Source: Polyangiaceae bacterium (GTDB lineage Bacteria; Myxococcota_A; Polyangia; Polyangiales; Polyangiaceae). From it: a stretch of 43,780 nt of DNA. This document shows positions 1 to 43,780 of this stretch, in pieces. The stretch spans positions 1 to 43,780 of the forward strand of contig JAPYTK010000019.1 in the NCBI GenBank assembly GCA_029941785.1, read 5' to 3'. How positions within the stretch are numbered: position 1 is the stretch's first letter; every line of letters begins with the position of its first letter. The notes beneath the pieces are model-generated. The model saw nothing but the letters and a program-made list of their open reading frames with translations, did not search any database and was not told where the DNA came from. The position numbers and the translations under genes are program-made.

Positions 1-3000
1 GACCGCCGCCGCCGCCACCACCGCCGCCGCCCGTCGCCCCGCCCGGACCGGCGCCGCCGCCGCCGCCCGCGCCACCGCCAGGACCTTCGTCCACGGTCTT
101 GGTCAGCACGATGCTCGCCGCCGCAAGATTGACCAGCGGCGCCTTGATGGTGACGCCTCCTCCATCGACGACGACCTCGCTCGCGCCGCACTTGAAACTG
201 ATCTTGCTCGAAGCGTTCACCATGTGAAGCGCCCCGATGAAGGTCGCGTCCCCGCCCGCCGCAACCTGGATGTTGCCCGCGGCCTTGTCGACGATGGCAC
301 CGCCCACGCTCATCGTCTTGGCCCCGCCGACCTCTTCGCCTTCATCCCCGCCGCTCAAGACCAGCAAGCCGATCGCGCTCTCGGTCTTGTCCGCGCCGCA
401 CACCTCGGTGCGGCCACCCATCACCAGCTCGATGCGGGCCGCGCCGATGTTCTGCGTTCGCGTCGCAGCAACCTTGGTGTTGATTTGGGACACCGCCACC
501 GTGGCGCGCAGGGCCCCGATCGATTCGCCGTAGGACGCGGCGACCTTGTGGATGTTGTGCCCCGGTCCGACCGCGCAATCGGCCGCCGCGTTTCCGCTCA
601 CGCCCCCCGGTGGTCCGGGTACGTTCTTGCCGCTCTTGCCCGCCACACCGAGCGCGTCCTTCAGGCCGCTCGCCGCCCCCTTGACGCCCGCGTCGATCGC
701 CTTGTTCGCCATCGCGTCGAGCCCGGATGCTGCGCTGAAGTCCTTGCCCGCCGCAACGCCCTTGGCCGCGCTCTCGAGCGTGGGAGGTGGAGGCTTTCCG
801 CCTTTGCCTCCACCTGCACCTTTCCCACCGTCACCGCCTTCGCCGCCACCGCCTTCGCCGCCACCGCCTTCGCCTTCGCCTTCGCCGCCTTCGCCCGCGC
901 TGCCACTCTTGCCAACGCTCTTGCCGCCCAATCCGGCCTTGCTCGCCAGATCGCCCGCCGCGCCGCGTAGTGGCTTGGGCACCGCGCTCTCCGCTTTGCT
1001 CATGGCGGCGTCCTTGACCTGTTTGCCAACCTCACCCGGCGTGGGCAAGCCCGCCGCCTTGGCAGTCGCGTCCGCCACGCCTTTCAAGTCGCCGCTCTTG
1101 GCCGCCTCCATGCCCTTCTGGACTTGGCCGACCTTCTCCTGCAGCTCGCCGATCGGGCCCATGACCTTGTCGACCTTGTCCTTGACCGCCGCGTCGAGCT
1201 TCTTCATCGCCTCGGCGGCTTTCTCCTTGAGCGCGGCGTTCGCCTCGGCCGCGGCCAGATCGATCAAGCCCGCGATCGGGTTGCCGTCCATCTCGAACTG
1301 GTTGCCGCCCACCGTCGTGATGTCCGCTCCCCCGCAGCTCAGCCCCAGCACGGCGTCCACGTTGACCTTGCGGTTCGCCCCCACGCTCACCGCCTGCGCG
1401 CCCGACACGGTGTTCATGTAGCCGCTCGTCACCCGCACGTTCTGGTTGGCGCCGACGTTGATCGTGCGACTCCCGCCCACCGATTGCTTCTCGTCGCCGC
1501 CGGTCTTCTTGTCCTTCTTGCTGCCCGTTCCGATCTTCTGATCCTTTTGCGCCTTGACGGAGATCTCTTCCTTGCCCGCCTGGTCTTCGAAGCGCACCTC
1601 GTTTTGGCCCGCCCCGCCCGGCGAGGTGGAGCTACCGAGCGCCGTTCGAGTCTTGCCTTCGGGCAACTCGTATGGCGGCATATACCGCCCGTTGAACAAG
1701 CGCCCCGTGACGATGGGCCGGTCCGGATCGCCCTGCTGGTACTCGACGAGCACTTCCCAATCGACGCGCGGCAAGATCATCGAGCCTGAGGTCTGCGGTT
1801 GGGTCGTGCGGATCCAACACGACGCGCGGTCGTCGAGTGATTCGGCGAGATCCCAATGCATCTTCACCTTGCAACGACCAAACTCGTCGGTGTGGATGTC
1901 CTCGGGCTCGCTGCCCTCCGGCGCCATCACGATGGCCGTCTGCGGTCCATGGATGACGGGCTTTTCCGTAGTCTGCGGCGTCCGATAAGGCACCGCCTCG
2001 GGGAGCAGCCAGGCTCGAACGCGAAGCGGTGCGTCCGGCTGCTCCGCGCCATCCTTCGAGTCGGCGGCGTGGACGGCCTCGTATACGTGAATCGTCCGCG
2101 TGACGACGTACTTGCCGTCGAGCCCCCGCGGTGTATCGACCAGCTCGATCTTGCGGCCCGGGCTGAGACGCGCCGCGCTGGACTGGATCTCGATCTCGTG
2201 GCGACGCACCTGCTCGGCCTCGAGCTTGACCCGCGCGAGGCGTTTGCCCTCCGCGGGCTCCGTGAACCGCCCGGGGTAGTCGAAGTGCGCCAGATCCGTA
2301 TGAAGATCCGACTCCGCTTCGGAGGTCAGATCGAGATCGGGGCGCTCAAAGTCGTAATCGTCGAGCACGAACTTCCCGCTCACCACGCGGTGCTGCTCAC
2401 GGATCGAATACGCCACCTCCTCGCCGACGTTCATCTGGCTAGGGCTGAGGAAGCGCAAGCGCTCACCTCCCTGTAGCGGAGCGCAGCCCCGACTGTCATC
2501 CTCGAAGACGAGCTGTTCGCCATCTTCACCGCTGCGCGCCGAAAAGAAGATCCCCTCCTCTTCGAGCAACCGACAACAAAACGCCGACGCGTTCTCACCG
2601 TACTGCACGCAGTACGCGCGCTTCGGGTACGTCTCACCGAGCTTCCACTGTTGCCGGGCGGGCGGGATTCCATGCTCGCTCAGCACCGCGCCCACAATGT
2701 CGACGACGCTCATCTCTTGGAAGATGCGACTCGTCACGCTGCTTTCGAGCAGTCCCATTTGTCCGCTCAGCTCGATGTGCATGGCCCACTGCCGCGCCGC
2801 TCCGTCCGCCGGCGAGGCGACGCTCGATGCTCCTCTCACGATCCCCACGAGCTCGTGCTTGACCTCGCCGTAACCAAAACGCAGCACGCCGCGGCGCCCA
2901 AGCAACGCTGCCGGATCCACGTAGTCCAGGAAGCGCACGTCGAGCTCGGCAGTGGTGCTCTTGCCCAGCTGTCGCTCGACGCGAAACGAGACCACGCGGT

Positions 3001-3043
3001 GGGCCGCGATCTCGTTGATGGCAAAGCTGGTGTGGAGGGTCAT
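1..3043 (-). CDS. vgrG: VgrG type VI spike protein with large internal insertion (3' end cut by window edge)
   Basis: Type VI secretion tip protein, at least 1014 residues, still open at base 1. The start is the ATG at 3043, 11 bases after the stop of the preceding vgrG; no good ribosome site is visible, so translation is probably coupled. The gp27-like N-terminal part spans about residues 1-340 and the gp5-type OB fold about 384-455 (HTDEFGR, ILPRVDWEV, GDPDRPIVTGR). A beta-helix of short SVG/VGG repeats starts near 480. Oddly, the beta-helix is interrupted at about 590-815 by an Ala/Lys-rich, probably helical segment, a Gly/Glu-rich run (about 716-753) ending in Pro residues, and a second helical piece. 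It then resumes with SIGALRATVAVSQ-type repeats. The visible end turns Gly-rich again. VgrG identity is clear; the role of the insertion is unknown. Confidence 0.93.
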   Translation of the reverse strand, partial: MTLHTSFAINEIAAHRVVSFRVERQLGKSTTAELDVRFLDYVDPAALLGRRGVLRFGYGEVKHELVGIVRGASSVASPADGAARQWAMHIELSGQMGLLESSVTSRIFQEMSVVDIVGAVLSEHGIPPARQQWKLGETYPKRAYCVQYGENASAFCCRLLEEEGIFFSARSGEDGEQLVFEDDSRGCAPLQGGERLRFLSPSQMNVGEEVAYSIREQHRVVSGKFVLDDYDFERPDLDLTSEAESDLHTDLAHFDYPGRFTEPAEGKRLARVKLEAEQVRRHEIEIQSSAARLSPGRKIELVDTPRGLDGKYVVTRTIHVYEAVHAADSKDGAEQPDAPLRVRAWLLPEAVPYRTPQTTEKPVIHGPQTAIVMAPEGSEPEDIHTDEFGRCKVKMHWDLAESLDDRASCWIRTTQPQTSGSMILPRVDWEVLVEYQQGDPDRPIVTGRLFNGRYMPPYELPEGKTRTALGSSTSPGGAGQNEVRFEDQAGKEEISVKAQKDQKIGTGSKKDKKTGGDEKQSVGGSRTINVGANQNVRVTSGYMNTVSGAQAVSVGANRKVNVDAVLGLSCGGADITTVGGNQFEMDGNPIAGLIDLAAAEANAALKEKAAEAMKKLDAAVKDKVDKVMGPIGELQEKVGQVQKGMEAAKSGDLKGVADATAKAAGLPTPGEVGKQVKDAAMSKAESAVPKPLRGAAGDLASKAGLGGKSVGKSGSAGEGGEGEGEGGGGEGGGGEGGDGGKGAGGGKGGKPPPPTLESAAKGVAAGKDFSAASGLDAMANKAIDAGVKGAASGLKDALGVAGKSGKNVPGPPGGVSGNAAADCAVGPGHNIHKVAASYGESIGALRATVAVSQINTKVAATRTQNIGAARIELVMGGRTEVCGADKTESAIGLLVLSGGDEGEEVGGAKTMSVGGAIVDKAAGNIQVAAGGDATFIGALHMVNASSKISFKCGASEVVVDGGGVTIKAPLVNLAAASIVLTKTVDEGPGGGAGGGGGAGPGGATGGGGGGGGGG
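834..896. repeat. Short tandem GC-rich repeats encoding the VgrG Gly/Glu linker
   Basis: Imperfect tandem copies of cgccttcgccgccac and shorter cgcctt units. On the minus strand they encode alternating Gly and Glu residues in the linker of the first VgrG. Such tracts can change length by slippage, so linker length may vary between strains. Confidence 0.7.
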
Positions 3044-3054
3044 CGGGTAGGGGC

Positions 3055-5283
3055 CTAGTTGTCGAGCACGAGGGCGGCGGTTTCGGGGCAGACCCCGTCG
3101 AGCTTGATGGTCGCGCCGGCGATCGTCACTGAGGCGGGCGTGAGGGTGAGCGTCGAGCCTCCGCAGACCACGGTGAGCAAGCTCTTCGCCGCGTAGGTGA
3201 CCTCCGTCGCCTTGGTGTAGTGCAGACCGCCCACCGTCTCGCTGATCGCGCCATCGGAGTTGTCCTTGATGTCACCCTTGCTGATCACGGCGACCGCACC
3301 GCCAACCGTCTGCGTCATCGCGCCGCCGACCTTCACGCCACGCCCCGCCGTGCTGAGCACCGCCTTCAAGGCGCCGATGGTCTCGACCCGAGATCCGCTG
3401 GTCACCACATTGTGACCCGATGGCGTCATCTGGATGAGCGCCCCTCCAACAGTGTCGTTCATCGTCGAGAGGGTGGACTCCTCGACGCTGCCAGCGACGA
3501 GATCGATCTGCATCCCACCGACGGCGAGCTCGGAGGTTCCGCTCACCAGCGCCCGGTGATCGCCTCCCACGGTGAGGTCGCGATTGCCGCCGATCGCGAG
3601 CGAGTGCGCGCCGCCCATCTCGTCGACGAGGTAGGTCGCCGAGGCCGTCTTCTGATCCGCCCCAACGCCCCAGGTCTGCGATCCGCCCACGTTGGACTGA
3701 AGCGCACCGGAGACGTCCAGGTTCTGATCCACGCCGATCGAACGCGTCTCATCGCCCACGACCGAGTCGGTGCAGTTGTTTCCCGCCGCCACCGACATGT
3801 TCTTCGAGGCGTTCATCATCATCTGCTCCTTGCCCTTGGTGTCATCGAAACGAAGCTCGTTGACCCCCTCACCTCCAGGGCTGGTCGCGGTCTGAATCGT
3901 CGATCGCGCCTTGTGTTCGGGAAGCGCGTAGGGCGGAGGCTTTTTCGCGTTGTACATCCGGCCCACGATGATCGGCTCATCGGGATCGCCCTCGACGTGG
4001 CGCACCGCGACCTCCCATCCTACGCGCGGGGTCATCAGGCCGCCCGCGAGGGGGAGCTGCGTGCTGCGAACCCAACAGCTGCTCTGATCGTCACCCTTCC
4101 CGGTGTGATCCCAGAGCGCTTGCAGCTTCGTCCGGCCGTACTCGTCGGGGTGGATCTCGCTTCCAGCCGGTCCGGTGATCTGGGCCAGATCATAACCAGG
4201 AACCGAGCGGGCGTTCGGCATCACCTTCGGACGCATCGCCAACTCGGCCGGCATGGCCGTGAACGACATGCGCTGCACGTCGCCGCTTGCCTTACTCTTG
4301 CCCCAGCGCGGCGCGACAAACTGATAACTGACGGTGAGTACGCGCAGCTCGATGTTGAGCGGCTCGTAGGGGTGACCCGTGATGGAGAAACGTCGACCGG
4401 GCAGCAGATGAAGCGCCCCCGTTCCGCCACGAATGGTCGCGCGCTCAGCCTGGTGTGATTCGAGCCTGACCTGGGCGCGACGCTCGATGGTGTCGGGCTC
4501 AATGGCGCGCGCCGGATACAGGTAATCCTCGAGGGTGCCCGCGCCGTCAGCCGCCTGCTCGGCTTTCACCTCGAAGTCCGGCCGCTCGAAATCGAAATCC
4601 CGCACCGTGACCCGATCGCTGACGATGGCTCGACCGTACTCGAGTCTCGCAACGTGGTCGCGGGCGGCGTCCATCCCAAACTCGTGTTGGTAAGTGAGCT
4701 GGAGCGGGCCGAGGACCTCACCGAAGTCAACGTCGCTGAAGCGGATCTTGTCGACGCCCTCTTCGATCTCGACCGTGAAGCTTATCCCTTCTTCGGCGAG
4801 TAGTCGTTTGATGAAGGCCAAGTCGGTCTCGCGGTGCTGTACGCAATGAAGACGCGGCTCGTAGGAGCCCGTGAGCTTCCAGTCTTGATCGACAGGATCG
4901 ATCCCCGCCCGCGAGAGCACATCGGCCACGATGCTCTCGGTCGTCATCTCTTGAAACACCCGGGTGTCGCTGCGCATCGACAGCCGCCACAGACGCGACA
5001 CGCTGACGAGCTTCACCGCAGGCAAGGCCGACTCGGCGCCGAGATGTTCGGCTTCGATGATCAATCCAGCAAACGTGAAACTGCGCTCATCCGCCTCACG
5101 GGTGACGCTAAGCTCGAGCGTTTGACCGATGAGGGTGGCCGGATCCGGTCCACCGTCGTTGTCGGTGAGCACGCAGGTGCAGGTTCCGATCTCCGAAACG
5201 GCGAGCTCGATCTCGACCTCGAGCGCCGTCAACGCTTGGCCGTCGATCTGAACCTGAACACCGAGTAGGGCTGCGTCGCTCAT
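3055..5283 (-). CDS. vgrG: VgrG type VI secretion tip protein, second copy
   Basis: Complete 742-residue VgrG. The gp27-like part covers about residues 10-345, including the family segments RVFQEMTTESIVADVL and LLAEEGI. The gp5 OB fold is about 378-447 (HPDEYGRTKLQALW, TPRVGWEVAVRH, GDPDEPIIVGRMYN). A beta-helical tail of repeated VGG/SVA/SIG turns spans about 480-742, and there is no extra C-terminal effector domain. The ATG at 5283 is preceded by AGAGGA, which lies next to the TAG stop of the upstream vgrG (5291-5293), so the two genes are probably translationally coupled. VgrG trimers cap the Hcp tube and carry effectors; no PAAR tip gene is visible here, so the tip must come from elsewhere. 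Confidence 0.95.
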   Translation of the reverse strand: MSDAALLGVQVQIDGQALTALEVEIELAVSEIGTCTCVLTDNDGGPDPATLIGQTLELSVTREADERSFTFAGLIIEAEHLGAESALPAVKLVSVSRLWRLSMRSDTRVFQEMTTESIVADVLSRAGIDPVDQDWKLTGSYEPRLHCVQHRETDLAFIKRLLAEEGISFTVEIEEGVDKIRFSDVDFGEVLGPLQLTYQHEFGMDAARDHVARLEYGRAIVSDRVTVRDFDFERPDFEVKAEQAADGAGTLEDYLYPARAIEPDTIERRAQVRLESHQAERATIRGGTGALHLLPGRRFSITGHPYEPLNIELRVLTVSYQFVAPRWGKSKASGDVQRMSFTAMPAELAMRPKVMPNARSVPGYDLAQITGPAGSEIHPDEYGRTKLQALWDHTGKGDDQSSCWVRSTQLPLAGGLMTPRVGWEVAVRHVEGDPDEPIIVGRMYNAKKPPPYALPEHKARSTIQTATSPGGEGVNELRFDDTKGKEQMMMNASKNMSVAAGNNCTDSVVGDETRSIGVDQNLDVSGALQSNVGGSQTWGVGADQKTASATYLVDEMGGAHSLAIGGNRDLTVGGDHRALVSGTSELAVGGMQIDLVAGSVEESTLSTMNDTVGGALIQMTPSGHNVVTSGSRVETIGALKAVLSTAGRGVKVGGAMTQTVGGAVAVISKGDIKDNSDGAISETVGGLHYTKATEVTYAAKSLLTVVCGGSTLTLTPASVTIAGATIKLDGVCPETAALVLDN

Positions 5284-5290
5284 GGTTCCT

Positions 5291-7519
5291 CTAATCGAGC
5301 TTCAACGCGCCCGCCGCCTTGCGAATGAGCGCCGCCTTGATGGCGATCTTGGAGCCCTTCAAGACGACTGGCCCACCATTGAGGTTGATCGCCGAGCCCC
5401 CTCCTTTGAAGTGGCCAATCCCGCCGAGCAGCTTGATCGTCGACGCGGATACCTCGATATTTCCGCCCGCCATACGAACATGTGCGCCGCCCACCAAGCG
5501 CGTCACGCTCGCCGCTTTGCTCGCGAAGTTCGCGACGAGGTGGATCTCCCCGGCGCTCATGTTTTGGCTCTTGGCGCCCGCCACCTCCTCGGCGCCCACG
5601 CCCGCGATGATCTCGGCTTTGAGCGCGCCGACCGTCTCGTCGTAGGTCGAGCCGTGCGTCTCGTTGATCGTGGCGGCGCTCGCTTCGATCTGCACTGCGC
5701 CAACGTCCCGGGTGATCGACGAGCTCACGAAGGTGCGCACCCCATTGCAGATCGTAATGCGGTTGGCCGCGATCGAGTGCGTGCGCGAGCCCCCGATGGC
5801 GGCGATGTAGTTCGCCTCCGTGCCCACCACTTCGTTCGCCCCCACCGAGATGCTCTGTGAAGCACACTTGGTCTGAAGCGCATTGCCGACGTTGATGTCT
5901 TGGTTGGCGCCGATGCTCACCGTCTCGTTGGCGCCGACCATCGAGCTCATGTTGCCCGTGACCTTGTGATCTTCCTGGACGCCAACATCTTCGCTTCGCC
6001 CACCACCCACGAAGGTGTTGACGTCCTTCGGGCCCTTGAGACCAAAGCCCTGGCTGCCTCCCGAGTCGTCCGTGCCGAGCTGGTTGCTCCCTGCCCCACC
6101 GGGGGTGCTCAAGCTCTTCATCGCGCTCTTCGCCGCGCCCCCGGGCAAGTCCTCGAGCGTGCCCTGCTTGCCGTTGTACAGCCTCCCGATGGCGACCGGA
6201 CGATCCGGATCACCATCGAGGAACGCCACGGCCAGCTCCCACCCGACGCGCGGCAGGATCATCGAGCCACCGAGGCCGAGCTGTACCACCCGAAGCCAGC
6301 AGCTCGAGGTGTCGTCGCCTTTGCCGGCGCGGTCCCAGTGAAAACGCACCTTCACCCGGCCGAACTTGTCGACGTGGATCGCCTGCTGCTCGTTGGTCGG
6401 CCCGGTCACGATAGCGGTCTGCACCCCGTGGATCTGCGGTTTGCCCGCCTTGCGATCTGCCGCGAACGGCGCGCCTTCCGGGATCCCGGAGAAGGTGTTG
6501 GTGCAGGCCAAGTTGTCGCCCTCTTCGGCACCGGTTTCGTCGGGGCTTTGCTCGCCCGTCGTCTGGATCTCGGTCACCACGAAACGCCCGTTGCAACACG
6601 ACTCCGAAGCACCCTCGACCGAAAAGGGCATTCCGGCAGACAAGCCCACCGCCACGCTCTTGCCTTTCACGGTGTCGGCGTCGGCCCGCAAGCCGTGCAT
6701 ACACGCCTCGGCCCGGCGGACCGCGTCGTCACCAAAGGTGAAGCCTCCGGGATAGGCGTAGTAGGGCATGGGCCACGACCCCGCCTCACTCATTTGCGCT
6801 TCCGGCTTGAGCTGCGGAGACTCGAACTCGAAATCGCGAAGCTGAACGTCGGTCGTTCTGAGACGTTTCTCGCGGCGAAACACCGCGAGCGGATCCGTCG
6901 CGCCAGACAGACCTTGGACCATACCGAACCGTACCTCCGACATGTGAGGCGCAACGGCAAAGGCGCTCGGATCGTCCGCCACCACCATCTTGTGACCATC
7001 GGGACCGTGCTCGAAGAAGTAGAACAAGCCCTCGTCCTCGAGCAGGCGCGACACGAAATTGAGCTCCGTCTCGCGGTACTGCACGACGAACTCGCGGGGT
7101 CCGTACGTCTTGCTGAACCGCCACTCGACCTTCTCGTCCACGCCGGCGTCCGCCAAGACCTCCTTGACGATGTCCACCGTGCTCATGTCCTGGAAAATGC
7201 GCGAGCCTCGACGATGCCCGAGCGTCGCTAGTTGCGGCCTCAGGCGAAGGCGAAAGTGAAGCAGCGTTCCGGTGTGCGCAACGAAACGCGCCTCATCGAT
7301 CAGACCATCGAAATGGCGTAGACGGTTCTCGCCGCCATCGATAGTGACCAGCACGCGCGTCCGCAAACACGCTTCGGCGCGAAAGGCGAGATCTGCGGTG
7401 GCGAACTCGATCTCGCAAGCGTAGGGCGCGCTGAGCTTCTCGCTGGCGTCGAAACGCCTGACGGATGAGTCCGCCGGGAGAGCCTCCCCCTGAACGTGAA
7501 TGGTCGCCACGGAGCGCAT
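5291..7519 (-). CDS. vgrG: VgrG type VI secretion tip protein, third copy
   Basis: Complete 742-residue VgrG, first of the three in transcription order. The N-terminal gp27-like part contains RIFQDMSTVDIVKEVL and LLEDEGLFYFFEHG. The OB fold at about 380-455 contains HVDKFGRVKVRFHWD, ILPRVGWELAVAF and GDPDRPVAIGRLYNGK. The beta-helix tail holds repeated SIGAN/VGA turns and ends in a Lys/Ala-rich segment. The ATG at 7519 has only a weak ribosome site and sits 34 bases after the stop of the 374-aa gene. Same length as the second copy but clearly diverged, so this is an old duplication or separate acquisition rather than a recent copy. Confidence 0.95.
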   Translation of the reverse strand: MRSVATIHVQGEALPADSSVRRFDASEKLSAPYACEIEFATADLAFRAEACLRTRVLVTIDGGENRLRHFDGLIDEARFVAHTGTLLHFRLRLRPQLATLGHRRGSRIFQDMSTVDIVKEVLADAGVDEKVEWRFSKTYGPREFVVQYRETELNFVSRLLEDEGLFYFFEHGPDGHKMVVADDPSAFAVAPHMSEVRFGMVQGLSGATDPLAVFRREKRLRTTDVQLRDFEFESPQLKPEAQMSEAGSWPMPYYAYPGGFTFGDDAVRRAEACMHGLRADADTVKGKSVAVGLSAGMPFSVEGASESCCNGRFVVTEIQTTGEQSPDETGAEEGDNLACTNTFSGIPEGAPFAADRKAGKPQIHGVQTAIVTGPTNEQQAIHVDKFGRVKVRFHWDRAGKGDDTSSCWLRVVQLGLGGSMILPRVGWELAVAFLDGDPDRPVAIGRLYNGKQGTLEDLPGGAAKSAMKSLSTPGGAGSNQLGTDDSGGSQGFGLKGPKDVNTFVGGGRSEDVGVQEDHKVTGNMSSMVGANETVSIGANQDINVGNALQTKCASQSISVGANEVVGTEANYIAAIGGSRTHSIAANRITICNGVRTFVSSSITRDVGAVQIEASAATINETHGSTYDETVGALKAEIIAGVGAEEVAGAKSQNMSAGEIHLVANFASKAASVTRLVGGAHVRMAGGNIEVSASTIKLLGGIGHFKGGGSAINLNGGPVVLKGSKIAIKAALIRKAAGALKLD

Positions 7520-7553
7520 GCTACTGCCCGCGGGCGACAGGATCTAGCTTGAC

Positions 7554-8678
7554 CTACCGCGAACTCAACTGCCGGGCGTACGCCTCTCGAGCCGCTCGCC
7601 ATGCCGCGAGCTTCGCCGGGTCCGAACCCAACACGGTGTACATCTGTTCGTCGAGCGCCTTGAGCGAAGCCTCATCCGCCACGGCGTAGCGCGCCAGGAC
7701 TTGAGCACGGTGGTTTGGATAGGTTTCGAGCTCGAGCTGAAGCGCCGCGTGCTGCTCGACGCTGAGCGACAAAGCGGGCACATCAGGAGCCTTCTGCCCG
7801 GCAGTCTCCGCGAGCACATCCGCCGCCAGATCCGCCAGACCTTGGAGACCCGTCGTCTCGCCCCGCAAGGCCGCGGCGATCTGAAGCTCGGACGGGGAAG
7901 CCGAGGCCGGCATGCTCGCAGGCGCTTGCTCATCGAACGGGAGAGCCTCGTCGTCTGGGGGCGCGAACATAGGCAAAGCGCGGGTTTGGTGCGCCATCGA
8001 AGAAGGGGGGGCGGACTGCGGCGGGTGCGGCACGCTCGGGGCCGCAACGGACACCGGCACAACCGAAACCGGGGGCGGCGCGTGCAAGGAGGAGGCCTCA
8101 GGCTCGGTCGCTTCGTTCGGCTCGCTCTCGACGGCAGCCTCGCCAAAGGGAAGAATGGGGCCCAGCTTCGACAGGTCGATAGCCGAAGTTGCGAACGCAT
8201 CGGGCACCACCTTGGCAGCCGCGGTGAGGCCATCCTCCTCCTCCGGCACCTCGTCCGTGGACGGAGCCTCCTCGGGAAGAGGATCCACGGGCTCGGCTTG
8301 GGCAACGCGCTGCGGCGACGCCAGCGCCTTGGCCGCCTCCATCTCGTCCTTGTCCAAGAACGGGACGACGGCCTGAAGCTCGAACACATGGGCGGTGCCT
8401 GTCTCGTATGCCGCAGACAGGTCCGGGCCGGTTTCCGGGATCGGATCTCCGAAATTCGCCGGCCGGTGGGCGCGATACGCACCCTGATAATGCCGACTCA
8501 ACTTCCAGCGACCCCGCGCCGCCTCCTCGCCCATCACCTGGAGCCACTCGCGCTGAGCCTGCGCGAAGATCTCTTCGGCCAAGTCCGCGCGCCTCAAGAC
8601 GACGTCCTGGTGCTCACCGGCGTCAATCTCCGCCCGCAACTCGGCGTACCGCTCAATCGTGATGGCCGCGCTCTTCAT
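7554..8678 (-). CDS. Unknown protein with duplicated end domain, head of the vgrG operon
   Basis: 374 residues, no family recognised. The ends look like two copies of one domain of about 65 residues. Residues about 7-70 (TIERYAELRAEI ... EWLQVMGEEAARGRWKL ... YQGAYR) align by eye with about 306-370 (SVEQHAALQLEL ... QMYTVLGSDPAKLAAW ... REAYAR). Between them lies a long Pro/Ala/Glu-rich, probably disordered stretch (about 120-300). It is the first gene of the run that continues into three vgrG genes, so a role in loading, bridging or adapting cargo to VgrG is an inference from position only. The predicted start ATG is 8678; the divergent gene starts 38 bases away. Confidence 0.8.
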   Translation of the reverse strand: MKSAAITIERYAELRAEIDAGEHQDVVLRRADLAEEIFAQAQREWLQVMGEEAARGRWKLSRHYQGAYRAHRPANFGDPIPETGPDLSAAYETGTAHVFELQAVVPFLDKDEMEAAKALASPQRVAQAEPVDPLPEEAPSTDEVPEEEDGLTAAAKVVPDAFATSAIDLSKLGPILPFGEAAVESEPNEATEPEASSLHAPPPVSVVPVSVAAPSVPHPPQSAPPSSMAHQTRALPMFAPPDDEALPFDEQAPASMPASASPSELQIAAALRGETTGLQGLADLAADVLAETAGQKAPDVPALSLSVEQHAALQLELETYPNHRAQVLARYAVADEASLKALDEQMYTVLGSDPAKLAAWRAAREAYARQLSSR

Positions 8679-8691
8679 GTTCGCGGCCGAG

Positions 8692-8697
8692 ACTATA
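8692..8697 (-). promoter_or_regulatory. Possible -10 element for the vgrG operon
   Basis: TATAGT on the minus strand in the divergent gap between 8678 and 8716. Transcription would start near 8685, giving a very short leader for the 374-aa gene. No good -35 box is seen at normal spacing, so this is tentative. Confidence 0.3.
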
Positions 8698-8715
8698 CCG
8701 CGTTATGGCTTCGTC

Positions 8716-10689
8716 ATGGCCCAAGGACTCGCGCCATCTATCTGGCCACCGTGGTTGCTGGACGTCGAAGACGCCCACGGCCAGCTCCAGCACGCGGTTT
8801 GTCTCATTGAAGACAACGGCGAAGACGCCAAGGATCTGACATCGAGCGCGCGCTCCATCGAGGCCGCATTCCTGCATCTGTACGAGGCCGTCGATGGGAG
8901 GACCGCCGATCGCATGACCGCACTGCAGACGGCAGAAACGAACGCCAAGAATGCGGCCAAGGACATCGCGGAGCAGCTAGAGAGTCCTGGTCCCCTGAGC
9001 GACGCAACGAAAGCACTTCACGAGGCCGCGACCGCCCTGTCGCAGGCGGCCCAGCATGCCCCAGGGCTCGCGCCAGATGCCGCGGACGGCTCGAAACTAA
9101 AAGCGACACGACGCGGCACGCCGCTTCACGCGATGGACCGCTCGTCCTGGACCCCTCGTCTACGTCTTCCCCCCCCGCTCCTTCCCGCCGACATCGCCGC
9201 ACCGATCGACGCGCCGCCGACGAGCTCCTTCGAAGAGCTGGACGCAGTTGACGCTGCAGTGCGAGCCCAAGTCGCCCAATCACTCGAAGAACGCTTGGCG
9301 CAGCCTGAGCCCCCCATCGACACGGCCCCGTCGCTCGAGGCCGACACGCTGTACCACCTCAGTCCAGAGTCGTTCGTGCGCGAAAAAGCGCGACTCTGCT
9401 TCGATGAAGTGGCCATGCTCGCCCTGCAACGCAAACCGCTGCGAGGCGATCACTTCACGATCTCGGACGATGTCGAAACGCGCCTGATCGAGACCGTGGA
9501 CGCCTTCGCGTCCTTCGGCGCCACGGGTGTTGGCGAGCTGGAGACGCTGGTGCTCGACGCGCCGGTCGCCGAACCCAGCCGGCTCTTCGCCGCGAGCTTC
9601 ATCGCGGGCAGTCTCGTCGGCCGCGACGCTCTCGGGCTCATCGACCGCCTCGCGCGCCATCAAGCGACGACCAGCGAGATGCGGCAAGCCATGGGCGACG
9701 CGCTCCGGCTGAGCCGACACCCGATGTTGGACTTGATGATGAACAGTTGGCTCCAGGAGTCGAACGTGGAGCTGCGCCGGATCGCCCTGGAGGTGTTGGT
9801 CGCGAGGGGCGCCGTGAGCGACGCGCAACTACAGCAACTCTCCCAGGACCGTCCCCGGATCGCCGCGTTGACCTTGCTTCCCATGGCGACCGGCGGCCAT
9901 CCCGCACTCGAAGAGACCCTGGAGCAGGCGCTGCAGAGCGATCACCCGGTGTTGCTTGAGGCCGCGTGGGTCGCGCAGGCCTTCGCTTCCCAGGGGCGTG
10001 CCGCGCGCAGTCTTCGCCGCGCCCTCGATGGCGCTCACGGAGACCGCGCCGCCCGCTGGCTCGCCATCATCGGCGCTAGCGACGAGGACACCAAGTACAT
10101 CATGCAGCGCGCCTTCACCGATCCGACGGAAGAGAACCTACAGACCTTGGGTTGGCTTGGCGCCGTGGGATCGGTCGATCATCTCATCCGCTTGCTCGCG
10201 CGAAGTGAGGGAGACACGGCGTTGACGATCGGCAGCGTCCTGCAACGGATCCTCGGCGCCAACCTGACCGCCGAAGTCGACATCGATCCCGAAAAACTCC
10301 TCGATCCCGATCCACCCGAGCCGAAAGCGGAGGGACTCATCCCGCCACCCACGCTCGCACGCGAAGTGAGCGATCCCCGGCACATGCCGGCAGAAGGCTC
10401 TCCGGACACGCTGGAGCTATCCGATCCCACCGCGGGAACATGGCGCCAATGGTGGGACGAAAATCGAGAGCGCTTCGATCCGGAGCTGCGGTATCGCTGG
10501 GGCTATCCGCACTCGCCGCTCACCTGCTGGGCCGAGCTCGACGGGGCGCTCCTCCCACCATCCACGCGCGAGCAGGTCGCCCGGGAGATTTGGATCCTGA
10601 CGCAGCAGTACACACCCTTCGACACGCGCGACTGGGTGAAACAACAGCAGCAGACGCTCGCAGCCTGGAAGCCTAAGCTCGGCGGCTGA
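8716..10689 (+). CDS. HEAT-repeat-like protein, resembles TIGR02270 family
   Basis: 657 residues from the ATG at 8716; the frame also allows starts at 8659 and 8713, but those reach into the divergent gene. The N-terminal third is helical and Ala-rich. The middle (about 230-520) has recurrent helical pairs of HEAT type, such as LMMNSWLQESNVELRRIALEV and LEQALQSDHPVLLEAAW. The C-terminal part (TWRQWWDENRERF, LRYRWGYPHS, REIWILTQQYTPFDTRDW) resembles the ending I associate with TIGR02270, a family of unknown function found in myxobacteria and near T6SS genes in some proteobacteria. Divergent from the vgrG operon, so an accessory role in effector delivery is plausible but unproven. Confidence 0.8.
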   Translation: MAQGLAPSIWPPWLLDVEDAHGQLQHAVCLIEDNGEDAKDLTSSARSIEAAFLHLYEAVDGRTADRMTALQTAETNAKNAAKDIAEQLESPGPLSDATKALHEAATALSQAAQHAPGLAPDAADGSKLKATRRGTPLHAMDRSSWTPRLRLPPPLLPADIAAPIDAPPTSSFEELDAVDAAVRAQVAQSLEERLAQPEPPIDTAPSLEADTLYHLSPESFVREKARLCFDEVAMLALQRKPLRGDHFTISDDVETRLIETVDAFASFGATGVGELETLVLDAPVAEPSRLFAASFIAGSLVGRDALGLIDRLARHQATTSEMRQAMGDALRLSRHPMLDLMMNSWLQESNVELRRIALEVLVARGAVSDAQLQQLSQDRPRIAALTLLPMATGGHPALEETLEQALQSDHPVLLEAAWVAQAFASQGRAARSLRRALDGAHGDRAARWLAIIGASDEDTKYIMQRAFTDPTEENLQTLGWLGAVGSVDHLIRLLARSEGDTALTIGSVLQRILGANLTAEVDIDPEKLLDPDPPEPKAEGLIPPPTLAREVSDPRHMPAEGSPDTLELSDPTAGTWRQWWDENRERFDPELRYRWGYPHSPLTCWAELDGALLPPSTREQVAREIWILTQQYTPFDTRDWVKQQQQTLAAWKPKLGG

Positions 10690-10702
10690 CCAAGCCGGGC
10701 GC

Positions 10703-11710
10703 TCAGCCTGCTCGGACGAGACGTGCGGCGAGCTCCTCGGCATCGCTGGGCCAATAGACAGCGGAACGTGGGCGCTTGACGCCCTCCTGGCCCAGATCGG
10801 GCTCGCACTGCGCGACGGCCAGCCGCCAGCGCTCGGGGATCGCGTCGAGCCCCCAGGCCGCTCCGATGAGCGCGCCACAAATGGCGCCGTTGGTGTCGGT
10901 GTCCCCTCCCTGCGCGATGGTATCGACCAGCGCCTCCTCGAAGTTGGGTCCGTGAAGCAGACGATAAAACGCGTTCTGCAAGGCGATGAGCACCCAGCCT
11001 TGATGCTCACCATCGCATCGCTCGGGTGGCTCGTGCCCGGCTCGCTCGAGCGCGGCGATGATGCTCGGATCGGCGGCGTTCGCTCGCGCGTGGGCAAGCG
11101 CCAGAGCGTGAGCTTGCTGGGGCGATCCCTCTTCGGGGCCATTGGGCGCGATGAGTGAAGCGACCGCGACGACGTAGGCGGCGTTCGCGTCCTGACAAAC
11201 GACGTGCGGGTGAGTCAGGGTCGCGTCACGGCGAGACCACCCGACGAGCTGCTCGCGCGATCCCTTCGCTCCGAAGATGGCGAGAGGAGCGATCCGCATC
11301 AGGGCACCGTTCGCCTGGCTCTGTGTGTTCTGCGCCTCACGACAAGCTGCGGCGACATCGGCGCGCCCAGCTCGCCACGCGTCGCCCGCAGGAGCGAGCG
11401 CCATCCGAGTCGTCATGCCCATGTCGAAGGGCTTCGACAGGTACCAGGCCGCGTAGGCGCGGGCGATCGCCTGTTCATCGAAACGCTCCTCCGCGTCGAG
11501 GCTGCGCGCCAGCGCCAGCGCGAGCTCGCCATCGTCGGTAGCTTGTCCCGGGAGCGTGTTCCAGGTGCCCTCGTTCGTCATCTCCCGCACCCCGTCCGGA
11601 TGCGAAGCCCCAATCGCGGAGGCGGACTGAAACTCAACCTCGCTGCCGAGCGAATCACCAACGAGGAGACCGACGAGGCAGCCTTTTGCTCTCTGCACCT
11701 CGACCGTCAT
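10703..11710 (-). CDS. ADP-ribosylglycohydrolase family protein
   Basis: 335 residues from the ATG at 11710, chosen because AAAGGGG lies upstream at good spacing; the open frame extends 22 codons further. Hallmarks of the DraG/ARH fold are present: GCLVGLLVGDSLG near the N-terminus, the first metal site ATDDGELALALARSL, and the second metal site GGDTDTNGAICGALIGAAWG near residues 270-290. These enzymes remove ADP-ribose from proteins or nucleic acids using two Mg ions. In the first metal motif a Gly follows DD where Thr or Ser is common. The gene converges on the TIGR02270-like gene with 13 bases between stops, beside the vgrG island. Known T6SS ADP-ribosyltransferase toxins can be countered by ARH-fold immunity proteins, so immunity is one option; housekeeping reversal of ADP-ribosylation is the other. 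Confidence 0.9.
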   Translation of the reverse strand: MTVEVQRAKGCLVGLLVGDSLGSEVEFQSASAIGASHPDGVREMTNEGTWNTLPGQATDDGELALALARSLDAEERFDEQAIARAYAAWYLSKPFDMGMTTRMALAPAGDAWRAGRADVAAACREAQNTQSQANGALMRIAPLAIFGAKGSREQLVGWSRRDATLTHPHVVCQDANAAYVVAVASLIAPNGPEEGSPQQAHALALAHARANAADPSIIAALERAGHEPPERCDGEHQGWVLIALQNAFYRLLHGPNFEEALVDTIAQGGDTDTNGAICGALIGAAWGLDAIPERWRLAVAQCEPDLGQEGVKRPRSAVYWPSDAEELAARLVRAG

Positions 11711-11800
11711 CGTCGTAGCCCCTTTGTCACGCCCATCACCATGGTCCCTGTAAAAACGATTGTACCGTCGACCCACCCTCTCGCCTTCAGCGAAACCGCG

Positions 11801-12310
11801 CTAGGGCTGGCACTGAAAGTGCTTTTTGGCGTGGGCCTCGAGCGTCATCATGTTCGACACGACCATCTTTGGCTTCTTGTCGCCGGGGAAGGCGGCGGCG
11901 AGTTTGTCGCGTAGCTCGGTCCACAGGCTGCAGCCGGGCACGTCGCTGCTCGGCCAGTCGATCTCGCAAAGGTGGGCGTCGTCGGTTCCGAGCAGCACAC
12001 CCTTCTTGCAACAGGGGACGTGGTGGCGCTTGTCGACCATCAGCTCGCCCACCGAGAACTGGCTCAGGAGCCAGGTGTCGTCGGCGCACTGCGCAGCCGT
12101 CGGCGAAGCAGGCACGTCGACCTTCGCCACGTGAAGCTCGCCCTCGGCCGACTCGACCTCGGTCATGACCGGCGCCGCCGCCGAAGGCAAAGCAGGCAGG
12201 GACGCATCGGGCAGCGCGGCCGGCGGCCCAGCCTTCGGACCGGCGGGGCTGCACGCCGCGATGAGCGCGATCCCAACACCGCAGACGAGGAACGAGATGG
12301 AAGAACGCAT
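11801..12310 (-). CDS. Cys-rich lipoprotein of unknown function
   Basis: 169 residues. A signal peptide ends in a lipobox, LIAAC, with the lipidated Cys at residue 20. A Pro/Ala-rich spacer follows. The globular part contains CADDTW, KRHHVPCCKKGVL, LCEIDWPSSDVPGCSLW and a C-terminal FQCQP, so several cysteines could pair in the periplasm. No family recognised. It starts 29 bases after mlaD ends, so it is probably co-transcribed with the mlaF-mlaD pair and could be an envelope partner of that transporter, which is an inference from position only. Confidence 0.82.
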   Translation of the reverse strand: MRSSISFLVCGVGIALIAACSPAGPKAGPPAALPDASLPALPSAAAPVMTEVESAEGELHVAKVDVPASPTAAQCADDTWLLSQFSVGELMVDKRHHVPCCKKGVLLGTDDAHLCEIDWPSSDVPGCSLWTELRDKLAAAFPGDKKPKMVVSNMMTLEAHAKKHFQCQP

Positions 12311-12339
12311 GGTGCTCGGGTCGCTTTGCCTGGCCCGGC

Positions 12340-13503
12340 CTATTGGGGGGCGCCGGTGGTCGCCGCGGCAGCCGCGGGAGCCGCAGCGCCCGCTGCAGCA
12401 GGCGTCGTGCCGCTGACCTTTGGCGTGTCCTGCTCGCCCTGCTTGACGCTGTAGCGAACCACGGCCCGCAGCAAAATGTTGCGCTCGACGTTGCCGAGCA
12501 GGCGCTTGACGTCCTCGTACACGGAGGGATCGACGAGCAGCGCGCCGAGCGTGCCCTTGCCGTCCTTCACGCGCTTGACGATGTCCCGCATGTCGGCGGT
12601 GATCTGCGTCACGTTGGTGAGCGCGTCGCCGGTCTTGGGATCGCCGCCGAAGAGCACGCTCTTCGCGAAACCGTCGCCCTCGCGAATGGCCTTGAGGGTC
12701 GTGGCCAGCTCGCCCGCCGCCGCGCCAAACTGCGCGATCTCCGCCTTGGGCCCCTCGCCCACGATGACGTCGTGCGCGAACCCCGGACCGGTGCGAATCC
12801 GCCCCATCAGCATACGGATCTCGCGCAGCGTGTAGGTCAGCTCGGTGGCGGCCTGATCGACGCTGGTCACGGTATTGGAGATCCTGTCCGCTTCGCTCGA
12901 GTCGTTGATGAAACGATGCGGATAGCCCTTTCCCTCGTTGAGGTGCTGGAGCAGCACGCCCAGCTCGCGCACGCCCTTGCGCAGATCGCGGTGCAAATCT
13001 TCGTTGGCCAGCTCGCTCGCGACGCGATCGACCCCCCCGAGCGCCGTCTCGGCCTTGCCCGCCATGCGATTGAGGCGGCTGAGCATGTCTTCCGGCTCGG
13101 ATGCCGGGATCTTCTCGCCCGGCTTGACCACCTCGCCGCCCTCGCCCTTGGCGATCTCGATCATCTTGTCGCCGAGCATGCCCTTGTTGACGATGTTGAT
13201 CTTGCTGGTGGTCCGGATCCGCCCCGCATCGCTGCCCACCACCTCGAGCGTCACGTACACGGTCTGATCTTGAACCTTGTCTCCGTAATCCACGCCGGAC
13301 ACCCGCCCGATCCGTACGCCGCCCATCCGAATGGGCGCGCCGGGCTTGAGCCCCTGGACATTCTTGAACTCGGCGCGAAACTCGACCGCGCGCTCGAAGA
13401 ATTTCCGCTCGTTGCCGATGAGAAAGATCACCAAACCGAAGAACACCAAGCCCATCAGCACGAAGGCGCCGACCTTGATGTCACTCATCACCTTGCGTTG
13501 CAT
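12340..13503 (-). CDS. mlaD: MCE/MlaD-family lipid-transport substrate-binding protein
   Basis: 387 residues from the ATG at 13503, where GAGAGA gives a plausible ribosome site; a second ATG lies at 13488. An N-terminal membrane anchor (VGAFVLMGLVFFGLVIFLIG) is followed by one MCE domain at about 35-125, with VQGLKPGAPIRMGGVRIGRV and NKGMLGDKMIEI. A long helical, apolipoprotein-like region follows, then an Ala-rich tail. MCE proteins form hexameric rings that pass phospholipids between the membranes. The gene sits 136 bases downstream of the mlaF-type ATPase. It is longer than E. coli MlaD (about 183 residues), with the extra length in the helical part, more like PqiB/LetB or actinobacterial Mce proteins in layout. 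Confidence 0.92.
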   Translation of the reverse strand: MQRKVMSDIKVGAFVLMGLVFFGLVIFLIGNERKFFERAVEFRAEFKNVQGLKPGAPIRMGGVRIGRVSGVDYGDKVQDQTVYVTLEVVGSDAGRIRTTSKINIVNKGMLGDKMIEIAKGEGGEVVKPGEKIPASEPEDMLSRLNRMAGKAETALGGVDRVASELANEDLHRDLRKGVRELGVLLQHLNEGKGYPHRFINDSSEADRISNTVTSVDQAATELTYTLREIRMLMGRIRTGPGFAHDVIVGEGPKAEIAQFGAAAGELATTLKAIREGDGFAKSVLFGGDPKTGDALTNVTQITADMRDIVKRVKDGKGTLGALLVDPSVYEDVKRLLGNVERNILLRAVVRYSVKQGEQDTPKVSGTTPAAAGAAAPAAAAATTGAPQ

Positions 13504-13639
13504 GAATCTCTCGGTCGAAGGGCGGGGGCGAACGGGGTTGGGGACGAACGGGTAGCTAGCCGCCGGCGCGAGGGCCGGGCCTCGAATCAAGCCTACTACG
13601 GCTCGACGCGCTGTGCTGCTCAATCATGGAGACCATGCA

Positions 13640-14422
13640 TCATCCGCTGAGCAGCGTCTCGACGTCTTCGTGCTCAGGCGCCCGGCCCAGGATGAAGTCG
13701 GCCACTCGCGGATCGCTGGGCTCGCGAAAATGGTCTGGCGGGCCCATCGCGATGACCTCGCCCCGGTGGAGCATCGCCATGCGATCGGCCACCGCAAACG
13801 CCGAGTTCATGTCGTGGGTCACGACGATGCTCGTCACGCTGATGGCCCGCTTCAGCCCATTGAGCAGGTGGTTGATCCGCGTCGTGTTGATCGGATCCAG
13901 ACCGGTGGTCGGCTCGTCGTAGAGCACGACGTCGGGATGCAGCGCGATCGCGCGGGCCAGACCGACACGTTTCTTCATGCCCCCCGACAGATCGGCGGGC
14001 TTCATGTCCTGGACCCCGGGAAGGTCCACGAGGGACAGCGCCCAGTCGACGCGCGCCGCGATGTCCTCGGGGGTCATCTCCTTGGCGTGGTGTTCGTGAA
14101 GCGCATAAGCGACGTTGTCCTCGACCGACATCGAGTCGAAAAGCGCGCCCCCCTGAAAAAGCATCGCGACCCGCTTCCGCACGCCCCGCAATCCGTCGGG
14201 CCCCATCTTCGTCACGTCCTCGCCCATGTAGGTGATGGTGCCGTGGTCCGCCTCGAGCAGCCCGATGAGCAGCTTGAGCATCACGCTCTTGCCGACGCCC
14301 GAGCCCCCCATCACGACCAAGGTCTCGCCCTTGTACACGTCGAGATCGAAACCGCGCAGGACGACCTTCGGCCCGAAGGCCTTGCAGACGTTGCGAAAGG
14401 AGATGATGGGCTCGGCGCTCAT
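13640..14422 (-). CDS. mlaF: MlaF-type ABC transporter ATP-binding protein
   Basis: 260 residues, normal for the family. Walker A is GGSGVGKS at residues 39-46. The signature is LSGGMKKRVGLARAI, and Walker B is VVLYDEPTTGLDP. The Met-Lys-Lys after LSGG is typical of the MlaF/Mkl group. The subunit would power phospholipid movement by a permease of the MlaE family together with the MCE protein encoded next. The permease gene is not adjacent: upstream is recJ, downstream is mlaD. It must therefore be supplied from another locus. Confidence 0.93.
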   Translation of the reverse strand: MSAEPIISFRNVCKAFGPKVVLRGFDLDVYKGETLVVMGGSGVGKSVMLKLLIGLLEADHGTITYMGEDVTKMGPDGLRGVRKRVAMLFQGGALFDSMSVEDNVAYALHEHHAKEMTPEDIAARVDWALSLVDLPGVQDMKPADLSGGMKKRVGLARAIALHPDVVLYDEPTTGLDPINTTRINHLLNGLKRAISVTSIVVTHDMNSAFAVADRMAMLHRGEVIAMGPPDHFREPSDPRVADFILGRAPEHEDVETLLSG

Positions 14423-14518
14423 GAGAAGCCCTGGCAGCCTAGCGTGTGCCGCCAGCCGAGGTGCGGAAAAAGTGGGGTGCAGAGGCTACGACCACGCCAA
14501 GGCGCGGCCACACTCGGT

Positions 14519-16222
14519 TCAAGCCAGGGGGATCATCGCCTCGACGAGCACCTCGGGCAAGCGCCCACCGCGCCAATGGTCGCGCTTGAGGCGGCCCACG
14601 AGGGTCACCGCCTGCCCCCTGACCTGCGCGCGCACCTCAGCCATCCCGGGCGCGAAGGCGCTGAGCTTTTTGCCCGCCACGTCGAGCGACAGTTTGAGGT
14701 GATCGCCGCCCACGACCCGCGCCTCGAGCACCCTGACCTGACCGAAGAGCAACTTCGGTGGGCGGTTGCCCTCGCCGCATGGCTCGAGTTGTTCGAGATC
14801 GGCGAGCACCGCGCCCACGTCATCGCGCGGATCGAGCCTCACTTCTGCCAGGGCCGTCTCCTCGGCCGGCGGCGCCTCGGCGATCTGCGCCGCACATTCG
14901 CGACACCACGCCTCACGAAAGCCGGCGATGTTGTCCGCGCGCATCTCGACGCCCGCCGCCGCCTGATGACCACCGAATTTCGTCAACTCGCCCGAGCTCG
15001 CCGTGAGCGCATCGTGGATCCGAAAACCGGAAGGCCCGCGCACCGAGCCGCGCGCCTCATCCCCCTCGATCGACGCGATGACCGTGGGTTTGCCGAACTC
15101 ATCGGCGATCCGCCCGGCCACGATCCCGACCACGCCAGCGTGCCAGCCTTCGCGAGCCAACATGATGGCCGCGTCCTTGGCGTAATCCTGCCGAGCGATC
15201 TCCTCGAGCGCCTCGGCGATCATCTGCTTCTGGATCTCGCGCCGCGAAACCGTCTGCTCCTCGATGGCGTCCGCCATCTGCGCCGCCCGCGCCGGGTCCT
15301 GCTCGAGAAGCAACGCCAGGGCCGCATCCGGCGCCCCCAAACGACCGGGCGCGTTGATCCGGGGGGCAATTTGAAAAGCGATGTCTTCGCTGCTCATGGG
15401 GTGCGGACGACCCCGCGTGGCCCGGCTGACGAGCGCGGCGAGCCCCACCCGAGCTCCGCGATCGATGACCTCGAGTCCTTTGCGCACGAGCACCCGGTTG
15501 TCCCCATCGAGCGGAGCCACGTCCGCGACGGTACCGATCGCCACCAGATCGAGCCAGCGCCGAACATCGAGCTTCACGTCCAGCTCCTTGCGCAAGGCGG
15601 CGATCACCGACAAAGCCAAACCGCAGGAGGCTAGCCCCTTGTAAGGAAAGCCGCACTCGGGCCGGTGCGGATTGAGAAACGCCACCGCCGGGAGGGGCTT
15701 GTCGGGCACGAGATGATGATCGACCACCACCGCGTCGAGCCCCTTGTCCATCGCGATCTGGAGCCGCTCGTGGTCACTCGATCCGCAGTCGCATGTGATG
15801 AGCAAGGTCGCGCCGCTCGACAGCACGCGGTCGAGGGCCGGCATCGAAAACCCGTATCCGCCCGCGAAACGGCTCGCCAAGAAAGGCTCGGCCTTGCCGC
15901 CCAGCGCGACGATCCCCTCGGTCAGAATGGCCGCGGCGGTGATCCCATCGCAATCGTAGTCGCCGAACACCGCAATCGATTCCCCCTCGCGGATCGCCTT
16001 CGCGATGCGAAGGGTCGCCACCTCACGATCCGCCATCCCCTCGGGACTCGTCAGTTGCCCGAGCTTGGGCGCGAGCCAACGCTCGATCGCCTCCCCCGCC
16101 TCGATCCCTCGTCGATGCAGCACGTCGCCAACGGTGAAGCTCAGGCCCAATTCGGTCGCGAGGCGCATCGCCTCATCGCTCGCGGGTCCAGGATCACCAA
16201 AGCGCCGATCCACCACCTTCAA
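14519..16222 (-). CDS. recJ: Single-stranded-DNA exonuclease RecJ
   Basis: 567 residues, typical of RecJ. The N-terminal DHH catalytic core shows VFGDYDCDGITAAAIL (DYDxDG at residues 88-93), ITCDCGSSD, and VVVDHH (DHH at 168-170). The DHHA1 part contains NAPGRLG and GWHAGVVGIVAGRIADEFGKP, and FGGHQAAAG follows. The C-terminal OB-like region ends in LVGRLKRDHWRGG. RecJ degrades single-stranded DNA 5' to 3' in recombination and mismatch repair. It begins 29 bases after secF and is likely co-transcribed with it. The usual Asn of the ITxDNG motif is Cys here (ITCDCG), a mild deviation. Confidence 0.96.
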   Translation of the reverse strand: MKVVDRRFGDPGPASDEAMRLATELGLSFTVGDVLHRRGIEAGEAIERWLAPKLGQLTSPEGMADREVATLRIAKAIREGESIAVFGDYDCDGITAAAILTEGIVALGGKAEPFLASRFAGGYGFSMPALDRVLSSGATLLITCDCGSSDHERLQIAMDKGLDAVVVDHHLVPDKPLPAVAFLNPHRPECGFPYKGLASCGLALSVIAALRKELDVKLDVRRWLDLVAIGTVADVAPLDGDNRVLVRKGLEVIDRGARVGLAALVSRATRGRPHPMSSEDIAFQIAPRINAPGRLGAPDAALALLLEQDPARAAQMADAIEEQTVSRREIQKQMIAEALEEIARQDYAKDAAIMLAREGWHAGVVGIVAGRIADEFGKPTVIASIEGDEARGSVRGPSGFRIHDALTASSGELTKFGGHQAAAGVEMRADNIAGFREAWCRECAAQIAEAPPAEETALAEVRLDPRDDVGAVLADLEQLEPCGEGNRPPKLLFGQVRVLEARVVGGDHLKLSLDVAGKKLSAFAPGMAEVRAQVRGQAVTLVGRLKRDHWRGGRLPEVLVEAMIPLA

Positions 16223-16251
16223 TCAGTCTCCCCGCCCCCGCGGACCGGTCA

Positions 16252-17568
16252 TCAAACCGTCGCGCCGGCCTTGCTGCTGGGACCACCATCGGACTTGCTG
16301 GAGGGCGAGCCCTTGCGACGGCGACGGCGACGCTTCTTCTTCTTGACCGTCTTGGCGAACACCTTGCGATCGATGAACTCGGTCAGCGGCGCCGCCACGT
16401 AGATCGACGAATAGGTACCGATGGCAACACCCACGAGCATCGTGAAGGCGAAGTCCTTGATGACGCCCGTGCCCCAGATGAAGAAGGGCGCGAGCGCGCA
16501 CATCGTGGTCAGTGAGGTCTTGATGGTGCGACCGAGCATCTCGGTGATGGACCGGTTGATGATCTTGGGGAAGGTCATCTTGCGGTACTTGCCGAGATTT
16601 TCGCGTATGCGGTCGTAGACGACCACCGTGTCGTTGATCGAGTAACCGACGATCGTCAGCAAGGCCGCAACCGTCGACAGCGTCACCTCCCGCTGCGTGA
16701 GGACCATCGCGCCGATCGCCAAGAACACATCGTGCATCAAGGCCGCGATCGCGCCCGGCGCGAAGCGCATGTCGAAACGGAAGGCGATGTAGACCATGAT
16801 GAAGAGAATCGCGATCGTGATGCTCTTGATGGCTGCATCGCGCAGCTGCTTGCCGGCCTTCGGCCCGATCCACTCGACGCGCAGGGGTTCGGGCGGAACG
16901 ACGTCCGCTCCGAGCTTCTCGCGGAGGCCATCCATGATTTGGTGGCCCTTGCTCTTGAAGTAAAACTCGACCTTGTTGTCGCGCTGATTCTGCACGACGA
17001 CGTTGTTCTTGCCCCCACGCAAGCTCATGCCTGCGATCTTGCCCGCGAGCTGCGCCTTGATGCCGGCTCGCGGCGGACACTTGACGAGCTTCTCCGGCGG
17101 ACCGCACACCTTCTCGGCGTAACGAACCGAGATCTTGTCGCCGCCAGGGCTGAACTTGATCTCGGTGGTCTGCAGGTTCTTGGGACAGGCTGGGTCCTTC
17201 AGCTCCCCTTCCTCGGGAATGAGGCACAGCGCCTTGGTCGCCGCCGCCTGCTGCTCGGGGGACATGGCCGAGACCTCTTTCACGCGAATGAGAAAGCGGT
17301 TGGGCATGTCGTCATCGTCCACCTCGACGACATCCGGAGACTGAAAGCCAATCTCTTGGATGGTCGCGCGCAGAGCACCCGCTTGGACGGGCTTGCTGAA
17401 GGCGATCTCCACCTCGGTGCCGCCCTCAAAATCGGTCCCCATTCGCGGACCAGGATTGAACAAGCTGATCGTGGTCAACACGATCAACACTGCGCTCAGG
17501 CCGAAAAAGTACGGCCGGTACTCCATGAAGTTGATGTCGTCGCCGGGCTCTCGATCTAACAAACTCAT
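16252..17568 (-). CDS. secF: Protein translocase subunit SecF with enlarged periplasmic domain
   Basis: 438 residues against about 320 in E. coli. The first membrane helix spans about 18-37 and is followed by the DFEGG motif (46-50). The periplasmic head runs to about 247, roughly 210 residues. It carries an insertion with four cysteines (C115, C128, C155, C164). Five more membrane helices follow, including YIAFRFDMRFAPGAIAALMHDV and VVYDRIRENL, as in the RND-type SecDF family. The tail is very basic (KKKKRRRRRRKG). SecDF uses proton motive force to pull exported chains from SecYEG. The gene starts 15 bases after secD in the yajC-secD-secF order. Confidence 0.96.
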   Translation of the reverse strand: MSLLDREPGDDINFMEYRPYFFGLSAVLIVLTTISLFNPGPRMGTDFEGGTEVEIAFSKPVQAGALRATIQEIGFQSPDVVEVDDDDMPNRFLIRVKEVSAMSPEQQAAATKALCLIPEEGELKDPACPKNLQTTEIKFSPGGDKISVRYAEKVCGPPEKLVKCPPRAGIKAQLAGKIAGMSLRGGKNNVVVQNQRDNKVEFYFKSKGHQIMDGLREKLGADVVPPEPLRVEWIGPKAGKQLRDAAIKSITIAILFIMVYIAFRFDMRFAPGAIAALMHDVFLAIGAMVLTQREVTLSTVAALLTIVGYSINDTVVVYDRIRENLGKYRKMTFPKIINRSITEMLGRTIKTSLTTMCALAPFFIWGTGVIKDFAFTMLVGVAIGTYSSIYVAAPLTEFIDRKVFAKTVKKKKRRRRRRKGSPSSKSDGGPSSKAGATV

Positions 17569-17583
17569 TGTCTTATCTCCCGC

Positions 17584-19782
17584 TTAGTGTCGGCCGCCGA
17601 TGCTCAGCTTCATGTCCCGGCGTCCGCTGACCCAGAACTCGAAGAACAAGCGCGTCACGACCACGCCGGTGAACAAGCTCGTCACCATGCCGATGATCAA
17701 GGTCACCGCGAAACCCTTGATGGGTCCGGTACCGTATTGGGCCAAAATCAGACCCGAGATGAGGGTCGTCGCGTGTCCATCGATGATGGCGCTGAAGGCC
17801 TTGTCGTAGCCGGTCGTCACCGCCGCGCGGGCGCTCTTGCCATTGCGGAGCTCTTCTCGAATACGCTCGTTGATGAGGACGTTGGCGTCGACCGCGACAC
17901 CGACCGTCAGAGCCAGACCCGCGATCCCCGGCAACGTCATCGAGGCGCTGAACATGCTCAGCACGGTGATTTGCAGGACCAAGTTGAACATGACCGCGAT
18001 GTCGGCGATGAACCCGGCCCGCCGGTAGTACAGCAAGATCAAAACCAGAACGAAGAGACCCGCAAAGCCCGCGGCCTTGGCCCCTTGCGCGATGGAGTCC
18101 GCACCGAGCGAGGCACCGATGCGCTGCTCGTTGGTGGGGGAAATGGGCGCTGGCAGAGCACCGGAGCGAAGGACCAACTCGAGCTTCTTGGCGTCCTGTA
18201 GCTGTTGCTCGACGCCTCCGGCCCCCATCGTGATGCGGGCGTTGCCTCCGGGGATCTTGCCCTCGATGACCGGCGCGCTCTCGACCCGTTCGTCCAAGAT
18301 GATCGCGAATCGTCGCTTGATGTTGTCGCCCGTGATCTTCTCGAAGAGTTCGGCGCCTTGGGGGCCGAGCTGCATGTTCACCTGCCAACCGCCGAGACCC
18401 GAATCGCTCTGTTGGGACACGGCTTGCGCGTCGCGCACCATGTCACCCGTCAATTCGGCTTTGCTCTTGAGGTAATAGGTGCGCCAGCCACTCTGAACCC
18501 AACCACCCGTCTTCTCGTTCTCGCCGAAGATCTTCCCGAAGCCGATCTCGTGATCTTCGTCGACGGTGAGGGTCGCGACCCAAGCCTTTATTCGCTTGAG
18601 CGCTTCTTCCATCGTCTCGGTACTGATCTTCTCGAGTCGACCGTAGTAGTTGGCCTTCGAGCCCTTCTTGCCGATGGGCGCGTTCTCGAGCGAAAAGCTC
18701 AAGCCTTTGGGCAGCTGCTGATTCTGACCCTCGGCGATGGGCTTGAAGAAGTCGACCTCGTCGTCGAGCATCTTGAACTCGAGGCGCGCGGTCTGACTGA
18801 TGATGTCCCGGATATGTTGGAAGGCCTTGTCGTCCTGGCCCGGGATCTCGACAATGATGTCTTCGTCCCGCGAGCTGACCGACGCTTCCTTGACGCCCAT
18901 GCCGTCGATGCGCCGTAGGATCGTCTCCTTGGCTTGGCTGACGGCCTTCTCGCGCGTTTCGACTTCGACGTCGTTGCGAATTTGGAAGGTGAAGGTCCTG
19001 CCGTCCTTGTCGGGAACGACGCGCAATTCGCGGAGATAGTTCCCGAGAAATTTCTCGTTGATGACTTTCTTGGCGTCCTCGACCTTGTTGAAGCTGACGA
19101 TGACAACGTCGACCTTCGCGCGAGGCTTGCTCAGCGTCATGTGCTGCTTGAGCTCGGCCATCTCGTCCACCGTCGCCGTGTCGCCCTCGGCGAGGCCCAG
19201 CGCCTTGGTGAACTTGGAGCGCATGTCGTCGTAGTAACGGTCCCGCTTGTCCTTGATCGCCTCCTGGACGTCGACCGTGTAGACGAGCCGCAAGCCACCC
19301 TTGAGGTCGAGCCCGCGGACCAGACGAAACGGCACCTGCGCGAGAACGAATTTCTTGAAACCGGAGTTGCCCTTCTCGGCGGCCTCGATGTTCTGTTCGC
19401 GCACCTCAGCGGGGAGCTTGGCGATGGCTCGTGGACAGCTCGAGGCGAGCTGATCATCGGAGATCTTGTCCGAGCATGTGATCTCGTCGTGGTAGGTCGG
19501 GAACACCGAGATCGCGGAGCCAATGGCGAGATAGACCACCAAGCCGACGCGCACCCGCCAGGGCGAGTTCATCACCGGAAGCGCCGAAATCAGCGCCCAG
19601 ATGACCATCGGACCGAAAAGGAACACCGTCCAAGCCGTCTCGCTCTGCGCGGCGGCCGCGGAGATCCCGGCCACGATGGCCGCGCTACCAAACGCCGCGC
19701 GCTTGGGGCGCTTGATCCACGCGGCGAGGACGCTCACTACGGCGATGGCCGCAAATGCGTATGTAAGAAAGTTGAAAACCAC
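17584..19782 (-). CDS. secD: Protein translocase subunit SecD
   Basis: 732 residues, longer than E. coli SecD (615). There are several hydrophobic segments before the family motif GLDLKGGLRLVYTVD. A long periplasmic part contains GMGVKEASVSSRDEDIIVEIPG and RFAIILDERVESAPVIEG. The C-terminal membrane half has LYYRRAGFIADIAVMFNLVL, GVAVDANVLINERIREEL and GTGPIKGFAVTLIIG. The start codon is GTG at 19782; AGG just upstream overlaps the yajC stop, so translation is probably coupled. The N-terminus has several helices instead of one, giving a larger N-terminal membrane region than the E. coli protein. Confidence 0.96.
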   Translation of the reverse strand: MVFNFLTYAFAAIAVVSVLAAWIKRPKRAAFGSAAIVAGISAAAAQSETAWTVFLFGPMVIWALISALPVMNSPWRVRVGLVVYLAIGSAISVFPTYHDEITCSDKISDDQLASSCPRAIAKLPAEVREQNIEAAEKGNSGFKKFVLAQVPFRLVRGLDLKGGLRLVYTVDVQEAIKDKRDRYYDDMRSKFTKALGLAEGDTATVDEMAELKQHMTLSKPRAKVDVVIVSFNKVEDAKKVINEKFLGNYLRELRVVPDKDGRTFTFQIRNDVEVETREKAVSQAKETILRRIDGMGVKEASVSSRDEDIIVEIPGQDDKAFQHIRDIISQTARLEFKMLDDEVDFFKPIAEGQNQQLPKGLSFSLENAPIGKKGSKANYYGRLEKISTETMEEALKRIKAWVATLTVDEDHEIGFGKIFGENEKTGGWVQSGWRTYYLKSKAELTGDMVRDAQAVSQQSDSGLGGWQVNMQLGPQGAELFEKITGDNIKRRFAIILDERVESAPVIEGKIPGGNARITMGAGGVEQQLQDAKKLELVLRSGALPAPISPTNEQRIGASLGADSIAQGAKAAGFAGLFVLVLILLYYRRAGFIADIAVMFNLVLQITVLSMFSASMTLPGIAGLALTVGVAVDANVLINERIREELRNGKSARAAVTTGYDKAFSAIIDGHATTLISGLILAQYGTGPIKGFAVTLIIGMVTSLFTGVVVTRLFFEFWVSGRRDMKLSIGGRH

Positions 19783-19791
19783 CGGTCTGAC

Positions 19792-20250
19792 CTACTTTTT
19801 CTTCCCGCTCTTGGACGCGCTGTCGTCCTTCTTTGCGGTGCTGATGTTGTCGCTGCTCTCGAGGCCCTCGACGGCGACCTTGAGCATCGTGACGTTCACG
19901 CCCGGGGCGATCTCCGCTCGCACGGTGCGATCCCCGACCTCGAGCAACTTGCCGATGATCCCAGAACGGGTGACGACGCGATCGCCCTTCTTGAGGCCGG
20001 ATTCGAGCACCTTTCGCTTGTTCTTTTCGCTGCGGCTCATAAAGAACAAGAAGCCGAACAGGATGACGATCGGCAAGATCATCGTCATCGAGCCCAGCGC
20101 TCCCGGCACGCCAGGCGGCGAGCCTTCCTCGGATGCGACCGTGCCCGTGTTCCCGCTCGCGGGAGAGGCGGCTGGAGGCGGGGCTTGAGCAGCGGGAGCA
20201 CCCGCGTTCCGGCCGGGCGCCGCTGCTGGCTGTAACGACATGATATGCAA
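19792..20250 (-). CDS. yajC: Preprotein translocase accessory subunit YajC
   Basis: 152 residues if started at the TTG at 20250, or 149 from the ATG at 20241. A Pro/Ala/Gly-rich N-terminal stretch precedes one membrane helix (MILPIVILFGFLFFMSRSEK), then the YajC core LKKGDRVVTRSGIIGKLLEV and a Ser/Lys tail. YajC binds SecDF at the inner membrane. The N-terminal extension before the helix is longer than in E. coli YajC. First gene of yajC-secD-secF. Confidence 0.93.
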   Translation of the reverse strand: MHIMSLQPAAAPGRNAGAPAAQAPPPAASPASGNTGTVASEEGSPPGVPGALGSMTMILPIVILFGFLFFMSRSEKNKRKVLESGLKKGDRVVTRSGIIGKLLEVGDRTVRAEIAPGVNVTMLKVAVEGLESSDNISTAKKDDSASKSGKKK

Positions 20251-20257
20251 GAAGTAA

Positions 20258-20261
20258 CCTC
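20258..20261 (-). promoter_or_regulatory. Ribosome binding site supporting a TTG start for yajC
   Basis: GAGG on the minus strand lies 7 bases before TTG (20250) and 16 bases before the ATG at 20241. The spacing favours the TTG start. Confidence 0.5.
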
Positions 20262-20403
20262 GAGATTGGAATCACCTGCCGGGGACCTGAGCGCGACCTC
20301 TCGGCGCACCACGCCCTACAGGTGGGCGGCTGTGCATAGTCCCAATCGGTTCAGCGAGCAAGCCGCGGCTGCTTCGGGCGGACCGGACCAATTGGCGAGG
20401 CCC

Positions 20404-21078
20404 TCACCTCGCCCCGCGACCCCGGCTCTGGGCTCGGCGCTCCTCGGCGATGCGCCGTTTGCTCGCCGCCCATTGGCAAATCGGACAGCTCGTCAGATCA
20501 TGCCCCCGCGCCGGGCAATGACCACGGCCGAAATAGATGATCTGTAGGTGAACCTTTGACCAGGTGTCTTCGGGAAAGAGCTTCTTGAGATCGGCCTCGG
20601 TCTTGTCGACGTTCTTGCCGGTGGACAAGCCCCAACGCGCCGCCAAGCGGTGAATATGCGTGTCCACGGGAAAGGCCGGCACGCCGAAAGCCTGGCTCAT
20701 GACGACGCTCGCGGTCTTGTGCCCCACCCCGGGGAGTTTCTCCAATTCGCTGAGGCTCGCGGGCACCTCGCCTCCGTGCTGGGTCGCGAGCACTTCGGAG
20801 AGACGGCGGATGTTCTTGGCTTTGGTCGGGGCGAGTCCGCACGTTCGGATCTCGGCGAGAATGTTCTCCACGGAGATCTCGGCCATCGCTTCGGGGGTCC
20901 GCGCGAGGGCAAACAAGCCCGGCGTCACGAGGTTCACCCGCACGTCGGTCGTCTGCGCGCTGAGCAAGACAGCCACGAGCAAGGTGTACGGGCTGTCGTG
21001 ATCGAGCGGGATCGGTGGCGCGGGGTACAATTCGTCCAGGATGGTCGCGACGCGCTTCGCCTTGTCTGCTCGGGTCAT
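20404..21078 (-). CDS. nth: Endonuclease III-type DNA glycosylase with altered Fe-S cysteines
   Basis: 224 residues from the ATG at 21078; the frame is open further upstream but the family starts here. The helix-hairpin-helix reads LEKLPGVGHKTA with catalytic Lys121, and VDTHIHR supplies Asp139. Both catalytic residues of the bifunctional glycosylase/AP lyase are present, so removal of oxidised pyrimidines is expected. The C-terminal cluster loop is unusual: cysteines are at 188, 198 and 201 only (HCPARGHDLTSCPIC). The canonical Cx6Cx2Cx5C set is not complete, so a normal 4Fe-4S cluster is doubtful. Transcribed away from the tRNA gene and upstream of yajC, 153 bases away. Confidence 0.94.
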   Translation of the reverse strand: MTRADKAKRVATILDELYPAPPIPLDHDSPYTLLVAVLLSAQTTDVRVNLVTPGLFALARTPEAMAEISVENILAEIRTCGLAPTKAKNIRRLSEVLATQHGGEVPASLSELEKLPGVGHKTASVVMSQAFGVPAFPVDTHIHRLAARWGLSTGKNVDKTEADLKKLFPEDTWSKVHLQIIYFGRGHCPARGHDLTSCPICQWAASKRRIAEERRAQSRGRGAR

Positions 21079-21108
21079 TTTAGCTCTTGCCGTATCGTTT
21101 TTGCAGTG

Positions 21109-21137
21109 TTGACTCGCCGCACGGGCGTTGCTACCCG
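21109..21137 (+). promoter_or_regulatory. Probable promoter of the tRNA-Val gene
   Basis: TTGACT (21109-21114), a 17-base spacer, then TACCCG (21132-21137) in the divergent gap between nth and the tRNA. The predicted start near 21144 leaves about 27 bases of 5' leader before the mature tRNA. The -35 box is good and the -10 box weak. Confidence 0.4.
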
Positions 21138-21170
21138 CAAAGACCTTGTTAGAAGCCAAGCTTCAAACCC

Positions 21171-21242
<72 letters not shown>

Positions 21243-21348
21243 CAAAATCTGTCGCCCTTCATTCCTTGCATAACGAACGACCGCTTGCTCTCAAAGACGA
21301 CAACTCTTTGATCCGACCGATGGTGATGCGTTCTTATTGCGTGAAACA

Positions 21349-23403
21349 ATGACCGGCTCGGCCGAAAGCCCTGCCTTCCAGGAGGCAGGCGCACGTCAGA
21401 CCGTGCGTGAGCTACTCGGGGACCGTGCGAAAGATCGGCGGATCATCGGTGCGCGCATCGATGGCGTGGTCTTCGACATGCACACCGAAGTACAGGACAT
21501 GCCGGCAGACGAGCTCGATCTCGTCCGCGTCGACGATGCGGACGGAATCGCGATGATCCGCCACTCGAGCGCGCACATCATGGCCGACGCCGTGCAGCAA
21601 CTGTTCCCCGGCACGAAGGTCACCATCGGCCCCTCAACGGCCCACGGCTTTTACTACGATTTCGACAAGCGAGACGGCGCCTTCACCGACGCGGATCTCG
21701 AGACTATCGAAAAGCGGATGAAGGACATCATCGCGGGCAAGCACAGCTTCCGCCGCGATATCGTCACCCGCGAGGAAGCCCTGGCCCTGTTCGACACGAT
21801 GGGCGAGAGCTACAAACGCGAGATCATCGACGGCATTCCCGAAGGTGAAGCACTGTCGCTGTATCGCCACGGCGCGCCGGATTCTGAGTGGGTCGACTTG
21901 TGCGCTGGGCCGCACGTACCCAACACGCAGTACCTCCGCGCCTTCAAGCTCGTCAGCGTGGCCGGAGCCTACTGGCGGGGTGACGAGACGAACCCGATGC
22001 TGCAGCGGATCTACGGCACGGCCTTTGGCTCTCCGGGCGAGCTACGGGAGCACCTCCGCCTGATCGAGGAAGCGAAAAAGCGGGACCACCGCAAGCTCGG
22101 CAAAGAGCTCGAGCTGTTCATGTTTCACGACTACGCGCCGGCCATGCCCTTCTTCTTGCCCCGCGGTGCCTTTGTGTACACGGGCCTGGTCAACTACATG
22201 CGAAGCTTGTACCAGCGCCACGGCTACGACGAGGTGCTCACGCCGCAGATCTTCGACAAGAAGCTCTTCGAAACGAGCGGCCATCTCCCGAGCTACCGGG
22301 AAAATATGTACTTGCCGGTGACCGCCGACCAGCTCGACGCGCAGCAGGCCAAGCAGCAAGCCAACAGCCCGAGCGAAGACGGCGACCTCGACGAGCATGC
22401 CGGCTGCGCGCATCACACGCATGCGGGCGGCCTCGATCTCGAACGCCTGGTGGCCAAACCGATGAACTGCCCGTCTCACTGCCTGATCTTCAAGCATCGC
22501 CGACGCAGTTACCGCGAGCTACCGTGGCGCATCGCCGATTTCTGCCGACTTCATCGCTACGAGCGGGGCGGTGTGGTGCACGGACTTGCCCGCGTCCGTA
22601 GTTTCGTCCAGGACGACGCGCATATCTTCTGTACGCCCGATCAGATGCAAGAGGAGATCAGCCGCTTCATCACCCTGCTTTACGAGGTCTATCACGCGTT
22701 CGCCTTCGCGAAGATCGACGTCAAGCTCGCCACCCGACCCCAGAAGCGCATCGGCACCGACGCGCAATGGGACAAGGCCGAGCAAGCCCTCGAAGAGGCA
22801 CTCAAGCGCGCCGAACTTCCCTACGAGATCTTGCCCGAAGAGGGCGCGTTTTACGGACCGAAGCTCGAGTTTCACATCGAGGACGCGCTGAAGCGAAGCT
22901 GGCAACTCGGTACGATCCAGGTCGACTATGCTCTGCCCGATCGCTTCGACCTGAATTACATCGGTAGCGACGGCGCAGGCCACCGGCCGGTCATGCTTCA
23001 CCGGGCCATCTTGGGCTCCATCGAGCGCTTCATGTCGGTGTTCATCGAGCATACCGGCGGAGCTTTCCCCGTGTGGCTCGCGCCCGAACAAGCAACCGTC
23101 GTGACCGTAAGCGAGAAGCACGCCGACTATGCCCAGAGCGTGGTCGACGAACTCAGCTCACAGGGTTTGCGCGTCAAGGCAAACCTCGCCGCCGACAAGC
23201 TCGGCGCCAAAATCCGAATCGCGCGATTGGCCCGTGTGCCGTACATCCTTGTCGTTGGTGACAAAGAAGTCGAAAATGGCAGCGTGTCCCCTCGTAGTCG
23301 CGATTTGAACAAAAACATTGAAGCAATGACCGTTGGGGCCTTTGCCGATAAACTAGTCGCGGAGGCGAAACCACCGCGACTCGAAAACTCCAGAGAGTTG
23401 TAA
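21349..23403 (+). CDS. thrS: Threonyl-tRNA synthetase
   Basis: 684 residues from the ATG at 21349; a TTG four codons upstream is an alternative. An N-terminal TGS domain is at about 17-62. The editing domain has H72, H76, C185 and H189 (HSSAH; LCAGPH). The class II catalytic core contains PMNCPSHC with Zn ligand C374, H425, and the motif 3 region near GAGHRPVMLHRAILGSIERF. The C-terminal anticodon-binding domain follows. All catalytic and editing residues are present, so it charges tRNA-Thr and hydrolyses Ser-tRNA-Thr. An insertion of about 38 residues, acidic and His-rich (about 328-366), sits just before the MNCP motif. It is followed after 19 bases by infC, the common order. Confidence 0.97.
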   Translation: MTGSAESPAFQEAGARQTVRELLGDRAKDRRIIGARIDGVVFDMHTEVQDMPADELDLVRVDDADGIAMIRHSSAHIMADAVQQLFPGTKVTIGPSTAHGFYYDFDKRDGAFTDADLETIEKRMKDIIAGKHSFRRDIVTREEALALFDTMGESYKREIIDGIPEGEALSLYRHGAPDSEWVDLCAGPHVPNTQYLRAFKLVSVAGAYWRGDETNPMLQRIYGTAFGSPGELREHLRLIEEAKKRDHRKLGKELELFMFHDYAPAMPFFLPRGAFVYTGLVNYMRSLYQRHGYDEVLTPQIFDKKLFETSGHLPSYRENMYLPVTADQLDAQQAKQQANSPSEDGDLDEHAGCAHHTHAGGLDLERLVAKPMNCPSHCLIFKHRRRSYRELPWRIADFCRLHRYERGGVVHGLARVRSFVQDDAHIFCTPDQMQEEISRFITLLYEVYHAFAFAKIDVKLATRPQKRIGTDAQWDKAEQALEEALKRAELPYEILPEEGAFYGPKLEFHIEDALKRSWQLGTIQVDYALPDRFDLNYIGSDGAGHRPVMLHRAILGSIERFMSVFIEHTGGAFPVWLAPEQATVVTVSEKHADYAQSVVDELSSQGLRVKANLAADKLGAKIRIARLARVPYILVVGDKEVENGSVSPRSRDLNKNIEAMTVGAFADKLVAEAKPPRLENSREL

Positions 23404-23422
23404 GAGGAAGCTAGACACAAAG

Positions 23423-24112
23423 ATGGCAGGTAGACGATTCGACAAGCGCCGGCGCGAGCCGCAACAACGAGTGAACCACCGTATTCGCGTACCCGAGATC
23501 CGGGTGGTCGATGCCAACGGTGACGTGATGGGCGTGATGAACACCAGGGAAGCGCTGCGCCACGCCCAGAGCCAAGGGCTGGACCTCGTCGAGATCAACC
23601 CGAAGGCCAACCCGCCTGTTTGCAAGATCCTCGATTACGGCAAGTACAAGTACGACGAGGCTCGGCGAAAGCGGGAGAGCAAACGCAAGCAGAGCGTGGT
23701 CGAGATCAAAGAGATCAAGATGCGCCCCAAGACGGACGACCACGATCTCGACTTCAAGGCCCGCGCGGCCCGACGGTTTCTCGAAGCGGGGAACAAGGTC
23801 AAGTTCACCTGTCGCTTCCGTGGTCGCGAGATCACCCACCCCGAGCGAGCACGGATGCAGCTCGAGTGGATCGCGAGTCAGTGCGAAGATATTTGCAACC
23901 TCGAAGCACGGGCGCAGATGGAGGGTCGCACGATGACCATGATGGTGTCGCCCAAGCCGGCGATCCTCCAGGCCTTGGCCGAGCGACGTCAGCAAATGGA
24001 AGAAGAGCGCAAAATTGCCGAGGCGGCCAAACACGCCAGCAAGGCGCGAAGCTCCTCCCCCGGCGATAAAGATGGAGAGTCTGCCGAAGCCGCCGCGACC
24101 AACGAGGCGTGA
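23423..24112 (+). CDS. infC: Translation initiation factor IF-3
   Basis: 229 residues. The N-terminal domain contains RVNHRIRVPEIRVVDANGD and LDLVEINPKANPPVCKILDYGKY. The linker and C-terminal domain contain KEIKMRPKTDDHD, FLEAGNKVKFTCRFRGREITH and MMVSPKP. A charged, Ala-rich tail of about 45 residues extends past the usual IF-3 end (about 180 residues). It starts with ATG here, unlike the AUU used for autoregulation in E. coli. A GAGG is visible only about 15 bases upstream. IF-3 keeps 30S subunits free and checks start codons. rpmI and rplT, its usual downstream partners, are absent. Confidence 0.97.
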   Translation: MAGRRFDKRRREPQQRVNHRIRVPEIRVVDANGDVMGVMNTREALRHAQSQGLDLVEINPKANPPVCKILDYGKYKYDEARRKRESKRKQSVVEIKEIKMRPKTDDHDLDFKARAARRFLEAGNKVKFTCRFRGREITHPERARMQLEWIASQCEDICNLEARAQMEGRTMTMMVSPKPAILQALAERRQQMEEERKIAEAAKHASKARSSSPGDKDGESAEAAATNEA

Positions 24113-24884
24113 GCCGCAAACCCGGGGGTCTGGGCTTGTCAAACGAGGGCTTGTCAAACGAGGGCTTGTCGTCCTCCTCGGGGCGCTCCCCTTCGTGGGG
24201 CTAGCTCAACAGGCGCGAAGTGCCGCGGACGCCTTTTCGGGCGCGGCGGTCCTGCATGCTATCGAGCTCGGGCGAAGCTTGTCCGCGCTGCAAGCGGAGG
24301 CACGCCCACCTTCGCTACCGCCGAGCAAGAACGCAGAGCGCATCGCGCGTTTGAGCGGACGCGACCTGCAGCCCGCTGCACCAGCAAACGCCGATCCGAA
24401 AGCAGCGAAGCGTGCAGCGAAGGCCCCGCAGCTCGCAACACACAGCGACGAGCCGCCCTCGCGGAAAGCCCCCAAACCCGTCGGCGTACTCATCCGCCGC
24501 GCTCGCGTTCTCGCCGCCGCCAACGCGGGGATCCGACCGAGCGGTGTGCCGGTTCCCTCCACGAGCTACCGCCCGGCGGGGCTCGCCTTGGTTGGCGTGT
24601 CAGCCATAGGCGTCGGTCTCCGGGACGGCGACGTACTGACCCGCGCCGGTGGAACGCCCGCCCGATCCGATGGCGCGGTCGTCGCTGCGGTGACGGTGGC
24701 TCTGCGGCGGGGCTCCCCAGCGATCACCGCCGACGTGTGGCGCGGACCGAGGCGCCTCATCGTGACCGTCCAACTGCCCAAGCTCGCTGAGAAGAAGGTC
24801 CGTCAAAGCGCGCCGCTGAAAACCAAGGCCGCCCCGATGCCGGCTGCGATGAGCAAGACCAGCACGACCTTGACCGCGCCTTGA
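24072..24884 (+). CDS. Membrane-anchored or secreted PDZ-domain protein
   Basis: 270 residues from the ATG at 24072, which overlaps the end of infC by 41 bases in another frame; no better start was found. A hydrophobic segment (GLVVLLGALPFVGLAQQ, about 32-48) suggests a signal peptide or anchor. An Ala/Lys/Pro-rich linker follows. A PDZ-like domain lies at about 178-244 (AIGVGLRDGDVLTRAGGTPA ... VVAAVTVALRRGSPAITADVWRG), most like the PDZ of type II secretion GspC or HtrA proteins. No protease domain is seen. The 3' end overlaps the convergent kinase gene by 82 bases. Function unknown; export is inferred. Confidence 0.7.
   Translation: MESLPKPPRPTRREPQTRGSGLVKRGLVKRGLVVLLGALPFVGLAQQARSAADAFSGAAVLHAIELGRSLSALQAEARPPSLPPSKNAERIARLSGRDLQPAAPANADPKAAKRAAKAPQLATHSDEPPSRKAPKPVGVLIRRARVLAAANAGIRPSGVPVPSTSYRPAGLALVGVSAIGVGLRDGDVLTRAGGTPARSDGAVVAAVTVALRRGSPAITADVWRGPRRLIVTVQLPKLAEKKVRQSAPLKTKAAPMPAAMSKTSTTLTAP
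24132..24170. repeat. 15-bp direct repeats at the start of the PDZ gene's hydrophobic segment
   Basis: gggcttgtcaaacga occurs twice in tandem, followed by a partial third copy (gggcttgtc). It encodes repeated Gly-Leu-Val-Lys-Arg just before the hydrophobic core. The unit is a multiple of three, so copy changes keep frame and alter the basic n-region. Confidence 0.8.
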
Positions 24885-26416
24885 TTGCCGGCCGAATCCG
24901 CGCCTCCCGATCGCTGGGACATGGGAGGAGCCGACGGCGCCTGTTGAGCATCCCGGGCCGCGTTCACCGCCTTGCGGATATGGGAGCCGGCTACCGCAGA
25001 CTTCATCGTGTGTCCCTTTTCCGCGGCTCGGCCGACGACGAGAACCTCGTCGACATGCCCACTCTTCCCCGACTGTCCTGCCGAGACCAACGTCGCCTCC
25101 TTCGCCTCGCTGTTCATCTGCGGGCCACTGTCGCGCGCCGGCACCGTAGAGGTCCCCATTTCGCGGGGCGGTCTCGAACTCTCGGCCTCCCAATCCTCGC
25201 CCGGATGGCTCCGCGCGCTGTCGGGAATGTCTTCGTCGGGACCCTCGAGCGCTGCCAAATTGCCTTCTTCGAAAACGGCGGCCGGAAGGCTGCTCTGAAT
25301 GAGCAACTCCGATGGTCGACCCGCTGGGACCGAGTCGTCGCTATCCTGGCCAAAACCCTGGAAACTCGCGAGTTCGAAGCCCGAGGCCGGTGACCCTGCT
25401 TGCAGCTCTTCGCTCTTGTCTTGAAGCGAGGTGAACTCGAAGAGGGTCTCTTGAATGAGCTTGTCGATGATCGACATCGTTGGCTCGAAGGTCGTCGTTC
25501 GCGACTTCATCGCCAGCTGGACCAGATCGGCGATGTCGAATGCACCGACCGGCCGCGCCATCGAATAAAGGACGCGATTCAAATCGTGACCGAGTTCGCG
25601 CGCTGTCGCATACCGCTCTGCGGGATCTCGAGCCAAGGCTCGACGCAAGATCCCGTCGAGCACATCCCCCACGTCGGGCCGCAGTTGAGAGATCGGCGTA
25701 TACTCGGCCTTCTGCACGAGCTTCACCGTGTCGTAGTCGGTCTTCCCCTGAAAGAGCCTGCGCGACGCGAGCATCTCCCACAGGAGAATACCCGTGGCGA
25801 AGATGTCCGCACGCGCGTCCACATCCTTGCCGTGCGCCGCTTCCGGAGAAAGGTAACTGAACTTGCCTTTGATGATCCCCACCTCGCTCTTCTCGAGCTG
25901 GGTCGAGGCTTTCGCGAGACCAAAGTCGGCGATCTTCACCTCGCCGTGCTTGCTCATGAGCACGTTGGGTGGGGACATGTCTCGGTGCACCGCGTTGAGC
26001 GCCTCACCGTCGGCATTGGTCTGATCGTGAGCGTAGGCGAGGCCCTCGCACACCTTGGTCGTGATGTAGACCGCGGCCTCTAAAGGAAATGGCTTGTTCG
26101 CCTTGCGTAGGTAACTGTTGACGGCCTTGAGATCGGCGCCGTCGACGTACTCCATCACGATGAAGTAGGTGTTGTCGCCCACGCCTATATCGAACACCTG
26201 CACGATGTTCGAATGGGACAAGTGCGCGCTGAGGCGAGCCTCGTCGAGAAACATCGCGATGAAGCGTTTCTTCTCACTCAGATGAGGGAGGACGCGTTTG
26301 ATCGCAACGAGCTTCTTGAACCCCTCGAGACCGGCACTCTCACCGAGAAACACCTCGGCCATGCCGCCGGCTGCGAGGCGCTCGATGACCCGGTATCTCT
26401 GTTGCTCGATCGACAT
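24803..26416 (-). CDS. Tail-anchored Ser/Thr protein kinase
   Basis: 537 residues. The Hanks-type kinase domain spans about 8-275: Gly loop LAAGGMAEVFLG, catalytic Lys in VAIKRV, catalytic loop HRDMSPPNVLM, DFGLAKA, and SPEAAHG for the APE region. All catalytic residues are present. A long Ser/Glu/Pro-rich region (about 330-505) leads to a single C-terminal membrane helix (VKVVLVLLIAAGIGAALVF), so the kinase is probably cytoplasmic with a C-terminal membrane anchor and no sensor outside. HRDxSPxN loops are common in myxobacterial kinases. It converges on the PDZ gene with overlapping 3' ends and diverges from the symporter gene across about 180 bases. Confidence 0.94.
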   Translation of the reverse strand: MSIEQQRYRVIERLAAGGMAEVFLGESAGLEGFKKLVAIKRVLPHLSEKKRFIAMFLDEARLSAHLSHSNIVQVFDIGVGDNTYFIVMEYVDGADLKAVNSYLRKANKPFPLEAAVYITTKVCEGLAYAHDQTNADGEALNAVHRDMSPPNVLMSKHGEVKIADFGLAKASTQLEKSEVGIIKGKFSYLSPEAAHGKDVDARADIFATGILLWEMLASRRLFQGKTDYDTVKLVQKAEYTPISQLRPDVGDVLDGILRRALARDPAERYATARELGHDLNRVLYSMARPVGAFDIADLVQLAMKSRTTTFEPTMSIIDKLIQETLFEFTSLQDKSEELQAGSPASGFELASFQGFGQDSDDSVPAGRPSELLIQSSLPAAVFEEGNLAALEGPDEDIPDSARSHPGEDWEAESSRPPREMGTSTVPARDSGPQMNSEAKEATLVSAGQSGKSGHVDEVLVVGRAAEKGHTMKSAVAGSHIRKAVNAARDAQQAPSAPPMSQRSGGADSAGNQGAVKVVLVLLIAAGIGAALVFSGAL

Positions 26417-26595
26417 GGAGAGTGTGTACCAAACCGGAGGCTAGATCGCTTTTTTGCCGACGTCGCCACACAAAATGAAGCGCAGACGGCCAGTTGCACA
26501 ATCGAACGCACAATGGCCCCCTCCGCGCGGGTCATGATCCGCTGGCCTTCTTTGCCCGCGGTGCCTAAGCTCCGCGTCACTTGGGCCCCCCATCC

Positions 26596-28056
26596 ATGAA
26601 CACGATATCCGTCAGCTTCCTCCTGTTTCTCAGCATCTTTCTCGGGGTAGGCATCTATTCTGCCTCCCGCAAGAAGGACACCGCGGAGGACTACCTGGTC
26701 GCGAGCCGTGACGTACACCCCTGGCTGGCAGCCCTGTCAGCCGTCGCCACCAACAACAGCGGCTTCATGTTCATCGGCCTCATCGGCATGACCTTCAGCG
26801 ATGGACTCAGCTCGATGTGGATCATGCTCGGCTGGGTGACGGGCGATTACGTGGCCTGGTTGATGAAGATCCCCGACCGCTTGCGCGTCGAATCAGAGCG
26901 CGTCGGCGCGGTGACCATTCCGTCCTTCATCGGCAGTTCGAACGAGAAGGGCGGCCCTTCATCCCGCCCCGCGACCATCGTAGCCGGCCTCATCACCTTG
27001 GCCTTCCTGGGGATCTACTCGGCGGCTCAGCTAAGCGCCGGAAGCAAGGCGCTCCACTCGATGTTTGGATGGAGTTACGAGGTCGGCGCGATCCTCGGCG
27101 CGGTCATCGTCGTGATCTACTGCTTCGCCGGGGGGATCCGCGCCTCGATCTGGACCGACGCCGTGCAGTCGGTGGTGATGTTCGTCTCCATGGCGGTGCT
27201 GCTCATCGTGACGGTGAGCCACGCTGGCGGCTGGGGGGCCATGTGGACCTCGCTCGAACAGATGAACCCGCAGTTCGTATCCGTCTGGCCCGCTGCGCCG
27301 AAGTTCGGCTTGTTCATGTACATCATCGGCTGGATGTTCGCGGGCTTCGGTGTCATCGGACAACCTCACATCATGGTCCGTGCGATGGCCATCGACTCGC
27401 CCGACAGCATGGCCTCGGCCCGCCGCGTCTACGTCTTTTACAACGCCCTCTTCGCGGCGATCGCCATCGCGGTGGGTCTCGCAGCGCGCGCCGCCCTCCC
27501 CGGCCTGACCGAGGGCTTCGATCTCGCTACTTTCGACGCCGAACTCGCCCTGCCGAAGCTCGCCCTCGCGCTGCTTCCAGGGGTGATCGTCGGCTTGTGC
27601 CTCGCCGGCCTCTTCGCCGCCACGATGTCGACCGCCGACTCGCAAATCCTGTCCTGCTCGGCCGTGCTCACGCAAGACCTCTTCCCTAAAGCGGGCAAGC
27701 GCTACAGCGTTCTAAAAGGCGCGACCATCTTCGTGACCATCCTGGCGCTCGGGCTCGCCCTCTATGCGATCGCCCAGGAGCGCGCCGGAGAGAAGAGCGG
27801 GGTGTTTGAGCTCGTCGTCCTCGCGTGGGCCGGGCTCGCCGCCGGTCTTGGCCCGGCGCTGATGCTCCGCTGCTTCAAGCGCCCCTTGCCGAGTGGCGTC
27901 GCGGTGGTCACGATGCTCGGCGGGATCGCCGGTGTGCTCGGCTGGCGCTACGGCCTCGAATTGAACGGAGCCATCTACGACGTACTGCCCGGCATGGTCG
28001 CGGGCTTCGGCGTCTACGGCGCGTGGTGGCTCGCCAAGGACCGGGCGGCAGCGTGA
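26596..28056 (+). CDS. Sodium/solute symporter, PutP-like (SSS family)
   Basis: 486 residues from the ATG at 26596; a TTG five codons upstream is less likely. About 13 hydrophobic segments are visible. The N-terminal region matches the SSS pattern: DTAEDYLVASRDVHPWLAALSAVATNNSGFMFIGLIGM, then WVTGDYVAWLMKIPDRLR, then VGAVTIPSF. GVIGQPHIMVRAMA and LFAATMSTADSQILSCSAVLTQDLFP are also typical of PutP-type carriers. It would use the sodium gradient to import proline or another small solute at the inner membrane. The substrate cannot be read from sequence. Confidence 0.92.
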   Translation: MNTISVSFLLFLSIFLGVGIYSASRKKDTAEDYLVASRDVHPWLAALSAVATNNSGFMFIGLIGMTFSDGLSSMWIMLGWVTGDYVAWLMKIPDRLRVESERVGAVTIPSFIGSSNEKGGPSSRPATIVAGLITLAFLGIYSAAQLSAGSKALHSMFGWSYEVGAILGAVIVVIYCFAGGIRASIWTDAVQSVVMFVSMAVLLIVTVSHAGGWGAMWTSLEQMNPQFVSVWPAAPKFGLFMYIIGWMFAGFGVIGQPHIMVRAMAIDSPDSMASARRVYVFYNALFAAIAIAVGLAARAALPGLTEGFDLATFDAELALPKLALALLPGVIVGLCLAGLFAATMSTADSQILSCSAVLTQDLFPKAGKRYSVLKGATIFVTILALGLALYAIAQERAGEKSGVFELVVLAWAGLAAGLGPALMLRCFKRPLPSGVAVVTMLGGIAGVLGWRYGLELNGAIYDVLPGMVAGFGVYGAWWLAKDRAAA

Positions 28057-28175
28057 TCAACATCTTGACGGCCGTGGCCGGATTCTCGCTTCTCGCGGCG
28101 CTCGCCGCTCGCCGGAACATCGACCGAGCCCTCGACGCAGACTCGCCCATGGGCGGGCCCACCCTCTCGGACTGA
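28053..28175 (+). CDS. Possible 40-aa single-helix membrane protein
   Basis: A GTG at 28053 overlaps the TGA stop of the symporter (GTGA), a classic coupling arrangement. The frame gives 40 residues: a hydrophobic helix (INILTAVAGFSLLAALAA) and a short charged tail ending 5 bases before the ABC-F start. It could be a small partner subunit of the carrier. No family is recognised and chance cannot be excluded. Confidence 0.4.
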   Translation: MINILTAVAGFSLLAALAARRNIDRALDADSPMGGPTLSD

Positions 28176-28180
28176 CTGAC

Positions 28181-29980
28181 GTGGCCCTGCTCAGCCTGCG
28201 CAACGTCACCCTCGCTTACGGCGGGGATCCCCTGCTCGATCAGCTAAACTGGCACGTCGAGACCGGTCAGCGCATTGGGCTGCTGGGCCGCAACGGGGCG
28301 GGGAAATCCACGCTGCTCCGGGTGCTCGAAGGTCGCGTGACCGTCGATGAGGGTACCGTCGAGCGCTCGCCCGGCGTCAGGCTCAGCATGCTCGAACAAG
28401 AGGTGCCTCGCGAAGGGCAAGGCTCAGTCCGGGACGTTACCCGCGAAGGCCTACAGCTCGCGCCTGACGAAGAGCCACTGGCCTATGACCACCGCATCGA
28501 GGCGGTGCTTTCCCGCCTCGGACTCGAGCCCGACGTCCCATTCGGGAGTTTGTCCGCGGGCATGAAACGACGCGTGCTCCTCGCGCGCGCGCTCGCCACC
28601 GAGCCGGATGTCTTGCTGCTCGACGAGCCCACGAACCACCTGGACGTCGACTCGATCGATTGGCTCGAAAGCTTCTTGCGAAATTTTCGCGGTAGCCTGT
28701 TGTTCGTCACCCACGATCGAGCCTTGCTCAGTCGTGTCGCCACGCGCATCGTGGAACTCGATCGGGGCAAGCTGTACGAGTTTCCCGGTAGCTACCAAGA
28801 CTACCTCAAGCGCCGGGCCATGGCCCTCGCCGCCGAAGACGACCAAAACGCGGAGTTCGACAAGAAGCTCGCCATCGAAGAGGCCTGGATCCGACAAGGG
28901 ATCAAAGCGCGACGCACCCGCAACGAAGGCCGCGTGCGCGCGCTCAAACGATTGCGAGAACAGCGGGCCCAGCGACGCCAGCGCGTCGGCCAAGCCAAAA
29001 TGAATGTCCAGACCGCCGACAAATCCGGCAAGCTCGTGGTCGAAGCGAAAGGGATCTCCGCTGGCTATGGCGACACCGTCGTCGTGCGCGACATGTCCAC
29101 CATCATCTTGCGGGGCGATCGGGTAGGGCTCGTCGGTCCAAATGGTTGCGGCAAGACGACGCTGCTCAAGGTGCTCTTCGGCGAGCTGCCCCCCTTGGCG
29201 GGCGAGGTCAAACAGGGAGCCCGCCTCGAGGTCGCCTACTTCGACCAACTGCGCGAACAGCTCGACGACAGCAAGTCGGTGGCGGACAACGTATCTGACG
29301 GCGGCGACACCATCACCATCGATGGCAAGCCCCGGCACATCATCAGCTACCTCAAGAGCTTCCTCTTCGAGCCGGAGCGGATACGGGGCCCGGTGTCCGT
29401 GCTGTCGGGCGGCGAGCGCAATCGGCTCTTGCTCGCGAAGCTCTTTCTGCGGCCATCGAACGTGCTGGTTCTCGACGAGCCGACCAACGATCTGGACATC
29501 GAAACCCTCGAACTACTCGAGGGCTTGGTGATCGATTACGCGGGAACGGTGATCGTCGTCAGCCATGACCGCGCCTTCCTCAACAACGTCGTCACCAGCA
29601 CACTGGCCTACGAGGGCGACGGTCGGGTCATCGAGTACGCCGGGGGGTATGACGACTGGCAGAGCCAACGGCGCAACGCGACGGGGCTCGAAGACGGCCC
29701 GAGTCAAAGACACAAGAAGGGGATCAAACCAAAGACCCAAGGGCCTCGAAAGCTGACCTTCAAGGAGAACAAGGAGCTTGCCGCGCTGCCCGCAAGAATC
29801 GAAAGCCTCGAGACCGAGCAGGAAGCGCTACAAGTCAAACTCGCCGATCCGAATTTTTATCAGCAACCCAGCGAGACAATCGCCGAAGGCAAAGAGCGCC
29901 TCGATGCCATCGCGAGCGAACTGGAAACGGTCTACCAGCGCTGGCAGGCGCTCGAGGAGATCGCATCGCAGGCGAATTGA
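28181..29980 (+). CDS. ABC-F family ATPase, Uup-like
   Basis: 599 residues with a GTG start. There are two ABC domains and no membrane segments. The first has Walker A GRNGAGKS (36-43), signature LSAGMKRRVLLAR, and Walker B VLLLDEPTNHLD. The second has GPNGCGKT, LSGGERNRLLLAK and VLVLDEPTNDLD. A linker between them contains the Arg-rich RNEGRVRALKRLREQR stretch. The C-terminal coiled coil (LPARIESLETEQEALQVKL, LETVYQRWQALEEI) is typical of Uup. ABC-F proteins act on ribosomes; Uup is linked to ribosome rescue and to branched-DNA intermediates. It stands close behind the symporter and small ORF. Confidence 0.94.
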   Translation: MALLSLRNVTLAYGGDPLLDQLNWHVETGQRIGLLGRNGAGKSTLLRVLEGRVTVDEGTVERSPGVRLSMLEQEVPREGQGSVRDVTREGLQLAPDEEPLAYDHRIEAVLSRLGLEPDVPFGSLSAGMKRRVLLARALATEPDVLLLDEPTNHLDVDSIDWLESFLRNFRGSLLFVTHDRALLSRVATRIVELDRGKLYEFPGSYQDYLKRRAMALAAEDDQNAEFDKKLAIEEAWIRQGIKARRTRNEGRVRALKRLREQRAQRRQRVGQAKMNVQTADKSGKLVVEAKGISAGYGDTVVVRDMSTIILRGDRVGLVGPNGCGKTTLLKVLFGELPPLAGEVKQGARLEVAYFDQLREQLDDSKSVADNVSDGGDTITIDGKPRHIISYLKSFLFEPERIRGPVSVLSGGERNRLLLAKLFLRPSNVLVLDEPTNDLDIETLELLEGLVIDYAGTVIVVSHDRAFLNNVVTSTLAYEGDGRVIEYAGGYDDWQSQRRNATGLEDGPSQRHKKGIKPKTQGPRKLTFKENKELAALPARIESLETEQEALQVKLADPNFYQQPSETIAEGKERLDAIASELETVYQRWQALEEIASQAN

Positions 29981-29986
29981 GCAACC

Positions 29987-30715
29987 TCAGTTGGGGCGGT
30001 ATTCGTCCCGCACGGCCTGCACCCGGTCAAACCACGCGCGCAACAGCGGACGGTTCATGAATTGCTCGAATACGGGAAAGTCGCGGACACAACACATCGC
30101 CCCGTGCATGGCCACATCGGCAATCGAGAGGGCTTCGCCCACCACGTAATCTTTCTCGCCCAACCACTCTTCGAACTGATCGACGTTTTCGCTGACCCAC
30201 GCGTGCCCGTCGCTGCGCCCCGCCTTCTTGAGAATGCGTTTGCATATGAGGTGCATGACGATCGATCCACCGAGCTTCACTCCCAATCCTTGGAGAGGTC
30301 CGTACTGTCCAGCCGTCGCCACGACACGTGCAGCTTGCGCAGCCTCCCGGACCGTGCCGTAGATGACCGTCGGCAAGGCTTGGATGAAGGCCTCGTCGAC
30401 CCATTGTTCGATCTCGGCGCTGCGCTTGGCGTCCGTTTCATCAGCTAGCTGAAAATTGAAACCTTCCGTCTTACGCTCGGCGAGGTACTCCAAAATGACC
30501 GTGGAATCGGAGAGCGTGTCGTCCCCTACTTTGAGCACGGGTACTTTTTGGGGAGCGCCTTCAGGAAGCGGCGGTAGTTCTTTCTTGTCCCGGGGGCTCA
30601 CCTCGACCGCGCGGTAGCTCATGCCTTTCAAATCCAATCCCGCTCGCACCTTGTTGCAAAACGGGCACAGGGCAAACTGATAAAGCGTAACGTCTTGCTG
30701 GGCGGGTTCACTCAT
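29987..30715 (-). CDS. Glutaredoxin/glutathione S-transferase-fold protein
   Basis: 242 residues. The N-terminal thioredoxin-fold domain has a CPFC motif at residues 17-20 (LYQFALCPFCNKVR) and KVPVLKVGDDTLSDSTVILEYL, the cis-Pro and GSH-binding region. The C-terminal helical GST domain contains EEWLGEKDYVVGEALSIADVAMHG. The CPxC motif with a long C-terminal domain is the layout of the PTGES2-like/GrxGST group rather than classic GSTs. A redox role in the cytoplasm is likely; the substrate is unknown. Its stop is 6 bases beyond the convergent ABC-F stop. Confidence 0.88.
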   Translation of the reverse strand: MSEPAQQDVTLYQFALCPFCNKVRAGLDLKGMSYRAVEVSPRDKKELPPLPEGAPQKVPVLKVGDDTLSDSTVILEYLAERKTEGFNFQLADETDAKRSAEIEQWVDEAFIQALPTVIYGTVREAAQAARVVATAGQYGPLQGLGVKLGGSIVMHLICKRILKKAGRSDGHAWVSENVDQFEEWLGEKDYVVGEALSIADVAMHGAMCCVRDFPVFEQFMNRPLLRAWFDRVQAVRDEYRPN

Positions 30716-30798
30716 GACCCCCGCTGCTTGGCCCAGCCACGACGGCCCGTCAACGGACGATGGGCCATTCGCCCCGACCGCCTCGTGCGACGCAGCGG

Positions 30799-31488
30799 TC
30801 AGCGGTTGGCCGGTAGGACGATCGTGACGGATGCTTCTTCGCCGTCGTAACGAACCTTGGTCAGCGCGGGCGGAGGTTTGGCACGATAGGTGCGCGGTGG
30901 GGGAGCTGGCCGACGCACCGACTGGGGCATCCGCGGAACCGGGACGGGCTTCGGGATCGGGGGAACATCATCGTCAGGGGGTACGATTTCGCCAGGCGGC
31001 GGGGCCGGCTTGCGCACCACCACAGGGATCGGCTCGGCGACCGCAAGACGGGGCGCCGAGGTCACGATTCGTGTCGCCGTCGATTTTCGCCAATCGTCGA
31101 CCCGGGAGATACCGCTCGTGCGAAGCAGGCTCATATGGTCGCCCGATTGTTTGACGAACAGGGCCATCGTGCCGGCTCGCAATTCCCCGATGAGTCCACC
31201 CGGAGTCTCCAAATCGAGGCAGGCCACGAACTGCGCGCCGATGCACTGTCGAATGTGCTTTGGGATCAGGCCGTTGACCGAGGCGATGCGCCGACACACG
31301 CCCGATTCGTCCAGCAGATAACTGCAGGTCGCCGTGTGCAAGGCGTAGGTCAATTCGCTCACTTTCGGGCTGCGAGATTGGCGCTTTTCCACACCGGAAG
31401 CGCTCTGCCGACGCGGGCGGCCTTGGCCGTTCACGTTTCGAGCTGCCTGCGCCAGTACGTAATCTATTTGTCGAGCTCCAAGTGCCAC
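30799..31488 (-). CDS. Unknown protein with Pro-rich C-terminal half
   Basis: 229 residues from a GTG at 31488, chosen because AAGGAGG lies directly upstream. The first half (about 35-140) looks globular: YLLDESGVCRRI, FVACLDLETPGGLIGELRAGTMALFVKQ and LLRTSGISRVDDWR. It faintly recalls small roadblock/LC7-type regulators, but I would not assign it. The second half is strongly Pro/Lys/Arg-rich (PPDDDVPPIPKPVPVPRMP) and ends in a short beta-like segment, VRYDGEEASVTIVLPANR. No signal peptide. It stands alone between the GST-fold gene and the large kinase. Confidence 0.75.
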   Translation of the reverse strand: MALGARQIDYVLAQAARNVNGQGRPRRQSASGVEKRQSRSPKVSELTYALHTATCSYLLDESGVCRRIASVNGLIPKHIRQCIGAQFVACLDLETPGGLIGELRAGTMALFVKQSGDHMSLLRTSGISRVDDWRKSTATRIVTSAPRLAVAEPIPVVVRKPAPPPGEIVPPDDDVPPIPKPVPVPRMPQSVRRPAPPPRTYRAKPPPALTKVRYDGEEASVTIVLPANR

Positions 31489-31729
31489 GCCCCTCCTTAA
31501 GCAGGATCTAGGCCAGCCAAGAAACACACGTAAGTGCTCGTTTTTACTATCTACATTTCAGAGTAGAACGCCATCTGGGCCACCGGTGATCCAGGGGAAA
31601 CCGACCAGCTGGCCTACTTTTGACAATCGACGGCGCAGCCACCATCGTTCGCGACCCTACCTACCGAGCGTGCGACCGCAGAGTCATCGGCGAGGGGCCG
31701 CCCGTTTCCGTCCAGACGGCGCGAAGGAC
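31489..31729. other. Longest non-coding stretch of the window
   Basis: 241 bases between the unknown protein gene and the end of the kinase-ATPase gene. The part at about 31525-31570 is distinctly AT-rich for this genome and holds a small inverted repeat (TCTAC/GTAGA). It probably contains the promoter of the minus-strand gene starting at 31488, but no convincing -35/-10 pair could be placed. No RNA gene or terminator hairpin with a T run was found. Confidence 0.4.
31492..31498 (-). promoter_or_regulatory. Strong ribosome binding site deciding a GTG start
   Basis: AAGGAGG on the minus strand, 3 bases before GTG 31488. It is the strongest ribosome site seen in the window and fixes the start of the unknown protein well inside the longer open frame. 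Confidence 0.6.
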
Positions 31730-34700
31730 TCAGCCCTGCAGAATCGCCTCGAGGTCGGCCGGTACGCAATCGTAGGACTCCGCCGCCTCCAATAACGCGG
31801 CATTGTGCGACAGGGCGGTGAGGAATTGCCTCTCGTAGGGAGTACCTCGCAAGCCCTGCACGCGTCGTGATAGCGCAGGCATCGCCCGTTTGATGGTGGC
31901 TTGTGCGCCGTTCAGGTCGCCCAAGTCGATCTGAGCGCTCGCGAGCGCGATGTAGATGATCCCCTCGTTGAGCAAACTCGGCGCGCCAGACTCGACGAGC
32001 TGTGCAGCCTCCAGCGCGATGCGCTCCGCCTCCTCGGTCTCGCCGTTCCGCCGCAACGCTTCGGCCCAATAACCAAGCGCGACAGGCAGCACGTCGCGGT
32101 TGTCCGTTTGCCGATACGCCTCCGCGGCGATCGCCAAGAGCTTGCTCGCACGTCGAAGGTCGGCCTGCTCACCGGACGCCACCAGCTCGCAGCCCCGATA
32201 AAACAAGACACCGAGGGTCACGCGGTCCCTCGTGATCCATCCCCCTTGTGCCGCCTCGTCTGCGGTCTGGCGCGACTCGGCCAGTACCGGTAGCAGCGAC
32301 GGCTCGCCGCCGAAGTGGGCAGCCCATCCGAGCAAGATCATCTTTCCCAGTCGGAGCGTACCGGTGCTGCCGATCTCTTCCGCCATGGCGAGACCAGCGT
32401 CGATTTCCGTACGCGCCTCATCCTTGGCACCAATGGTCGTGAGCGCAAAACCGAGATTGATGGTGAGCATCGCTTCCCGGTTGCGCAAACCCGCAGCACG
32501 CGCCGCTCGGGCTGCGTTCCTTCGCGCGTCAAGAGCGGAAGCAAGTTCGCCACGGGTCTGTCGGACGACCGCGAACGTTTGCCACGCATCCACGGCCACC
32601 GACGACAACTTGCGCTGGCGCGCAAGCTCCAGAAGCTGTTCTGCCGCGTGTTCCGCCTGCTCAAGCTGACCGGCGAAAGCATAGCGAGCGGCAAGAGTCG
32701 CGGCACATCTCGCCTGCTCGTCAACCAATCCGAGCTCGGCCGATCGGCGAGCAGCCTCGGTAAGACGCTCTTCGACATCACCGCCAGCTGAACACGCGTG
32801 ATCGTAACGCGCGCGAGCACCCAATGTCCGGACCTCGCACGCCTCATCGTAGGCGCTACTCGCCATCGATTCGATCGCCTCGCTCCGGTCAGCGGAGCGC
32901 TCGTCGAGCCTTGAGTGGATCTCGTCGAGAAGCATGGCTCGCATGAATCGAGTGCGGGGCTCGGTAGCAAACGTCAGCGCACGGTCCGCCATGTTCACAG
33001 CGGTAGCGAGCGCGTTGGCGGCCAAGGCTCGGCGCGCGGCTCGCTCCCAAAACCCCGCAGCGAGTTCGTGTTCTTCACCGAGATCGTAATGCTCGGCTAC
33101 GGTCGCTGCATCTTCGCCCGCACGAGCCAACCAAGCACCGGCCCGCGCGTGAAGATCGGCCTTGAGCGCGTCACTCACCGAAGAGTACGCCACATCACGG
33201 ACCAGAGCGTGCTTGAACCAGAACTCACGGGTCTTCGCGAAACGGGATTGCGCTTGCTCCACGATGATCTCTGCATCGCATAAGGCCTCGATCGCTGCGC
33301 CGGCAGCTTCCGCGCCGAGCTCGCCCAAGGCCTCATCCCACCCCGCCGTGCCGAGCACGCTTAGACGCGAAAGAGCGTCGCGCGCCCCTTCGTCGAGCGC
33401 ATCGAGACTGACCTGGATGGCCGCCTCGATCGTCGGCACGTTGACCTCTTCTTTGCCTGCGGCGACGACGCGGGCAAGCTCTTCGGCGAAGAGCGGAGAG
33501 CCGGCCGCCTTGACCGCGATCTGCATCAACTTTTCGTCGTCGACCTCCGCCGCCCTCGTGAGCGCGCGGGCGATTTCGATGGTGGCCTGTCGCCCAATCG
33601 GGCGTAAATCGACGCGCTGATGCTCGGCCCCGCGAAAGGCCTCGCGGTGCGCTCGAAAGAATTCGGGTCGCGCGAGAACCACGAGAAAAAGTGGCCGCGA
33701 AGAAAATCGCGACAACAAGTGAGCAAACCATGCCACGCTCTCCGTGTCCGCCCACTGCAAGTCCTCGAGCAGGATGATGCAGGGCTCACGTCGTGAGACC
33801 TTGAACATCAACTCGGTCATCGCCAAGTACAGGATGTCGCGCGCACGGTGTGCCGCGATGTCCTGAGGGAAGGGCTCACCGGCCAACAGACTGGCGAGCA
33901 GTCCGTCTTCGTCGTGAACGAGCTTGAAGTCGTCGAGTCGTTTGACAACCTCGAGGCTGTTGGCACCCCTCGGAATGCTCAACATGTCATTCAACATGTC
34001 GGCCGCCGTACCCAGCGCCCGCGCGCGACCGTAGGCGTCGCAGTGTGCCTGAATGATACGCGGCGACACGCCTCCGGCGCGGCCAAGGCTGTTCATGAAT
34101 TCGCGCGCCAAACGCGTCTTGCCGATACCCGGAGGCCCCGCCACCGACACCACGCGGGCACAGCTGTCCTCGATGCAGCGGTCATACGCGTTCAGCAAAC
34201 GGGTGAGCTCGTCCTCGCGTCCGACGAAGGGCGTCACCGTCGCGCCACCGCGACGAAGCGGAACCACACCAATCAAGGTGTGCCGATCACCCGACCGCGG
34301 CTGAAACTCGAAGCGCGTGCGAGCCAACTCCGCCGTCGTCTCGTCCGTCAGAAGCTCACCGGCCGAAGCATCCCGGGCCAGCGCGGAAGCGCGATCGACG
34401 ACGTCCCCGACGGGCCGGGCCAGATCCACGAGCGCGCGGCCCGTGGCGACACCTACCGAGGCCCCCGCTTCAATGAGTTCGCGCCCGATCTCGATCGCCT
34501 GCACGGCCTCGCTGCCGTGAGCTCGCCGGGCGCCGAGAAACGCGACGAGCGAGTCGCCCCCGAGAGCGACCGCTTCGGCTCCGTTCTCGCGCATCCGCTC
34601 AAGATGTCTCAAGCGCGCGTCGCCCGTCGGCCCCGCGAGCACCACGACGGTGGTCACCAATCGACTGACGCTCGACAAGGCCGCTACATCCTGGCTATCG

Positions 34701-35596
34701 ACAGCTGCAGCGATGGTGGGCAAATCGGGGTCTTCGGCCAAGGTCGCAAGGCGTTCGCCGACCTCCCACGCGGCCGGCCGGTCGTCCGCCTCGATTTGCA
34801 GCATGTCGGCGATCAGTTCATCCAGCGGGTCGGGAATGTTGACGACCAGCTCGCGAAGGCGCTGCGGAGGCGTGGAGACGAGCTTGGCCAACAAGGCGAC
34901 GGGACTGGCGCCTTGGTGAGGGGGGCGCCCCGCGATCAACTCGTACAAGGTGGCGCCAAGTGAATACACGTCGCACGCACTGTCGATCGCCCCATCGGTG
35001 CGCGCCTGCTCCGGCGCCATATACGCGGGAGTACCCGCCATGGCCCCCACAACGCTGAGGCACTCGGGCTCGGCAACAGCCACACCAAAATCGACCAATT
35101 TGAAAAGTGGAGCGTCGCCATTCGATTCCGCCCGCGAAGCGACCGCGAAAACGTTGGTGGGTTTCACGTCACGGTGGACGACTCCAGCCGCGTGAGCCGC
35201 GGTGAGCGCCGCGGCGATCTGACGCGAACACTCGATCGACTCCGGCAAGGTGAGCGGAGCCTCGCTCTGGCGACGGGACAGATCGGCACCATCGAGCCAC
35301 TCCATCGCAATGAACGGGGTCTGCGGCGCAAAACGCTGGCCGCAGATCGTGACCTCGTCCTCGCTCAGATCACCGTAGTCGACGACCCGCACGATGTTGG
35401 GGTGCTCGAGGGAACACAGAAGTTCCCCCTCCGTCCTCAGCCGCTCGCGCTCCGCTCCATCCACGTCGTCAGCCAAAATCACCTTGAGCGCGACCATCCC
35501 CCCGCTCTCGCGATCGGCTGCGCGGAAAACGACGCCGGACGCCCCACGACCTACTTCCTCGTGGACGTCGAATCGTGCGAGCGCAGAGCTACCCAT
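31730..35596 (-). CDS. Kinase-degenerate cyclase-ATPase-TPR signalling protein
   Basis: 1288 residues. The N-terminal Hanks kinase spans 8-285, with Lys38, HRDVKPTN (D143 catalytic), DFG at 169-171 and MAPEQ. Residues about 311-433 resemble a class III nucleotidyl cyclase domain: GGDSLVAFLGARRAHGSEA, VGVATGRA, VGDVVDRASALA and ELLTDETTAEL match. The first metal-binding Asp motif is missing, so cyclase activity is unlikely. A STAND/AAA-type ATPase begins with FVGREDEL (457-464), Walker A GPPGIGKT (487-494) and Walker B CIILLEDLQWAD (606-617). The C-terminal 500 residues are TPR-like helical repeats. No membrane segment. The layout resembles PknK-like and AAA-fused cyclase regulators. Targets are unknown. 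Confidence 0.93.
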   Translation of the reverse strand: MGSSALARFDVHEEVGRGASGVVFRAADRESGGMVALKVILADDVDGAERERLRTEGELLCSLEHPNIVRVVDYGDLSEDEVTICGQRFAPQTPFIAMEWLDGADLSRRQSEAPLTLPESIECSRQIAAALTAAHAAGVVHRDVKPTNVFAVASRAESNGDAPLFKLVDFGVAVAEPECLSVVGAMAGTPAYMAPEQARTDGAIDSACDVYSLGATLYELIAGRPPHQGASPVALLAKLVSTPPQRLRELVVNIPDPLDELIADMLQIEADDRPAAWEVGERLATLAEDPDLPTIAAAVDSQDVAALSSVSRLVTTVVVLAGPTGDARLRHLERMRENGAEAVALGGDSLVAFLGARRAHGSEAVQAIEIGRELIEAGASVGVATGRALVDLARPVGDVVDRASALARDASAGELLTDETTAELARTRFEFQPRSGDRHTLIGVVPLRRGGATVTPFVGREDELTRLLNAYDRCIEDSCARVVSVAGPPGIGKTRLAREFMNSLGRAGGVSPRIIQAHCDAYGRARALGTAADMLNDMLSIPRGANSLEVVKRLDDFKLVHDEDGLLASLLAGEPFPQDIAAHRARDILYLAMTELMFKVSRREPCIILLEDLQWADTESVAWFAHLLSRFSSRPLFLVVLARPEFFRAHREAFRGAEHQRVDLRPIGRQATIEIARALTRAAEVDDEKLMQIAVKAAGSPLFAEELARVVAAGKEEVNVPTIEAAIQVSLDALDEGARDALSRLSVLGTAGWDEALGELGAEAAGAAIEALCDAEIIVEQAQSRFAKTREFWFKHALVRDVAYSSVSDALKADLHARAGAWLARAGEDAATVAEHYDLGEEHELAAGFWERAARRALAANALATAVNMADRALTFATEPRTRFMRAMLLDEIHSRLDERSADRSEAIESMASSAYDEACEVRTLGARARYDHACSAGGDVEERLTEAARRSAELGLVDEQARCAATLAARYAFAGQLEQAEHAAEQLLELARQRKLSSVAVDAWQTFAVVRQTRGELASALDARRNAARAARAAGLRNREAMLTINLGFALTTIGAKDEARTEIDAGLAMAEEIGSTGTLRLGKMILLGWAAHFGGEPSLLPVLAESRQTADEAAQGGWITRDRVTLGVLFYRGCELVASGEQADLRRASKLLAIAAEAYRQTDNRDVLPVALGYWAEALRRNGETEEAERIALEAAQLVESGAPSLLNEGIIYIALASAQIDLGDLNGAQATIKRAMPALSRRVQGLRGTPYERQFLTALSHNAALLEAAESYDCVPADLEAILQG

Positions 35597-35606
35597 ACTA
35601 AGAAAA

Positions 35607-35643
35607 GCCTAGCCCGAGAGGGGCGCCGCGCCTAGCCCGAGAG
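35607..35643. repeat. 14-bp direct repeat between divergent genes
   Basis: gcctagcccgagag occurs at 35607-35620 and 35630-35643, a 23-base period, just upstream of the kinase start (35596). It may be a regulator site or a local duplication; only two copies were seen. Confidence 0.5.
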
Positions 35644-35726
35644 AGACGCACAGCGTGTACGAGCCGTTTTGCGTGACTCGTGCAATCTGCAGGCACGAGC
35701 CCATCGAGTGTGTCATCATCGTGGTG

Positions 35727-37022
35727 GTGAAGAGCGATGTGCGCCAAAAGGTAGGCCCCGGCCTCGTAGGTGCGCTCATGATTGCGTCTGCGCTGCTCAC
35801 AGCTTGTGGAGCGCGGGACATCGGCTGGTATTCTGTCGATTCCTCCAGTTCATCGGGCGCCGGAGGCGATGGGAGCGGGGGCATGACGGCCAACGTCGGC
35901 GGAAACGCAGCCGGAGGCATGACGGCCAACGTCGGCGGAAACGCAGCCGGAGGCATGACCGTCAATGTCGGCGGAAGCGGCGCCGGAGGCATGACCGTCA
36001 ACGTCGGCGGAAGCGGCGCCGGAGGCATGGCCACCAGCGTCGGAGGAAACGGAGCAGGAGGGGGCGGACCACTCGAGAACTGCACCAATGGCCTCGACGA
36101 CGACATGGACGGAGACATCGACTGCGAAGACCAAGACTGCGACGCTGGCTTCAGCTGCGCCGATCCCGCCCCCCCCGGCTGGACCGGCCCTGTCGCCCTG
36201 TGGGAGGGCAACGGCAATTTACCCCCTCCGCCATGTGTCCTTTCCGGTGGTTTCGACTCGATCGCGGCGAGCGGTTCAGACGGCCTGAGCGCCGCCCCCG
36301 CCAGCTGTCCATCGTGCTCTTGCGGCGCGCCGCAAGGGGTCGCTTGCCAAATCGGAACCGCCGGATTCTACTCGAACTCCACGTGCGCTGGCGGCGGCGG
36401 GCAGCTATCGATTCCCGAAGGCGTCTGCCAAGCCTTCGTCACGTCGACCATCGATCCGGCCGGCGTGACGTGGAACGCCGCCCCGCCCGGCGGAGGCGCA
36501 TGCCTCCCGAACACGATGGGCACCATCTCAGTGCCGAGTGTCCAGTGGGCCGAGCGAGCGCGGTCCTGTGGTGGACTGGCAGAGATCGGAGGCGGGTGCG
36601 GGGGCGGGCTTTGCGTGCCCCGGCCACAAAGCCCGTTCGCAGAGCCCGTTTGCATTTATCGCGCAGGCGACCAGTCGTGCCCATTCGCTTACCCCGACAA
36701 GGCTCTGTATTTCCAGTCCGTCGACGATACGCGTAGCTGCACCTCGTGTGGGTGCGCGACCCCAGCCGGAACTTCGTGCGGAGGCACCCTGCAGCTTTAC
36801 ACCGACAACAACTGCAGCATCGACGAGGTCACACTCTCGGCTGTCGGTCAGTGCGCCGCCCTGCCACCTGATCCCACGCCCCCTCCCCCCCCCTACTTGA
36901 GCCTTCGCAGCATGAAGTACACGGGCGGCTCGAAAAACGGCGGCAGTTGCGCTTCACAAGCCAGCAATCCCACCGGCACGGTCAACGAGATCTTCCCGGT
37001 CACTTTCTGTTGCGCTCCGTAA
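35727..37022 (+). CDS. Cys-rich lipoprotein with 12-residue repeats
   Basis: 431 residues from a GTG at 35727; GTGs at 35721, 35724 and 35655 are in frame too. The n-region MKSDVRQK, a hydrophobic core and lipobox LLTAC (Cys27) make it a lipoprotein. Next come five 12-residue Gly-rich repeats (GGMTANVGGNAA type), then an Asp-rich motif, CTNGLDDDMDGDIDCEDQDC, of the kind found as a putative metal-binding motif in myxobacterial surface proteins. The rest holds two similar Cys-rich units: one near SCPSCSCGAPQGVACQ and a second near SCTSCGCATPAGTSCGG, each ending in Y-x-N-x-C. Probably displayed at the outer membrane; function unknown. Confidence 0.85.
   Translation: MKSDVRQKVGPGLVGALMIASALLTACGARDIGWYSVDSSSSSGAGGDGSGGMTANVGGNAAGGMTANVGGNAAGGMTVNVGGSGAGGMTVNVGGSGAGGMATSVGGNGAGGGGPLENCTNGLDDDMDGDIDCEDQDCDAGFSCADPAPPGWTGPVALWEGNGNLPPPPCVLSGGFDSIAASGSDGLSAAPASCPSCSCGAPQGVACQIGTAGFYSNSTCAGGGGQLSIPEGVCQAFVTSTIDPAGVTWNAAPPGGGACLPNTMGTISVPSVQWAERARSCGGLAEIGGGCGGGLCVPRPQSPFAEPVCIYRAGDQSCPFAYPDKALYFQSVDDTRSCTSCGCATPAGTSCGGTLQLYTDNNCSIDEVTLSAVGQCAALPPDPTPPPPPYLSLRSMKYTGGSKNGGSCASQASNPTGTVNEIFPVTFCCAP
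35877..36056 (+). repeat. Five tandem 36-bp coding repeats
   Basis: Five in-frame copies of a 36-base unit, each encoding GGM-x-x-x-VGG-x-x-A. Copies 1 and 2 are nearly identical at base level, copies 3 and 4 likewise, and copy 5 is diverged. This suggests stepwise duplication. Repeat number is a candidate for strain variation. Confidence 0.9.
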
Positions 37023-37069
37023 ACGACCGCTTCTGCGATCGGCCGAACACTGCGCTCGCTTCCTCAGAT

Positions 37070-37750
37070 TTAGACCAAGTCTACGATCGACCGCTTGTGG
37101 ATCCGAAGCTCGATCGCAGAGCGAACGCGGACCAGGACTTGGCGTGGATCGCGAAACATGAGCGATGAGCCGCGGACCGCACAGAGACCGAAGAAGTGCG
37201 CCTGGTGGAGCACGTCCGCAAACTCGAGCGGGGGCAGCATTCGCCTGATGGCTGGGTTGGTCTCAAAATCGACGATCAAGTGCACCCTCGGCCTCTGCGA
37301 GTCGTTTGCCACGCTATGGAGGTAACTCGTATCGAGATGCCACACGCTCCCGGGTCGCATCCCGACGCGCGTACCGCTGACTCGAAAGTCGACCCTGCTG
37401 TGGGTCGTGATCGGAATGTGAAACCGAGTCACCCCCATGGGTGTGCTACCCGAAAAATCCCGGTGCTCCTTGATCCGTCCGCCGGGATTGAGGCGCGCGA
37501 GGAGGACGTCGATCGGCTTGGCGGCAAACGCAGACACGACGGCACGAATCGCGCCGCACCTCGCGTACCGTGGGTGAACCACCTCGCCTCCGGGACCACG
37601 ACGAAGCAAGCTCATATCGGCCCACGCCGCACCTTGCGGGCGACGGCTCCAGTCCTCTTCTTTGAAGCCTGCGAGGTCACGCTGCAGCGCCCGCGCATTG
37701 AACTGAAAACCATCGAGGCAAACAGCACCATTCGCGGCTCGAGTCAACAC
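37070..37750 (-). CDS. Aspartyl/asparaginyl beta-hydroxylase-like 2-oxoglutarate dioxygenase
   Basis: 226 residues from a GTG at 37750, preferred because AAGGAAG sits 6 bases upstream; the open frame extends 33 codons further. The double-stranded beta-helix core shows HRDFSG (H96, D98), RFHIPITTH, GSVWHLDTSYLHSVAN (H145) and RPRVHLIVDF (R155). This gives the HxD...H...R set for Fe(II) and 2-oxoglutarate. From memory the spacing is close to that of proline cis-hydroxylases and the Asp/Asn hydroxylase family. Substrate unknown: protein side chain, free amino acid or peptide natural product are all possible. It diverges from the glycosyltransferase gene and converges on the Cys-rich lipoprotein gene. 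Confidence 0.85.
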   Translation of the reverse strand: MLTRAANGAVCLDGFQFNARALQRDLAGFKEEDWSRRPQGAAWADMSLLRRGPGGEVVHPRYARCGAIRAVVSAFAAKPIDVLLARLNPGGRIKEHRDFSGSTPMGVTRFHIPITTHSRVDFRVSGTRVGMRPGSVWHLDTSYLHSVANDSQRPRVHLIVDFETNPAIRRMLPPLEFADVLHQAHFFGLCAVRGSSLMFRDPRQVLVRVRSAIELRIHKRSIVDLV

Positions 37751-37808
37751 GGTGAGCTTCCTTCTTTTCGCATGTGTGCCTTCTATGTTGCGCCTCCTTC
37801 GCGCAATA

Positions 37809-37830
37809 TTCATTTGTTGATCACAATGAA
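37809..37830. promoter_or_regulatory. Inverted repeat in a divergent promoter region
   Basis: TTCATT (37809-37814) and AATGAA (37825-37830) form perfect 6-bp arms around a 10-base spacer, in an AT-rich part of the gap between the hydroxylase start (37750) and the glycosyltransferase start (37861). The form suits a dimeric repressor or activator site. Confidence 0.35.
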
Positions 37831-37860
37831 CATTCCGAGAAGTTCGCACACCGTAGGGTC

Positions 37861-39087
37861 ATGCGGATCGTATACTTGCACCAGTACTTCGTGACCCCTG
37901 AGATGCCTGGCGGCACCCGCTCCTACGAGATGGCGCGCCGCTTGGTCGAAGCCGGTCACCAAGTCGATCTTCTGACCACCGACCGGGGGGCAAGCGAGTC
38001 GGGGTGGCGTGTGAACGAGCACGCCGGGATCCGCGTCCATTGGGCGGGGATCCCCTACTCGAACCACATGTCTTATGGCAAACGGGTGGGCGCATTCTGC
38101 CGTTTTGCGTGGCACGCCGCACGCCGCGCCATCACCCTCGATGCCGACGTCGTCTTCGCCACCAGCACGCCTCTCACCATCGCCCTACCCGCGGTATACG
38201 CAAGTCGCCGCTTGCGGGTGCCGATGGTCTTCGAGGTGCGCGACTTGTGGCCCGAGGTCCCGATCGCCATCGGCGCACTCGCGAGCCGCAGCAGCATCGC
38301 GGCGGCCCGTCGGCTGGAACGATTCGCCTACGACAACGCCGCCCACATCGTGGCGCTTTCCCCGCAAATGAAAGACGGCGTGGTCGAGGCAGGCGTGGCC
38401 GCCAAGAACGTAACGGTGATCCCCAATAGCTGCGATGCCGACCGTTTCCACGTAGGGCCGCAACCAGGGCAAGCCCTTCGCAAAGAACTGCCGTGGCTCG
38501 GAGATCGCCCGATGATCCTGTACGCAGGCACACTCGGTATCGCCAATGGCGTGGAATACCTCGCGCGTGTCGCTGCCGCCATTCGACCCATGTTGCCCGA
38601 GGCCCGATTCGTCGTCGTCGGCGGAGGCAGGCAGCGGGATCATGTTCGCGCCGTCGCCGCCGATCTCGGCGTTCTCGACGAGACCTTCTTCATGTTCGAC
38701 CAGGTCCCGAAGCGACGGGTGAGCGCCTTCTTTTCCGCCGCGGACATGGCCACCTCGCTGTTCCTCCCCTTGCCGTCGCTATGGAAGAACTCGGCGAACA
38801 AGTTCTTCGATGCCTTGGCCGCCTCGAAGCCCGTCGCGATCAACTACGGCGGATGGCAGGCAAAGGTCCTGGACCAAACCGGTGCCGGCTGTGTGCTCGA
38901 TCCCCATGACACCGGCGCAGCTGCCGCACGGATAGCGAGCGCCCTGCAAGACCAGGCCTGGCTTCGGAATGCTGGCAGCGCCTCACATCGTCTCGGCGCC
39001 GAACGATACGATCGGAACCTCCTCGCAGACAAACTCGAGAATGTGCTCGTACGCGCCGCAGGAGGAGAAAGTCTCATCGCCGCGTGA
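37861..39087 (+). CDS. GT4-family glycosyltransferase, WbuB-like
   Basis: 408 residues from the ATG at 37861 (MRIVYLHQYF). The GT-B fold shows the N-terminal PGGTRSYEMARRLVEAGHQVDLLT, DVVFATSTPLTIALPA and FEVRDLWPEVPIAIG. The C-terminal donor domain shows ILYAGTLGIANGVEYL, RFVVVGGGRQRD, and NSANKFFDALAASKPVAINYGGW. This pattern matches the WbuB/L-fucosamine-transferase-like group used in O-antigen, capsule or exopolysaccharide assembly at the inner membrane. No other polysaccharide genes lie next to it, so it may act alone or on a distant pathway. Donor sugar unknown. Confidence 0.93.
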   Translation: MRIVYLHQYFVTPEMPGGTRSYEMARRLVEAGHQVDLLTTDRGASESGWRVNEHAGIRVHWAGIPYSNHMSYGKRVGAFCRFAWHAARRAITLDADVVFATSTPLTIALPAVYASRRLRVPMVFEVRDLWPEVPIAIGALASRSSIAAARRLERFAYDNAAHIVALSPQMKDGVVEAGVAAKNVTVIPNSCDADRFHVGPQPGQALRKELPWLGDRPMILYAGTLGIANGVEYLARVAAAIRPMLPEARFVVVGGGRQRDHVRAVAADLGVLDETFFMFDQVPKRRVSAFFSAADMATSLFLPLPSLWKNSANKFFDALAASKPVAINYGGWQAKVLDQTGAGCVLDPHDTGAAAARIASALQDQAWLRNAGSASHRLGAERYDRNLLADKLENVLVRAAGGESLIAA

Positions 39088-39182
39088 AACTCCCGATCGG
39101 CCGGACAGGTCATTCGATCCGATCCTTTTCGACAACGACCAAAGAATTCCTTTCATACCCAACCACACGGAGACGAGATCCG

Positions 39183-39362
39183 ATGAGCGAAGAACTCAAC
39201 GACATCATCACATACACGCTCGAACAATATGGCGGAGACCACGATGGCAACCCGGGAAACCTCGCTTCCCGCGTGTTCAGAGACATCTTGGCCGAGAAGC
39301 TACAGGAGCGTATCAGCGAACGGTTTCACGTGCTCCGCATGGGAACGGCCAACGCGAGCTAA
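39183..39362 (+). CDS. Small acidic protein of unknown function
   Basis: 59 residues from the ATG at 39183 (MSEELNDIITYTLEQYGGD...). The same frame is open back to a GTG at 39084, whose GTGA overlaps the stop of the glycosyltransferase. The short form looks more protein-like: an acidic N-terminus and an amphipathic helix (NLASRVFRDILAEKLQERISERF). No family recognised. It lies directly downstream of the glycosyltransferase and could be co-transcribed with it. Confidence 0.5.
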   Translation: MSEELNDIITYTLEQYGGDHDGNPGNLASRVFRDILAEKLQERISERFHVLRMGTANAS

Positions 39363-39374
39363 GCAAAGCCCACT

Positions 39375-40004
39375 TCACTTGTCGGGTTTGCCATCGCGCT
39401 GACCGGAGTCGAAAAGGACTGCGCCGTAACGCTGCATATGGCGCGGGTGCAGCACATGCTTGGGTCCTTTGCGATTGACCTCAATCCCCATCGACCACGC
39501 CGCCAGCTCGGAGCAATACCAACTGTCGCGCGCCGGCAAGCCGACGACCCCGAGGTAATCGTATTTCTTCCCCATCTGCGCGCGAGCCTTGGCGAGGGCA
39601 ACGCGACCGCGCTCCGGCGTCCAGGTGTTGGGCTGAACCAAGACGAGGCGGTGTGACTCGCGCAAGAACTTGTCGAGTGGAGTTTCAATGACGCCTTTAC
39701 CGATGGCCTCGATGACGGTCTTGCCCTGGAGATCCAAGATGCTGGCGTGCGAGAGTGGTGAGTTCGTGGCCACGGCAATCACATCGTCACCGGTATGGTA
39801 GCCGCGAGTGACGAGCCACATACCGCTGCCCCCGCGCTGCTCGATCATGGCGATCCACGAACGCGTCTCCGCTTCGTACTTGGGCCCGACGCGTCGCTTG
39901 AGCGCTTGCGTTCCGGCACATCCCACCAACGGCACGAACGCCACCAGCAAGCCAAGCGCCCAGAACACCATCGTGGCGTGACCTCGTGTAGGAATGAGTA
40001 TCAT
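39375..40004 (-). CDS. YiiX/YebB-type permuted papain-fold hydrolase, lipoprotein
   Basis: 209 residues from the ATG at 40004; an ATG at 39971 is an alternative. A hydrophobic segment ends in lipobox PLVGC (Cys29). The catalytic fold belongs to the permuted NlpC/P60 group: the first motif is NSPLSHASIL (H86), and the second is SWYCSELAAW (C164). HTGDDVIAV and KYDYLGVVGL are also typical. Members are likely amidases or peptidases acting on cell-wall peptides or lipid-linked substrates. Lipidation places this one on an envelope membrane. It converges on the 59-aa gene with 12 bases between. Confidence 0.87.
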   Translation of the reverse strand: MILIPTRGHATMVFWALGLLVAFVPLVGCAGTQALKRRVGPKYEAETRSWIAMIEQRGGSGMWLVTRGYHTGDDVIAVATNSPLSHASILDLQGKTVIEAIGKGVIETPLDKFLRESHRLVLVQPNTWTPERGRVALAKARAQMGKKYDYLGVVGLPARDSWYCSELAAWSMGIEVNRKGPKHVLHPRHMQRYGAVLFDSGQRDGKPDK

Positions 40005-40211
40005 CGAATCAACCGCGCACGACGAACCGGACAGCGATGGCAGAATCTCGCCCTTGCCGGTTGGCGGGACGTCATTGAATCACGACCCGACCGAGACTTC
40101 GAGGTTTCTCGTGGTCGAACCGCTCGACCGCTGCGCTCGCTGTCACGCCAGAGCACCCACCGGCTATCTCATGGTAAAGGCAAAGCCGTTGCAGCGGTGG
40201 TGGACTTCGTT

Positions 40212-41108
40212 ATGATTCCGACCATGACTTGGCGCCCTAGGCTCCCGCATCTCAGCTTGGTGCTGTCCTCCGCCCTGCTCGCCAGCTGCCTGCTCGACGT
40301 CTCCGGCCAAGCGCTGAGCTCAGCCGGGGCGACAAGTGCTTCAGCCGGCGGTGGGGCCTCCCCGACGGGATCCGGTGGGGAGGGTGGTTCCTCGACGACA
40401 GCCGTCTGCGGAGATGGCGTCGTGCAAGGTCAAGAAGCATGCGACGACGGCAGCGACGTCGATCCCAACGATGGCTGCCATAATTGCACCATCGAGGCGG
40501 GCTACGCATGTGAGGGTCAACCGAGCCAGTGCAAGCCGATCGAGCCCCTCGTCGTGTCGATTGGCCCCAACTTTCACAAGGCCTTCCCGGCCGACGCCTA
40601 CGACGGCTCTCCGACGAGCATGACCTGCGTCAACCTACCCGTGGACGCTTCACCGGGCGCGAAAGTCCGTGCCGTACATATCGAACTCGGTCTGCAGAGC
40701 AACTGGGTCGGCGATCTCGTGATCAAAGCAGTTCACCCCTATCCGCAATACGTGACCCTGCTGAGCCGTCCCGGAATGGTCGAGACCTTCGATGACGGCA
40801 CCGGCGACGACAGCGGCAGCGCCGGCCTCTCCCCGACTTTCCCCATCCGCTTTTACGATCAGGCTGCCCACGATGCTGAGAACATGGCAGCGGGACTCAG
40901 CCAATCGGACACCGTGTGTGAGGACGCGCCCACGAATGGCGAAAAACAATGTGACTTCAGGCCAAATGCAGGGGCAGCTCCGGGCGGCCAACTCGACGAC
41001 TTTGACGGCCTCGACGCCTCAGGGGATTGGCGCATCTGTGTGGCCGACGCCGCAGGAACCAAAGGCGGATACATCGAGTCGGTCACACTGAGCGTAACCG
41101 CTTGGTGA
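40212..41108 (+). CDS. Lipoprotein with DUF4215-like repeat and P-domain-like module
   Basis: 298 residues from the ATG at 40212 (a second Met is at residue 5). A signal peptide ends in LLASC (Cys26). A Gly/Ser-rich spacer follows, then one Cys-rich unit of the myxobacterial DUF4215 type: CGDGVVQGQEACDDG, then NDGCHNCTIEAGYACEGQPSQC. The C-terminal half resembles the proprotein-convertase P domain: VRAVHIELGLQSNWVGDLVIKAVHP, LLSRPGMVETFDDG, and a closing DFDGLDASGDWRICVAD followed by YIESVTLSVT. There is no protease domain, so it is probably a binding or structural surface protein. About 200 bases upstream hold no gene I can support. Confidence 0.85.
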   Translation: MIPTMTWRPRLPHLSLVLSSALLASCLLDVSGQALSSAGATSASAGGGASPTGSGGEGGSSTTAVCGDGVVQGQEACDDGSDVDPNDGCHNCTIEAGYACEGQPSQCKPIEPLVVSIGPNFHKAFPADAYDGSPTSMTCVNLPVDASPGAKVRAVHIELGLQSNWVGDLVIKAVHPYPQYVTLLSRPGMVETFDDGTGDDSGSAGLSPTFPIRFYDQAAHDAENMAAGLSQSDTVCEDAPTNGEKQCDFRPNAGAAPGGQLDDFDGLDASGDWRICVADAAGTKGGYIESVTLSVTAW

Positions 41109-41192
41109 GTCGAGCAGCGTAAGGCCAGCCCAAAACGAGCCGCCCGACATCTTCAGAACGGGCAAAATTGTCAATGAGTCGGGGCACATGAC

Positions 41193-41221
41193 TTGACGGA
41201 CCCGACGCTTGCCCATAGGTT
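41193..41221 (+). promoter_or_regulatory. Sigma-70-type promoter giving a leaderless mRNA
   Basis: TTGACG (41193-41198), a 17-base spacer, then TAGGTT (41216-41221). The predicted start, 6-7 bases after the -10 box, falls on the A of ATG 41228. No ribosome site precedes that ATG, so the message would be leaderless. Confidence 0.5.
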
Positions 41222-41227
41222 GCCGTT

Positions 41228-41491
41228 ATGCGGCGGCACATGCCATTCATCCTATGCAACCTCCTGGCCGTCCTGGCAGGCCTTTTCGCCTACTTTGTCT
41301 CGCCGGGACCGATGTGGAGCGGCTGGGAAAACATCTTCAAGATGATCGGCAAGGGCGACAACATGCCCATCGCCGGCTTGATCCCACTCATCATCTTCTT
41401 CACCTATCTGTCGCTATCCGAGGCTTTTCGTCACGACCGCCTGCTCCGTCAGGGGCGAGCCGACGAGATCCTCGACGAAATGTACAAGTAG
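41228..41491 (+). CDS. Small two-helix membrane protein
   Basis: 87 residues. The N-terminal helix (FILCNLLAVLAGLFAYFVS) and a second helix (PIAGLIPLIIFFTYLSLS) are separated by a short loop. A charged tail (RHDRLLRQGRADEILDEMY) is probably cytoplasmic. No family recognised. A promoter appears to sit immediately upstream, and the unknown 495-aa gene follows 36 bases after its stop, so the two may be co-transcribed. Confidence 0.75.
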   Translation: MRRHMPFILCNLLAVLAGLFAYFVSPGPMWSGWENIFKMIGKGDNMPIAGLIPLIIFFTYLSLSEAFRHDRLLRQGRADEILDEMYK

Positions 41492-41527
41492 GGCGACGCC
41501 GCGAGCCGACCGCGTTAACACGTTGGA

Positions 41528-43015
41528 GTGGCCACTCCGCACGCCGGTCTTGATCGCGTCGCGCTCAACCAAACGCGGTTGCGCACACCGGGTTTACTAC
41601 TCGATGCAAAAGGTGTCGCGCTCGGAGCGCAGGGGCTCGTTCTCCTGCCAACGCTCGATCGCCTCGTCACGTTGCTCGCCGTCCACACGAGTCACGCCTC
41701 CCTGCAATCTCTGATTGGCACGCTCTCCATTGACATCGTCAAGTCTTCGCTTGGCCACCGGGAGGTGGCCATCCGCTTTGACGCCGACGGAACAGATCGC
41801 ATGGATCAGATCGCGGAGAGCGCCCGTCTGGCGGGAGGGTTCACCTTCACCGGGAGCGGGCGCCATTTCGTGCAGTACCGCGATGCCGGAGCCCCCTTCG
41901 GATATGACGTCCGTCAGATCACGCCCAACGAGGCTCAACTGTCGCTCAGTCATTCGCAGTTCGAACAACAATTCGCGATCGAACGAGCCATCGGCCTAGG
42001 GTCTCTCTTGCTCAAGCTCGAGCCGCGCCTCGCACCCGATTCGGTCGATCGACCGGGCGGGCGCTGGCTTTGCACGGAACGGGGCCTTGGGGCTGCGCTC
42101 ATTCACTACTTCGTCCGTTCGCGGGTCGACGCCGAAGTCGGCGTGGCTCAGTGGCCGCCGGCATCCGCTTTCGATGAACTACCCGTCGAACGTTATTTGT
42201 TTCGGCTCGAAGCGATCCCCGATCGTATGCTTAACATGTTGAGAACGACACCGGGCATCGACATCTACTCCGACGCCGCGCCAGGCTGCGCAGTCGAATT
42301 GGGCTACGAACACCCCGTGAACCTGCGCGCCTGCCCCGTCTTCGACAAGTCGGGACTCGTGCTGCTCCGGGGCCGTGGCACCCCTCCTCTGGTGATGGAC
42401 AAACTGCCTCAACTCGGTGCGGTCGCGGCCTTTGGCGCCGTGAAACTACACGGTCATGAGGCTCATCGAGCAACGAGTGATGGCGTCACCCAGAATGTCC
42501 AGGTGCCGCTCCGGGTGCAAACCGGAACCCGCGCCTGGCGCTCGATCGTCGCGACGCGGATCCGGCGCGAGGAGCTCGGCGTGTTGCGACTCATCGCGTA
42601 CCGGCTCAGCCAATCGCAGCTTCGTCGCACCTTGATCGCTCTGACGTCCCATGGTGCCTTCCTGTTTTCGGAGCAAGGGATCGACTCGGTGCCTATCGGC
42701 GAACTCTTCTCGCGGGTGCACGAGCACGTTTTCGTCAGCGCCGGTCATCGTGTGGTGCCCGATGTCGCTCCCGACGTCCTGTTCGCAGCGCTCGGCTCGC
42801 CGGCAAACGAGTTCGTGTTCATCGACCGTGAAGGTCAGAGAATTGGGGTCGACAAAGAGAGCTTCGTGACGCTCGAGCAAGCCCTACTGAGCGCAGAGAA
42901 GTGGCAACACACCACAGCCGAGCAAGTCGCGCGCGTCGTCTCCACACAACTTCCGACCTTGCAGCTCGAGTCGGTTGGGCTGCGTCCTATGCAGGACCTG
43001 GAGAGCCTCGAGTAG
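41528..43015 (+). CDS. Unknown 495-aa protein, first of an unrecognised pair
   Basis: GTG start at 41528; GGAG lies too close to it to be a good ribosome site, so the start is uncertain. No signal peptide or membrane helix. It looks like a mixed alpha/beta soluble protein. Notable stretches are TPGLLLDAKGVALGAQGLVLLPTLDRL near the N-terminus, RMLNMLRTTPGIDIYSDAAPGCAVELGYEHPVNLRACP near 230-270, and repeated LPQLG/VAAFGAVKL elements. The segment near 330-390 (RSIVATRIRREELGVLRLIAYRL) is basic and helical. I do not recognise the family. It could be one of the core proteins of the MoxR-vWA-beta-propeller ternary systems that myxobacteria often carry, but this is a guess. The next gene starts one base after its stop. 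Confidence 0.8.
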   Translation: MATPHAGLDRVALNQTRLRTPGLLLDAKGVALGAQGLVLLPTLDRLVTLLAVHTSHASLQSLIGTLSIDIVKSSLGHREVAIRFDADGTDRMDQIAESARLAGGFTFTGSGRHFVQYRDAGAPFGYDVRQITPNEAQLSLSHSQFEQQFAIERAIGLGSLLLKLEPRLAPDSVDRPGGRWLCTERGLGAALIHYFVRSRVDAEVGVAQWPPASAFDELPVERYLFRLEAIPDRMLNMLRTTPGIDIYSDAAPGCAVELGYEHPVNLRACPVFDKSGLVLLRGRGTPPLVMDKLPQLGAVAAFGAVKLHGHEAHRATSDGVTQNVQVPLRVQTGTRAWRSIVATRIRREELGVLRLIAYRLSQSQLRRTLIALTSHGAFLFSEQGIDSVPIGELFSRVHEHVFVSAGHRVVPDVAPDVLFAALGSPANEFVFIDREGQRIGVDKESFVTLEQALLSAEKWQHTTAEQVARVVSTQLPTLQLESVGLRPMQDLESLE

Positions 43016-43780
43016 TGGACCTTGGACAACGCGCAGAACGCCTTGCAACGGAGTTGATTGCGCCGCTGCTCACCGGCGGAACCGTCAAGCTGCAATACCC
43101 TTTCGGCAGTGCACTGTGCGGGCAGCTCGGTCCTCATCGGCAGATCGTCGATGCGGAACTTCGCCACACGGTCGCCGAGGCCCGCCTCCAAGCGGCCCGC
43201 AAACTCTTGCCGACCGACAGCCTCCCGGAGCTTGGCGCCGCAGAGTGGACGCTGGCCGCAGCGCTCAACGATTTGCTGCAAATCACAAATCACGAACTGT
43301 CGGGCTTCGCTACGCGAGGCTATCACGAGGAGTTGGGTGCTCAGATCCGCCACGTCGCCAAGAACGTGTCTCCGGTCAGCAACCTAGGAGAAGCGATCGC
43401 TCGGTACGCGACGTTCAGCCGCGTATTCGAGCTCGTGCGACACGACACGACGGTCTCGTGGTGGACCGGTCATAAGCAATTCCGCGGTCAGCCGGCCTCG
43501 AGACGCCTGCTGTTGTGGAAAAACGTCCTCAACCTGACCACGGTAAAAGTTCAGGTCGATTTTCAGAGCTTGGTGAACGACCTTCCTTATGTCGACGGGC
43601 AGCTGTACTCCGATGCGGCCGGCTGCTGGATCGGCTGTTCGCCCCTCACCGACCTCGCGAACGCCCACCGTGCCCTGCCCGCTTTCGTTTGGACACCGGC
43701 CGCCATCAGCGTCATTGCCACCCTTGATGGTCACAATCTTGCTCTGCGGGCAATCCAACACGACGCGACCAACATCCGGG
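43016..43780 (+). CDS. Unknown protein, second of the pair (3' end cut by window edge)
   Basis: At least 255 residues from a GTG at 43016, directly after the TAG of the preceding gene; GGAG lies inside the end of that gene. The frame is open to the window edge. The N-terminal 110 residues contain a helical segment (AAEWTLAAALNDLLQITNHEL). Later comes a Trp-rich region (TVSWWTGHKQFRGQP, RRLLLWKNVLNL) and ALPAFVWTPAAISVIAT. No family recognised. The tight junction says it works with the 495-aa protein. Confidence 0.75.

What the first reader, a model, noticed from the sequence alone, without database searches (positions are those of the whole stretch)
560..1290. VgrG beta-helix interrupted by a ~225-residue helical and Gly/Glu-rich insertion
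In the first VgrG, the repeat spike stops near residue 590, is replaced by Ala/Lys-rich helical sequence plus a Gly/Glu/Pro linker, and resumes near 818 with the same kind of turns. Cargo in evolved VgrGs is normally at the C-terminus. A loop projecting from inside the spike would be a different way to carry a domain or bind an effector.
Basis: partly seen in the sequence, partly recalled or inferred. Interest (0 to 1): 0.6.

Follow-up and report, generated by a model that had tools for sequence, protein, structure and literature searches.

The report
Side arm inside one VgrG spike
In Polyangia (soil myxobacteria), one of three neighbouring genes for the needle tip of the type VI secretion weapon carries a conserved helical arm looped out of the middle of the needle, which suggests a needle built from three different chains with a single built-in attachment arm.

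Summary
VgrG-C (window 2-3043, minus) has a β-helix stub, an insertion of ~240 residues (586-825; nt 569-1288), then ~160 residues of β-helix. The insertion is not ordinary β-helix: it is amphipathic helix, Gly linker, helix. It recurs in every complete orthologue and in the own-genome paralogue, at the same site.

The wider finding is that C is always the third gene of a VgrG triplet, A-B-C. In 27 complete triplets A and B never carry the insertion. Without it, C's spike is as long as A's and B's to within 1-2 residues (A 300.8±1.4, B 301.7±1.0, C 300.9±0.4; 24 triplets), while the insertion varies from 140 to 239. A related arm occurs in third VgrGs of other Polyangia families. Other triplets carry different helical insertions at about the same axial level, again in one chain only, and some carry none.

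Best reading: a heterotrimeric spike whose C chain loops out one lateral helical arm, used for docking or loading rather than as a swapped toxin. The clean excision and matched length are shown by sequence. The heterotrimer, the arm's fold (low AF2 confidence) and its function are inferred. New variant of a known kind.

The parts
2..3043 (-). VgrG-C (P0001), third gene of the triplet; runs off the contig end
   Evidence: Pfam Phage_GPD 25-321, Phage_base_V 386-450, Gp5_trimer_C 469-573; NCBIfam TIGR03361
1289..1546 (-). beta-helix block 1 of VgrG-C (residues ~500-585)
   Evidence: AF2 strands of period about 8, pLDDT mostly 65-94
569..1288 (-). the insertion (residues 586-825), bounded by MDGNP and GPGH motifs
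   Evidence: length-matching; excised in B chains
1088..1288 (-). amphipathic helical segment of the insertion (residues 586-652) with conserved GNP start and MGP(I/V) break
   Evidence: AF2 helix 589-649 (pLDDT about 36-57); helices 55-89 and 95-115 in the orthologue model; helical periodicity
935..1087 (-). smaller helices of the insertion (residues 653-703), with conserved G-D and LP motifs
734..934 (-). Gly/Glu/Pro linker (residues 704-770), length-variable among orthologues
   Evidence: no secondary structure, pLDDT about 31-44; gapped region
569..733 (-). last helix (771-797) and return segment ending before GPGH
   Evidence: return segment 800-826 is as conserved as the beta-helix (mean identity 0.555)
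86..568 (-). beta-helix block 2 of VgrG-C (residues 826-986)
   Evidence: AF2 strands, pLDDT mostly 75-94
2..85 (-). Gly-rich C-terminal tail, cut by the contig end; may lead to a C-terminal cargo
   Evidence: orthologue L082 continues past such a tail into about 240 further residues with an AHEAGH motif
3055..5283 (-). VgrG-B (P0002), 742 aa, no insertion
5291..7519 (-). VgrG-A (P0003), 742 aa, no insertion
7554..8678 (-). 374-aa protein directly upstream of VgrG-A, probably in the same operon; unknown family

Best explanation
VgrG-A, -B and -C are three diverged chains that together form one heterotrimeric T6SS spike. Chain C leaves the shared beta-helix at a corner about 137-139 residues past the OB domain, forms an amphipathic helical arm on a flexible Gly-rich tether, and returns to the same place. 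The spike therefore carries one lateral arm at a fixed height and azimuth. The arm most likely works as a docking or loading site for an effector, accessory protein or baseplate partner rather than being a toxin. Shown by sequence: the insertion, its clean excision relative to A and B, the fixed A-B-C order, the matched spike lengths, and conservation. Inferred: heterotrimerisation, the arm's fold, and the docking role.
For: Twenty-seven complete A-B-C triplets, always in this order, with gaps mostly under 30 b; the insertion is in C only. Spike lengths from the OB end: A 300.8+/-1.4, B 301.7+/-1.0, C without insertion 300.9+/-0.4, in 24 triplets; insertion 140-239. Distance matrices of A, B and C correlate at r 0.96-0.98, and several genomes hold two or three whole triplets. 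Third-chain VgrGs of other families carry a homologous insertion at the same site. Other triplets carry different helical insertions near the same axial level, in one chain only. Both beta blocks are confidently beta in AF2 and the insertion is helical. The insertion keeps its motifs across orthologues at 43% mean pairwise identity in its hairpin and is not exchanged for other domains, unlike polymorphic toxins.
Against: No trimer model or experiment. AF2 confidence in the insertion is low (about 31-57). Equal lengths could partly reflect common descent of the three genes. Correlated distances also follow from linkage and the species tree. No partner was found that goes only with the insertion: DUF2169 neighbours occur in all nine insertion-free triplets too. 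The homotrimer reading is not excluded.
Confidence: 0.5

Rival explanations
1. C forms its own homotrimer with three arms; A and B make alternative spikes for the same secretion system, as in bacteria with several interchangeable VgrGs.
For: Most solved VgrGs are homotrimers (own knowledge). Weak matches of the insertion to Lpp-type alanine zippers, which are trimeric coiled coils, would fit three arms meeting.
Against: Fixed A-B-C order, near-contact genes, joint duplication and co-divergence in every locus, and matched spike lengths. Zipper matches are weak (E 0.0096 at best, 3 of 25 members).
Confidence: 0.27
2. The insertion is a cargo or effector domain, for example membrane-active amphipathic helices, delivered from inside the spike.
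For: Ala-rich amphipathic helices; evolved VgrGs carry cargo, and one orthologue has a further C-terminal extension.
Against: No known toxin family; no swapping of unrelated domains within the C orthologues; maximum 19-residue hydropathy is 0.7-1.3 in the four members tested, below a usual transmembrane span; no gene downstream of C is shared by all loci as an immunity gene would be.
Confidence: 0.12
3. The helical stretch continues the spike axis as a coiled coil between two beta-helix segments and lengthens the spike.
For: Ala-zipper-like pattern and AF2 helices.
Against: The two beta blocks of C together equal the uninterrupted spikes of A and B to within about two residues; the long Gly-rich tether does not suit an axial rod; a B chain fits the C profile with the insertion removed and no gap.
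Confidence: 0.06
4. A neutral low-complexity expansion in a tolerant surface turn.
For: The middle of the insertion is Gly-rich and varies in length.
Against: The helical part and both junction motifs are conserved (GNP, MGP, LP, GPGH; invariant columns), with 43% mean identity in the hairpin against 52% in the beta-helix.
Confidence: 0.05

Closest known systems
T6SS VgrG/TssI spike (T4 gp27-gp5 fold)
   Same: Hub, OB and beta-helix architecture; curated family cut-offs passed
   Different: An insertion within the beta-helix itself, in one chain of a conserved triplet
T4 gp5 with its lysozyme domain in mid-chain
   Same: A domain carried in the middle of the polypeptide and hung beside the needle by linkers (PMC3004832)
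   Different: In gp5 the domain lies between the OB fold and the beta-helix and all three chains carry it; here it lies inside the beta-helix and two of three genes lack it
Evolved VgrGs
   Same: Extra sequence on a VgrG
   Different: Cargo is normally C-terminal; here it is internal and conserved
Heterotrimeric VgrG spikes proposed in Vibrio cholerae and Aeromonas dhakensis
   Same: Different VgrGs in one spike (PMC8668125)
   Different: The Aeromonas paper concludes that effectors, not hetero-trimerisation itself, set the requirement; here three genes sit in a fixed-order operon with matched spike lengths
Tvp Class II accessory systems (TvpA = DUF2169, DUF6484-type TvpC, TvpD = PRK06147)
   Same: DUF2169, PRK06147-like and small OB plus short-prism genes beside many triplets (PMC13373197)
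   Different: The described systems are built around a VgrG rather than a VgrG triplet; here the accessory set is not specific to insertion-bearing triplets

Membership tests
VgrG/TssI | gp27-like hub, OB domain and gp5-type trimerisation beta-helix | tested here: met
   Pfam and NCBIfam above cut-off
Evolved VgrG | effector domain appended at the C-terminus | tested here: inconclusive
   The window protein is cut by the contig end in a Gly-rich tail; most orthologues end right after the beta-helix, one (L082) is extended
Evolved VgrG | extra segment matches a known effector domain | tested here: not met
   No Pfam or PDB match for the insertion beyond weak coiled-coil hits
Heterotrimeric VgrG spike | distinct VgrG chains in one trimer | not testable with these tools
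   Only single-chain prediction is available; indirect support
T4 gp5-like mid-chain cargo | domain between OB fold and beta-helix | tested here: not met
   The insertion lies about 137-139 residues into a spike of about 301
Tvp Class II accessory system | DUF2169 and PRK06147 (TvpD) genes near vgrG | tested here: met
   For orthologous loci: 17 and 18 of 27. Not for the window itself, where the contig ends within vgrG-C
Tvp Class II accessory system | DUF6484-type TvpC | tested here: inconclusive
   Small OB plus short-prism gene in 14 of 27 loci; DUF6484 only at E 0.0089 in one member, below cut-off

The most novel reading that the evidence does not exclude
Polyangia build intrinsically asymmetric T6SS spikes from three dedicated VgrG chains, and evolution has placed different single side arms at one axial level of these spikes, giving each spike one defined lateral docking site.
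Probability: 0.5. Interest if true: 0.75.

Novelty: new variant of a known kind. Interest (0 to 1): 0.6.

Why it matters
VgrG spikes are mostly drawn as symmetric homotrimers with cargo at the tip. A fixed three-gene spike with one arm emerging from inside the β-helix would show how a threefold object can present a single attachment site, would make the open question of VgrG heterotrimers directly testable in one operon, and would mark a site in the spike that tolerates large insertions.

Tried and rejected
Insertion as unaligned ordinary β-helix: rejected by the profile match to B chains and by helical periodicity. Known domain in the insertion: none in Pfam, only weak coiled-coil hits in the PDB. 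Partner specific to the insertion: DUF2169 and PRK06147 genes accompany insertion-free triplets as well; Rhs genes were detected beside 16 of 34 insertion-bearing and 0 of 9 insertion-free triplets, but the groups are related by descent and distant Rhs may be missed, so this is only a lead. Foldseek on the monomer model: only weak hits, the best being VgrG and the R2 pyocin spike, E 0.48 or worse. A regex measure of the insertion was useless and dropped. Homology of the second insertion type to the first: only the entry strand and GNP motif align (hhalign E 7e-4, probability 26%, 34 columns), so not claimed. Viral contigs: no relative. Published reports of this arrangement: none found in seven library searches.

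Full report
Observation. VgrG-C is encoded at window 2-3043 on the minus strand and runs off the contig end. It has the gp27-like hub, the OB domain and the start of the gp5-type β-helix. The octad repeats stop at residue 585. A stretch of about 240 residues follows (586-825, nt 569-1288). Repeats resume at GPGHNIHK (826) and end near 986 in a Gly-rich tail.

Is it more than chance? A paralogue on contig C60 of the same genome has the same layout, and about 30 orthologues occur, mostly in the same family. In alignments of 25-26 of these, the insertion has invariant positions at its start (GNP), in its body (LP) and at its return (GPG), and the flanks align throughout. Mean pairwise identity is 0.52 in both β blocks, 0.43 in the helical hairpin, 0.29 in the linker region and 0.56 in the return segment. 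Hydropathy has a helical period in the insertion and a strand-like period in block 1.

Structure. AlphaFold2 on residues 460-992 with 26 sequences gives both β blocks as regular short strands with pLDDT mostly above 75. The insertion is one long helix (589-649), smaller helices (653-702), a disordered Gly stretch (704-770) and a helix (771-797), all at low confidence, about 31-57. An orthologue with a short linker gives the same picture, with the first helix broken at MGP. The last strand before (582-586) and the first after (829-834) lie next to the junctions, so the insertion leaves at a turn. Only single chains could be predicted, so stacking in a trimer was not tested directly.

The triplet. 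C is the third of three adjacent VgrG genes (A 5291-7519, B 3055-5283, C 2-3043). I collected 27 complete triplets. All have the order A-B-C, gaps mostly under 30 b, A of 731-749 aa, B of 735-761 aa, and the insertion in C only. A, B and C are old paralogues: roughly 440-830 bits within a class against roughly 200-340 between classes outside the window. Their distance matrices correlate at 0.96-0.98, which shows inheritance as a unit but is also expected from linkage. Named carriers include Sorangium cellulosum, Polyangium, Minicystis rosea and Byssovorax.

The length test. From the end of the OB domain to the C-terminus, A has 300.8±1.4 residues, B 301.7±1.0, and C without the insertion 300.9±0.4, in the 24 triplets whose C chain is complete to the end of the β-helix; the insertion itself ranges from 140 to 239. 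A profile of C also fits the C60 B chain in two pieces that abut to the base, with only the insertion missing. The simplest reading is that all three chains run in register along one spike and C loops out.

Generality. Third VgrGs in triplets of other families (L090, L092, L116) have a homologous GNP-helix-Gly insertion at the same site, and the C profile finds further matches across the insertion in other families of the class. A second insertion type of 114-118 residues starts with GNP or GSP and in most members ends with GPGH. A third type sits in the first VgrG of other triplets (L096, L197, and a short one in L193). All lie near the same axial level. No triplet examined has insertions in two chains. 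Nine triplets have none, with three spikes of about 286-312 residues.

Neighbourhood. Beside many triplets lie a DUF2169 gene (17 of 27), a PRK06147-like gene (18 of 27), Rhs genes (14 of 27) and a small OB plus short-prism gene (14 of 27). This resembles the Tvp Class II accessory set (PMC13373197). It is not specific to the insertion. In the window the downstream side is missing.

Function. The insertion is kept in every complete orthologue, keeps its motifs, and is not swapped for other domains, which is how a structural or docking part behaves rather than a polymorphic toxin. Docking is therefore my preferred reading, at modest confidence; the partner is unknown. T4 gp5 shows that a mid-chain domain can hang beside a needle (PMC3004832), but there it lies before the β-helix and in all three chains. 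VgrG heterotrimers have been proposed before, with contested necessity (PMC8668125).

Verdict. The looping-out is well supported by sequence. The heterotrimer is likely but unproven, and the function is open. I found no report of this arrangement in the searched library, which lacks most subscription journals.

Noticed in passing
window 8557-10686 (+): Match over most of TIGR02270 (E 2.8e-15, below cut-off), HEAT-like; relatives lie near seven of the VgrG triplets.
   Followed up: partly
window 7554-8678 (-): 374-aa protein upstream of VgrG-A with a conserved ~70-residue N-terminus and a Pro-rich middle; unknown family.
   Followed up: partly
window 1-85: The contig breaks inside a poly-Gly coding stretch of VgrG-C, so a C-terminal cargo may be missing from the assembly.
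   Followed up: no
L082 7717-11304: Orthologous VgrG-C with a C-terminal extension of about 240 residues with an AHEAGH motif, possibly a metallopeptidase.
   Followed up: no
L104 6932-9720: In the Minicystis rosea chromosome one of three VgrG-C genes is split by a frameshift after the insertion.
   Followed up: no
L194 2222-5917 (-): A VgrG with a C-terminal extension of several hundred residues that looks like a long coiled coil.
   Followed up: no
L197 4444-8889 (-): Third VgrG of a triplet with a C-terminal extension, while the first chain of the same triplet has a mid-spike insertion.
   Followed up: no
genome G000: Fifteen DUF2169 matches in one genome, pointing to many VgrG-PAAR loci.
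   Followed up: no
window 31733-35608 (-): Large Ser/Thr kinase with AAA and TPR regions.
   Followed up: no

Follow-up and report, generated by a model that had tools for sequence, protein, structure and literature searches.

ORF2 and ORF3 of Polyangiaceae and related myxobacteria as probable subunits of a MoxR AAA+/vWA remodelling machine

Three adjoining genes at a Polyangiaceae contig end

The stretch of DNA analysed in this study (the window, 43,780 nucleotides) is the entire contig G000:C19 of a Polyangiaceae genome, G000, that consists of 6.03 Mb in 415 contigs. At its right end, three genes follow each other in one direction, as the first-pass annotation had placed them, and the lengths it gave (87, 495 and 255+ aa) were confirmed:

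ORF1, 41228..41491, + strand: 87 aa, two predicted membrane stretches (hydropathy)
ORF2, 41528..43015, + strand: 495 aa, soluble, GTG start, predicted ferredoxin-like domains
ORF3, 43015..43780, + strand: 255 codons in the window, open at the contig end

The hydrophobic stretches of ORF1 span approximately residues 3-30 and 45-67, and 36 bases separate ORF1 from ORF2, as first read. The gap of 0 bases that had been given for ORF2 and ORF3 has to be amended, as ORF3 most likely starts with the GTG at 43015 and overlaps by 1 base with the TAG stop codon of ORF2 at 43013-43015 (TAGTG). In all three genes alike, GC content peaks at codon position 3 and reaches its minimum at position 2. ORF3 is truncated because the edge of the window is the end of the assembled contig; ORF3 proteins in relatives are mostly ~285-390 aa, and no further piece encoding the missing C-terminus was detected elsewhere in the G000 genome.

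ORF1 is an accessory of local occurrence, recovered by tblastn (E<=2.7e-18) in loci of only four other genomes (G005, G026, G043, and G069), some of these loci being counted among the named copies described below as well, and it lies upstream of ORF2 every time. The observation of adjoining genes is not due to chance, since homologues of ORF2 occur in 115 of 193 relatives and ORF3 is recognised directly 3' of ORF2 in 74 of 80 named loci (in three of the six loci without a recognised ORF3, namely, L106, L149, and L165, the sequence stops at ORF2 or shortly after it). None of the three window proteins has a match in NCBIfam. Further to the left, the window encodes a YaeF/YiiX-type permuted papain-like amidase (39378-40004, - strand; Peptidase_C92, 1.5e-8), which is flanked by genes for a glycosyltransferase (37774-39087) and a DUF4215 protein (39795-41108).

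The occurrence of ORF2 is centred on a single class. Among 377 genomes sampled over the phylum, 78 contain an ORF2 homologue, of which 71 belong to the class of the window, five are strong matches (E<1e-80) in two other families, and two are weak. When the window protein alone was used as the query, no relative was found among the named genomes; a profile search with the family alignment found 93, of which 80 named loci were kept. Almost all of these are labelled myxobacterial or deltaproteobacterial, and they include Minicystis rosea, Sorangium, Polyangium, Labilithrix, Byssovorax, and Sandaracinaceae.

ORF2 and ORF3 head a five-gene set that is split in Polyangiaceae

In Sandaracinaceae-like relatives, ORF2 and ORF3 are the first two genes of a contiguous set of five, followed by genes for a MoxR AAA+ ATPase, a vWA protein, and a protein with TPR/HEAT repeats. 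The MoxR gene is on the same locus as ORF2 in 23 of the 80 named loci, in 15 of which the vWA gene is present too, and the complete same-strand order ORF2-ORF3-MoxR-vWA-TPR/HEAT is found in 12. No shared family was seen for the variable gene between MoxR and vWA in L158, L163, L164, and L171, which was rejected as a conserved component, and a 577-aa protein from the MoxR-vWA interval has no Pfam match.

In Polyangiaceae, the family of the window, the set is split and the ORF2-ORF3 pair stands alone. The expectation that MoxR and vWA genes would be found downstream of the pair thus holds in other families, where they come directly after ORF3, but not, as far as the contig can be read, in G000, where the partners are on two other contigs: the MoxR domain is encoded at C54:16937-17554, and adjacent genes for the vWA and TPR/HEAT proteins are located at C80:7863-11131. 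Around the MoxR gene on C54 are what we take, from reading the translations, to be rsuA-, lepA- and rhamnose-type genes. In closed genomes, members of the set are megabases apart, e.g., G041 carries MoxR at 2.2 Mb, ORF2 at 4.0 Mb, and vWA at 14.8 Mb, and in G022 the vWA gene (11.4 Mb) is parted even from the TPR/HEAT gene (1.1 Mb). In G057 (C1:4725178-4726643), ORF2 is present as two adjoining reading frames, owing either to a genuine split of the gene or to a frameshift.

This scattering allows for the reading that ORF2 and ORF3 form an independent two-gene unit, and that their link to MoxR and vWA is an inherited neighbourhood which has no function in Polyangiaceae. Such a reading agrees with the flanks examined of 55 named loci (L096-L150), in which no MoxR or vWA gene was found, and with 25 Polyangiaceae loci in which neither ORF2 nor ORF3 lies beside the vWA gene. 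We consider it improbable, however, as the separated genes still co-occur, go missing together in several lineages, and have evolved at distances that match beyond those of a housekeeping marker, as described in the following section.

The separated genes are inherited together

The first-pass annotation had proposed phyletic profiling of the pair, which was carried out here and indicated that the MoxR, vWA, and TPR/HEAT proteins all track ORF2. The vWA protein is present in 28 of 28 genomes with ORF2 and in none of seven without (35 tested), and the same numbers were obtained for the TPR/HEAT protein with the same seven ORF2-less genomes. A bpMoxR match at E<=1e-40, which paralogues can also pass, was found in 29/29 ORF2-bearing and 0/7 ORF2-less genomes (36 tested), with the clade checked by tree for 13 genomes and nine named loci. 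Of all 193 relatives, 184 are concordant for ORF2 and vWA, with both genes in 112 and neither in 72. Three genomes have only ORF2 (G033, G127, and G155) and six have only vWA (G063, G082, G113, G137, G161, and G163). Five of the latter six are <90% complete; the three ORF2-only genomes are all 94-96% complete, so that not all nine discordant genomes are easily put down to gaps.

On a LepA tree of 40 genomes (25 with and 15 without ORF2 and vWA; G002 and G029, for which the best LepA match is 55-56% identical and likely a paralogue, and G024, which has no match, are omitted), presence and absence amount to six changes, at least five of which are forced by well-supported branches. MoxR and TPR/HEAT were tested in seven of the 15 set-less genomes on this tree, and these seven occupy four separate places. 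The outgroups possess the set, which makes repeated joint loss the simple interpretation; a history of loss followed by a single regain in one clade agrees with the tree equally well, the number of changes giving no direction. The set is dispensable, because it is missing from several separate lineages, which would fit a function in defence or social behaviour too.

Tree distances among ORF2, vWA, and MoxR are correlated (rho 0.88, 0.92, and 0.97), more closely than with LepA (0.75-0.78). Within Polyangiaceae, partial correlations on LepA gave a rho of 0.54 for ORF2-vWA (16 genomes; 0 of 2000 permutations as high), 0.64 for ORF2-MoxR (11 genomes; 6 of 2000), and 0.82 for vWA-MoxR (11 genomes; 0 of 2000). 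The genes of the set, although now unlinked, keep matched distances beyond the housekeeping marker LepA.

Kinship and predicted folds of ORF2 and ORF3

The first-pass annotation recognised no family in either protein, which stands when the sequences of the window themselves are judged at curated cut-offs, but not for ORF2 as a family. The Pfam domain bpX2 was matched at E<=1 by 23 of 27 ORF2 homologues (best 5.8e-6), and the window ORF2 scores 0.14, under the cut-off; fvmX7 was matched by 12 of 27 (best 5.9e-12), with no match for the window ORF2 itself. An alignment of the ORF2 profile with the fvmX7 protein of G057 by hhalign covered 106 columns (E 3e-6, probability 88%). By these profile comparisons, ORF2 is probably a distant relative of the fvmX7/bpX2 domains of MoxR-vWA ternary systems. 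The AlphaFold2 model of ORF2 (pLDDT 81.7, pTM 0.57) is predicted to contain at least two ferredoxin-like units, and its last ~35 residues are of low confidence; a fold search matched only common ferredoxin/ACT/PII-like arrangements (Z<=6.4).

For ORF3, the model of the L096 homologue, derived from a 56-row alignment, is of high confidence (mean pLDDT 96.1, pTM 0.92) and is all-alpha, apart from one long beta-hairpin that bears the conserved stretch R-x-D-T...W-W-x-G...P-P-x-R-L. It has no match in the PDB at E<=0.001, and the best fold match, VIA (Z 7.0, rmsd 8.4 over 143 residues), was taken as chance. One of the 56 ORF3 members matches fvmX1 (E 3.8e-5) and a short S-P-L-T motif aligns between the two families, while hhalign assigned probabilities of 3% and 1%; kinship of ORF3 with fvmX1 is thereby possible, yet unproven. 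Profile searches of PDB sequences with ORF2 and ORF3 gave no meaningful match, and neither predicted structure points to an enzyme. The profile and structure comparisons that had been suggested earlier have hence connected ORF2 with fvmX7/bpX2, but gave no convincing solved relative for ORF3, and the fold searches gave no function for either.

The partners resemble MoxR-vWA ternary systems, with a MoxR clade of their own

The MoxR of G000 matches PF20030 (bpMoxR) with an E-value of 1.2e-78 and 263-264 bits against a cut-off of 27, and comparable matches were obtained in L046 (3.8e-73) and L043 (7.1e-74), although this profile also scores other MoxR proteins over its cut-off, as seen in 12 of 14 control genomes. 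All 22 MoxR rows that were aligned (13 genomes and nine named loci, two genomes being in both) have the P-loop GPPGTAKS, which fits the GxxxTAKS form common to the beta-propeller and FtsH types (PMC7159879 section 22). In a tree built without the distant MoxRs of G000, these 22 rows form a single clade (support 100/100), apart from an FtsH-type row and from seven rows of the beta-propeller type (100/99), for two of which bpX5/bpX6 were verified. The start of the vWA MIDAS motif is intact in 18 of 18 proteins (DASASM in 17, DATASM in one). Similarity of the vWA protein to ivWA remains under the cut-off throughout, i.e., 1e-5 in L043, 9.6e-4 in L045, 0.024 in L050, 0.094 in G000, where it is the only match, and none in L051; in the same five cases, Pfam found no C-terminal beta-propeller on the vWA protein. 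The fifth protein has HEAT repeats by Pfam. No AAA protein other than MoxR was present among the scanned cluster proteins of L043, L045, L046, L050, and L051.

Three kinds of known MoxR-vWA systems were compared with the set, namely, I) the FtsH ternary systems (vWA-MoxR subsystem 3, Kaur et al. 2020, PMC7159879), II) the MoxR-vWA-beta-propeller systems (subsystem 4, Kaur et al. 2020), and III) RavA-ViaA and other MoxR-vWA pairs. With the FtsH ternary systems, whose fvmX7 is probably a distant homologue of ORF2, the set has in common a GxxxTAKS MoxR, a divergent vWA protein with weak ivWA similarity, a TPR partner, and helical accessory proteins. Unlike them, it was seen without a tandem FtsH AAA protein, fvmX2, ubiquitin-like conjugation, or a caspase effector; its MoxR is a separate clade, and it is single-copy across a class, whereas fvmX1 occurs in 2 of 282 genomes of the phylum. 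With the beta-propeller systems, it shares bpMoxR, the P-loop variant, and perhaps the bpX2-like stretch of ORF2, but its vWA protein carries no propeller, and bpX5/bpX6 are missing. In the RavA-ViaA-type chaperone pairs (named in PMC7159879 section 8), as in the set, an AAA+ MoxR is combined with a vWA co-chaperone that has an intact metal site. In known pairs, the vWA protein captures a peptide, and the MoxR ring uses ATP to refold or release it (PMC7159879 section 8); peptide capture and ATP-driven remodelling are likely common to both. The set differs in being split in Polyangiaceae and in having three more dedicated subunits, of which two have no relatives whose function is known.

It could be argued that the window shows an ordinary beta-propeller or FtsH ternary system that is partly hidden by the contig end, as bpMoxR and the sub-threshold bpX2/fvmX7 matches might suggest. 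This is highly improbable and already contradicted by intact clusters in relatives, closed genomes included, in which no propeller or FtsH was found among the scanned proteins. True examples of both systems are, moreover, different loci in sister genomes. L186 (G057:C1:8868000-8887900) is a complete-looking FtsH ternary system with fvmX7, fvmX2, MoxR, an FtsH-type AAA protein, and fvmX1, in a genome that carries the five-gene set as well. L187 and L191 are beta-propeller-type loci separate from the set, with a distinct MoxR clade, and encode MoxR, bpX5, an unrecognised protein of 608 or 648 aa, and bpX6. The link to MoxR-vWA-beta-propeller systems that was hypothesised in the first pass therefore survives as kinship (bpX2/fvmX7, bpMoxR, and vWA) but not as the exact system, given the missing propeller and bpX5/bpX6 loci that are separate paralogues. 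The bpX6 protein of L191 also matches PP2C/SpoIIE phosphatases. At a locus in a further genome, L188 (G200:C103:175000-194900), MoxR and TPR are encoded together with an fvmX1 protein, an ORF2-like protein, and a WD40 propeller protein that weakly matches the vWA profile; this locus may connect the classes in evolution.

A kinase-FGE protein upstream of vWA and the case for a conflict function

In G000 (C80, L189:5765-7834), a 689-aa protein in which a Ser/Thr kinase is joined to an FGE-sulfatase-type (formylglycine-generating-enzyme-like) domain is encoded 5 bases upstream of the vWA gene. Such a kinase-FGE gene accompanies the vWA gene in 8 of 25 Polyangiaceae loci: it lies <=43 bases upstream in G000, G001, G021, G048, G078, and G093, and ~0.6-0.7 kb upstream, with another reading frame in between, in G005 and G016 (domains assigned by Pfam for G000; G001 passes E<=0.01 for FGE alone). 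The kinase matches many PADLOC kinase models (PD-T4-6 and others), which is generic for kinases. A role as sensors or effectors in MoxR-vWA systems has been described for lectin-fold domains of the FGE type (PMC7159879 section 18; PMC10907252), and the kinase-FGE (C-type-lectin-fold) protein may provide an input to the vWA protein in part of the Polyangiaceae. A 1,320-aa kinase with an AAA_16 domain is encoded divergently upstream of ORF2 (L100:3704-7663, - strand) and its family, c2, is found in 22 of the 80 named loci; it was rejected as a member of the set and assigned to the neighbourhood, being limited to part of the Polyangiaceae and transcribed away.

Mainly on the basis of sequence, MoxR-vWA ternary systems have been proposed to act in biological conflict and to be tied to multicellularity. 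The set might likewise be an anti-phage or self-limiting system as described by Kaur et al., in which MoxR-vWA thresholding would free an effector encoded elsewhere, with the kinase-FGE protein or ORF1 as sensor or effector. In favour of this are the relatedness of ORF2 and MoxR to the FtsH/beta-propeller ternary systems, the position of the kinase-FGE gene, the membrane peptide adjoining ORF2, and the scattered absences on the LepA tree. Against this, the set is single-copy and vertical over a class, no conserved effector was found in or near the cluster, and PADLOC-DB 2.0.0 has no model for the five core proteins at E<=0.001 (MoxR matches mad8 at 0.0027-0.0076). A conflict system is, on balance, unlikely, while keeping appreciable weight.

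Discussion

Taken together, it is probable, as judged from gene content and sequence kinship, that ORF2 and ORF3 belong, as dedicated subunits, to a MoxR AAA+/vWA remodelling machine in a class including Polyangiaceae and Sandaracinaceae, and that this machine serves a conserved cell function. The best reading of the set is that of a vertically inherited, single-copy, effector-less relative of the MoxR-vWA ternary systems, acting as a remodelling chaperone. In such a machine, the MoxR ring and its vWA partner would spend ATP on loading, unloading, or refolding a client, while the TPR/HEAT protein would be the scaffold that holds the complex. ORF2 and ORF3 would form a subcomplex that presents the client or is itself the client, i.e., they would be adaptors or client-like subunits, which we infer from the overlap of their genes and from their travelling together. 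The machine would then serve assembly, quality control, or signalling as a conserved function of the cell and would not be a mobile weapon, as the set is single-copy, vertically inherited, and effector-less. On the sequence evidence, a core function is favoured over a conflict response, for which the dispensability of the set leaves room.

A more far-reaching proposal, put forward tentatively and with slightly less than even confidence, is that the set constitutes a fifth class of MoxR-vWA ternary-type machine, effector-free and placed in the core biology of one myxobacterial class. It would comprise five co-inherited subunits, with ORF2 and ORF3 as new families, of which ORF3 has a confidently predicted fold but no convincing solved relative, and with a kinase-lectin sensor in some Polyangiaceae. 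The set was not found described in the open-licence literature, although the source-data tables of PMC7159879 may list it.

If this holds true, a stable, single-copy, effector-less member would offer a clean case for examining the shared machine in isolation from toxic effectors. It would also point to one of two histories of the machinery, either domestication from the conflict versions or a position ancestral to them. Two unannotated families, ORF2 and ORF3, would in addition gain a context that is linked to function.
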